A stretch of DNA of 44,764 nt from the NCBI GenBank assembly GCA_025055295.1, contig JANWWW010000006.1:1-44764 (forward strand). Reading direction: 5' to 3'. Both the position numbers and the translations under genes were made by a program. Positions within the stretch are counted from its first letter, which is position 1. Every line of letters begins with the position of its first letter. The notes under the pieces were generated by a model, which was not told the DNA's origin, searched no databases, and saw only the letters and a list, made by a program, of their open reading frames with translations. Positions 1 to 44,764 of this stretch are shown here, piece after piece. Origin of the DNA: Deltaproteobacteria bacterium (lineage in GTDB: Bacteria; Bdellovibrionota_C; UBA2361; JANWWW01).

Positions 1-25
1 TGTTTTCTCGACGACAAATGAAGAT

Positions 26-3000
26 ATGATAAAGTTTAGGGAAGCCGGTTCCCGCTTAGAGCATACCATATTTCTACCTTCAGTTTTTCTCTCTAAAGCT
101 GAAAAAGAGAACTTTTTGTTGACTAAATTTCGAGGGTCCTTAATTGGAAGGCTTTCAAATGGTAGAGTATTGGTAAAGCGATCCGAAACATTGCACGGAC
201 ATTTGATCTCGCACGCCGTGGATAACGACGATTTTGTTGAGGGTGATTATCCCTTTGAGCTATATGCCAAGCAATTGATTCCTTTAATAATTAACAAAAT
301 ACTGCTTAATCAACCAAGCAATCAGCCGCCGGGTTTTCATGACGCGGCAAGCCCAGCAAGCCGAGGAGAAGCTGGTTTTTTTAGACTTTCCAATCAACAA
401 CGAGGTGGCAATGACTTTGAACCACAAGCAGGTGGGGATCAAATCTCTGTTGAATATCCTCAAAGCAATGAGGTCGTAAAAATGCTCGGCTTTGAACATG
501 ATCCTAATCAAAGACCGGCAAATTTTGAGGCCATGCATGCTTCCATAACGTCATTTCTGAGAAAGCTAGGCTATCAAGTTATTGAATTAGACTTATCGGA
601 ACCTCAACCTTTCCCAATGTTTCTTACAAAGCGTCATGCCAATGAGACCTCGTTTTACTCTGAAACCAGCTTTTTGGCGAGCCAGTTGAGAACTATACGA
701 TTTACTAGAAACATTATTTACGCTGGTCACGGCGGTGTGTTTAGTACTAAACCTAGAGGTATGGGTACATTGCAGGTCTATGGATTTTCGGTTCCCAGCT
801 ATCTTTACCAAGACGAGCAAGAACGGTTGTTTGCTCAGTGCATGTTAGCGCACCACATCCGGTATCATTTAACAGGCAGACAACAGTTCAACTCCTTTAG
901 CAATCTAAAGCGGCATTGTGAGCGTAATACAAATGATAGTTATGTCCTTGAAGGTGGAAGAATACGGATCGGTGGCTCGAACGAAAGTGTTGGTTGGTTT
1001 GGTTCACCTTACAGGTTTGTCGTAAATATTACCCCAGACCTATTTCAGACATTCAAGAAAAGTTTCATTTTTGGCTCTTCATGCCAGATGAGAATAAATC
1101 CTGCTCAAGACGTAATCGACAATATTATTCATCAACCTCGTTTAATTTTACAAGATTTTATGGGTGTTAAAGCTACGGACTTCGTATGGGCAAGTTGTCA
1201 GTACGGCAATCCCCACCACTGCCCCACTTTAAACAGATTTACGATCGACTATCAAATAACAAAAGATTTATTCGGGTTAACATATTTCCTACCTGAACTG
1301 CCTCAAGTACCAAGCTGGAATACTAATTCCCTAGGCGAATTATGGGGAGTAGATTCACACTTTTTACATAAATATGCTGAAAATCCCGTTCCTTGTTATC
1401 ATTCCTTTTATAGAGTTGACAATAGAGATAGATTCATCCCTAATTTTGGACAGTTGCTTTTAAACACAAGGGTTAATTTTGCGAACCTGCCAGTCAGTGC
1501 CCTATTGGAAACCATTAATTGTCCGTTTGATTTTAGAATTCCTTATAGAACCTTTGCTGTGGCAGGGGTCCCTCATGTTGGCTTCACGCATGGTATTAAC
1601 GCTGTTAAACCGATACCTGAGTTTTACAACCATGGGTCATTTCACTACAAACTTTTCAGTTTTGAGCACTCTGTTTTGGCTCGAAAATCATACTACACGG
1701 TTGGTTGGTTTGGTAACATTCCTGCTGGAAACGGTCAGACTCTCCATAGCACAATGCCAATTTTGACCTTGGGCTCGAATGACATTCTTCTGCGAAATCT
1801 TCGTAGTCCTGAAACAGGGTTGTTTCGCCACCCTCACTTAGTTGAACGAGGGGAATTTGATGAAAGTGTTACATTTGCGAATAGATTATCAGAGCTTCGG
1901 GTCAATCATTACGAGAACTCGGTCGAAGCAGAGTTTGAGTTGCCTATAATATCGCCAAGTTTATTTTATGTAGGCATTTTAGTTAGTCCAAAAATTTACT
2001 TGAAGAATATAAATGTAAACCGGCAAAAAACTGATTTATCGCGTGTCGTTGTTTCTGGCGCTTCATTTTCCCGAGATGCAAGAGGCATAAAAGTATTCTT
2101 CAATCCAAATGTTGTTAGAATTTTGCCAAAGAAGCATTGGTTATTACCCTTTACAGAATTTGCTAAAACGTATAAGAAAGTGAGATTTCCGGGATCGAGT
2201 CATTTTTACTGGCCTTACTTTCTCGAGTTGCATTTAGGCTCTAACGACCTCGCTGGTAATGCAACGTTTGAGGATCATCAAAACTCTTTCCAAGTTTACA
2301 GAAGATTTTGGGCCTGGCCATTAAGGGATCCGTCTACTATTCAGAACTATAACATGGAGCCATTAACTTTTCGATTTGATGCAAGCTTAAGATCACCGCC
2401 TTACATGGTAGGGCTTAACCAAATTTTTCGGGTGGATCCGATGTTTGTTTATCGTTTAAATGTCGATTCCTTAGGGCAAAAGGATAGACAAAATTATCTG
2501 ATAGTTCGTATTCCTTTGTTGCCAAAGATCACCAAATGTAAAAAAAGGCTTCAACGCGCATGCAGGGAGTTTCAGATCGCAGGCGGACTACGAATTGGTG
2601 ATTTCACATGGGCTGAAGGAGACCCTCCCAATGAAGGCGAGTGCGAAGTGAAAATTTGTGGTGATTGGCCAGACAGATCGACATGCTCATTCGAATTTCC
2701 AGATACGGAAGATCCAAGATCCGCCGAAGATATTTGTGAACTTCAAGGAGCGACTTGTTGTCCCAACCCGGCAACTGGCGCTTGTGGAGAAGAACTGGAG
2801 TGTGAGACAGTTGAAAATTTCTCTTCACATGAAGAATTAGAGACTTTTAAATCCTCATGCGAAGCGAGAGGGGGTAAGTTTTACTCTCACTGTACTGTTG
2901 GCGGATGGGAAAAGAGTTGTTGTTCTGGAGAGCCTGAAAAATGTTCACCTGAAATAACAGAAGGATGTTGTGAAAATGATTCAGGGTCTTCAGGTTCCTC

Positions 3001-3571
3001 TAAAACAGATGACCAAGGGAGTGATCAAGAATGTTCTGGTGAAACTGTAAGCGCTCAATATTTCGAAATAAATGACACAGGCGACATAGAAGTTTTTAAA
3101 TGTCCGGGTGTGGATAGGCCATGCGATGAACCCGAAGACACGCCGACCCCGACCCCCACATTGACACCAACCTTTGGGTCAACCCCTACACCCCAACCGA
3201 GCTACATGCCTACTCGTGTTAAAACCCCGATCATACCCATTCTTCCGCCGGGATGCATCATATGTGACCTTTTGGAATTGGAACCTGGCGAAACGTTTGG
3301 GGGCCTTTGTAATTTAACAGGTGGTAACGGCTCAAATGGTGGCAATGGCAGTAATGGAGGCTCAGGCTCGAACGGAAATTCTGGTTTATCCGGAACAACC
3401 GGAGGATATTTTGGAATTAGCGGTGCTATTGGTTCAAATGGAGGAATAGGCGGCATAACAGGGATCCCAATCCTCAACACACCGACGCCAACAGCCTCAC
3501 CGACGCCCAATGAAAATCCAACTCCTACTCCTATAGCATCGCCAACCCCACTGATTAGTCCTAATGGATAA
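26..3571 (+). CDS. Large modular protein, putative caspase-fold (clan CD-like) peptidase with Cys-rich and Thr/Pro-rich tail, probably 5'-truncated
   Basis: The frame is open to the window edge (codons before the ATG at 26 contain no stop) and the visible N-terminus has no signal peptide, so the true start is probably outside the window. Residues about 170-240 read like a beta-alpha-beta unit ending in IIYAGHGG (His235). A second hydrophobic strand ends in FIFGSSCQ (Cys353). The His-Gly and Ser-Cys pair after two strands is the layout of clan CD peptidases (caspase/gingipain fold), although the 118-residue spacing is long. Residues about 380-830 match no family I know. From about 838 the protein becomes Cys-rich with several CC pairs. 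At about 1037 it changes to TPTPTPTLTPT-type linkers, then to a Gly/Asn/Ser-rich stretch (about 1095-1160), and it ends in another Thr-Pro tract. Such tails suggest an exported, surface-exposed protein. The peptidase assignment is an inference from motifs only. Confidence 0.6.
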   Translation: MIKFREAGSRLEHTIFLPSVFLSKAEKENFLLTKFRGSLIGRLSNGRVLVKRSETLHGHLISHAVDNDDFVEGDYPFELYAKQLIPLIINKILLNQPSNQPPGFHDAASPASRGEAGFFRLSNQQRGGNDFEPQAGGDQISVEYPQSNEVVKMLGFEHDPNQRPANFEAMHASITSFLRKLGYQVIELDLSEPQPFPMFLTKRHANETSFYSETSFLASQLRTIRFTRNIIYAGHGGVFSTKPRGMGTLQVYGFSVPSYLYQDEQERLFAQCMLAHHIRYHLTGRQQFNSFSNLKRHCERNTNDSYVLEGGRIRIGGSNESVGWFGSPYRFVVNITPDLFQTFKKSFIFGSSCQMRINPAQDVIDNIIHQPRLILQDFMGVKATDFVWASCQYGNPHHCPTLNRFTIDYQITKDLFGLTYFLPELPQVPSWNTNSLGELWGVDSHFLHKYAENPVPCYHSFYRVDNRDRFIPNFGQLLLNTRVNFANLPVSALLETINCPFDFRIPYRTFAVAGVPHVGFTHGINAVKPIPEFYNHGSFHYKLFSFEHSVLARKSYYTVGWFGNIPAGNGQTLHSTMPILTLGSNDILLRNLRSPETGLFRHPHLVERGEFDESVTFANRLSELRVNHYENSVEAEFELPIISPSLFYVGILVSPKIYLKNINVNRQKTDLSRVVVSGASFSRDARGIKVFFNPNVVRILPKKHWLLPFTEFAKTYKKVRFPGSSHFYWPYFLELHLGSNDLAGNATFEDHQNSFQVYRRFWAWPLRDPSTIQNYNMEPLTFRFDASLRSPPYMVGLNQIFRVDPMFVYRLNVDSLGQKDRQNYLIVRIPLLPKITKCKKRLQRACREFQIAGGLRIGDFTWAEGDPPNEGECEVKICGDWPDRSTCSFEFPDTEDPRSAEDICELQGATCCPNPATGACGEELECETVENFSSHEELETFKSSCEARGGKFYSHCTVGGWEKSCCSGEPEKCSPEITEGCCENDSGSSGSSKTDDQGSDQECSGETVSAQYFEINDTGDIEVFKCPGVDRPCDEPEDTPTPTPTLTPTFGSTPTPQPSYMPTRVKTPIIPILPPGCIICDLLELEPGETFGGLCNLTGGNGSNGGNGSNGGSGSNGNSGLSGTTGGYFGISGAIGSNGGIGGITGIPILNTPTPTASPTPNENPTPTPIASPTPLISPNG

Positions 3572-4414
3572 AGGCAAAAAAGAAGGGGTTTGTGAATAAG
3601 CCACAGGACGAATTTAAAATATATTCTGCCAAAAAAACATTAGCTGACTTAAATTCTTGCGGGGTATACCAAACAAGTCCTTGAAAAAAATTAGAGCCTC
3701 TACTCATTTAGAAATAAACTCCGGATAAACCTGTAAGTTGTCAAGACTAGGGTTTTGTTATAAGACTTTCTCAAGTCTTAGTAGTCAACGCGAAATCCAT
3801 CGTTTGCAGAAAAATCACGTATTGGAATATATTTACAAAACTTAAGCATTTAATTCCCTGATAAAACCAAACAAAAACACCAAAAGAACTTTACTGAAAA
3901 AATAAAATTTTTTTTCGGAAATGGTTTTTAAAATCGCACTATTAGAAAAATTACTTAATCTCAGAAAACCCCGCTATTTTTAAGCATTTTGATGGATTAA
4001 CACTTTAAGCAAGCACGAAAAGCTGAATAAAGGCTTTATCAATTATTAGTAATACGTAACTTTGTCATAAGTCTCAAAAATCGCACAATTCAAGATGTAA
4101 AATTTGCATTTTGTGCTGATCCTTTATCGAATATTGACCGATAAAATTTTTTCCTGTACTCTGATCCCCATATTAAATCATATAAAATGTATCACCTGAT
4201 AAATCGCAAACACTTGATGGCTTAATTAAAAAATTTAGTTTTAAAACGTGGTGTCCAATAATTTGTCTTTTGACAATTAAGTTAATTTTGCCATTTTCGC
4301 GAATCTAATAAAACTCCGAGTATCTTAAGACGCCCTACATTTACGAAGGAAATTTTGATTATTTGGCCATTTTGTGAAATTCAACTCGACTGCCTTGTAT
4401 TTGTCTTTAGACCC
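3572..4414. other. Gene-free AT-rich intergenic region between convergent genes
   Basis: About 840 bases with no convincing ORF on either strand, lying between the 3' ends of the large modular gene and rplQ. The composition is very AT-rich, with several A and T runs. The only structure I could pick out is a perfect 8-bp hairpin at 3761-3780, listed separately. I see no tRNA, repeat array or riboswitch. Confidence 0.6.
3761..3780. terminator. Perfect 8-bp hairpin, possible bidirectional transcript end
   Basis: TAAGACTT, a 4-base loop TCTC, then AAGTCTTA form an uninterrupted 8-bp stem. It lies between two convergent genes, about 190 bases past the stop of the large modular gene. No T-run follows on either strand, so it does not have classic intrinsic terminator form. 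The role is inferred from position only. Confidence 0.25.
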
Positions 4415-4777
4415 CTACACTTCTAATTTAACCATGGCCATATCTGCAGTGTCACCCGGTCTCCAATGAAGTTTGTAAATTTTGCAATACCCCGATCTTT
4501 TGCATTTTTCGGGGCTGACATCCTTTAGCCATTCAAAAAATACTTTATTGACGGCTTTTTTTGAAAAAAGATTCGCCATTAAATATCTCCTTGCGTGCAA
4601 ATCTTTACGTAAAGCCTTTACAAAAAGCCCATCGACAAATCCCCTTAAAAATTTGGCTTTCGCCTCGGTAGTTTTAATAGAACCGTTTAAAATCAAGCTC
4701 GTTGCAAGATTTCTTAACAACGCTCTTCTATGGGATCGGGTTCTATTGAGTTTAAAACCTTTCTTTCTGTGATTCAT
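4415..4777 (-). CDS. rplQ: 50S ribosomal protein L17 (bL17)
   Basis: L17 sits near the peptide exit tunnel of the large subunit. The N-terminus MNHRKKGFKLNRTRSHRRAL is the family signature, which places the start at 4777, four bases after the rpoA stop. An upstream ATG at 4813 lies inside rpoA and would add 12 residues that do not look like L17. The 120-residue length is normal for the family. The order rpoA-rplQ is the usual end of the alpha operon, but rpsM, rpsK and rpsD are absent upstream; the ACIII genes take their place. Expression is probably coupled to rpoA. Confidence 0.95.
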   Translation of the reverse strand: MNHRKKGFKLNRTRSHRRALLRNLATSLILNGSIKTTEAKAKFLRGFVDGLFVKALRKDLHARRYLMANLFSKKAVNKVFFEWLKDVSPEKCKRSGYCKIYKLHWRPGDTADMAMVKLEV

Positions 4778-4781
4778 GGCT

Positions 4782-5804
4782 TTATGTATGCATTGCCCTA
4801 TACATTTGATCAAGCTCTTTCCTAGTAGGAAAACTTGGGAGATTCATTCCTAGAGCTAGACCCATTTCCGATAACCGTTCCTTGATTTCATTTAAGCTTT
4901 TACGACCAAAGTTTTTAGTCCTTAGAAGCTGGGCTTCAGTTAATTGCACTAACTCGCCGACATATTTAATACCTAATGATTCTAGACAATTTGAACTTCT
5001 GACACTCAGTTCTAGTTCGTCAATCCTCCTCAAAAGAACTTCGTTCAACACCTGTTTCGGCTGTTCAGGTTCAATCACTTGCTCCTTGACTTGTACGACT
5101 TCGTCAGACGCAAAAAGATTTAAATTTCTTTTTAATACTTCAGCCGCCTCGTACAGAGCGGTTTTCGGATCCACAGAACCATCCGTCCATATCTCTAAAA
5201 CCAATTTATCGTAGTCAGTTTTTTGACCTACCCTCGCATCAAGCACCGTAAAATTAACTTTTCTGACTGGACTAAAAACAGCGTCCAAAAAGATTGTTCC
5301 AATAGGCACACCTTCAACCCTTAAATTTTCAGCCGGCACGTATCCCCTGCCCACACGTGCCGTGAGTTCAGCTTTGAATTCAACTCCATCTGATAGGGTA
5401 CAAATTTGTTTCTCAGGGTTTACCACTGTTACGCAAGGATCGCCTTTTATGTCGCCCGCCTTAACAATGTACGGACCTTTTTGATCAATTTTTAAATGTA
5501 CCTCCTCTTTTTCATCGAAGGCTAGAACAACTTCTTTTAAATTAAGAATTATTGTAACTACATCCTCAAGAACACCCGGAATTGGCGAAAACTCGTGATG
5601 AACGTTATTTATTTTCACTGAAGTTATCGCTGTCCCCTGAATCCCAGACAGCAAAACTCTTCTCAAAGCGTTTCCAAGCGTTATTCCGAAACCACGTTCG
5701 AGGGGCTCCAGAATGAATTTTCCATACCGGCTATCCAGCGTATCAATCACCGGTCTTTTCGGCATTATAAAATTGCTGAAATAAACAACACGTTTTCTGT
5801 CCAT
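4782..5804 (-). CDS. rpoA: DNA-directed RNA polymerase subunit alpha
   Basis: RpoA dimerises to nucleate RNA polymerase assembly, and its C-terminal domain binds UP elements and activators. The N-terminal domain shows LEPLERGFGITLGNALRRVL and the assembly-domain segment VGRGYVPAEN. An acidic and glutamine-containing linker follows (about residues 230-250). The C-terminal domain has the helix-hairpin-helix stretch RTKNFGRKSLNEIKERL. From the ATG at 5804 the protein has 340 residues, close to the usual 310-340. A GTG at 5813 would add three residues. It follows actF on the same strand after 47 bases, so read-through from the ACIII genes is possible. It is followed at once by rplQ. Confidence 0.95.
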   Translation of the reverse strand: MDRKRVVYFSNFIMPKRPVIDTLDSRYGKFILEPLERGFGITLGNALRRVLLSGIQGTAITSVKINNVHHEFSPIPGVLEDVVTIILNLKEVVLAFDEKEEVHLKIDQKGPYIVKAGDIKGDPCVTVVNPEKQICTLSDGVEFKAELTARVGRGYVPAENLRVEGVPIGTIFLDAVFSPVRKVNFTVLDARVGQKTDYDKLVLEIWTDGSVDPKTALYEAAEVLKRNLNLFASDEVVQVKEQVIEPEQPKQVLNEVLLRRIDELELSVRSSNCLESLGIKYVGELVQLTEAQLLRTKNFGRKSLNEIKERLSEMGLALGMNLPSFPTRKELDQMYRAMHT

Positions 5805-5851
5805 CGAAGTCACGATTCTAACAGGTAAAAAAAATTTTTTAAAGATCTAAA

Positions 5852-7177
5852 TCAGCTAAATTCTTCAACAAGCTTTATGTCCCCCTTCTTAACCGCGTCT
5901 ATAAATAAATGCCTCCCAAAAGCAAAAAAAGGATAATGGCTTAAAAAATGCAGAGAGAAATATAAAACGCACGCGACGGAAAAAAAGAACCCCGAAATTA
6001 TTAAAGTGGCATTCCAAGTTGTTAACGTAAAATCGTATCCAAAAACGCTTGGAGCTATTAACAGAAACCTTTCACCATATAACCCAATGACGGCAACGAC
6101 AGCTGGAACAAAAAGCAGTTGCCAATTCTTCTTTACATCTTGACTCAGCAAGGTGAGAAAAGGAAATACGAAACACGATCCGAACACAAACCACATTAAA
6201 ATATTCCACGGATAATCTCTTACCCTTAAAGCTATCCAAGCTGTTTCCTCCGGCAAATTACCATACCATTGAACAAGATACTGAGAAAACGAAAAATAAG
6301 CCCAAAGCATGGCAAAACCGAAAATCAACTTACCTAAATCCCAAAAAAATTGTTGATCAAAATAGGCTGAAATCGGTTTTATGTTTTGTTTTAGATTAAC
6401 GCTCAAGCAAAAACCAAAACACCACGCAAGATAAAGGGACGTTACTGCGTAATGCGCCCCAAAAAGGTTTGAATACCAAATTGGATCCATCCCCATAATG
6501 AATTCAAAACCGAATAGAGACATTGTAACTGCATAAAAAAGTATCAGTATTGGCGCATGCCAGCACAACTGCCTATGCGCTTTTTCATTCTGCTCGAAAA
6601 AGTTTCGTGTTGCGATCCATTTAGCTCCAATATACTCCCAATCTAAATAGTCTCGATGATAGTCGTTCTTGGAAAGAATGTAAGCTATATCCAAACGAAC
6701 GCTTTTCATGACAAACCATGTAGCGTAACAAAGATAAAAGAATAAAAGGCATCCGTTTCTTAAAAACGCAAACCATGGTTGCATATAAAACTCTCTCCCA
6801 GGCAAGCCCTCGCCCGATCCCCAAGGAAATAGTATCTCTTTTCCAAACCAAATAACCCACAAAAGAAAGAATGCCAGCCAGCCCACTATGACAAAAGATT
6901 CGAAGATACGAACTGCAACAGAACTCCACCGAGCTTTTACAACAAGAAGTATCGCCGAAATAGCTGGTCCAGCCATCCCAACGCCCAGCAAATAAACTAT
7001 GATGGTCCAAATGACCGACCAAACCAATTTTTCTTCTTTTCCTAGCAGTCCTAACATCAATAACCCTACCGTCAATACCAGTACCAGTATCAAAAGGCTG
7101 AACTCGGCTTTGTAAAACCGAGCCTTACCGTATTTTCGTAATTCTTCTACAGGTATTTCCTTAAAATGAACATGCAT
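5852..7177 (-). CDS. actF: Alternative complex III subunit ActF (quinol:cytochrome c oxidoreductase, integral membrane)
   Basis: ActF is a NrfD/PsrC-related membrane subunit of alternative complex III, which oxidises menaquinol or ubiquinol and passes electrons to a cytochrome c or an oxidase. The 441-residue protein is built of about ten hydrophobic helices, starting near residue 27 and ending near residue 425. Aromatic, Trp-rich loops (for example FGFEFIMGMDPIWYSNLFGA) are typical of the family. It is the last gene of the act cluster and starts four bases after the actE stop. An AGGGAG motif lies well placed before the ATG at 7177, one of the few clear ribosome-binding sites in the window. 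The usual neighbours, cytochrome oxidase genes, do not follow. Confidence 0.9.
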   Translation of the reverse strand: MHVHFKEIPVEELRKYGKARFYKAEFSLLILVLVLTVGLLMLGLLGKEEKLVWSVIWTIIVYLLGVGMAGPAISAILLVVKARWSSVAVRIFESFVIVGWLAFFLLWVIWFGKEILFPWGSGEGLPGREFYMQPWFAFLRNGCLLFFYLCYATWFVMKSVRLDIAYILSKNDYHRDYLDWEYIGAKWIATRNFFEQNEKAHRQLCWHAPILILFYAVTMSLFGFEFIMGMDPIWYSNLFGAHYAVTSLYLAWCFGFCLSVNLKQNIKPISAYFDQQFFWDLGKLIFGFAMLWAYFSFSQYLVQWYGNLPEETAWIALRVRDYPWNILMWFVFGSCFVFPFLTLLSQDVKKNWQLLFVPAVVAVIGLYGERFLLIAPSVFGYDFTLTTWNATLIISGFFFSVACVLYFSLHFLSHYPFFAFGRHLFIDAVKKGDIKLVEEFS

Positions 7178-7181
7178 AATC

Positions 7182-7700
7182 TCAATCTCCCTTTAACCGC
7201 CTATCCTGCATGTGCCTTATGAAGCTCACAATTGCCCAAGCCTCTTCGTCGGTAAACCTGACACGATACGGATACATTATTTTAGTGTCACCAATTTGCG
7301 GAAAACCATATAAAATAGCGCTGTAAAAATGCCCATCTGGTTTTAGCTTCATATCTTGAGTTGACAAATCCAACCCGTATACGAACGGTTGGACGGCGCC
7401 AGGCTTGTATGAATCAAGATAAACCCCATGACACTGAGAGCAGTTTTTCAAAAACAGCCTTTTACCCTTGAATAACAACCTGGGAGTTACTTCATAGGGG
7501 TTCGATTTAGCTAGTGCTTCTTCAACCGATGGGAACTTTCTCTTGCTTCCATCTGTCGGGACGGATTCTACTGGCTCATCATACATGACTTCGCCTGTTT
7601 TAGGCTGCAAATAAACCATATCCTGGTTGAAAGGCATTGATGTCAATCTGCCTACTAGAAACAAACTAAAAGTGATCCCTAACTTCAACCTCGTCAGCAT
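7182..7700 (-). CDS. actE: Alternative complex III subunit ActE (monoheme cytochrome c)
   Basis: ActE is the monoheme cytochrome c subunit of ACIII and relays electrons on the periplasmic face. A hydrophobic leader (about residues 5-20) is consistent with export. A single heme site CSQCH lies at about residues 97-101, and a Met near MYPYRVRF could be the sixth heme ligand. The 172-residue length is usual. The predicted start at 7700 lies inside the end of actD (35-base overlap). It is supported because the exported leader begins there. Many ActE proteins are lipoproteins, but I see no lipobox cysteine here. Confidence 0.9.
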   Translation of the reverse strand: MLTRLKLGITFSLFLVGRLTSMPFNQDMVYLQPKTGEVMYDEPVESVPTDGSKRKFPSVEEALAKSNPYEVTPRLLFKGKRLFLKNCSQCHGVYLDSYKPGAVQPFVYGLDLSTQDMKLKPDGHFYSAILYGFPQIGDTKIMYPYRVRFTDEEAWAIVSFIRHMQDRRLKGD

Positions 7701-8205
7701 GGCACTTTCTTAATTCTTCAATAAAAAACCTTGCTTCTTCATCAGTGCACTTAAACACCAAACCAAATTTGTCGGCTGAAAATTCGGGTTTATATCCTAG
7801 AGGAGACATAAGGGCCGGAATACAAGTTAGACAAAAGAGACCAAACAAAGTAAACAACCCACCTAACAATATGGTTAGTTCATATCCGACAACCACAAAG
7901 CCTGGAATGGAAACTATTTCCTTCGCACTGGTTCGCAGCGGCCAATCAAGAGACGTCAGAATTGCCAAAGCAAATCCTGAAATCAATCCTAAAGTCGCTC
8001 CCGTGAACGTAAAAATACGAACTTTGCTCCAAAAGTTGGCGCTTGTTTTTTCAACTTCAGGTATTGGACAAGGTGTGTAAACTTTGTAGTCAAGCCCACG
8101 CTCTTTGACCATATCTATCGCTTTCAAAAAATCATCAAGATATGTAAATGTCCCAATTACTAGTCTATTGTCGAAACTTCTTAACGCAATCCTTGAACCC
8201 GGCAT
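7666..8205 (-). CDS. actD: Alternative complex III subunit ActD (DUF3341)
   Basis: ActD is a small membrane subunit of ACIII. The protein has the DUF3341 layout: a soluble N-terminal alpha/beta segment (VIGTFTYLDDFLKAIDMVKE), the family-typical YTPCPIPEVE loop, two transmembrane helices (about residues 60-85 and 100-125), then an LSP-type loop and a C-terminal alpha/beta segment (DEEARFFIEELRKCHADEVEV). At 179 residues the length is normal. It starts one base after the actC stop and overlaps actE by 35 bases, so translation is probably coupled. I see no Shine-Dalgarno motif. Confidence 0.9.
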   Translation of the reverse strand: MPGSRIALRSFDNRLVIGTFTYLDDFLKAIDMVKERGLDYKVYTPCPIPEVEKTSANFWSKVRIFTFTGATLGLISGFALAILTSLDWPLRTSAKEIVSIPGFVVVGYELTILLGGLFTLFGLFCLTCIPALMSPLGYKPEFSADKFGLVFKCTDEEARFFIEELRKCHADEVEVRDHF

Positions 8206-8206
8206 T

Positions 8207-9571
8207 TTAATGTTTCAAATTTTTTGGATCTCTAACTGGGGGTGGTAATATCTCCTTAATCTCTGTTATTGCAACACTCGGGAAAAATTTGATAAACAAT
8301 AACATCCACATCCCGAACCAACCAAAGCTGCCCAAGAGTATGCCTAATTCTACCCAAGAGAAATTGTAATGTCCCCACGAAGATGGAATGTAATCCCTGT
8401 AGAGACTTTGAAGAATAATGTTGTACCGCTCGAACCACATACCGATATTGATAATTATGCTTAATATGAACAAAAAAGGAATGTGAGTTCTTAAACGTTT
8501 GATCCACAGAAATTGCGGGAAAACAACGTTACAAACAAACATGATCCAAAAGTTTACTGCTAATTCCCCCGTCGGCCTAAAGTAAAACTGAAACCGCTCG
8601 AATTTGTTGTTGCTCCACCAAGCAACATAAAACTCAGTTATGTACGCGTATCCAACTATACAACTGGTGACAATTATAAGCTTTGACATCGCGTCAAAAT
8701 GCTCAGCCCGGATCAGGGGCTCCAAATTGTATGCTTTGCGAAGCGGTATGAGCAAAGTTAAAACCATTGCAACCCCTGAGAAAATGGCACCTGCCACAAA
8801 GTATGGCGGAAATATAGTGGCATGCCACCCAGGAATTACACTTACAGCGAAGTCCCATGAAACAACGCTATGAACAGATACCACAAGCGGCGTAGCAAAC
8901 GCAGCAAACAAAAGATAAGCAGATGTGTAATGCTTCCATCTTTCCGCATCGCCCCTCCAACCCAAAGAAGCTACAGAGTATAAAAACTTTCGAAACTTAG
9001 TTTCCGCTTTATCTCTAGCAGTCGCAATGTCAGGCAACAAACCTACAAAGAAAAATACACTTGAAATGGTTAGATAAGTTGATACTGCAAAAACATCCCA
9101 TAACAGTGGACTCCTAAAATTCGGCCACAGTTGCATTTGATTTGGATAAGGAAGTAACCAGTAAAAGGTCCAGGGCCTACCAAGGTGTATGATCGGAAAA
9201 AGCCCAGCGGTTATAACCGCAAAAACCGTCATAGCTTCGGCAATACGGTAAATAGGCATTCGAAACTTTGCCCTGAAAAGGTATAGCACAGCTGAAATCA
9301 GAGTGCCTGAATGGGCAATACCCACCCAGAAAACAAATGTTGTTATATAAACTCCCCAGTTAACAGGATTTGACTTACCAGAAGAACCTATACCATTCAA
9401 AATTTGGTACGTCCAACAACTTACTCCGACTGCAAGACATGCCAATATGACTACGAAAAGTATATACCAATTAACCGTCGGCGGTTTTAAAGTGTTGAGA
9501 ACAAGCTTGTCGACTAACCTGTAATCAACTCTTGACTCTAGCGAATGATTAATTTCCGACGATATCGCCAT
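8207..9571 (-). CDS. actC: Alternative complex III subunit ActC (NrfD/PsrC-like membrane subunit)
   Basis: ActC is the main quinol-binding membrane subunit of ACIII. The 454-residue protein has about ten transmembrane helices. The segments NWGVYITTFVFWVGIAHSGT and FPIIHLGRPWTFYWLLPYPN are characteristic of the polysulfide reductase NrfD family in ACIII. The charged residues of these first helices are thought to form the quinol site and proton pathway. It starts two bases after the actB stop and ends one base before actD, so it is clearly part of one transcription unit. Confidence 0.93.
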   Translation of the reverse strand: MAISSEINHSLESRVDYRLVDKLVLNTLKPPTVNWYILFVVILACLAVGVSCWTYQILNGIGSSGKSNPVNWGVYITTFVFWVGIAHSGTLISAVLYLFRAKFRMPIYRIAEAMTVFAVITAGLFPIIHLGRPWTFYWLLPYPNQMQLWPNFRSPLLWDVFAVSTYLTISSVFFFVGLLPDIATARDKAETKFRKFLYSVASLGWRGDAERWKHYTSAYLLFAAFATPLVVSVHSVVSWDFAVSVIPGWHATIFPPYFVAGAIFSGVAMVLTLLIPLRKAYNLEPLIRAEHFDAMSKLIIVTSCIVGYAYITEFYVAWWSNNKFERFQFYFRPTGELAVNFWIMFVCNVVFPQFLWIKRLRTHIPFLFILSIIINIGMWFERYNIILQSLYRDYIPSSWGHYNFSWVELGILLGSFGWFGMWMLLFIKFFPSVAITEIKEILPPPVRDPKNLKH

Positions 9572-9573
9572 GT

Positions 9574-12495
9574 CTAAATTTTAAAAACATAATCTGCCAA
9601 GTAGGTGACAGATGGTTTAGTGTTCACATACTCGTCGATCAGTTTCCATGCACGTTCTGATCTAGAAACTTCGCTAACTTTTGAGCCCGGGTCGTTAAGA
9701 TTACCAAAGACGATGGCATCTGCAGGACACGCCTGCTGACAAGCCGTTTGAATTTCCCCGTCCCGCGGAAGTCTTCCCTCCTTCTTTGCTCTGAATTTAC
9801 CTTCATTGATCCTTTGGATGCAAAAGTTACACTTTTCCATCACCCCAACACCTCTTTTAGTTACATCAGGATTAAGCTGGAGCTTCAGTGTATCCGGGAA
9901 ATCATATTCGAACCAATTAAATCTTCTCACTTTATAGACACAGTTATTCGCGCAATATCTTGTGCCAACACAACGATTATAAATCATTGCGTTCAATCCT
10001 TCCTCATTGTGATATGTTGCGTATACCGGACAAACAGGCTCGCAAGGCGCATTGTTACACTGTTGACACATGAGAGGAAGCCAAACTCTTCTTACAGAGC
10101 CATCAGAAAGAGGCTTGTCATAAGTATGAATTGAAATCCAAGGCATACGCCTTCCCTGAGCTGAAATTCTTGGGCCAACAACAGGAATGTTATTCTCCGC
10201 GTAACAAGCCACAACACAAGCCGAGCATCCAGTACACACAGACAAATCTACCGCCATACCCCACTTAAAAATGGGGTGCTCCCTCTGCTTGTAAAGATCA
10301 ACCTTCTCGTGGTGATGCTCATGGTAATCGAAAGGTTTTAATTGTTCAAGAGTTGGACTAAGCTCTTTGACATCTACTATCCTTCGACCATGTTCTGACC
10401 TTGTAACCTGAGATTGATAAGCTTTTTTATAAGAAACAACTTTTTTTATCTTAAACGATGTATTTTTAAATTCTCCCGTATTTTCGTAATCAAACAAAAG
10501 AAAACCGTTTGCTTTTTTGACAAGCTTTGCAAATGAAAGAGATTTTGAACCATCCGAAATTCCAACTGGGACACCTAAAACTCCATCTTGGATCAGAGTG
10601 TTGACAACTACCTGAGCCTCAATTTCTCCAAATTTAGTAGAAACTAAAACTATATCTTTGTTTTTTAGTTTTAGTTTTTTTGCAGTTCGCGGACTGAGTT
10701 CAATCCATGTATCCCAACAAACAAGAGATACAGGATCATGAAGCTCAAGAAGCCATGATCTATTCTGGCACCTGCCATCCCAACTTTTAATTGACCCTAT
10801 CGGTAGCAGTGTAAGCTTTTTGTTGTCGTTAAGATTAACTGCTCTTATGGTGTTCTTTAACTCTATTTTAAAGTTTTGCAGTAACGGTCTCTGAACCTTA
10901 TTGGGAAATATAACATACCCCCTCTCCAAAGCATCACTCAAGGAACCTGTTTTTAAGTATCCCGTGACTTCATCCTTCCAAAATTCATCAGAAGCTTTGT
11001 ATTTGGCAAGGACACTTGATGGAGATAAAACAGAGATTAATGCCAATAAATAATCCCCGAAAGGTCTTGTCTTAAAGAGATTTAACATAGCTGGTTGATT
11101 TAATGAGACAATATTCTCTTTTAGACTAAAACTAAAGCTCTCAAGAAAATGATTTAAAGGCAAAATTATGTCTGCAATTTCACAAGTTTTGTCTAATACG
11201 TCGGCAAATACTACCACGAGTCCCGGCTTAACGAGTTTGTTTAATTCGGATATCGAATTCGATGCCGGAAGAAAATGTGCGTAATTACCCTTGACTAACA
11301 AAACAGCTCCTTCTCCTTTTAAATTTTTTACACGAAGTAAGACGTCCTGAACTTTACCGTAATTTGACCTGAAAGCCGGGCCTCCCCCTAAGATGACACT
11401 CTTTCCAATGTTACCTAAACAATAATTAATTAACAAACAAGTTCTTTCCAACAATACCTTAGGCAAAAACTTAGCCTGCAGACCTCCGCCGAGTACGACG
11501 GAACTTTTTGAAGAAAGCAACGTGGCAGCTAAATCAGTTACCACTCCTCTTTCTATACCCGATTCTGAAATTAATTCATCCTCGTCAATCGAATTGAGTT
11601 CACTCAAAACATTGTCAGGCAGAGTACGTTCATCCTTCAGCTTCACAATGAACTTAAGTAGTGCTAGAGCCACAAGGTGTTCTGTATTCGGTTTGATTTT
11701 GATCCATTTATCAGCCTTGGAACCCGTTAAAGTTTGCCTTGGCTCAATTTGAAAATGGTAACAGAGTTTATTTTTTCGCATGTAAGCCCATTGTTTTGTG
11801 AATTTAACTGGGTTCAACCAATATTCTAAAAACTCAGCTCCAAAACTAACGATCACCTGAGCCTGTGTTAAATCGTAAGTTGGAGCCCTGTTAACGCCGA
11901 AAATGTCTAACGAGGCTTTTTGTAAATCTGAGTGATTAAAGGGCTCGTACTGAGCCTCAATGAAGCCTAAATCCTTACAAAATTGATCGTAAATTTTTTG
12001 GTGCAGGTCGTCCAACTCTGAGCATAAAAAAAGACGGTTTTTCGAGTTTTTTAAAGCGGTGGCGATTTTGGATAACGCGTCATTGAATCCTATCGGCTTA
12101 AAAGTTACTATAGGATTGCCAATCTCATCAGTTGTCTCCACTCTCTCAAGAGGCTCTCTGACCCGATTAGGATCATATAAACCCTGCACAGATGATTGAC
12201 CCAAGGCGCAAGTACCACCTTTGCTAATCGGATCCAAAGGATTGCCTTCCACTTTTATAACGCGACCTTCTTTAGTTTCTACCAATATCCCGCACCTTGC
12301 TGAACATTCAAGGCATGTCGAAGCATAATATACACTGTTTCCAGGAATAGCATACTCTGGATCCTTAAAATGAGGATAAATGTTTTCTATCCTTGAGTCG
12401 GCGCATCCAACTATGGAAGCGCATCCTAAACCAACCAAAAACTCCCTTCTTGAGACGACTTTTTTTTCGGATTTTTTCCCGATACCAACCAACAT
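9574..12495 (-). CDS. actB: Alternative complex III subunit ActB (molybdopterin-oxidoreductase-like domain fused to iron-sulfur domain)
   Basis: ActB carries electrons from the quinol site through iron-sulfur clusters. The N-terminus has a Tat motif SRREFL (15-20) and a lipobox IVGC with Cys31, so it is probably an exported lipoprotein, as known for ACIII. The large first domain resembles molybdopterin oxidoreductases; in characterised ACIII it holds no Mo cofactor. The second domain (about residues 700-973) has ferredoxin cysteine clusters: CTGCSACVVAC, CQQCNNAPCEPVC, CVGTRYCANNC, CNFC and CQQACPADAI. This fits three [4Fe-4S] clusters and one [3Fe-4S] cluster. Unlike what I recall for some studied ActB proteins, the first domain keeps C61-x2-C64-x3-C68-x27-C96. 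At 973 residues the length is normal. Confidence 0.93.
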   Translation of the reverse strand: MLVGIGKKSEKKVVSRREFLVGLGCASIVGCADSRIENIYPHFKDPEYAIPGNSVYYASTCLECSARCGILVETKEGRVIKVEGNPLDPISKGGTCALGQSSVQGLYDPNRVREPLERVETTDEIGNPIVTFKPIGFNDALSKIATALKNSKNRLFLCSELDDLHQKIYDQFCKDLGFIEAQYEPFNHSDLQKASLDIFGVNRAPTYDLTQAQVIVSFGAEFLEYWLNPVKFTKQWAYMRKNKLCYHFQIEPRQTLTGSKADKWIKIKPNTEHLVALALLKFIVKLKDERTLPDNVLSELNSIDEDELISESGIERGVVTDLAATLLSSKSSVVLGGGLQAKFLPKVLLERTCLLINYCLGNIGKSVILGGGPAFRSNYGKVQDVLLRVKNLKGEGAVLLVKGNYAHFLPASNSISELNKLVKPGLVVVFADVLDKTCEIADIILPLNHFLESFSFSLKENIVSLNQPAMLNLFKTRPFGDYLLALISVLSPSSVLAKYKASDEFWKDEVTGYLKTGSLSDALERGYVIFPNKVQRPLLQNFKIELKNTIRAVNLNDNKKLTLLPIGSIKSWDGRCQNRSWLLELHDPVSLVCWDTWIELSPRTAKKLKLKNKDIVLVSTKFGEIEAQVVVNTLIQDGVLGVPVGISDGSKSLSFAKLVKKANGFLLFDYENTGEFKNTSFKIKKVVSYKKAYQSQVTRSEHGRRIVDVKELSPTLEQLKPFDYHEHHHEKVDLYKQREHPIFKWGMAVDLSVCTGCSACVVACYAENNIPVVGPRISAQGRRMPWISIHTYDKPLSDGSVRRVWLPLMCQQCNNAPCEPVCPVYATYHNEEGLNAMIYNRCVGTRYCANNCVYKVRRFNWFEYDFPDTLKLQLNPDVTKRGVGVMEKCNFCIQRINEGKFRAKKEGRLPRDGEIQTACQQACPADAIVFGNLNDPGSKVSEVSRSERAWKLIDEYVNTKPSVTYLADYVFKI

Positions 12496-12496
12496 A

Positions 12497-13147
12497 TCAG
12501 TAATGACACGAAAAACAGTCTATGCTCGCTCCCCTCTGCCTGTGACACTCGATACACCAGCCCATCTTCATGCTACTTACTCTTTCCACTACTGGCATTT
12601 CAGCAACCTGACCGTGACACTCATGACACCCCACTCCTCCACGAACATGAGCTTCATGGTTAAATTTAACATAGGCTGGCTGAACGTGCACTTTAATCCA
12701 AGGAATTTGCTCTCCTTTGTTGAAAAATTCAAGCAGTTTTTTTATTTCTCTATCCCATTCCGGCTTTTCGGAAGATTGGACTTGACTGTGACAATTCATG
12801 CAAGACTCAACACTGGGAAGAGCGGCATATGGACTTTTGTCGACACTCCAATGGCAATACGTGCAATCCATCTTAAGCTTTTGGACATGAACGACGTGCG
12901 AGAATTTTATTGGTTGAGCCGGTTTATACCCCTTGGCTCTCTCATACGCTCCAAAAAGCCGAAAATAATCTATTAAATCAAAATCCCATGGAGCAGCCTT
13001 GCCATTATTAAACACACCCGTTAGTTTACCAATTACATAGTAATCTTCATACCGGTCTAATTTATCCAAAGGTATTTCAAACTCTATCTGTAGATTTTTT
13101 TCCTGGCACATTAACCATAACAGTAGAAACAAACCAAACCTTACCAT
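12497..13147 (-). CDS. actA: Alternative complex III subunit ActA (pentaheme cytochrome c)
   Basis: ActA is the multiheme cytochrome c that exits electrons from ACIII. Exactly five CxxCH heme sites are visible: CTYCH, CMNCH, CHECH, CIECH and CFSCH, the last almost at the C-terminus. A conserved pattern of extra histidines (HVVHV, FNHEAHV) would supply distal ligands. A short hydrophobic N-terminal segment (about residues 3-14) can serve as signal or anchor. It is the first gene of the act cluster, one base before actB. It is divergent from acetoacetyl-CoA synthetase, with only 59 bases between the starts to hold both promoters. Confidence 0.92.
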   Translation of the reverse strand: MVRFGLFLLLWLMCQEKNLQIEFEIPLDKLDRYEDYYVIGKLTGVFNNGKAAPWDFDLIDYFRLFGAYERAKGYKPAQPIKFSHVVHVQKLKMDCTYCHWSVDKSPYAALPSVESCMNCHSQVQSSEKPEWDREIKKLLEFFNKGEQIPWIKVHVQPAYVKFNHEAHVRGGVGCHECHGQVAEMPVVERVSSMKMGWCIECHRQRGASIDCFSCHY

Positions 13148-13206
13148 TTACCAGAAGCGGTACAAATGACTTTAATAAAAAATTTCATTACAATCAACGG
13201 AGGAAA

Positions 13207-15105
13207 ATGCTTTTATACGATCCGCCTGAGGAACTTAAGAAAAAAACAAAGTTTTGGAAGCTTATGAGCTCCCTTGGCCACACAAATCCCTTAAAATTCC
13301 ACACTTGGTCTATCAGCAACCAGGAAAGCTTTTGGAGAAATCTTATAGCTTTTGAAAAAATAGTCGGAACTTTCTCGGGTCCTTTCTGCGAAAATTGGGA
13401 AAATTTTGTTCAGTGCAAATTTTTTCCTGAAGCAAAATTAAGTTTAATGGAGAATATCCCCGTCTCATCAACACCAGCCCTTACGCAGGTTAGTTTAAAT
13501 GAAAAATCACTTTTCATAGATTTTGAAGTGACCTATGAGGCTTTACATTTACTGGTGGCAGATGTTGCGAAATTTCTTAAAGCTTCCGGTTCAAAGAGAC
13601 TTTTCTGTGTGCTTCCAAATTGTTTGGAAGCCGTAATACTTTTTCTTGGATGCGCCTCCCAAAATATCTTGTTCTGCATAGTAGGTCCTGAGAGCGGAGA
13701 AAACATAATCAAATCGAGAATTAAGGAGTTTCAACCAGATATCGTCGTAAGTATCAGAAAATTTTCCGGAAGAAATTTTCGCTACGATGTCGAAAAAATT
13801 CTCGAAAAAAACCTATTCCACAAACCCCCGATTGTTATAGAACTGAACCATAATACGGAAGAGAACCTGACCTATCTTTCGAATTTACACTATCTAAATG
13901 AACCAAAAGGGAGCATTATTGAAAAAGTTGACGTTTATCAAAAAAATAGTTTCAACACACCACTTGCTGTTCTATTCACTTCTGGAACAACTGGGAGACC
14001 AAAAGGAATCATTCATGGTTTAGGCCCATTTATTCTTGAAAATCGAAAAGAGCTTTCAATCCATCTTAATATTGGTTTTGGTCAAAAACTTTTTTATTAC
14101 ACAACTCCTAGTTGGATGATGTGGTATTGGATGTTAGGTGGACTTTTTTTAGGAGCAAATGTCATCCTTTTCTCCGGCGACCCTATGTCACATTATGGAA
14201 AAGCTTTATGGAAAATCGTAAGTGACCTAGGCGTGAACTATTTTGGCACTTCGGCGCGTCACATCTCAATTTCACAGAAACTCATTAATGACTTTTCTGA
14301 CTTTGATTTTAGAAACCTGAGAGCCATTTTGTCGACTGGAAGTCCGCTTTTGGAACATAATTTCGAGTTTATTTATGAAAGAATTAAAGACAACATAATG
14401 CTGTACTCAATATCGGGAGGTACAGATATATTGGGGTGTTTCGTTTTAGGTTGTCCTGTATTGCCAATTCACGCGGGAAAGCTTCAGCTGAGAAGCCTAG
14501 CTTATGATGTCGATGTTTTTGATGAATACGGTAATTCTTTAATAAATAAAACAGGAGAACTAGTCTGTAAATCGCCAATGATGTCAAAGCCTCTTGGCTT
14601 TCTCAATGATATCAATGATCAAAGATTTATCTCAACTTATTTCTCGAAATACCCTAACGTTTGGGCACACGGAGATTTCGCCATCCTTTACGAAGATGGC
14701 TCAATGAAAATTTTGGGAAGAAGTGACGCAACCCTCAAGCCCGGAGGCATTAGAATTGGCACAGCCGAGATCTACGAAGTGGTTGAAAAGATAGATGGAG
14801 TGCTCGAAGCAGTTGCTGTTAGCAAAAAAAAAGAGGATCAATCAGATGAAATTGTTTTGTTCGTAGTCTTGCGACAAGGGGCAAGGCTGGAGGAAATTCG
14901 GCAAAAAATTATCACACAAATAAAATCAAAACTGACAAAATACCATGTGCCGAGTCGTGTCATTTCGGTTCCCGGCATACCGAAAACAAAAAACAACAAG
15001 CCTGTTGAGGTTGCAATAAGCAATTTCATTAACAATAAGGAAATTTCAAATTTGGACTTTTTTGATGATCCAGATTTACTTCAACATTTTAAATTAGATA
15101 CCTAG
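13207..15105 (+). CDS. aacS: Acetoacetate-CoA ligase (acetoacetyl-CoA synthetase)
   Basis: This ATP-dependent enzyme activates acetoacetate to acetoacetyl-CoA in the cytoplasm, feeding ketone-body or storage-polymer carbon into central metabolism. It is an ANL-family adenylating enzyme. It has the P-loop LFTSGTTGRPKGIIHG (about residues 258-273), SISGGTD before the adenylate site, and the hinge motif GRSDATLKPGGIRIGTAEIY. The A10-type motif near the end is IPKTKNNKPVEVA, whose second-to-last lysine is probably catalytic. SGGTD and the 632-residue length favour acetoacetyl-CoA synthetase over acetyl-CoA synthetase. A strong GGAGG lies four bases before the ATG. It is read away from the act operon and stands alone. 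Confidence 0.92.
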   Translation: MLLYDPPEELKKKTKFWKLMSSLGHTNPLKFHTWSISNQESFWRNLIAFEKIVGTFSGPFCENWENFVQCKFFPEAKLSLMENIPVSSTPALTQVSLNEKSLFIDFEVTYEALHLLVADVAKFLKASGSKRLFCVLPNCLEAVILFLGCASQNILFCIVGPESGENIIKSRIKEFQPDIVVSIRKFSGRNFRYDVEKILEKNLFHKPPIVIELNHNTEENLTYLSNLHYLNEPKGSIIEKVDVYQKNSFNTPLAVLFTSGTTGRPKGIIHGLGPFILENRKELSIHLNIGFGQKLFYYTTPSWMMWYWMLGGLFLGANVILFSGDPMSHYGKALWKIVSDLGVNYFGTSARHISISQKLINDFSDFDFRNLRAILSTGSPLLEHNFEFIYERIKDNIMLYSISGGTDILGCFVLGCPVLPIHAGKLQLRSLAYDVDVFDEYGNSLINKTGELVCKSPMMSKPLGFLNDINDQRFISTYFSKYPNVWAHGDFAILYEDGSMKILGRSDATLKPGGIRIGTAEIYEVVEKIDGVLEAVAVSKKKEDQSDEIVLFVVLRQGARLEEIRQKIITQIKSKLTKYHVPSRVISVPGIPKTKNNKPVEVAISNFINNKEISNLDFFDDPDLLQHFKLDT

Positions 15106-15515
15106 ACAAATCTGAAACAAAAAAATCGAAAATTTGTTGCGACTCTTTTCAAATATGCTTTTTGATACCAGTATTTTTAAAATCGCTTTTTCACTTACGA
15201 AAACATTTTACAATACAACACGCTAAAATCAGTTGTGTAATTAAGCAATTCTCGGGTGTTTTAGACGATTTTTTAGATTCTTGAACTGCTATTATGATCC
15301 TTATTTTCAGCGTTTAAGCCTGTGGCATTTTTGTTATTCGTAGTCTTTCACGTGGGTAAATGTATAGGGGATTTATTTCGCTCACCCTCAGTGTCTAGTC
15401 AAATCTGTTTTGACGGTGACAATCCACCATTTTGAGATTTGATTTCTAGGCTGATTATGTGGGGCTTAAAGTCAATCGTTTTTCTTGAAATATAATCAAT
15501 CTATAATTAGTTCTA
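15106..15515. other. Intergenic region without a gene
   Basis: About 410 bases between two genes on the plus strand. I see no ORF, RNA gene or repeat that I can support. The last 30 bases carry a -10-like hexamer for the following gene, listed separately. Confidence 0.5.
15502..15507 (+). promoter_or_regulatory. Candidate -10 box close to the start codon
   Basis: TATAAT ends eight bases before the ATG at 15516. A second TATAAT lies 11 bases further upstream, at 15491-15496. No good -35 hexamer is seen at 16-18 bases. If the proximal box is used, the transcript would be nearly leaderless. Confidence 0.3.
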
Positions 15516-16742
15516 ATGAAATCACGCAAATGTGTAAATAAGGGGCTCAGTAATCTTTTAAAACAATTAGGCTTGCTAGCTCTGATGCCTATTTTAATAT
15601 CTCAGCCTGTTTGTTACACGTATCATTATGTTGTAGAACCATCGAACACATGTGACCTGACGTTTAGGGACATAAATGACAGAGGGCAAGTTTTAATGAC
15701 GGCGATGGAAGGAGATACTTTTTGCTATGGCAAAACCCTCACTTACGTTTTCGACTATAAAACTGCGAAGACAAAGTCCATATCAAACAAGCATGAACTT
15801 GTTGTTGGACTTGATTTAAACAACTCGAATCAAGTTGTGGGTTATACTGCAAAAGAGACCACAGACGATTACTATGCATTTAGGTTGTTTGCTCAAAACG
15901 GAAAATTTATTAAGGTTTTCAAGCCATTAAGTGGATTAACCAAAATCAACGAGAAAGGGTTAGCAGTAGGCTATCGAGCTCAGAGAAGGGGCAGATCTAC
16001 GTACTGGGTACCCTTTGTAAATAAGCCGGTTAATAAAAAGTTCGTGTCTTATGATGTTAAAAGAGTTTTAGTGAATAAAAATGACACGGGATTTGCTTGG
16101 ATTCGTGATTTAAATGACAATGGCGTTTTGGCCGGTGAAGCCTTAAGAGCCAAATCAAATGGCGGCAGAGTTTTCACCAGCGCAGATCGTGATTATGGAC
16201 TCCCTGTGGTGTGGTCAAACCATAAAAGAGACCCCAGAGTGCTCATTCTTCCCGGTTTCGGCGTGAAACCTGGCTCAGCACTTAAAATAAACAACGATGG
16301 GGATATACTCGGTTTTGTTTTGCTTTCAAGAGATTTTACAACAGAGGAGCTCGCTTGGGTAGTTTGGAAAAAGAACGGAGGAATTTTGGAATTAATGATC
16401 CCAGCCGATATCGAGTATGAGGATTTAGAGTTAAAGGGATTGACTGAAGGGGGACTTGTATTTGCCAATTTAACCTACCCTAAATCATCAGACGATGAAG
16501 AAGAACAAACGGACGCAGTTCTATGGGATGACTCTGGAAATTTCTTTTTGCTTAAAAACGCCTTAATCGCGGATGATTTTAGCTCTGTTGAGAGAATTTC
16601 TTACGTTTATGATGTCTCACCGAGGGGTTTTGTGTTAGCGGAAATTTTGCAACTGCCCGAAGATAGCGATGAAGAAACTTCAGATGATGAACCGGAGCTT
16701 GAAAGTTACACGGTTGTATTAGAACCGGTGAGCTGCGATTGA
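15516..16742 (+). CDS. Exported protein with HAF-like repeats
   Basis: The N-terminus has basic residues followed by a hydrophobic stretch LGLLALMPILISQPVC, a signal peptide that could end at a lipid-modified or free cysteine. The body holds about seven repeats with the pattern (I/L)N(D/N/E)xGxxxG, such as INDRGQVLMT, LNNSNQVVGY, INEKGLAVGY, LNDNGVLAGE and INNDGDILGF, spaced 35-70 residues apart. This resembles the HAF / DUF3466-type extracellular repeats that form propeller-like beta sheets. The C-terminus is strongly acidic (EDSDEETSDDEPELE). No catalytic motif is visible, so the function is unknown, probably at the cell surface. It stands alone, with long gaps on both sides. Confidence 0.8.
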   Translation: MKSRKCVNKGLSNLLKQLGLLALMPILISQPVCYTYHYVVEPSNTCDLTFRDINDRGQVLMTAMEGDTFCYGKTLTYVFDYKTAKTKSISNKHELVVGLDLNNSNQVVGYTAKETTDDYYAFRLFAQNGKFIKVFKPLSGLTKINEKGLAVGYRAQRRGRSTYWVPFVNKPVNKKFVSYDVKRVLVNKNDTGFAWIRDLNDNGVLAGEALRAKSNGGRVFTSADRDYGLPVVWSNHKRDPRVLILPGFGVKPGSALKINNDGDILGFVLLSRDFTTEELAWVVWKKNGGILELMIPADIEYEDLELKGLTEGGLVFANLTYPKSSDDEEEQTDAVLWDDSGNFFLLKNALIADDFSSVERISYVYDVSPRGFVLAEILQLPEDSDEETSDDEPELESYTVVLEPVSCD

Positions 16743-17324
16743 CATCAGCCATTAGAACAAAATACGTAAGACTGTTGCGACACTTATTTTAGAATTAATA
16801 GAATATTACAAAGTAAGTTTATAAGCGCAAAGAGCGAGCAATTTGAATTTATTTAGTAATTTTAGGGAAGTCTCAGAGAGCAACGAATTTGCCGAAAAAT
16901 TATCGTGCTCACGGCCTTTCAATAGAACCAACGACCTGTATTCTTGAATTGAAGTGCTGGGAGTTAAATATTTTCCAATAAAATCAAGCGAGTACTCACA
17001 TTTATATCTCAAAGAAACTGCACATTCGAAGGCATATCGTTTTCGTTGGATAATTAATTCTGAACACAAGCAATATCCATCGATATACTTTTTCAAAAAG
17101 ACATGCAATGCGTTCAATTAAAATACAGAAATGAGGCGTCGCTAAAAACAATATAAAAAATTTGAAACTTGCAATGAGATTTTGTTTTAGCGTGTTTTAG
17201 GAATAAAATATCAGCGCATTCTGAATGAGCCTACTACCTTCATTTTGTAGGTCAACCATCCTCAAAAACTATCAAATGAATTTTTACCCGAAACCTAAAA
17301 CTAGCTAGTCTGCCTAGATTATCT
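16743..17324. other. Gene-poor region between convergent genes
   Basis: About 580 bases between the HAF-repeat gene and rplN, which converge. It contains one doubtful minus-strand ORF (16806-17117) and otherwise AT-rich sequence. CCTAC at 17231-17235 can pair with GTAGG about 12 bases later, a weak hairpin downstream of rplN with no T-run. Confidence 0.4.
16806..17117 (-). CDS. Doubtful hypothetical protein, 103 aa
   Basis: The ORF begins at a TTG and has no ribosome-binding site. The product has no signal peptide, no recognisable motif and a mixed composition with six cysteines. It resembles no family I know. It is listed because it fills most of an otherwise empty region, but it may be chance. 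Confidence 0.2.
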   Translation of the reverse strand: MNALHVFLKKYIDGYCLCSELIIQRKRYAFECAVSLRYKCEYSLDFIGKYLTPSTSIQEYRSLVLLKGREHDNFSANSLLSETSLKLLNKFKLLALCAYKLTL

Positions 17325-17693
17325 TTATACCACCTCTGGTGCTAAACTTATGATTTTCATAAAATTTTTTTCTCGTAATTCTCTTGCAACCGGTCCAAAT
17401 ATTCTGGTTCCCACTGGGTCACGTTGTTTGTTAATCAAAACACATGCGTTTTCGCTAAAACTTAAAGCACTGCCATCCGGGCGCGTAAATTTCCTTTTGA
17501 CCCTTACAACCACAGCGTCAACTACCGCGCCTTTTGGGATTTTAGATGTCGGATGAGCTGAGCGCACTGAAACTTTAATTATGTCGCCAACGGTTGCATA
17601 CCTTTTTTTAGATCCACCAAACACGTGAAAACAGACAACACGGGTCACCCCGGAGTTATCACAAACCTTTAGTCTGCTTTTCAACCCAATCAT
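17325..17693 (-). CDS. rplN: 50S ribosomal protein L14 (uL14)
   Basis: L14 binds 23S rRNA at the subunit interface and is also the docking site of the silencing factor RsfS, encoded at 30270 in this window. The 122-residue length and the sequence are canonical: an N-terminal [49 protein letters not shown] and the terminal [10 protein letters not shown]. It follows rpsQ after 36 bases. The rest of the spc operon (rplX, rplE, rpsN and others) does not follow. Confidence 0.97.
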
Positions 17694-17729
17694 AAGTGGC
17701 TAATTTTTACCATTAAATAACGAGCAACT

Positions 17730-18026
17730 TCAATCCTGCAGAGGGATAAATTCATCTGAAACACGGGATAAATTATTTCGAACATCGCGTAAAATTTTTG
17801 CTAGATACCATGACTTGAGTTTTGAATATGGTCTACCTTCTTTGATTAATACTTTGTCCCCAACCTTTGCTTCCTCTTTCGGATCATGAGCGAGAAAAAC
17901 TTTTCGTCTTTTTATATACTTTTTGTATTTAGGGTGTTTTATTAGAGTTTCCACCAAAACTCTTATGGTTTTTCTCCCACTTATTCTTTCGACAACTCCA
18001 ACCCTACTCTTTACAATTCGTTTCAT
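17730..18026 (-). CDS. rpsQ: 30S ribosomal protein S17 (uS17)
   Basis: S17 is a primary 16S rRNA-binding protein of the OB-fold type. The body matches the family: RVGVVERISGRKTIRVLVET, HPKYKKYIKRRKVFLAHDP and the signature region VGDKVLIKEGRPYSKLKSWYLAKIL. The start is set at the ATG at 18026; an ATG at 18038 would add four residues. At 98 residues it has a C-terminal extension of about 12 residues compared with the usual 80-90. rpmC (L29) and rplP, normally just upstream, are missing; a YggT gene lies there instead, 82 bases from the upstream ATG at 18038. Confidence 0.95.
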   Translation of the reverse strand: MKRIVKSRVGVVERISGRKTIRVLVETLIKHPKYKKYIKRRKVFLAHDPKEEAKVGDKVLIKEGRPYSKLKSWYLAKILRDVRNNLSRVSDEFIPLQD

Positions 18027-18120
18027 CGACGGATGCATATTTTACTTTAAGGTATGTTCAAATTTCAAATCGCATGGGCGACTTAAAAAACAAAATTGCA
18101 AACATTTCTAAAATTGATTT

Positions 18121-18429
18121 TTAAAGGCTCATGAAATATCTAGCAGACTCCCGTAAAAGAGACACAGAAAACTCTTTTACGAAAACTAGCAAAAGAAAAG
18201 CTAAAAGATAAGCTATGTCTATCGGAAAACTTCTTATAGGATAGGGTAAAATTTTTCTTATAGGACGGACTAAAGGTTCTGTAGTGTCGTAAAGGAGCCT
18301 CACGATCGGATTATATGGATCAGCTGACACGAAAGATGTGATGGCCCGCCCAATAAAAAGGAACAACCAAATATTAAAAAAAATATCAACAACTGATGCC
18401 AAAGCTTTGAGAAAGTTTCCTAAAATCAC
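18121..18429 (-). CDS. yggT: YggT family membrane protein
   Basis: A 102-residue protein with two hydrophobic segments (about residues 10-32 and 70-92). Between them is the family hallmark TTEPLVRPIRKILPYPIRSF. YggT proteins are small inner-membrane proteins implicated in osmotic tolerance and, in some bacteria, in division and membrane organisation; the mechanism is unclear. It lies 18 bases downstream of the biotin carboxylase stop on the same strand, followed by rpsQ, so all four genes could share a transcript. Confidence 0.88.
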   Translation of the reverse strand: MILGNFLKALASVVDIFFNIWLFLFIGRAITSFVSADPYNPIVRLLYDTTEPLVRPIRKILPYPIRSFPIDIAYLLAFLLLVFVKEFSVSLLRESARYFMSL

Positions 18430-18447
18430 TGCTTAAAAGTATAAAGT

Positions 18448-19893
18448 TTAGGCCAAGTTTAAATCAATTTTTAGAAAATCGTTTTCTTTTTTGAAGCGAA
18501 AACATCCTTTAAATACCCCTCCTCCTTGATCAGACGAAAGCGAGTCACTCAACGCCTTGTTCAACAAATTGAACCTATTGTCATCTTTCCACTCTTTAAG
18601 TTTGCTTTCAAGCCAATCTGTGTGGTGACTGTTGGATATGAAATCATGAGTTGTCAAGATTAGTAACAGCAAAGCTTGGTTTGTTTCTACCCCTCTAATC
18701 TCAAGATCCATCAAAGCCCTTATAGCTTTTTTTAGGCATTCTCGCCTATCTTTTGCAGACACAATTAATTTTGCAACGAGGCTGTCAAAGTGGGAATTAA
18801 CCACCGTTCCTTGAGAGTAAGTGGCCTCAACTCTGGAAGCAGGATATTTCAAATTCTCAAAAATGCCCTGAGCTGGAAGAAGGTCAAGGCCTTTTTCCGC
18901 ATTGATCCTTAGCTGTATGGAATGTCCAACACATTTTGGATCTACGTTGAAAGACTCATTCATGGCAATCAAAAATTGCAAATTTACTATATCCACATTA
19001 AAAATTTCCTCAGTTACGGTGTGTTCAACCTGCAACCTTGGGTTTATCTCCAAAAAATAAAGCTGATCACCTTCATACAAAAACTCCACAGTGGCAACAC
19101 CAAAAAAGTCGATTGAGTTAAAATAATTTTTAATTCTTTCAGATGTCTCCAGGACTAACCGTTCCTCGATAAAGGCCGGTGCCTCTTCTATGATTTTCTG
19201 AAATCTACGTTGAATAGTACAGTCCCTTGTGCCTAGGATAATCGCATCTTTGACTTTTGGTTTTACGACCTGAAATTCAACATGTCGGGCCTTTTCGATT
19301 AACTTTTCGACAAATACAGCTGGCACGCCAAAGTTGGCAGCCTCCTTGCTAGCTTGTTCGAGATAAATTTGCAACTCATTTGGGCTGTAAACCTTGCGCA
19401 TTCCACGTCCACCTCCACCCCACTGTGCTTTGACAATAATAGGGCTGTGAAGTTGGACCCACTTTTCCAATGACTTTAGGTCATCAGAAAGAGATGCACT
19501 GGGTATCAAATTAAAAAATCCTTTTACGGAGTTCTTGCACGCTTCCTTATTGCCACATAACTCTAGATGTGTATCGGAAGGACCGATAAAAACAATACCA
19601 TTCTCTTGACAGGCTTTACTGAGTTTTGGGCTTTCGCTCAAGAAACCATAACCCGGATGAAGAAAATTGCAGTTGAAAAATTTACATAAATTGATGATGA
19701 AGCTTGTATCCAAAAAATAGTTATGCTCTTGTTCGTCAAATTCCACAAAGCCGTCGAGAACTTGTTTGTAATCTAATCCTAAATCGCCACGCGGTACCAT
19801 TCCGAAAACTGCAAAGCCGAGGCGCCGCGCCGATTGGACAATTCTTTTAACGATTTCGCCTCTGTTCGGTATAAAAAGCCTGCGATGTTTCAT
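18448..19893 (-). CDS. accC: Biotin carboxylase subunit (AccC-like, ATP-grasp)
   Basis: The enzyme carboxylates biotin on a carrier protein using ATP and bicarbonate, the first half-reaction of acetyl-CoA or acyl-CoA carboxylases. Visible signatures are NRGEIVKRI near the start, HPGYGFLSE, the ATP-grasp loop WGGGGRGM, RDCTIQRRFQKIIEEAP and EINPRLQVEHTVTEE, which carries metal and bicarbonate ligands. At 481 residues it is about 30 longer than E. coli AccC. The extra sequence is at the C-terminus, without a biotinyl (AMKM) domain. No carrier protein or carboxyltransferase gene is nearby, so the substrate (acetyl-, propionyl- or another acyl-CoA) cannot be told. The substitutions EINPRL and PNRGE suggest a divergent branch. 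Confidence 0.85.
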   Translation of the reverse strand: MKHRRLFIPNRGEIVKRIVQSARRLGFAVFGMVPRGDLGLDYKQVLDGFVEFDEQEHNYFLDTSFIINLCKFFNCNFLHPGYGFLSESPKLSKACQENGIVFIGPSDTHLELCGNKEACKNSVKGFFNLIPSASLSDDLKSLEKWVQLHSPIIVKAQWGGGGRGMRKVYSPNELQIYLEQASKEAANFGVPAVFVEKLIEKARHVEFQVVKPKVKDAIILGTRDCTIQRRFQKIIEEAPAFIEERLVLETSERIKNYFNSIDFFGVATVEFLYEGDQLYFLEINPRLQVEHTVTEEIFNVDIVNLQFLIAMNESFNVDPKCVGHSIQLRINAEKGLDLLPAQGIFENLKYPASRVEATYSQGTVVNSHFDSLVAKLIVSAKDRRECLKKAIRALMDLEIRGVETNQALLLLILTTHDFISNSHHTDWLESKLKEWKDDNRFNLLNKALSDSLSSDQGGGVFKGCFRFKKENDFLKIDLNLA

Positions 19894-19911
19894 TGAACCA
19901 TTTTCTTATTG

Positions 19912-19917
19912 TATCAT
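19912..19917 (+). promoter_or_regulatory. Candidate -10 box close to trxB start
   Basis: TATCAT preceded by TG (tgTATCAT, an extended -10-like form reading tg directly adjacent) ends ten bases before the trxB ATG. If used, the 5' leader would be about three bases. No clear -35 is seen. Confidence 0.25.
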
Positions 19918-19927
19918 TGAGCCGGCA

Positions 19928-20857
19928 ATGTTTGACGTGATCATTTTGGGTTCGGGGCCTGCGGGGCTAACTGCTGGCATCTACTGCGCAAGAGCCAACC
20001 TAAAAACACTAATTCTTGAAGGCTTGCACCCAGGAGGTCAATTAGTTACCACGACGGAGGTAGAAAATTTTCCGGGTTTCCCTGATGGTATTCTTGGACC
20101 GCTATTAATTGAGAGAATGAAAAAACAATCAAAAAAGTTTGGGTGCGAATTCATTCTGGATCACGCTGTTAAAGCTGAACTGTCAAAACATCCGAAAGTT
20201 ATAAACGGACAGGATAAACAGTACCGAGCTAAGGCTGTAATAGTGGCTACAGGAGCGAGAAGCAAATTTTTAAATGTACCTAACGAAACTGAACTACTTG
20301 GTTATGGTGTGTCTACCTGCGCTGTATGTGACGGAGCGTTTTTTAAAGATAAAACCGTAGCTGTAATCGGAGGCGGGGACTCTGCCGCCGAGGAAAGCTT
20401 ATTTTTAACCAAGTTTGCGAGAAAAGTATTTTTAATTCACAGACGAGACAAGCTTCGGGCGTCGAAAATCATGCAGGATCGTATTTTCGCAAATAAAAAA
20501 ATTGAGGTTTTATGGGACAGTGTCGTTGTTGAAATTATTGGGAACAAAGAGACAAAAGTTAAGGGTGTAAAAATTCGTTCTTCGCGAGACAACACAGAGA
20601 CAGTTCTTGACTTGGATGGAGTCTTCATAGCTATAGGTCATGTCCCAAATACTGACTTCCTACACGAGCTCGAAAAAGACGAGAAAGGTTATATAATTCC
20701 AAAATATCCCGGTAGGTCCTTTACTTCCGTAGAGGGGGTTTTTGTTGCCGGAGATTGTTCGGACAGCATTTACAGGCAGGCCGTTACAGCATCAGCATAT
20801 GGTTGTATAGCAGCAATAGAATGTGTGAGATGGCTTGAAGAAAATTATGGTATTTAA
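19928..20857 (+). CDS. trxB: Thioredoxin-disulfide reductase
   Basis: This FAD enzyme reduces thioredoxin with NADPH in the cytoplasm. The 309-residue protein has the FAD-binding motif GSGPAGLTAGIYCARA at the N-terminus and GGQLVTTTEVENFPGFP. The redox site is CAVC (Cys131 and Cys134), the NADPH motif is GGGDSAAEE with HRRD, and the second FAD motif is GVFVAGDC near the C-terminus. Length and motifs match low-molecular-weight bacterial TrxB. It is followed after 134 bases by nrdJ, whose product needs thioredoxin-type reductant, so the pairing makes functional sense. It is divergent from the biotin carboxylase, with 34 bases between the starts. Confidence 0.95.
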   Translation: MFDVIILGSGPAGLTAGIYCARANLKTLILEGLHPGGQLVTTTEVENFPGFPDGILGPLLIERMKKQSKKFGCEFILDHAVKAELSKHPKVINGQDKQYRAKAVIVATGARSKFLNVPNETELLGYGVSTCAVCDGAFFKDKTVAVIGGGDSAAEESLFLTKFARKVFLIHRRDKLRASKIMQDRIFANKKIEVLWDSVVVEIIGNKETKVKGVKIRSSRDNTETVLDLDGVFIAIGHVPNTDFLHELEKDEKGYIIPKYPGRSFTSVEGVFVAGDCSDSIYRQAVTASAYGCIAAIECVRWLEENYGI

Positions 20858-20991
20858 ATTCACCCATGGTAAAGCGTTACTTGTAACAGGTTTGTAAAAA
20901 CTTTAATATCAAACACCGTGCGATTAAGTATGGGGCATGCAGTGTTAAACATCGGCTAAACTTGTAGAAAGCTTTTTAGTATCATCTAATT

Positions 20992-23900
20992 TTGGAAGTG
21001 AAAATCCCGCGGTTGATTTCGAGTCAGGATCCTTTCTCAGACTTTGAGTATAAAACTATTGATGTTAGAATTACAGACAAACATGGCAATGTTAAACTTT
21101 TTATTGAGAACTGCGAAGTACCAGCTCACTGGTCAATAAACGCAAGCGAAATTCTGGTCTACAACTACTTTCGAAAAAAAGATGTTCCGAGCTTTACCGT
21201 TAAAATTCCTGAGAAAGAGCTTCCACTTTGGTTATGTCCATCAAAACCTGATGATAAAAAATTGGCGGAGTTGCCGGAAAACAAACGATTTGGACCCGAA
21301 AAATCAATTAAACAAGTCGCCCACAGGCTAGCTGGAACATGGACCTATTGGGGTTTTAAACTAGGCTATTTTGACACTGAGGAAGACGCTTACAATTTTT
21401 ATTGTGAAATTGTTCATTGTTTTATAGGTCAGTACGCTGCTCCTAATTCGCCTCAATTGATCAACACAGGCTTATGGTGGGCGTATGGGATCAACAAAAA
21501 AGACACAGGTTTTTATATCTGGAAGGAAGAGTCAAAATCCATAGAAGAATCCCCATGTTCGTACAAACATCCCTGTGTATCCGCATGTTTTATACTCGAA
21601 ATAAACGATTCTTTGACACGCGCTGGAGGTATTTACGACACTCTTCAAACGGAGGCGCGTATATTTAAATACGGCGCTGGCGCTGGCTTAAACTATTCAT
21701 CGCTTCGGTCAAAGAAGGAGAAAATCGACTCAGGATTTGAATCCTCTGGGGCTTTGGAATTTATCAAATTATCAGATTTCTCCGCTGGCACAATAAAAAG
21801 CGGGGGAATAGATAGAGGGTCCTCCAAAATGGCTGTTTTAAACGTGGAACATCCGGACATAGAAGAATTTATTCTATGGAAAGCAAGAACCGAGTTCAGT
21901 AAGCATATGAGTGAATTGGGCAAAAGGCTTATTCAAAACAATTCTGGAGAGTTGTTCTTTTCTGACAATCGCAGAAGTGACGAAAGCTCTTTTTCTGTAC
22001 AGGTGCAAGACCTTGCTGATACGGTTCAAAAATCACCCGGGGGTAATACTAATGTTTCCGTTGCCATTCCCAATAGTTTCATGCAAGCTGTTGAAGAAGA
22101 CAGAGACTGGGATCTTTTAGACAGGTCAGGAAAAAAGGTTCAATCGATCAGTGCGAGACGCATCTGGGATCTTTTGTGCTTCAGTGCGTGGTTTTGTGGA
22201 GACCCCGGGGTGCAATTTACTGACACAATAAATTTGTGGCATACGTGTAAAGAGAGTGGTAAGATAGACGCTTCTAATCCATGCAGCGAATATTATTTTT
22301 TGGGCAACACAGCTTGTAACCTAGCCTCCCTAAACGTTAAAAAGTTTTTCTGCGGGTCGAATTTTCTGGTAGAGCAATTTATTCATGTAAGCAGGCTCTG
22401 GGCTCTAGTTCTGGATATAAGTATCTCATTTGCTCAGTATCCAAACAGAGAGATAGCAATGAGGAGCCATGAATTTAGAACAATAGGGTTAGGTATAACA
22501 AATCTCGGTTCTTTAATTTTGTCTTTGGCAATTCCTTATGACTCACAGGAGGCTCGTTTTTTAAGTTGCGCTATCCTTGCAATTTTAACGTTAAATTCAT
22601 ACCGCGTAAGTTACGAACTGGCCTGTAGCCTAGGCGCTTTCCCAAAATTTGATTTGAACAAAAAGTCGATGCTAGATGTTATCCAAAGGCATTGTGTGGA
22701 AACAGAAAAGCTTGTTAAGGATATCTCAAATAGTAACTCTTTAAACTGTGTTGCAAATTTTGAGTGCTTGCGAGAAATATTGCTAAAGTTAGCCACAGAC
22801 GCTCGATCGTGGGATAAGTTTAGAAACGCCCAAGTTACAGCTATCGCGCCTACTGGAACGATAAGCTTTATCCTTGACTGTGAAACGACTGGTATAGAAC
22901 CGGAATTTAGTTATGTGAAAATAAAAAAACTTAGAGGCGGATCTCAAATGCGACTGTTGAATTATGCTATCACAGAAGCTCTCGAAAAATTAGGGTATAC
23001 AAGAGAAAGCTGTTCTGAAATTGAAAAATATGTAACCGGACACAAAACGCTTGTTGGAGCTCCTTGTATTAACCATAGCACATTGCTGGACCGAGGCTTC
23101 TCGCCCGAAGACCTTAATATCGTCGAGAATCTTATAATGACAAAGTTGTCACTGCGAGAAGTCTTTTCTCCCAATAATTTTTCACCATCTTTGCTAGAAA
23201 GATTATCATCAAAGTTAAATAGAAATGTCGGGAAGGAGGCTTGCCTTCTGACTTTTATGGGTTTTAATCACGATGAAATCGAACAAGCTGAAAAGTTTTG
23301 CTTCGGCAATAATTCCATTGTCGGAGCCCCTAATTTAAGGAAAGAGCATTTCGAAATTTTTAGGGTAGCAAATTCTTTATACAGCGAGGAAAGAATTCCG
23401 GTCGAAGGTCACATAAAGATGATTGCGGAAGCGCAAAAGTTTGTTTCGGGAGGGATCTCAAAAACAGTTAATTTGCCCCAAAGCGCTAGTATAGAAGATG
23501 TCTCAAGGGCATTTTACTTAGCATGGAAGCTTGGAGCGAAGTCACTAACAGTTTATCGAGACGGGTCAAAAATTGGTCAGCCACTTGTTTCATTGAAGCA
23601 TGACAGACAACTGGAAGCGCTCTCTCCACATACTCCGGAAAGACGAGTTCTGCCAGCTCGACGTTCAGGATTTACCCAGAAAGTCTTGATAGGCGGCCAA
23701 AAAGTCTATCTCAGAACGGGGGAATACGAGGACGGTAAACTGGGTGAAATTTTCATCGATCTGAGCAAAGAAGGAGCAGCTCTTAGAAGTATAATGAACC
23801 ATTTTGCCATAGCAGTTTCAATTGGACTACAATATGGAGTTCCACTTGAGGAGTATGTAGACGCTTTTTTGTATACCAAGTATGAACCAAGTGGTCCCGT

Positions 23901-24165
23901 CGTTGGAAGCGAACATATAAAAACGGCGACTTCTATATCCGACTATATTTTTAAAGAACTGGCGGTATATTATCTTAATAGAAAAGATCTCATTCAAAGT
24001 TCATCTCCAACAGAAAACCGACAAAAAAAAACGGAAATTAAACATTCAAGTTTAAATCTCGGATTTGAAGGTGAACCTTGCCCCAAATGCGGGAATTTTA
24101 CACTCATTAGAAGCGGCTTATGTGTTAGATGCGTGACATGCGGATATTCAACGGGGTGCTCATGA
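20992..24165 (+). CDS. nrdJ: Adenosylcobalamin-dependent (class II) ribonucleotide reductase
   Basis: NrdJ makes deoxyribonucleotides using a thiyl radical generated with adenosylcobalamin, independent of oxygen. The 1057-residue protein has AAPNSPQLINTGLWWAYGI and the redox cysteine Cys199 (in HPCVSACF). The active site NPCSE gives Asn429, Cys431 and Glu433, and the partner Cys442 is in NTACNLASLN. A C-terminal extension ends in a zinc ribbon (CPKCG at 1030-1034, then CVRCVTCG), which feeds reductant. The start is uncertain: TTG at 20992 or GTG at 20998, neither with a proper ribosome-binding site. No cobalamin riboswitch or NrdR box pair is evident in the 134 bases upstream. As no other ribonucleotide reductase is seen, this may be the main enzyme, implying a B12 requirement. 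Confidence 0.95.
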   Translation: MEVKIPRLISSQDPFSDFEYKTIDVRITDKHGNVKLFIENCEVPAHWSINASEILVYNYFRKKDVPSFTVKIPEKELPLWLCPSKPDDKKLAELPENKRFGPEKSIKQVAHRLAGTWTYWGFKLGYFDTEEDAYNFYCEIVHCFIGQYAAPNSPQLINTGLWWAYGINKKDTGFYIWKEESKSIEESPCSYKHPCVSACFILEINDSLTRAGGIYDTLQTEARIFKYGAGAGLNYSSLRSKKEKIDSGFESSGALEFIKLSDFSAGTIKSGGIDRGSSKMAVLNVEHPDIEEFILWKARTEFSKHMSELGKRLIQNNSGELFFSDNRRSDESSFSVQVQDLADTVQKSPGGNTNVSVAIPNSFMQAVEEDRDWDLLDRSGKKVQSISARRIWDLLCFSAWFCGDPGVQFTDTINLWHTCKESGKIDASNPCSEYYFLGNTACNLASLNVKKFFCGSNFLVEQFIHVSRLWALVLDISISFAQYPNREIAMRSHEFRTIGLGITNLGSLILSLAIPYDSQEARFLSCAILAILTLNSYRVSYELACSLGAFPKFDLNKKSMLDVIQRHCVETEKLVKDISNSNSLNCVANFECLREILLKLATDARSWDKFRNAQVTAIAPTGTISFILDCETTGIEPEFSYVKIKKLRGGSQMRLLNYAITEALEKLGYTRESCSEIEKYVTGHKTLVGAPCINHSTLLDRGFSPEDLNIVENLIMTKLSLREVFSPNNFSPSLLERLSSKLNRNVGKEACLLTFMGFNHDEIEQAEKFCFGNNSIVGAPNLRKEHFEIFRVANSLYSEERIPVEGHIKMIAEAQKFVSGGISKTVNLPQSASIEDVSRAFYLAWKLGAKSLTVYRDGSKIGQPLVSLKHDRQLEALSPHTPERRVLPARRSGFTQKVLIGGQKVYLRTGEYEDGKLGEIFIDLSKEGAALRSIMNHFAIAVSIGLQYGVPLEEYVDAFLYTKYEPSGPVVGSEHIKTATSISDYIFKELAVYYLNRKDLIQSSSPTENRQKKTEIKHSSLNLGFEGEPCPKCGNFTLIRSGLCVRCVTCGYSTGCS

Positions 24166-25367
24166 AGGTGGCGCAATATCTTTAATTTTTTAAATAATAT
24201 GGGGTCATCAAAAAAGGGTCTCTGGAAAGTTATCTTGGTTGTAAAATTGGTCTACTTATTTATCAGACCTGTGATTTTGATACCCCGATCCAAAGCGTTC
24301 TCATTGCTCCTCGTGATCATGCAGTCCTGATAATTGTTGCTTTTAAGCCCCTACGCAATTTTGCGTAAACATAAATTTACATTACAACAAACGACCCACA
24401 AGCAAGATCTCGGCTTATCATAAAATAAAAATAAATAAAAATATACCACGCTGACATGGAAAATCATTTAACTCTCTTATTCGTTCCCTCTTCCTTTCCG
24501 AACCAGTATCTTGTGAACAAAAAACGATCGTCGTTAAACTTAAAATATAAAGTTGATAAATCAATATAAGCTTTTTCAATTTTGATCGTCGCATACCACC
24601 TGTAGTTTTTTGAGTGACTGACCTCGTAAATCTTTGGCCGTATAATGTCCATCGCCTTTCGCAGATTTAACTTCCAGTTAATCTCATTTAATTTTTAAAA
24701 CGGTTCCAGTTTTACAAAATTCTGTTTAATTCAAATCTACTCGAACTTGTAAAAACCTCACAAAACTTTTTTTACTATTCCTAGTTATCTATCGAAACCG
24801 GTAATGTGATCTGGTTACATTCTAATAACTGCTTCACACCTACATGTCTAATTGACAAATTGTGGAGCTCTCTCATACCCTATGCATATAAGCATACTAT
24901 GCATTTGGTAGTGGCCAGAGCAATTAGCCAGCTCTACACTCGTCGTCCGTCTTTACGGTCTTTAAACACCCCAACAATCTGAAGCATTCTTTTCCATACC
25001 ATTTTGCTTAACACTTGTATCAATCTGTGTTTCTCGGTTCTGTCCACAAGTATGGCAGTACATCTTCACTCGCAGTTAAACTTTCTTGTCTCCCTGGTAA
25101 TTTTCGTCACTGATAGAAGTTCTTTTGCTTCCTTGGTTTTAAGTTTTATCGCTTAACTTAATTTTTTTGTAACGTCAACAACGACAAGAATTGGCATTTT
25201 TGGGAATATAAGTTTTATGTTAAATACAAAATTACTGAAAATTACACAAGAAACCTTGGGCAGTTCAAACCACCGGATGTTCTGGGCAATACGCACAGCA
25301 GTTTATTATAAACCAAATATCAAATGCGGTTTAACGAAACATATAGATGCTACAGTATTTTAACCTA
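24166..25367. other. 1.2-kb gene-poor region with possible decayed coding sequence
   Basis: This is the longest gene-free stretch. It holds one doubtful 62-residue minus-strand ORF (24464-24652). Between about 24945 and 25070 the minus strand encodes a short CxxC-containing peptide (reading MYCHTCGQNRETQID at its start) that ends after 33 codons. The next frame stays open for another 12 or so codons, which looks like a decayed gene. A direct repeat of CTATGCAT lies at about 24880 and 24897. I see no tRNA, transposase or CRISPR repeat. Confidence 0.4.
24464..24652 (-). CDS. Doubtful hypothetical protein, 62 aa
   Basis: A short ORF rich in aromatic and charged residues (for example KNYRWYATIKIEKAY and LFTRYWFGKEE), without a signal peptide or known motif. 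AAAGG lies three bases before the ATG, too close for an ideal ribosome-binding site. It lies alone in a gene-poor region. It may be real or chance. Confidence 0.22.
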   Translation of the reverse strand: MDIIRPKIYEVSHSKNYRWYATIKIEKAYIDLSTLYFKFNDDRFLFTRYWFGKEEGTNKRVK

Positions 25368-25883
25368 TCACTTATTCTTTAGTTTAAACCATTCTTGTTT
25401 TTCTACCCATTCATTGAAAAGAAGCTTTTGAGGAATAGTAAAGTGGTCAATGAAAAGAACTCCATTTAAGTGATCCAACTCATGCTGAGCACAACGGGCT
25501 TCAAGTCCTTCCAATTCAAGCAAAATATCGTTGCCATTTAGGTCAATTCCGCGAAGTACCGCGACGGACCGTCGTTTTATTACTTCTCTAAAGTCTGGAA
25601 TACTCAAGCAACCCTCCTCTGAGTCTATAGTTCTGCCTCGAAGCTCTAGAACAGGATTAATGACTTCCTGTACAATTTCCCCATCGATCAGTTTTCTTCT
25701 AAACACAAAGACTCGTTTAGCTACTCCAATTTGAGGAGCGGCTAAACCGAGTCCCTGTTCTGCAAGCAAAGTTTCTTTTAAATCAGCAACCAAAGTAAAA
25801 ATTTCTTCGTTCAAAGAATTAACTTCCTTTGAAACTTTTCTCAAAATTGGCTCTGGATATAGAACTAATTGTCTAACAGCCAC
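25368..25883 (-). CDS. def: Peptide deformylase
   Basis: Peptide deformylase removes the formyl group from the N-terminal methionine of nascent proteins at the ribosome, using a bound metal. All three family motifs are present: GLGLAAPQIG (motif 1), EEGCLSIP (motif 2, metal-binding Cys) and QHELDHLNG (motif 3, two metal-binding His and the catalytic Glu). At 171 residues the length is normal. It starts with a GTG that directly abuts the TAA of the upstream protease gene, so translation is probably coupled by re-initiation. The usual partner fmt (formyltransferase) is not nearby. Confidence 0.95.
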   Translation of the reverse strand: MAVRQLVLYPEPILRKVSKEVNSLNEEIFTLVADLKETLLAEQGLGLAAPQIGVAKRVFVFRRKLIDGEIVQEVINPVLELRGRTIDSEEGCLSIPDFREVIKRRSVAVLRGIDLNGNDILLELEGLEARCAQHELDHLNGVLFIDHFTIPQKLLFNEWVEKQEWFKLKNK

Positions 25884-26912
25884 TTATTGTTTTAGTTTAG
25901 CATAAGAAACAGCTAGAGAAATAAAAATTAAGAAACTCAGCCATATGCATAAAAGTATTCCAAAGCCAATTACAAAAAGCCATTGACCCCTGAACTTTGA
26001 CCTTTTAAAAACATCGAGTAACTCGCATATATCTCGCTGACAAGTATCTTCTATTCCGAAAAGGCCAAATTTTTCAAGATGGTAAACGAACAGTAGAGGA
26101 TAAAGCCTTGCTTTCTCGACGTGGGCTTTTTGCCAAAATTCATTCTCACGAAGAATGAACACCGAGTTAACTTCACTCTCTTTTTTAAAATCAAAAATAT
26201 ACTTGTTAATGAGGCCTGTAAATTCAATAGACTCCACAAAACGTTTAAATTTAGATTGATTTCTCACATACTGCCGATAATGCCCTATTAGATCTTTTGC
26301 CACCTCAATGTGAAGGCCTCTTTGTCTCTTTAAAAGCATCGCAACGTATTTCACCTTTACTGCTTTAACAGAAAATCTATGCCAAGGAATAAAAGTCCCA
26401 AGTAATCCGTCACGTAAATTTTCCGCCCGGGTTACAACACCCACAATATTGCCGTTATCATCGAAGACTGGACTCCCGCTTGCTCCAAAACCTAGCCTCG
26501 ATGAAATCACATACATCAATCTGGAGTTCCACTTAATCCTGCCATTTTTAATAGTAAATTTTTCACCTTTGTAGACCGGAATCAAAACACGACCTTTTTT
26601 GTAATGATAGTTAAAATTCTCTCTTAACTTAAACCCGCCAACGCGGAACTCATTATCTAGACATTCAAGAACTGCAAGATCAGCCATCGTCAGATACCTT
26701 CTTATTTGCAATTTTTTACATCGACTATTGGATAATGAAAACTCCCCAACGCAATCTCTTTCGGTACAATTTTTCAAGACAAAATGAAAAGGAGCTATTA
26801 TCTTGCCCTCAACCACGAAGCCGGTGGCTCTAGAGATTCCCGATAAGACCCCAACAAATTCAAGATTTTGACAAAAAAGCCCTAGCCAACTTAACAAAAG
26901 CAAAAAAAACAT
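25884..26912 (-). CDS. Membrane-anchored trypsin-like serine protease
   Basis: The product probably cleaves proteins outside the cytoplasm. A hydrophobic leader (residues 2-14) ends with a Cys. The protease domain shows a possible catalytic triad: His43 in IIAPFHFV, Asp78 in MADLAVLE (as in HtrA-type DLAVLK), and Ser145 in GFGASGSPVFDDNG. GASGSP replaces the usual GNSGGP. The segment after Ser145, NIVGVVTRA, is typical of the fold. The region after residue 185 is helical with no PDZ domain. A transmembrane segment follows near the C-terminus (about 318-337), so the domain is likely anchored in the membrane at that end. It is translationally abutted by def. The substrate is unknown. Confidence 0.75.
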   Translation of the reverse strand: MFFLLLLSWLGLFCQNLEFVGVLSGISRATGFVVEGKIIAPFHFVLKNCTERDCVGEFSLSNSRCKKLQIRRYLTMADLAVLECLDNEFRVGGFKLRENFNYHYKKGRVLIPVYKGEKFTIKNGRIKWNSRLMYVISSRLGFGASGSPVFDDNGNIVGVVTRAENLRDGLLGTFIPWHRFSVKAVKVKYVAMLLKRQRGLHIEVAKDLIGHYRQYVRNQSKFKRFVESIEFTGLINKYIFDFKKESEVNSVFILRENEFWQKAHVEKARLYPLLFVYHLEKFGLFGIEDTCQRDICELLDVFKRSKFRGQWLFVIGFGILLCIWLSFLIFISLAVSYAKLKQ

Positions 26913-26943
26913 TACATGATAAACTTCGCAATGGCTTTTTTAA

Positions 26944-26949
26944 TATAAT
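26944..26949 (+). promoter_or_regulatory. Candidate -10 box close to gnd start
   Basis: TATAAT ends ten bases before the gnd ATG at 26960. Transcription starting about seven bases downstream would leave a leader of about three bases. No good -35 match is found at the usual spacing. A T-rich stretch (cttttttaa) precedes the box. Confidence 0.35.
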
Positions 26950-26959
26950 ACCAGCGACG

Positions 26960-28327
26960 ATGGCAAGTAAACTGGGAATTTATGGATTGTCTACTATGGG
27001 TAAAAATCTGGCTTTAAATTTCGTGGATAAAAACACCCCTATTTCGGTTTTTAATAGGACATCCGGAGTTACGTATGAATTTGTCCGTACTGTAAATTCA
27101 TCTAATCTTATCGGATTTGAACTGTTACAAGACTTTTTAGATTCGCTGGAATACCCTCGGGTAATTTTTCTCTTGATAAAAAGCGAAGCAGTCCATAAGG
27201 TACTGGAAGAAATGGCCCCGTTGCTGTCCCCCGACGACATTGTTGTCGATCTTGGTAACTCTTTTTACAGGGAATCCAGACAGTTATCGCAGAAATACAG
27301 AGACAAATTTAACTTTATTGACTGTGGAATATCCGGTGGGGAGGAGGGAGCTCGATATGGCGCAAGCTTTATGTTGGGTGGAACCGAACGCTCTCTGCAT
27401 GTCAAGAATATTTTGGAACGTGTTGCGGCTAAAACGAAAGATTACCCTTGTGTAGAGCTTTTCGAAGGTTCAGGGGCCGGACACTTCGTCAAAATGCTAC
27501 ACAACGCTATAGAGTACGCAGTGATGCAATTTTTAGGTGAGATTTACGCATGTCTCAAAAAATTTAAGCTGGAGGATTTTGAAATTGCCGCAGTTTTCGA
27601 AAGTGTTTCGAAAACCGAGTTAAATTCTTATCTTCTTCAAATCACTATCGATATTCTCAATTTCTCCAAAGAAAACGGAATACTTGATCAAATTGAAGAA
27701 AAATCAGGTCAAAAAGGAACCGGAAAATGGGCTGTCCAAACCGCACTAGATTACGGACTGGGTGTGCCTAATATCACCTGCGCAGTTGAAGCCAGAAACC
27801 TTAGCCATTACTTTTCTGAATTTCAGTTGAGGAATTCCACAATGGTCGACAAAAAGATAGACTGCGGACCTTTGATCGATTTATTTTATCTATTCTACAT
27901 AGCAATATATGATCAGGCAGTTCAAGTTTTAAGAAAATCAAGAGAGATCGAGCTTTTTAATTTCAAACTAAATCAGCCTTTTAAGGTATGGCAAGCTGGC
28001 AGTATATTAGCGAGTGATCACATACACCGTTTAACTGTCGAAGAGCTTGACTCCACAGATTCTTTCATCAGGGGTCCCAGAGAGATCAGGGATTTCTTTA
28101 TTTACGATTTTGAAAAACAAATGGCTTCGTTAAAAAATTTTATAAAGATTGGATTGGATGCCGGATGTTTCATGCCTTGTTGCATGTCGGTTTACAATTA
28201 CTTAACCGGTCTAACTGCAAGTTTCCCGCTTGGATTTAATCTTATTCAAGCTCAACGAGACTACTTTGGACGCCATGGAGTGCTCTTGAAAGGACAAACT
28301 AATCTCACCAACATTAAATGGAAATAA
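26960..28327 (+). CDS. gnd: 6-phosphogluconate dehydrogenase, decarboxylating
   Basis: Gnd converts 6-phosphogluconate to ribulose 5-phosphate and CO2 with production of NADPH, the last oxidative step of the pentose phosphate pathway. The Rossmann domain starts with GIYGLSTMGKNLALN and NRTSG. The substrate site DCGISGGEEGARYG and the catalytic segment GAGHFVKMLHNAIEY (Lys, His, Asn) are intact. SGQKGTGKWAVQTALDYG and the C-terminal QRDYFGRHG complete the substrate pocket. At 455 residues the length is slightly below the typical 468. The 3' end overlaps the rlmI-like gene by ten bases. NADPH made here could supply trxB and nrdJ, but there is no direct linkage. Confidence 0.95.
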   Translation: MASKLGIYGLSTMGKNLALNFVDKNTPISVFNRTSGVTYEFVRTVNSSNLIGFELLQDFLDSLEYPRVIFLLIKSEAVHKVLEEMAPLLSPDDIVVDLGNSFYRESRQLSQKYRDKFNFIDCGISGGEEGARYGASFMLGGTERSLHVKNILERVAAKTKDYPCVELFEGSGAGHFVKMLHNAIEYAVMQFLGEIYACLKKFKLEDFEIAAVFESVSKTELNSYLLQITIDILNFSKENGILDQIEEKSGQKGTGKWAVQTALDYGLGVPNITCAVEARNLSHYFSEFQLRNSTMVDKKIDCGPLIDLFYLFYIAIYDQAVQVLRKSREIELFNFKLNQPFKVWQAGSILASDHIHRLTVEELDSTDSFIRGPREIRDFFIYDFEKQMASLKNFIKIGLDAGCFMPCCMSVYNYLTGLTASFPLGFNLIQAQRDYFGRHGVLLKGQTNLTNIKWK

Positions 28328-29448
28328 AAGTCGCTTGGCATGAGCTAAAAAAAACTTATCCGTGGATTCCAAAGAAAGCGTTAAACAAAAACGACTTGAG
28401 AAGGCTAGATGAGCTTCAAGAGGGTGATATTGTCAAAGTAGAAAGCGGCGGACGGGTTTTTTACGCTTACTTCGAAAATGGAGATCGAATAATTTTCAAA
28501 ATTTTCTCGGAAAAAGAACCAAATCCAATACGCAGCTTCCAGTGTGCCCTACAAAGGGCTTTAGCATACAGGAAAAAACTCCGCCTGAACTCAAACGCCA
28601 TGAGACTATTTTTTTCCGAGGCTGATAGATTCCCGGGAATAATAATAGACGACTACGAAGAAATAGCGGTTGTTCAAATCACATCCCAAGGCTTAAGGCC
28701 ATATGCCAGTGACTTGTTGGATTGTGTAAAAGAAACCATCGGAAAAAATCAAGTTATGGTCAAGTCAGAATTCATCGAACAAACTGATTCTCAAAGGTTG
28801 GTAAGGATTCTTGAAGGAGATGTTCAATTTTATGTCGATCTAGGGCAAGGCCATAAAACGGGATTTTATTTGGATCAGAGGGCTAATAGGTTATTTTTAT
28901 CAAAATTCGCGGAAAGTAACTCTCGCGTTTTGGATCTTTTCTGCTACACCGGCGGATTCGGAGTGCATTTTTTGAAACAAGGAGCCAAAGAAGTCACCTT
29001 TGTTGATGAGAGTTCAAAAGCTATTGAATTACTTGAAGAGAACTTACGTATCAATAAGCTTTCTGGAGCCAAAATCTTTCGAAAAGACTCGTTTGAATTT
29101 CTTAGAAATCATCAGGAAAGGGAAACTTATGACATTATTGTTTGCGACCCACCTGCATTTACCTCTAAGCGGGAACATCAACATAACGCCCTCGTTGGTT
29201 TCAAAAAACTGGCCAACTTATGTGTTAAAATTTTAAAAGATAACGGCATTTTTGTTCTTTTTTCTTGCTCATGGCATATAAGTCTTGTTCATCTAGAAGA
29301 GGTGCTTAAAGAAGTTTCCAATGAATGTCAAAGTTCTGTACTGATTACTCACTATTTGCTGCAGGACGTGGATCACCCGTATTTGCTCAATTTTCCCCCT
29401 TCATTGTACCTGAAGGGTGTTGTATGTCGGGTTATCCGGAATAAATAA
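28318..29448 (+). CDS. rlmI: RlmI-like class I SAM-dependent 23S rRNA (cytosine-C5) methyltransferase
   Basis: RlmI makes 5-methylcytosine at position 1962 of E. coli 23S rRNA. The 376-residue protein has an N-terminal PUA-type domain (about 1-75; WIPKKALNKND and EGDIVKVES), the central EEHEH-type domain, and a Rossmann methyltransferase domain. That domain has DLGQGHKTGFYLDQR, the SAM loop VLDLFCYTGGFGVHFLKQGA, CDPPAFTSK (motif IV) and FSCSWHIS with the catalytic Cys. This order is typical of RlmI/YccW. It overlaps gnd by ten bases, so it is likely translationally coupled. Its 3' end overlaps the convergent rsmG by 17 bases. Confidence 0.88.
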   Translation: MEIKVAWHELKKTYPWIPKKALNKNDLRRLDELQEGDIVKVESGGRVFYAYFENGDRIIFKIFSEKEPNPIRSFQCALQRALAYRKKLRLNSNAMRLFFSEADRFPGIIIDDYEEIAVVQITSQGLRPYASDLLDCVKETIGKNQVMVKSEFIEQTDSQRLVRILEGDVQFYVDLGQGHKTGFYLDQRANRLFLSKFAESNSRVLDLFCYTGGFGVHFLKQGAKEVTFVDESSKAIELLEENLRINKLSGAKIFRKDSFEFLRNHQERETYDIIVCDPPAFTSKREHQHNALVGFKKLANLCVKILKDNGIFVLFSCSWHISLVHLEEVLKEVSNECQSSVLITHYLLQDVDHPYLLNFPPSLYLKGVVCRVIRNK

Positions 29449-30061
29449 TCTTGAAATTTGGCACTTCAAGCAAAATTCTCTGTGGAGAGTATACGATGAC
29501 ACGGGTTCTTAAGGGAAAGTCTCTAAGTTCGTGTGCGTAAACGTTGAAAAAATAGCCGGAGATTCCACGAAGTTCTTGAAGAACCTTTTCGCTTTTCAAC
29601 GCGAGACCACAGAGACTGAAGCAGTCTTTTGTCAACTGTATCAATTCATTTGTACCAGCAACAGCTCGAGACACTACGCAATCACAACGTTGAACTTCCT
29701 CAAGCACCGAGACGTTATCAAGCTGTAGATTATCCCGAGCTTTTCGTAAGTATTTCGTTTTTTTCGCGCTTTTGTCAAAGAGAAAAAATTTAATTCGAGG
29801 CAAAAAAATTGCCAATGGAACACCCGGAAAGCCCCCACCTGTACCGAAATCGAGAACGGTTTTTGGTGAAAGCAAATTCAGAAAAGGAGCGAGCAATAAA
29901 CTGTCAATGACATGCTTGACGGTAAAATCGGAGGGAGGCACTCGGGTGAGGTTTAAATTATTGTTTGAAGCATATAAAAAATTCTTAAATTTTTTTAGCG
30001 TATGAATTTTCTCTAGTGACAGCAAGAGACCAAGTTCATTAAGAATACGTCTTGTCAACAT
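29432..30061 (-). CDS. rsmG: 16S rRNA (guanine527-N7)-methyltransferase RsmG
   Basis: RsmG methylates G527 of 16S rRNA; its loss gives low-level streptomycin resistance in several bacteria. The SAM-binding loop VLDFGTGGGFPGVPLAI and the preceding VKHVIDSLLLAP are family signatures, and the Leu-rich N-terminal helix and NNLNLTRV also match. VVSRAVAGTNELIQ is the usual substrate-side segment. At 209 residues the length is normal. It is often found with gidA/mnmG near the origin, but not here. It is divergent from rsfS, with 208 bases between the starts. Confidence 0.93.
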   Translation of the reverse strand: MLTRRILNELGLLLSLEKIHTLKKFKNFLYASNNNLNLTRVPPSDFTVKHVIDSLLLAPFLNLLSPKTVLDFGTGGGFPGVPLAIFLPRIKFFLFDKSAKKTKYLRKARDNLQLDNVSVLEEVQRCDCVVSRAVAGTNELIQLTKDCFSLCGLALKSEKVLQELRGISGYFFNVYAHELRDFPLRTRVIVYSPQRILLEVPNFKIIYSG

Positions 30062-30219
30062 TACAATTTTAGTGTTAAGATATTATTAGATTATATATTG
30101 AAAGTAATTTCGCTCGCTGATAATCATAAGAATGAAGTTCAGTCATTAGGTAGTAATGGTTTTGACCGTTATACAGATTTATCGGGAATTTTAAATACAT
30201 TTTTTTTTACGGAAAAAAT

Positions 30220-30273
30220 ATGCATCGCCAAACTCAGCCTAGTCTAAAAGATCGAGTTGAAAAACGTACATGA
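30220..30273 (+). CDS. Possible 17-codon leader ORF upstream of rsfS
   Basis: A short ORF (MHRQTQPSLKDRVEKRT) ends in a TGA that overlaps the rsfS ATG in an ATGA junction. Its own ATG is preceded by GGAAAAAAT, a weak ribosome-binding site. Overlap of this type usually means translational coupling. It could also be chance, and no homologue is known to me. Confidence 0.25.
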   Translation: MHRQTQPSLKDRVEKRT

Positions 30274-30716
30274 AAAGCGGGAGAGATAATTTAGCCTTTA
30301 ATTTTCGGTCAAAATCAGAACATTTTGTTGATCCTACTAAATCTCTAAAAAAACAGCTAAAATTGCTTGTTAAAACCTTATCGATTGCTGGAGCGGAAGA
30401 TATTATTGCGCTTGATATTCACAAAATAAGCGATTTGGCCTCTTTTATAATAATTTGTTCTTCGCGAAGTGAGAAGCACAGTGAAGGAATACTGAGAAGA
30501 ATCCAAAATGATCTCAAAGGACAAATTGATATTCGCGCGGTAGAAGGAGCAAAAAATCCAAAATGGGTGCTAATTGACGCTTATGATATCTTAATTCATA
30601 TTTTTTACAAGCCCTTGAGGGATTTTTACAAATTGGAAGATTTATGGTACAGAGCCAAAAAAGTGGATATTAATAAGTATTTGTCAAATCGCCTTTATGC
30701 AGGCAATTCTAAATAA
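30270..30716 (+). CDS. rsfS: Ribosomal silencing factor RsfS
   Basis: RsfS binds L14 on the large subunit and blocks subunit joining in starved cells. The 148-residue protein has the Iojap/DUF143 core: DIIALDIHKISDLASFIIIC, RSEKHSEGILRRIQNDL and NPKWVLIDAYDILIHIFYK, ending in FYKLEDLWYRAKKVD. A basic N-terminal extension of about 25 residues precedes the core, so the start could lie further in. Its target L14 is encoded at 17325-17693. It is not linked to nadD, its frequent neighbour. Confidence 0.93.
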   Translation: MKSGRDNLAFNFRSKSEHFVDPTKSLKKQLKLLVKTLSIAGAEDIIALDIHKISDLASFIIICSSRSEKHSEGILRRIQNDLKGQIDIRAVEGAKNPKWVLIDAYDILIHIFYKPLRDFYKLEDLWYRAKKVDINKYLSNRLYAGNSK

Positions 30717-31007
30717 CGTCAAATTTCTTAACAAGGAAACTAAAAATTTTCATTAGAGAAGTTCATTTTCAGAAAACCAAATCTAAAAACCAACATTCAT
30801 AGGAGAAATTCGACGCAAAACAAAAAATTTTACTTTTTTAACCCCTTCTTTACTGAAGACGAAAACATGGCCTGCGGAGTAGGTAATTCAGGCTATTAGC
30901 TTCATCGAGCTTTAGTCGGTTTTTATGTTACCCAAAAAATATGCCTAGTACATAATTTTAAGCTTTTAACTTGCCATGTTTGCCGCCTTTTTACAGCTTC
31001 CATACAT

Positions 31008-31769
31008 ATGCTACGATGCTCTTTCATGGAAACGAAAAAATTTTCAATAAAGCGGCTCATAGAAGAATTTGTGTCAACAGCAAAGGAGGTTATTTATGAA
31101 CCTCAAAAAACGATTTTGGTCATTGTATTGTCCATAATTGCTTTTTACCTCACGAGTAAATTTGAGGGCTTATTATTTGAGAACGACGTAAATTTGCCGT
31201 CCGGTTATTTGATTTTTAAAATTATGACCCCAATTTTTATAAGTTTTACAGTCGTGTACTTTCAAAAAGAAACTTTACAGTCTGCGCTTCAACACGTTAA
31301 ACCACATATCCAACCTCTTTTGTTAATAGGTTTTTTGTGGTTCTTCACTGAATACCTGCTGTCAGAATTGACGTCTTGGATAATTTCGTCGAATGCTCAA
31401 GATTTTATAACTGAAGGTTTTACAAAGCCTCATGATGACTTCGAATTTGACCTAATCTCATTTGGAGTTACCAGTGTCGTTGCAGGTATAACTTTTGGGA
31501 TTATTGCTACTTTTATTTCATTTGTGGCGTTAATTTCAGCCACTTATATAATAGTCAAACAAACTGACTTTTATCAGGCTGTTACCTTCGCGTTAAATTT
31601 CGTTTTATCCAACATTTTAGCGTTTACAGTATTTTTCATTGGGCTTTTTATACTTCTCTTTCTAGTTTCATTGATATTTTCAATTTTCACCGCAGGACTT
31701 AGCATTTTCGTTTTGTTCTCGATTTTAACGGTGATTCTGCCCATCTTTTTCGCAAAATTAATACATTAA
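31008..31769 (+). CDS. Multi-pass membrane protein of unknown function
   Basis: A 253-residue protein that I do not recognise. After a basic, amphipathic N-terminus there are about five to six transmembrane helices: residues about 40-55, 72-90, 105-122, 150-185 and a long hydrophobic block from about 200 to 250. The loop between the third and fourth contains an acidic stretch (KPHDDFEFD). No catalytic motif is visible. The start may be the ATG at 31008 or the one six codons later, at 31026; neither has a ribosome-binding site. It converges on the hydrolase gene, with ACCTT and AAGGT forming a short possible hairpin between them. Confidence 0.7.
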   Translation: MLRCSFMETKKFSIKRLIEEFVSTAKEVIYEPQKTILVIVLSIIAFYLTSKFEGLLFENDVNLPSGYLIFKIMTPIFISFTVVYFQKETLQSALQHVKPHIQPLLLIGFLWFFTEYLLSELTSWIISSNAQDFITEGFTKPHDDFEFDLISFGVTSVVAGITFGIIATFISFVALISATYIIVKQTDFYQAVTFALNFVLSNILAFTVFFIGLFILLFLVSLIFSIFTAGLSIFVLFSILTVILPIFFAKLIH

Positions 31770-31797
31770 CCTTTCCCCAATAAGGTAGAAAGTAAAC

Positions 31798-32619
31798 CTA
31801 TTGAGTCTGCCTAAGAAATTTTAACGTCTCCTCCGCAAACCATTCAGGGGCCTCCATCATGGGAGCGTGCCCACAGCACTCCTTCACTACAAGCCTTGGA
31901 TTTGGGAGGCGAGAGGCAAAAACTTGACCAACTTCTAGAGTGGTAATTTCATCATCCTTACCCCAAACAAGTAGGGTCGGAACTTGGACATGAGGAAGTT
32001 CATGAAACAAATAATCTCTTTTGGCGCTTTTTGCCGCAACAAGAAGCCTTTTGACGTTCTCCTTATCCGAGATAATTCTGTATATCTCTTCCACGTATTC
32101 ATCTGTAACATGCTTGCTATCGAAAAAAACTCGATACATGTGTTTTCTAATATATTGCCGATCTGGCTTTACAGGAAGTGTATCTATAGAGTTCTCATAC
32201 AATCCAGATGGACCCGCCAATATAAGACCTCTTATCAGATCAGGTTTTAAGAGCGCAACTCTAAGAGCGACATGACCGCCAAGGCTATTTCCACACAGGT
32301 AACACTTTTCAAAGTTATAAAACCGAAGAAAGCATAAAACATATAAAGCAAGAGCTTTTACCGAAACCTCAGATTTTCTACCTCTTAATATAGGAAATTC
32401 CAATGCGGTTACTCTGCAGTAATCCTTGAGTATCGGAATTACCTTTTCCCAGTTGGATAGATGACCAAATAGACCGTGCAATAGAATAATTTCACTACCT
32501 TGAGTGCCGTATGTCTTGAAAACAAATTCAGGTACGGTTCTCTCTGCAAGCCACTCCGGCTGAACCTGAAGTTGCTTGGAAAGTTCAAGTAATTCGTCGT
32601 ACTCTTTGAAATCGCGCAT
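31798..32619 (-). CDS. Alpha/beta hydrolase
   Basis: A 273-residue cytoplasmic hydrolase of the alpha/beta fold; the substrate is unknown. The oxyanion-hole loop LLHGLFGHLSNW, the nucleophile elbow GNSLGG (Ser), the acid DDE in LLVWGKDDEIT and CGHAPMMEAPEW (His) give a complete catalytic triad. The layout with a cap domain after LAGPSGLYE resembles BioH and meta-cleavage product hydrolases. It starts three bases after the parE stop, so it shares a transcript with parC and parE, although no functional link is obvious. Confidence 0.88.
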   Translation of the reverse strand: MRDFKEYDELLELSKQLQVQPEWLAERTVPEFVFKTYGTQGSEIILLHGLFGHLSNWEKVIPILKDYCRVTALEFPILRGRKSEVSVKALALYVLCFLRFYNFEKCYLCGNSLGGHVALRVALLKPDLIRGLILAGPSGLYENSIDTLPVKPDRQYIRKHMYRVFFDSKHVTDEYVEEIYRIISDKENVKRLLVAAKSAKRDYLFHELPHVQVPTLLVWGKDDEITTLEVGQVFASRLPNPRLVVKECCGHAPMMEAPEWFAEETLKFLRQTQ

Positions 32620-32622
32620 AAA

Positions 32623-34527
32623 TTACCTATCTAATTCAGCAACTTCCAAGTAGGATGAAATCAAATCTAACCTAAAACGCGTATCTCTGCCGAGGATATC
32701 CTGAACTTTTCTCAAGACTTCATGATAGTTTATCAAACAAACATGAACCAAGGTTCTTGTTTTTGGGTTCATTGAGGTTTCCCAGAGCTGCTCCGGATTC
32801 ATTTCTCCGAGACCTTTGAAACGCGTTACAGAAACAGAGGAATTGTCATTTACGATTTTTTCTTTTTCCTCCTCGGAATGACACCAAAAAACCTTCTCCC
32901 CTCCCCCTTTGCTAGCCTTCAACGATACCCGATAAAGAGGAGGTCTTCCGAGAAAAATCTTTCCGTGTTCCAATAAAGGCGTCATCCACTTAGCAAAAAA
33001 ACCCAGAAGCAATGTTGATATGTGCATGCCGTCAATATCCGCATCGGTCAATACGATGATTTTACCGTATCTTAGTTTGTCAATGCAAAAAGTTTCCCCT
33101 ACTGATGTGCCTATGGCTGCTATGAGGTCGATTATTTCACGATTGTCAAAAATTTTTGACGATTGCGAAACCACTGTGTTCATAATCTTACCTCTAAGAG
33201 ACAATACAGCCTGAAATTCCCTGTTTCGCGCCTGTTTAGCTGTGCCACCAGCACTGTCGCCCTCAACAATAAAAAGTTCGTTTTTTGACGTATCCCGTGA
33301 CACACAATCCGCTAACTTGGCAGGCAAAGAGAACTTTTGGCTCGCATAAATTTTTTTTCTTATACTAGCTGTTGCCGCCTTAGAGGATAGCCGCGACCGA
33401 TAAGCTACCTCAATTCTCTCAAGGACTTTGACAGTAAAATTTCTATTCACATTTAGAAACTCTTCGATACCTGAACAAATTTTGTTTACTTCCTGTTCAC
33501 ATTCCAAGCAACTTAATCTGTCTTTTGTCTGTCCCTGAAAAGAGAAATTATAACGCGAGGGGATAAACACACTGACAGCTCCACAAATGCCTTCTCTGAT
33601 ATCTTCAGCGGTAAACTTTAAACTTTTGTATTGCGGAAAATGGTTTTGAACAGCTCTTACAGCTTTTACGATCCCTGCCTTTAACGCATCAAGATGACTG
33701 CCGCCAGCTTTGGTCTCGATTCCATTGGCAAAAGATCTGAAGGCCTCAAATTCAGAGTCAGTCCAGGCTATAGCTACTTCAGTTTTTATATCGGCATTGT
33801 GTCTAATGTGAATGATGTCGTTGCCAACGATACTGAGTCCGCTTTGAGACACCCAGCCTTCGACAAGGGATTTAAGTCCACTGTGGCTCTCAAATACAAG
33901 CATTTGACCACTTGACTTGTTTAAAAACTCAAATTTGACACCGTGATAGACAAAAGATTTGACTTTCAACAATTCTTCAATTTCAGATGGATTGAATTTT
34001 GCAGTTTTAAAAATAGATTTGTCAGGCTTAAAAGTCACCTTTGTTCCGGTTTTGCTTTTAATACCCGGATAAGACTTTAACGGTGAGATTGTTTTGCCTC
34101 GAGAAAACTCAATTTTATATAACTTATCATCCCGGAAAACTTCAACCTGGAGAAACTCGGACAACGCGTTGACGACCGATGCTCCAACTCCATGGAGTCC
34201 TCCCGCAGTCACATAGACCCCTTCTCGAAACTTTCCGCCAGAGTGAAGAACAGTAAATATTACTTCTACTGCAGGCTTTTTTTGTCCTTCATGAATATCA
34301 ACCGGTATACCTCTACCATCATCCTCTATTGAAATCACCTCAAACGAGGCATCCAGTTCCACTGCAATTTTTCTGGCGAAACCGTTGATTGCTTCATCCA
34401 ACGAATTATCGACGATCTCCTTCAAAAGCTGAAAAGGTGTGTCAGTCTGGCCGATATACATTCCAGGCCTTTTTCTGACAGCATCTAACCCCTCAAGAAC
34501 TTCAATATCCTTTGCGGTATACTTCAT
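32623..34527 (-). CDS. parE: Type II topoisomerase ATPase subunit (ParE-like)
   Basis: With ParC this forms topoisomerase IV, which unlinks daughter chromosomes. The GHKL ATPase domain has EIVDNSLDEAINGF, EDDGRGIPVDIHEG and GGLHGVGASVVNALS. The TOPRIM domain has EGDSAGGTAKQARNR (Glu422) and DADIDGMHI. The tail GLGEMNPEQLWETSMNPKTR is typical. At 634 residues it lacks the large insertion of Gram-negative GyrB proteins. ParE and short GyrB are hard to separate by eye; the partner upstream lacks a GyrA box, which favours topoisomerase IV. It starts six bases after the parC stop. Confidence 0.88.
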   Translation of the reverse strand: MKYTAKDIEVLEGLDAVRKRPGMYIGQTDTPFQLLKEIVDNSLDEAINGFARKIAVELDASFEVISIEDDGRGIPVDIHEGQKKPAVEVIFTVLHSGGKFREGVYVTAGGLHGVGASVVNALSEFLQVEVFRDDKLYKIEFSRGKTISPLKSYPGIKSKTGTKVTFKPDKSIFKTAKFNPSEIEELLKVKSFVYHGVKFEFLNKSSGQMLVFESHSGLKSLVEGWVSQSGLSIVGNDIIHIRHNADIKTEVAIAWTDSEFEAFRSFANGIETKAGGSHLDALKAGIVKAVRAVQNHFPQYKSLKFTAEDIREGICGAVSVFIPSRYNFSFQGQTKDRLSCLECEQEVNKICSGIEEFLNVNRNFTVKVLERIEVAYRSRLSSKAATASIRKKIYASQKFSLPAKLADCVSRDTSKNELFIVEGDSAGGTAKQARNREFQAVLSLRGKIMNTVVSQSSKIFDNREIIDLIAAIGTSVGETFCIDKLRYGKIIVLTDADIDGMHISTLLLGFFAKWMTPLLEHGKIFLGRPPLYRVSLKASKGGGEKVFWCHSEEEKEKIVNDNSSVSVTRFKGLGEMNPEQLWETSMNPKTRTLVHVCLINYHEVLRKVQDILGRDTRFRLDLISSYLEVAELDR

Positions 34528-34533
34528 ACAAAT

Positions 34534-36690
34534 TTATTTCACAGATTTTGGCGATCCTCCTACTTTGCAAAAAAACTTTTCCAAACTGTTCAACTTTAAA
34601 TTACTAGCCAAATCTTCGTTTAAGCTTTGAATATGTAAAACATCAATTAGCGATTCTTGATGGAGTAATTTAAGCAATTTTTTCATCTTTTTGCCCACAA
34701 TTTCTGGCAATTCTTTGATGTTCAATATGGCTAATCTAGACAAGTTTGTCTTCAGAACAAGATATCCGCTTTCTGGCGTGCATTTTGCAAAAAAAATATC
34801 AGAGTCTTTTTTGATTAGGCTTTTCGGTTTTTTCCTCGGAACACTCAAAACCGGCAACACTTTTATGCCCCCGAAACCAGATCGGCTAATCAAAACAATT
34901 TTTGTTTCATTCTGTGTAACATTGTCAACTGTGACGGCGTATATTACACGTTCGCCATCAAGCATTTTCAGTTTATTCTGAAGTGGAACCCCGTTTCCAG
35001 TGATAGCGGGAAAATCAATCGCCTTTAAAGCGTATAGGTTGCCATAATTTGTAAAAAACGTTACCACAGTGTTAAGTTTAATTTTTTTACAAATTAAATT
35101 CTCATCTGCGGTATCCTCGGAAACGGACCTTGTTCTTTTTATGTATCCAGATTTTTTAACAACTATATACCACTCCTCTTCTCCAATAATGTCCTCTAAC
35201 TGAACTTTAGTTGTGTCAACTTTCTCGATAATTCTACATTTTCGCTTGGTTCTGTATCTGGTTATGATTTCTTCAAGTTCTCCAATTATCACCTTATTAA
35301 TTTCTTGATCAGAATCCAATATTTTTTTCAGCTGTCGACTTTCCTGCTCCATTTTTTCTTTTTCCATGATAAATTCTTTGAAGCTAGCTTCGCTAAGTTG
35401 ATAAATTCTTAAATCAACAAGAAACTCCGCCTGCTTGTCGGATATTGAGAAAACATCCTGTAGCTTCTGGGCGCATTCGACCCTTGAGCGACTTTTTCTT
35501 ATTACTTGCATGAATTTGTCGAATTTTCTTAAAACAATTTCAATTCCTTCAAGAAGATTGATCTGGCGCAGCAGTTTCTCACGCTCAAATTCGAGTTTCC
35601 TCTTTATTGTGTTTTTGCGAAAATTGATAAATTTTTTGAAATATGTGATAATATCAAACGTAATCGGTAGGTACTTGTCAGACGGCGTGACGTCGATAGC
35701 TGTAAACTGAATCGGATAATCGATCTCAAGTGGCGTATGTTTAAGTAAAAACTCTTTTGCTTTGTCGAGTGAAACATTACTGTCGATTATTACTATTATT
35801 CTTATATCTTTGTCGGATTCATCTCTGACGTCTTCAATAAAGGAAGCCTTCTTTTGTTCAACGAGCGTCAGTAATTTCTCAAGAACAGCTGATTTTAGTA
35901 CTGAATAAGGTACAGATTTAACAATCAAACCCTGCTTTCCGCGCGGTAGTTTTACCTCTTCAATCAATGCTCTTAACTTAATACTTCCCTTGCCTGATGA
36001 ATAAATTTTTAATAATTCCTCCCTATGTGCCACTATCTCGCATTCAAGAGGGAAATCAGGTCCCCTTAAAATCCTGAGGATATCTTTGATTGATGCGTTC
36101 GGGTTTTTTATGAGTTCGATACAGGCTTTGCAAACTTCTTCAAGATTGTGTGGCGGAATAGCTGTTGAAAGACCAACCGCTATGCCTGAAGCTCCATTGA
36201 CCAGCAAATGAGGAAATCGGGCTGGAAGAACTTCGGGCTCAAATGAAGAGCCATCAAAATTTGGCAAGAAAGGCACCGTATTCTGATTCAGCTCTTTCAA
36301 CAATTCAAGCGCTAATTCAGATAATTTAACTTCAGTGTATCGATAAGCCGCAGGAGGATCTCCGTCAATTGAACCAAAATTGCCTTGCCCAATGACTAGC
36401 GGGTGCAAAAGGGAGAAAGGTTGGGCAAGTCTAACAAGTGCTTCATAACTTGACTGATCACCATGTGGATGATACTTAGCTAGGACATTGCCTATGACGG
36501 AAGCGCTTTTTTTTGTTTGTCCGTTTGGCATTAAGCGAAGGTCGGAATACATCGCGAAAATTATTCTCCTTTGAACTGGTTTTAGGCCATCCCTGATATC
36601 TGGTATGGCTCGACCTGTTACAACGGATAACGCAAAACTAGCGTATCTCTCCTCAAATACTTCTAAAAAATTTTTGACTATAGTCTTCAT
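34534..36690 (-). CDS. parC: Type II topoisomerase DNA-cleavage subunit (ParC-like)
   Basis: ParC is the breakage-reunion subunit. Signatures are [40 protein letters not shown] and the catalytic Tyr118 in [24 protein letters not shown] and [18 protein letters not shown] also match. The C-terminal domain is about 230 residues and has no QRRGGKG-type GyrA box, which favours ParC over GyrA. The residue after the HPHGD aspartate is Gln79 where most enzymes have Ser (Ser83 of E. coli GyrA, Ser80 of ParC). The start at 36690 gives 718 residues and the usual N-terminus. A longer frame runs into the tRNA-Leu gene 21 bases upstream and is not used. Confidence 0.88.
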
Positions 36691-36711
36691 GTTCAGTCTA
36701 GCGGAAAAAAG

Positions 36712-36796
36712 TGCCGAGGAAGGGAGTCGAACCCTTACGCCCCCGAAGGGCATCGGATTTTGAGTCCGACGCGTCTGCCAATTCCGCCACCTCGGC
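36712..36796 (-). tRNA. tRNA-Leu(CAA)
   Basis: An 85-base sequence folds as a class II tRNA. The acceptor stem is GCCGAGG paired with CCTCGGC. The D arm contains GGCAGACGCG, and the anticodon loop is CTCAAAA (anticodon CAA, reading UUG). The variable arm contains TGCCCTTCGGGGGCG, and the T arm contains GGTTCGACTCCC. The discriminator is A and CCA is not encoded. It lies 21 bases upstream of parC on the same strand, so the two are probably co-transcribed. Confidence 0.95.
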
Positions 36797-37079
36797 GATG
36801 ACGAAAATTATTCTAACGAAGATTCACATGCTAAAAAATACTATTAAAATTAACCATAGCAATCTTTTTTATTCCGTTAAAGTTTTAAAAAAAAAATTTA
36901 GTACTAGGTGTAGAATGAAGCAAATGTATTGGAAGTTGTGTAGCACAAATCAAAACCGACCCGATAGAAAAGTCAAATTGCGGTATCAAGTTAAGATGTG
37001 ATGTGTGTAAATGTACCCCAAGAACAATCAATAACAAATTGATGGCGGACACATTTGACGAGGTGTTAAAACAGCGATT

Positions 37080-37718
37080 GTCTAATTGATTGTGTAAATT
37101 ATAACATCCTTGTTCACCTTGGTTAACCAAAATTTGAAGTTGTTTGTTGATAATATACCAGTTAGGAATACTGTGTTTTGACCACCTCTAGTAAAGGTCT
37201 AAGTAAACACCATAACATACCTTAAGTAGCGCCTTCTCTGATGGCATTGACCTTTTGGCATATAACACCTTCCTTAGCTTGCTGTTGACACTCTCGATGA
37301 CATTAGTAGTCGTAATAAGTCTTCTAAGCTCAAACGGATACTTGAAAAAGGATGTTATGCCTTGAAAGTCCTTCTCCCACATCTTGACTACATCTGGATA
37401 TTTACCATTCCACTTAGCCTTAAACTCCTTAAGCCCTTCCTCAGCCTCTGACACCGTTGTGGCTCTATAGATTACCTTCAAGTCCTTTACCACCTGAAAC
37501 CTATCTTTTGCCGATACCTTCTTCATACTTTCTGACCTTCGGAGTTTCTTTTATACTGCTTAGCCTCTATGGCAGTTTTAGGCTCTACTAGCAGAGCTTG
37601 AGATATGGTTTCTTGTAAAAACCTTTTAAGAGCATTCATACTATCTTATCTTGTCGTGTCTCGTTCCTTTCATAAAATCGATACTTTCCATACACTACAT
37701 TCACAGAAATAAAGGGAC
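37080..37718 (-). mobile_element. Internally deleted IS256-family insertion sequence
   Basis: A remnant of about 640 bases, where IS256 elements are normally about 1.3 kb. Both ends of the transposase are still readable and lie next to imperfect inverted ends. GTCTAATTGATTGTGTAAATT at 37080-37100 can be compared with the complement of the right end (GTCCCTTTATTTCTGTGAA, read inward from 37718), with about 13 of 21 positions matching. The left end resembles the TTGTGTAAA-containing ends of IS256. I could not find a clear target duplication. The boundaries are inferred. Confidence 0.55.
37100..37639 (-). pseudogene. IS256-family (Mutator) transposase, deleted, frameshifted and interrupted by a stop
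   Basis: The N-terminal 38 codons (37523-37639, LKRFLQETISQALL) fit the start of IS256 transposases and end in TGA. The C-terminal part begins in another frame at 37526 (ATGA overlap). It reads KDRFQVVKDLKVIYRATT, WNGKYPDVVKMWEKDF, FKYPFELRRLITTTNVIESV (which keeps the catalytic Glu) and NSKLRKV. About 230 internal residues carrying the two catalytic Asp are missing. A TAG follows at 37188-37190, after which the same frame continues as RWSKHSIPNW and QLQILVNQ, the normal family C-terminus. No active transposase can be made. Confidence 0.85.
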
Positions 37719-37936
37719 GTCCTTTTTGGTTTTCATTTCCGAAGTACTACTTTTTCAACAAACCCATAATTTTTATACAAACCTAAAAAATGCTTAATTA
37801 TAAAAGTGTTGTTCTAGTGGTTTTGGTCACTGACGTATTCAAGCCTTGAGTGTTTCATTAGACCACGCCTATAACTTGGAAAAATTTCAGCTGATAGACT
37901 TAAACTATGGTTACCTCCGTGTAGGAAACTTATTAA

Positions 37937-38224
37937 TTATGAAAACGACGAGTCAGAAACCAAAGCTCTCACTGTGCTAAGCGCCCCAAATACAACCTCA
38001 ATTTTTGTCTCAGTTGGCGTTTCATCGGACTCTAATAACTTCATAACTATTGGATAAAATGCGTCAAAATCAATTTTGAGGACTTCTTCAATCAAACCTG
38101 ACCAGATTCTATTGGTTTCCTGTAGCATACTTTCTGCAACATTTCTAGCTCTGTTAGGATCCAACGCCCCTAAGATTGTTAAATAGTTTAGAGCCCTTAT
38201 CCACGGATAAACCATCCAAGTCAA
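37937..38224 (-). pseudogene. Displaced C-terminal part of the helical-repeat-like protein
   Basis: The frame holding this segment is open from just after a TAG near 38252 to the stop at 37937. It reads as protein-like sequence (YPWIRALNYLTILGALDPNR, then ARNVAESMLQETNRIWSGL). It overlaps the end of the 38154-39845 ORF in a different frame. Removing one A from the run complementary to 38247-38251 joins the two into one protein of about 638 residues, continuing EFLEK-RFYRLEGLTW. It is therefore more likely the true C-terminus than a separate gene. Confidence 0.6.
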
Positions 38225-39845
38225 ACCTTCTAATCGATAAAACCTCTTTTTCTAAAAATTCGCAGGTAAATCTATCATCTGTTTTGCAATTTTGCCTGAT
38301 CCAAGCACAAAACTCCCCATCAGTACCTATTGACTTGAGCCACTCAGCTAGTTGCTCCGAACTTACTGAGTCGGGAACTATACCGATGAAATATAACGCC
38401 AGACAAACTTTATGAAGGAACTTCCTATCCACCCTTGTTGGAGCCATGTTAAGTAGACCCAGTGCTGTTTCAAATACTGAATTTAAAGACCACCTTTCCT
38501 GCTTACTGAGTTCAAAACCCTCTCTTAGAAATCTGCCTCGACAGAAAATCGCAGTTAACAAAATGGGACCTGGCACTTTTACAGTAGAGATGACTTTACC
38601 TAACGCAGTTATTGAGCGAATGCAACAATCGTGGTCATTTGATTCGATAGCTAACTGGGTCATTTCCCAGAGGGCAATAGTCATAATTTCACTCGAGTCA
38701 GCACGAGATACACCTTTTTCTAACCTCCGTAATTCGTTATCTATAAGAGCGAGATACTCCTCAAATCGCAAGCTTTGAGACTCTATGAGCAAACTTAAAA
38801 CTTCTTTTCTTAAATAAGCATCTTGGCTGACAACAAGCGAATGTTTTAGATTTTTAATTAATTTTCCTGGTAAAAATTTGTCTCTAAAGCTACAATGGAT
38901 AGAACCGCTGAATGTTCCTGCCCTTGCTCCAGCATTCCACTCAACTACACGAGTTACAAGATCAACAAACCGTGCTTCCTGATGTTCTGACAATTCATCT
39001 TTAGATTGTAACTCGATTAATGCTCTGAGGGCTGCGCTCCGAGTGCACGCTGGTAGATCGATCCTTTCGGCGATATAAAACAGTTCATCAATTGTCAATT
39101 TCTTTTTTACCCCAAGCCCATAAATGCTTTCGGCTAGCCAAAAATGGTCATCATAATCTATGGTCACCTCAGGATCATTAAAGGATATTAGGATAGATTC
39201 CCCAACTCCATCAGCTTCATTCAAATGTCTAAAGTGTGCCCTAAATTTCTGATTGACAAAATCTAAAGCCCTATCTGAACCACTATCTAATAATATGCAA
39301 ATAACTTGGTACCTAAGCTCCTCATGGTCAAACAAACCATAATCCAAAACCATATCCACAAAATCTGGGTTTTTAAATGACTGTAGAATAACTAACAAAT
39401 CACCTGTTAATCTAAGTCTATCTTCTAGTTTTTCATCTGATACTGACAGTATTTCCTTGAGAAACTGCCAAGCTAATTCTTGAACATAAGGTTGTCTTTT
39501 AAACCAGAGAGCATAACTACACTTGCTTTTTTCCCACCATAACCTCAAAAATTTTGATCCCTGATTTCCACCCTGTTCAAGATCATACATGTCAAGAACA
39601 CGTGGTGCCGCTTCCTGTGGATATTTTTGTTCTAATTCCAAGGCAGCCTGTCTCCAACGTTCCCAAAGAAATTCAGGGAATTGAGTATCCTGACAAAAAT
39701 CACTTAGAGAAAAACCTATTTGTGCCCGTCTTTTGGCAAGTTCATCAAATTTTTCAACCACAAACGAAAGCGACATCTTTCGTAACTTCTGAATCCGTTC
39801 ATGACGGTCAAATGATTGAGCCTTAGAAATTTCAACCATACACAC
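38154..39845 (-). CDS. Large all-helical protein of unknown function, apparently frameshifted near its 3' end
   Basis: The 563-residue product is rich in amphipathic helices (ELAWQFLKEILS, DFVDMVLDYGLFDHEELR, CTRSAALRALIELQSK, AYLRKEVLSLLIESQ), with a HEAT/armadillo-like feel but no clean repeat. It has no signal peptide, transmembrane segment or catalytic motif. The predicted start is a GTG at 39845 with AGGA seven to eight bases upstream; an ATG two codons later is possible. The last 30 residues (from about 534) look like out-of-frame sequence, see the 37937-38224 entry. It lies beside the decayed IS256 element. It could be a pseudogene, or the frameshift could be an assembly error in the run of five A. 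Confidence 0.6.
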   Translation of the reverse strand: MCMVEISKAQSFDRHERIQKLRKMSLSFVVEKFDELAKRRAQIGFSLSDFCQDTQFPEFLWERWRQAALELEQKYPQEAAPRVLDMYDLEQGGNQGSKFLRLWWEKSKCSYALWFKRQPYVQELAWQFLKEILSVSDEKLEDRLRLTGDLLVILQSFKNPDFVDMVLDYGLFDHEELRYQVICILLDSGSDRALDFVNQKFRAHFRHLNEADGVGESILISFNDPEVTIDYDDHFWLAESIYGLGVKKKLTIDELFYIAERIDLPACTRSAALRALIELQSKDELSEHQEARFVDLVTRVVEWNAGARAGTFSGSIHCSFRDKFLPGKLIKNLKHSLVVSQDAYLRKEVLSLLIESQSLRFEEYLALIDNELRRLEKGVSRADSSEIMTIALWEMTQLAIESNDHDCCIRSITALGKVISTVKVPGPILLTAIFCRGRFLREGFELSKQERWSLNSVFETALGLLNMAPTRVDRKFLHKVCLALYFIGIVPDSVSSEQLAEWLKSIGTDGEFCAWIRQNCKTDDRFTCEFLEKEVLSIRRFDLDGLSVDKGSKLFNNLRGVGS

Positions 39846-40410
39846 ATGTCAATCCTTGTTCTAGCATTAGTCAAGTAACGGTAAAAATTGTAATAAAGAC
39901 CGAAAAACTACGTCGTTTTTTCAACTGAGATAATGCTTTGTTAATGAGTTTGCAGGAAAGAGTTTTTTGAAAAAAAGTCTGAAGTTTCTCAAATAAAGTG
40001 CTTAAGACTCCTAATACTTTTTTTCCTAAGAAAAAATCGTTTTTCGAAAGACCTTCACTGTTTCTTGACACGAATCATATTCAATTTTATATCTCAAAAG
40101 GTTCCTTCTGCTTGCTGTCCTGATTAATGCCTGTCAGGGACACACACAAGAAACAAACGATCGAACGAAAAGCGATTCATACCTGAAAAATGTAACAAAT
40201 TTTCAATCGCAGCTGTTTTTCGACAACTTGTTTTGCGCAAGAAAACACATACTTACTCGTTTTGTGAAAAAAGTCGTTTTTATCCAGTTGCCTTCTTGAT
40301 CAGTGTAAGATCGAGTGGTTTGACATCGAGCCCATTCAAAAAAAAGTCTGTTCCAACGAAGTACTTGCTTCAGACTTGATACTTGGTTGTAAAATAATGG
40401 AGTCATTTCA
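39846..40410. other. Intergenic region between divergent genes
   Basis: About 565 bases with no convincing gene. One minus-strand ORF of 66 codons (39871-40071) is Ser/Phe/Lys-rich and has no family resemblance, so it is not called. The region should carry promoters for both flanking genes, but I see no strong -35/-10 pair apart from a TAAAAT at about 40391-40396. Confidence 0.4.
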
Positions 40411-40824
40411 ATGTCCAGAAATTTGCTTTACTTGGCACTTTTTTTGGTGTTTGCGGTCGTTTATGGTCAGCAAAATTATGAAGAGATTAATTCTCTTGGT
40501 TTAATTAAAGCCCTGGAGTTGGGAGAACGCGGGGTAAGTTATTATGATCCAAAATCGATAAAAAAAGAGGGCAACAAAGGTTTTATCGATATATACGTGT
40601 ATTACAACCCACCTTACAAAATGAATGTCAGTAAAAGCATTCAAAAGTATAGTTTTGATTGCAACACAGGTGACTGGCGTATTGAAAAAATGAAAGATTT
40701 TAAAACCGATGGCAATGTGATGGAGTTGCCTGATTGGTTCCTTAAACAAGCGCCAACTCAAAAAAATTGCGCTGGGTGTGAATCCGATAGGTATTTTTCG
40801 TTGGCTTGCGGGAAAAAAACGTGA
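40411..40824 (+). CDS. Small exported protein, Adhesin_E-like
   Basis: The 137-residue product starts with a clear signal peptide (LLYLALFLVFAVVYGQ, cleavage around residue 20). The rest resembles the surface-adhesin E (Pfam Adhesin_E) family common in proteobacteria: SYYDPKSIKKEGNKGFIDIY, a pair of beta strands, then YSFDCNTGDWRIEKM and FKTDGNV. Four further cysteines near the C-terminus (CAGCESD and C in SLACGKK) could form disulfides. GGAG lies eight bases before the ATG, a good ribosome-binding site. The function in this organism is unknown, and family membership is judged by pattern only. Confidence 0.72.
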   Translation: MSRNLLYLALFLVFAVVYGQQNYEEINSLGLIKALELGERGVSYYDPKSIKKEGNKGFIDIYVYYNPPYKMNVSKSIQKYSFDCNTGDWRIEKMKDFKTDGNVMELPDWFLKQAPTQKNCAGCESDRYFSLACGKKT

Positions 40825-40961
40825 TTGACTAAACTTTGAGAAGAACTTCTAAGACCTAGAGGCTTTCGGTTTTGCTCTAAGCCATAAAAGAGCTGCTTTT
40901 TGAGATTTGATAATTTGCTTCTTTTGCCATATTATGGACCAAAGTCTTTCAATATCAAAAA

Positions 40962-41726
40962 ATGCCAGACCAAACCAAAAAGACGCCGTTGCTTAAATTT
41001 CTTTTAAGCTGTGGTGTCATGTCTCGAAGAAAACTGGTCAAGGCTGTGCTAGATGGGAAAGTCACCGTCAATAAATCGGTGGTGAAAACGCCTGATTTTC
41101 CCGTAAATCCGTCCAAAGATATCGTTAGATACAAAGATAAAATATTAAAGCAAAAACCAAAGGGTGTGGCGGTTTTTTATAAACCTGCAAAAGTTTTAAC
41201 CACTATGAGCGATCCGCTTGGACGGCCAACTGTAGCGGATTATCTTCCAAAAACGCTTCACGGATATTTTCCGGTTGGAAGGTTGGATTACTGGTCAACA
41301 GGGCTAGTTGTTCTAACAAATGACGGCGACCTAGCTTACCACCTGCTACATCCAAAATTTCAAGTTTCAAAAACTTATGATGTGAAGGTTTCAGGGATCC
41401 TTGAGGAAAAAGACTTAAGAAAACTCAGAAAAGGACTTATTATAGATAAAAAATTAATCAAATTTGATGAAATTAAAGTGATCCAGCAAAACGGAGGGAA
41501 CACCTGGCTAAGGATCACCCTTCATTCCGGCGAAAATCGTGTCATCAGAAAATGTCTTGAAAAAATTTTTCATCCTGTTTTGAAACTCAAGAGAGTCAAA
41601 ATGGGACCTTTCAGCCTCAAAAATTTAATTCCCGGCGAGCTTCGGGTTTTGCCAGAGAAAGAGTACATCAAATTAAAGAGCGAAATAATGAGGAAAACTC
41701 AAAACCAAGAAAAAGTTGCCAACTAG
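40962..41726 (+). CDS. rluB: 23S rRNA pseudouridine synthase, RsuA/RluB family
   Basis: The enzyme isomerises a uridine in rRNA (U2605 of 23S for RluB). The 254-residue protein has an N-terminal S4 RNA-binding domain (LLKFLLSCGVMSRRK, about residues 10-55). Its catalytic motif is GRLDYWSTGLVVLTNDGDLA, with the family Asp in RLD. HLLHPKFQVSKTYDV and the C-terminal GENRVIRKCLEKIFHPVLKLKR are typical of RsuA/RluB. The motif GRLD with YWSTG in place of the more usual DTSG is a mild deviation. RluB fits best by length; RsuA, RluE and RluF are alternatives. It is followed by valS after 38 bases. Confidence 0.9.
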   Translation: MPDQTKKTPLLKFLLSCGVMSRRKLVKAVLDGKVTVNKSVVKTPDFPVNPSKDIVRYKDKILKQKPKGVAVFYKPAKVLTTMSDPLGRPTVADYLPKTLHGYFPVGRLDYWSTGLVVLTNDGDLAYHLLHPKFQVSKTYDVKVSGILEEKDLRKLRKGLIIDKKLIKFDEIKVIQQNGGNTWLRITLHSGENRVIRKCLEKIFHPVLKLKRVKMGPFSLKNLIPGELRVLPEKEYIKLKSEIMRKTQNQEKVAN

Positions 41727-41764
41727 CGATAGATATTATCCGTTTTTTGAAAGATAATCTCTGT

Positions 41765-44512
41765 ATGTTCAGGGTCCGCTTGGGTGACGAGCTTGAAATC
41801 GAAGAAGAAAAAATATACGCCACTTGGCTTGAAAATCACTGTTTCACATTCAGCCGCGATCAAAAGTATGACGAGAATTTTATTTTCGTTTTGCCACCGC
41901 CCAACGCTAACGGCGAGTTACACTTAGGCCATTCGTTTGGTTATACGATCATGGATTGTATAGGGAGATTCCAAAGACAACTTGGTAAAAATGTTCTCCT
42001 TTTGCCCGGGAAAGATCATGCTGGGATACAAACTCAAGTCATTTTTGAAAAATTATTAAGAGATCAGGGAATAGACACCACAACCTTAACAAGAGAAGAA
42101 CTATATAAACGGTGTTACGAGTTCTGTATCGATAGAGCCAATTACATGAGGTCGCAAGAGAAAAGTCTCGGGCTTGGCGCTGACTGGAATTTTGAATTGT
42201 TTACTCTGGATCCTCGAGTTTCAGAGATTGTGTTGGACACTTTCATAAAACTTTATGAACAAGGTTATGCTTACAGGGCTGAAAGAATCGTCAATTGGTC
42301 TATTGTTTCAAATACCTCAATTTCTGACATAGAGGTTGAACATGTTGAAAAGCCAGGGACCTTATTTTTTATTGTGTACCCGTGGTCGGACGACATCGAG
42401 TTAGAGCATGAAGGCGATAATTACTTTGACTTGGAGCCAGACGATGTTTTAAACGATGCCTTTTTGGTTAAAAAATTGATGAATCCGCCTAAACGAGCTT
42501 TGATAAAAGGCAGAAAGTGTGTTTTACATCCAGTTGTTAAAAAATTAAAGTCTGAAGAATTTTTGGTTTATCTGCCAGAGGTCGATTTGCATAAAGGCAT
42601 TACAGTTGCGACTACAAGACCAGAAACAATGCTTGGAGACACCGCGGTTGCGGTCAACCCAGATGATGTCCGTTACAAAAATTTAATAGGGCGTGAAGTT
42701 ACCGTTCCGTGTATAAATAGAAAAGTCAGCATAATTGCCAGCCCGCTTGTTGACCCGACCTATGGAACAGGCGCTCTCAAGGTAACACCCGCTCACGATT
42801 TCAAAGACTTTGAAATTGCCAAGCAAAAAAATTTGCAAATCGTTCAGGTCATAGGCAAGGACGGTCTGATAACCCAAAACGGAGGCAAGTATTGCGGGCT
42901 AACTATTCAGCAGGCTAGACAAGCAGTTATCAACGACTTAAAAGAAGAAGGTCTTCTTGTAGATACAAAGGAAATTGTGCATTTTATTCCAGTTTCAGAG
43001 AGAGCAAAAGACGTCATCGAACCTTTAGTAACTGACCAATGGTGGATAAAAGTAGAGTCTCTGAAAGAAGAAGCTTTGCGAAGGGTTAAGAATAAAAACG
43101 AATTGGAGGTATTTCCAGAAGAGTTTCGCTCACTAATCATTCAGTGGTTCGAAAGACTTGAAGATTGGAATGTGAGCCGACAACTATGGTGGGGTCACAG
43201 GATCCCTGCATGGTATCAGAACGGGGATGTCATTAGCGTTTCTAGGGAAGTCCCCGATAATGCGTCACAAGACCCAGACACCTTCGACACGTGGTTCTCA
43301 TCGGGACAGTGGGCATACTCAACTCTCGTAGCGCATAATCTTCTCGATCTTACGGCATGCGAAAACTGGTCTCACAATTATCCCACCCATTTAATGGTCA
43401 TGGGTAGGGACATACTTTTTTTCTGGGCATGCAGAATGATACTTTTAGGTCTATACAGAACAAATAGAATTCCTTTTAAAAAATTATATTTCCATGGACT
43501 AATCCTGGATGAAAAAGGTCAAAAAATGTCCAAATCGCGAGGGAATGGAATTGAGCCGAAAGAAGTTCAGAGCAAATACGGAACAGATGTTTTGCGTTTA
43601 AGCCTTCTAAACGGTTTTACTCCTGGAAGAGATATTAGATTTGGTTTTTCAAAATGCGAGCCTTGGTCAAGATTTTTAAATAAGCTTTACAATTGCGCCA
43701 AGTTCATCAAACTGAACTCGGGTCCAGAAACCGCCACAAACATAATTCATCCATTATGCGCAGAGTTAATCAGGTCAACAAGAACGAAATGCGAAGAGTA
43801 CAAAAAAGGTTTCGAAATATTTGAGCTTTCCTCAGTTTTGGACAATATCTACACGTTCTTTTGGGACACATTTTGCGATTGGTATATTGAAATTAGCAAG
43901 GTCCTTTTGAAGACACCTTTTGCCCTTGAGCAAAAAACCGCACTTAAGAGCGCATTTGAAGCTATTCTTTTTATGTTTCACCCATTTGCTCCCTTCGTTA
44001 CAGAGTATTTGCACACGAATTTTCTGGGTGAGAAGATGCTGCTTGCTAAAAAAAGATTCTCCGATTTGACTTGCTATAAACTTGAGGTTGCTAATTCGGA
44101 TTATGACATGCTTTCTTTGTTCGAAATTGTCAGATTGCTCAGAAGATTCAAACAGTTTTCCACAGATCAGGTTGATTTTTTTGTTGAAAAATCTTTTAAC
44201 TATGAAGATGATATAGTCGCATCCCTTTCAAGGTGTAACAAGTGTCAATCATCAGACTGTAATGTAGAAATTTTGGTTCGAACTAAAAAAGTTTTTATTA
44301 AAATCAGGGACATACCGGTTCTAAAAAAGGAACTACAGAAACGTCTAGACGCAGTAGAAGCACAGTTAGAAAGAATTGAAAAGTTGCTAAAATCGGATTT
44401 TTCGTCAAAGGCGCCTTATGAAGTGGTTCTAAAAGAAAAGCAAAAATATGAGCAGTTAAAAATTGAAAAACATGAGCTGGAAAACCAGTTTGCAAGCATT
44501 TCGGGTAAATAA
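41765..44512 (+). CDS. valS: Valyl-tRNA synthetase
   Basis: ValS charges tRNA-Val and edits misactivated threonine. The HIGH motif is HLGH in NGELHLGHSFGYT, and the KMSKS motif is intact in DEKGQKMSKSRGNGIEP. The editing domain shows TTRPETMLGDTAVAVNPDD and YGTGALKVTPAHD. WNVSRQLWWGHRIPAWY and DTWFSSGQWAYSTL are ValS hallmarks. The C-terminus is a coiled-coil arm (about the last 60 residues). An acidic insert of roughly 60-70 residues (about 206-275) interrupts the editing domain just before ITVATTRPE, and the segment after IPAWY is shortened. The start is set at the ATG at 41765; a TTG at 41747 would add six residues. Confidence 0.95.
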   Translation: MFRVRLGDELEIEEEKIYATWLENHCFTFSRDQKYDENFIFVLPPPNANGELHLGHSFGYTIMDCIGRFQRQLGKNVLLLPGKDHAGIQTQVIFEKLLRDQGIDTTTLTREELYKRCYEFCIDRANYMRSQEKSLGLGADWNFELFTLDPRVSEIVLDTFIKLYEQGYAYRAERIVNWSIVSNTSISDIEVEHVEKPGTLFFIVYPWSDDIELEHEGDNYFDLEPDDVLNDAFLVKKLMNPPKRALIKGRKCVLHPVVKKLKSEEFLVYLPEVDLHKGITVATTRPETMLGDTAVAVNPDDVRYKNLIGREVTVPCINRKVSIIASPLVDPTYGTGALKVTPAHDFKDFEIAKQKNLQIVQVIGKDGLITQNGGKYCGLTIQQARQAVINDLKEEGLLVDTKEIVHFIPVSERAKDVIEPLVTDQWWIKVESLKEEALRRVKNKNELEVFPEEFRSLIIQWFERLEDWNVSRQLWWGHRIPAWYQNGDVISVSREVPDNASQDPDTFDTWFSSGQWAYSTLVAHNLLDLTACENWSHNYPTHLMVMGRDILFFWACRMILLGLYRTNRIPFKKLYFHGLILDEKGQKMSKSRGNGIEPKEVQSKYGTDVLRLSLLNGFTPGRDIRFGFSKCEPWSRFLNKLYNCAKFIKLNSGPETATNIIHPLCAELIRSTRTKCEEYKKGFEIFELSSVLDNIYTFFWDTFCDWYIEISKVLLKTPFALEQKTALKSAFEAILFMFHPFAPFVTEYLHTNFLGEKMLLAKKRFSDLTCYKLEVANSDYDMLSLFEIVRLLRRFKQFSTDQVDFFVEKSFNYEDDIVASLSRCNKCQSSDCNVEILVRTKKVFIKIRDIPVLKKELQKRLDAVEAQLERIEKLLKSDFSSKAPYEVVLKEKQKYEQLKIEKHELENQFASISGK

Positions 44513-44764
44513 AGCATTAACTTACCCAAAAATGACATCATGCAGGTAGGGCTCAAAATCGGTTCATTCTTTTGTTCAACTCTTAATGGCAATAGTTTAG
44601 AAATACAAGACACTATTAAGCTTAGGAAAATAAACTCGTAGTTTGTTCCCTCTCCGAGACCAGTATTTATCGGCTGTAAGTTAGCTTGCTTAAACTGCTT
44701 GCGTCTCGTATCCCAAAGCAAGTCCCAATAAAATCGAGAAATTTTGGGCGGATTTAATAGCTTC
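44513..44764. other. Right-edge region with no supported gene
   Basis: About 250 bases after the valS stop. Minus-strand ORFs here overlap the end of valS and look like shadows. No hairpin followed by a T-run is visible. Confidence 0.4.

Follow-up and report, generated by a model that had tools for sequence, protein, structure and literature searches.

Gene A and its surroundings

The window analysed here is the whole of contig C106 (44,764 nucleotides) of a draft genome comprising 1.76 Mb in 139 contigs and 85% complete. Its first feature is an open reading frame on the forward strand (2..3571), which reaches the contig edge with its 5' end cut off and encodes at least 1189 residues of a large orphan protein, A (P0001). 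The ATG at position 26 (ATG26) is probably internal and not the true start, as no stop codon separates it from the contig edge and a paralog from the same genome, B, has ∼240 more residues upstream. Residues are numbered here from the open frame at base 2, which gives His243 and Cys361 for the two residues of main interest; in counts from ATG26 they are His235 and Cys353.

Downstream of its N-terminal part, protein A contains a family-specific middle domain (residues 492-845; 1475..2536, forward strand), which is the best conserved part among the paralogs, as seen in BLASTP comparisons with B and a further paralog, C, and in their alignment. A single-sequence AlphaFold model of residues 490-873 consists mostly of strands, at low confidence (pLDDT 30). 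The middle domain is followed by a Cys-rich segment (residues 846-1041; 2537..3124, forward strand), which by alignment is common to A and paralog C. The protein ends with a tail of low sequence complexity, composed of Pro/Thr and Gly/Ser/Asn stretches (3125..3568, forward strand). The tail of paralog C is of low complexity too, but different, being rich in Asn/Ser/Thr.

The reverse strand of the window carries several further features. A run of genes at 5852-13147 resembles alternative complex III, with a multihaem cytochrome, a large molybdopterin/FeS protein, NrfD-like membrane proteins, and a monohaem cytochrome; for the cytochrome and molybdopterin/4Fe-4S members there is confirmation from Pfam, and the others were read from the sequence. 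At 17325-19893, rplN and rpsQ have unusual neighbours for this part of the ribosomal operon, being preceded by genes for a YGGT-family membrane protein and a biotin-carboxylase-like protein. Positions 25884-26912 encode a membrane-anchored trypsin-like peptidase (Trypsin_2, E 6e-8), adjoining a gene that reads like peptide deformylase. Finally, a remnant of a Mutator-family transposase is found at 37188-37526, matching the last 110 of the 379 positions of the Pfam model.

Paralogs and probable export

The family to which protein A belongs comprises two or three genes, the other members being incomplete and located on contigs C54 and C68 of this genome. Paralog B (C54, locus L006) is 961 aa long, with the start present and the 3' end cut, and paralog C (C68, locus L007) is 609 aa long, with the 5' end cut and the stop present. 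In BLASTP, residues 528-1040 of A are aligned with C at 25% identity (E 4e-29), and the homology with B is confined to residues 492-567 of A (E 5e-9). There is also a weak match upstream, between residues 7-41 of A and 249-284 of B, which alone is not significant. The genes of B and C overlap by 346 bases with 88% nucleotide identity, pointing to recent duplication or strain variation as the cause of the breaks in the assembly. The dN/dS ratio in the overlap is 0.076, indicating purifying selection on the family. C54, C68, and C106 each carry their fragment of the family at a contig end.

The first-pass annotation had described A as an exported protein. Nothing in the window itself makes this visible, and the support comes from two other features, the Cys-rich, low-complexity C-terminus and the N-terminus of B, which has a signal-peptide-like stretch, FNTVLHFRFLLVFLHVAV. 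Given such a start in B, export of the family is likely, and from this we infer export of protein A itself.

Candidate caspase-like region

The candidate region spans residues 148-410 of A (443..1231, forward strand), its layout having been read from the sequence by eye. It was proposed in the first-pass annotation from two motifs 118 residues apart, AGHGG and GSSCQ, and both the letters and the coordinates given there are correct. The histidine, His243, lies within IIYAGHGG (codon CAC, 728..730, forward strand) and has His507 as its counterpart in B; the cysteine, Cys361, lies within FIFGSSCQ (codon TGC, 1082..1084, forward strand), with Cys569 as its counterpart. The hydrophobic stretches said to precede both residues are also present, as TRNIIYAGHGG and KKSFIFGSSCQ, each with the motif at its end. 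The proposed beta-alpha-beta start needs revision, as SITSFLRKLGYQVIELDL is better read as a helix followed by a strand; still, a possible first strand, EVVKML, is found upstream, from position ∼473.

With this strand included, the elements as judged by eye would be EVVKML (strand 1), FEAMHASITSFLRKLG (helix 1), YQVIELDL (strand 2), SETSFLASQLRT (helix 2), NIIYAGHGG (strand 3), an insertion, TPDLFQTFK (helix 3), SFIFGSSC (strand 4), PAQDVIDNII (helix 4), and RLILQDF (strand 5). On visual inspection, this putative order is the right one for clan CD, and the ∼83 residues from strand 1 to the His are an ordinary length.

Between the His and the Cys, protein A probably carries an insertion of ∼56 residues without a counterpart in B (785..955, forward strand, the exact borders being a guess), the spacing of the two residues being 118 in A and 62 in B. 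If the caspase-like hypothesis holds, this insertion is the reason for the unusual spacing in A. The inserted segment holds Cys280, Cys306, and a cluster of histidines (CMLAHHIRYH...RHC). Metal binding or a disulfide bond is possible for such a Cys/His cluster.

The alternation of helices with hydrophobic strands over residues 150-410 would also suit some other enzyme-like alpha/beta domain, either a Rossmann-like binding domain or a hydrolase of a different His-Cys or thiol type, in which the His, the Cys, or both have a role other than that of a clan CD dyad. Indeed, a His-Cys dyad is used by three other cysteine-peptidase clans as well (PMC12445089). We consider such a domain improbable, as the Gly beside the His and the endings of the strands in HG and in C point to a layout like that of clan CD, and no match to any other enzyme family was found in the searches described below.

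The motif pair in paralog B and its chance level

To describe the motif pair, we used a scan for a strand-like segment with [GASTN]HG followed by a strand-like segment with [GASTQ]C at a distance of 20-150 residues. The scan finds such pairs in 14 of 17 real bacterial C25/C14 domains from other genomes, with spacing 34-61 when the best pair of each is taken; three of the C14 domains have a second pair too, at 31 or 76. Protein A has one pair. By itself this pair is unusual but not compelling, since pairs also occur in 4% of whole-sequence shuffles of A and in 4 of the 460 other ORFs of at least 200 aa (665 kb of the same genome).

More weight comes from paralog B, which with A makes up the two family members covering the region. 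B has a single comparable pair, with His507 in AILNAHG and Cys569 in VLFTGC. When the segment between the anchors in B was shuffled, any pair arose in 1.9% of cases, and a pair at the distance expected from the upstream anchor, itself a weak match only, in 0.4%. All frequencies obtained with the scan are optimistic, as both motifs were already known when it was designed. In a MAFFT alignment of the trimmed regions of A and B, His fell on His and Cys on Cys unprompted, whereas in the alignment of the full-length pair the motifs were misaligned, and therefore this correspondence is fragile. Of the checks named in the first-pass annotation, conservation of the two residues among homologues gives partial support, in that B has a comparable pair at the corresponding place, but the similarity does not extend to the surrounding sequence, as neither local nor global alignment of A with B over the candidate region gave a similarity above that of shuffles. 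The conservation of the putative dyad comes from this one comparison, A with B.

The same observations bear on a different reading, in which the His and Cys motifs are coincidental and A is no enzyme but an orphan protein of the cell surface or the extracellular space that evolves fast. A mixed N-terminal region would be followed by a strand-rich middle domain, then by a disulfide-rich segment and a low-complexity tail, and the whole would perhaps serve as an adhesin or a cell-surface coat protein. The contrast between the motif region, aligned at chance level between the paralogs, and the middle domain, aligned above it, speaks for coincidence, as does the Cys-rich C-terminus of low complexity. 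On the other hand, coincidence does not easily account for exactly one motif pair in both A and B, in the corresponding place and at a low background rate. We give this reading close to even odds.

Similarity searches and structure prediction

Searches against Pfam, NCBIfam, PADLOC, PHROGs, and PDB produced no match passing the threshold, and no peptidase or clan CD protein. In particular, Pfam had no match in A to C25 (PF01364, screened at E ≤ 10) or C14 (PF00656), and no match to CHAT (PF12770) was found in A or B. No C25, C14, or CHAT proteins were found elsewhere in the genome, and no C25 members in the phylum. A match to YARHG (E 0.007-0.04) covering ∼25 residues and ending just past the HG motif was sub-threshold, below the cut-off of that family, and was rejected.

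Home-made profiles did not separate the candidate region from controls. With hhalign, residues 148-430 of A scored 24.2 against the C25 profile, which is the control level, the best of 60 random ORFs having scored 23.2; against the C14 profile, A ranked 19 of 69, among the random controls. In the best C25 alignment of A, the His strand was matched and the Cys was not. Hence the profile search proposed in the first-pass annotation as a check came out negative, both in the library and PDB searches and with our own C25/C14 profiles, and this lack of homology to any peptidase again favours the coincidental reading. An AlphaFold model of residues 141-449, computed without an alignment, had a mean pLDDT of 31, which is too low to read the His-Cys distance.

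Homologues of the family were searched for more widely. In sets of 58 and 383 other genomes, the larger including 46 of the phylum, none were found beyond the paralogs in the same genome, and none were found in phages and plasmids. Two scans each of viral contigs and of genome contigs, which depend on short peptides and detect close relatives only, also yielded none. Two matches were rejected, one in genome G001 (E 0.086), which overlies ATP synthase genes, and a weak one in genome G038 (E 0.09). The family is an orphan and lineage-specific, seen in one genome of an uncultured phylum. Presence in a single genome of a phylum is typical of fast-evolving surface proteins, which is a further point for A as a non-enzymatic protein.

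Proposed function

Among functional mechanisms, an exported caspase-like thiol peptidase is best supported, although the non-enzymatic alternative is slightly likelier overall. The motif pair in one divergent paralog raises the peptidase above a proposal from motifs only, the case still being mostly one of motif layout, and we regard it as a plausible lead and a reasonable, not yet established hypothesis, with a probability of about 0.4.

Under the peptidase hypothesis, the N-terminal half of A would be a very divergent caspase/haemoglobinase-like thiol peptidase domain, with His243 and Cys361 as the catalytic dyad and ∼56 extra residues inserted between them. Cys361 would attack the peptide bond, and His243 would protonate the leaving group. 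The peptidase would act outside the cytoplasm, by self-cleavage or by cutting other surface or substrate proteins, and the strand-rich middle domain together with the Cys-rich, low-complexity tail would carry or display it.

A broader claim, which we consider rather doubtful, is that the family represents a new clan CD family lying beyond sequence profiles. It would be a large exported caspase-like peptidase with a Cys/His insertion separating the catalytic His and Cys, joined to strand-rich and disulfide-rich domains specific to the family, and would occur only in a single lineage of an uncultured phylum. If so, a family invisible at the sequence level would be added to a protease clan with members controlling cell death, toxin release, and secretion, and uncultured bacteria would be shown to have clan CD folds hidden in their orphan exported proteins. 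If not, A would be one more fast-evolving orphan surface protein, and an example of the HG...C layouts that arise by chance in ∼1% of ORFs.

Comparison with clan CD peptidases

In MEROPS clan CD, strands 3 and 4 of a parallel sheet end in the His and the Cys, respectively, and a Gly lies beside the His (PMC4357240, PMC12445089). The sheet of this caspase/haemoglobinase fold has the strand order 2-1-3-4. The order of the two residues, His before Cys, is the same in A (His243/Cys361) and in B (His507/Cys569), this being an agreement in order only, with catalysis putative. The Gly is also present, on both sides of the His in A (AGHGG) and only after it in B (NAHGV). The spacing, a usual and not strictly defining property of clan CD, is 34-61 in the 14 bacterial C25/C14 domains; A falls outside this range with 118, and B has 62. 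As the profile tests failed, A cannot be assigned to a known family of clan CD.

Like A, the C25 gingipains (PF01364) are large multidomain bacterial proteins with a strand ending in GHG followed by a strand ending in C, and the His strand of A, IIYAGHGG, aligns with LIDYIGHGN of C25. Unlike A, they have a His-Cys spacing of 34-49 in the domains measured here, and their Pfam family has no match in A. The C14 caspases, metacaspases, and orthocaspases (PF00656) share with A the proposed start, strand-helix-strand-helix-strand-HG. The ∼83 residues from strand 1 to the His in A compare with 77-88 in four bacterial C14 domains, measured there as the position of the His in the matched domain, and the spacing of 62 in B adjoins the maximum seen in C14, 61. 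However, Pfam gives no match of A to C14, and the hhalign score is at the control level. The CHAT proteases (PF12770) are similar to A in the general order of the dyad, but match neither A nor B.

A precedent for such a case is the sporulation peptidase YabG, which has no sequence similarity to the members of clan CD but has been proposed to belong there (PMC12445089). The dyads of YabG have been tested experimentally and are spaced 46 (PMC12445089), whereas A is known here from its sequence alone. Still, YabG shows that a peptidase with a His-Cys dyad can be a candidate for clan CD without detectable sequence homology (PMC12445089).
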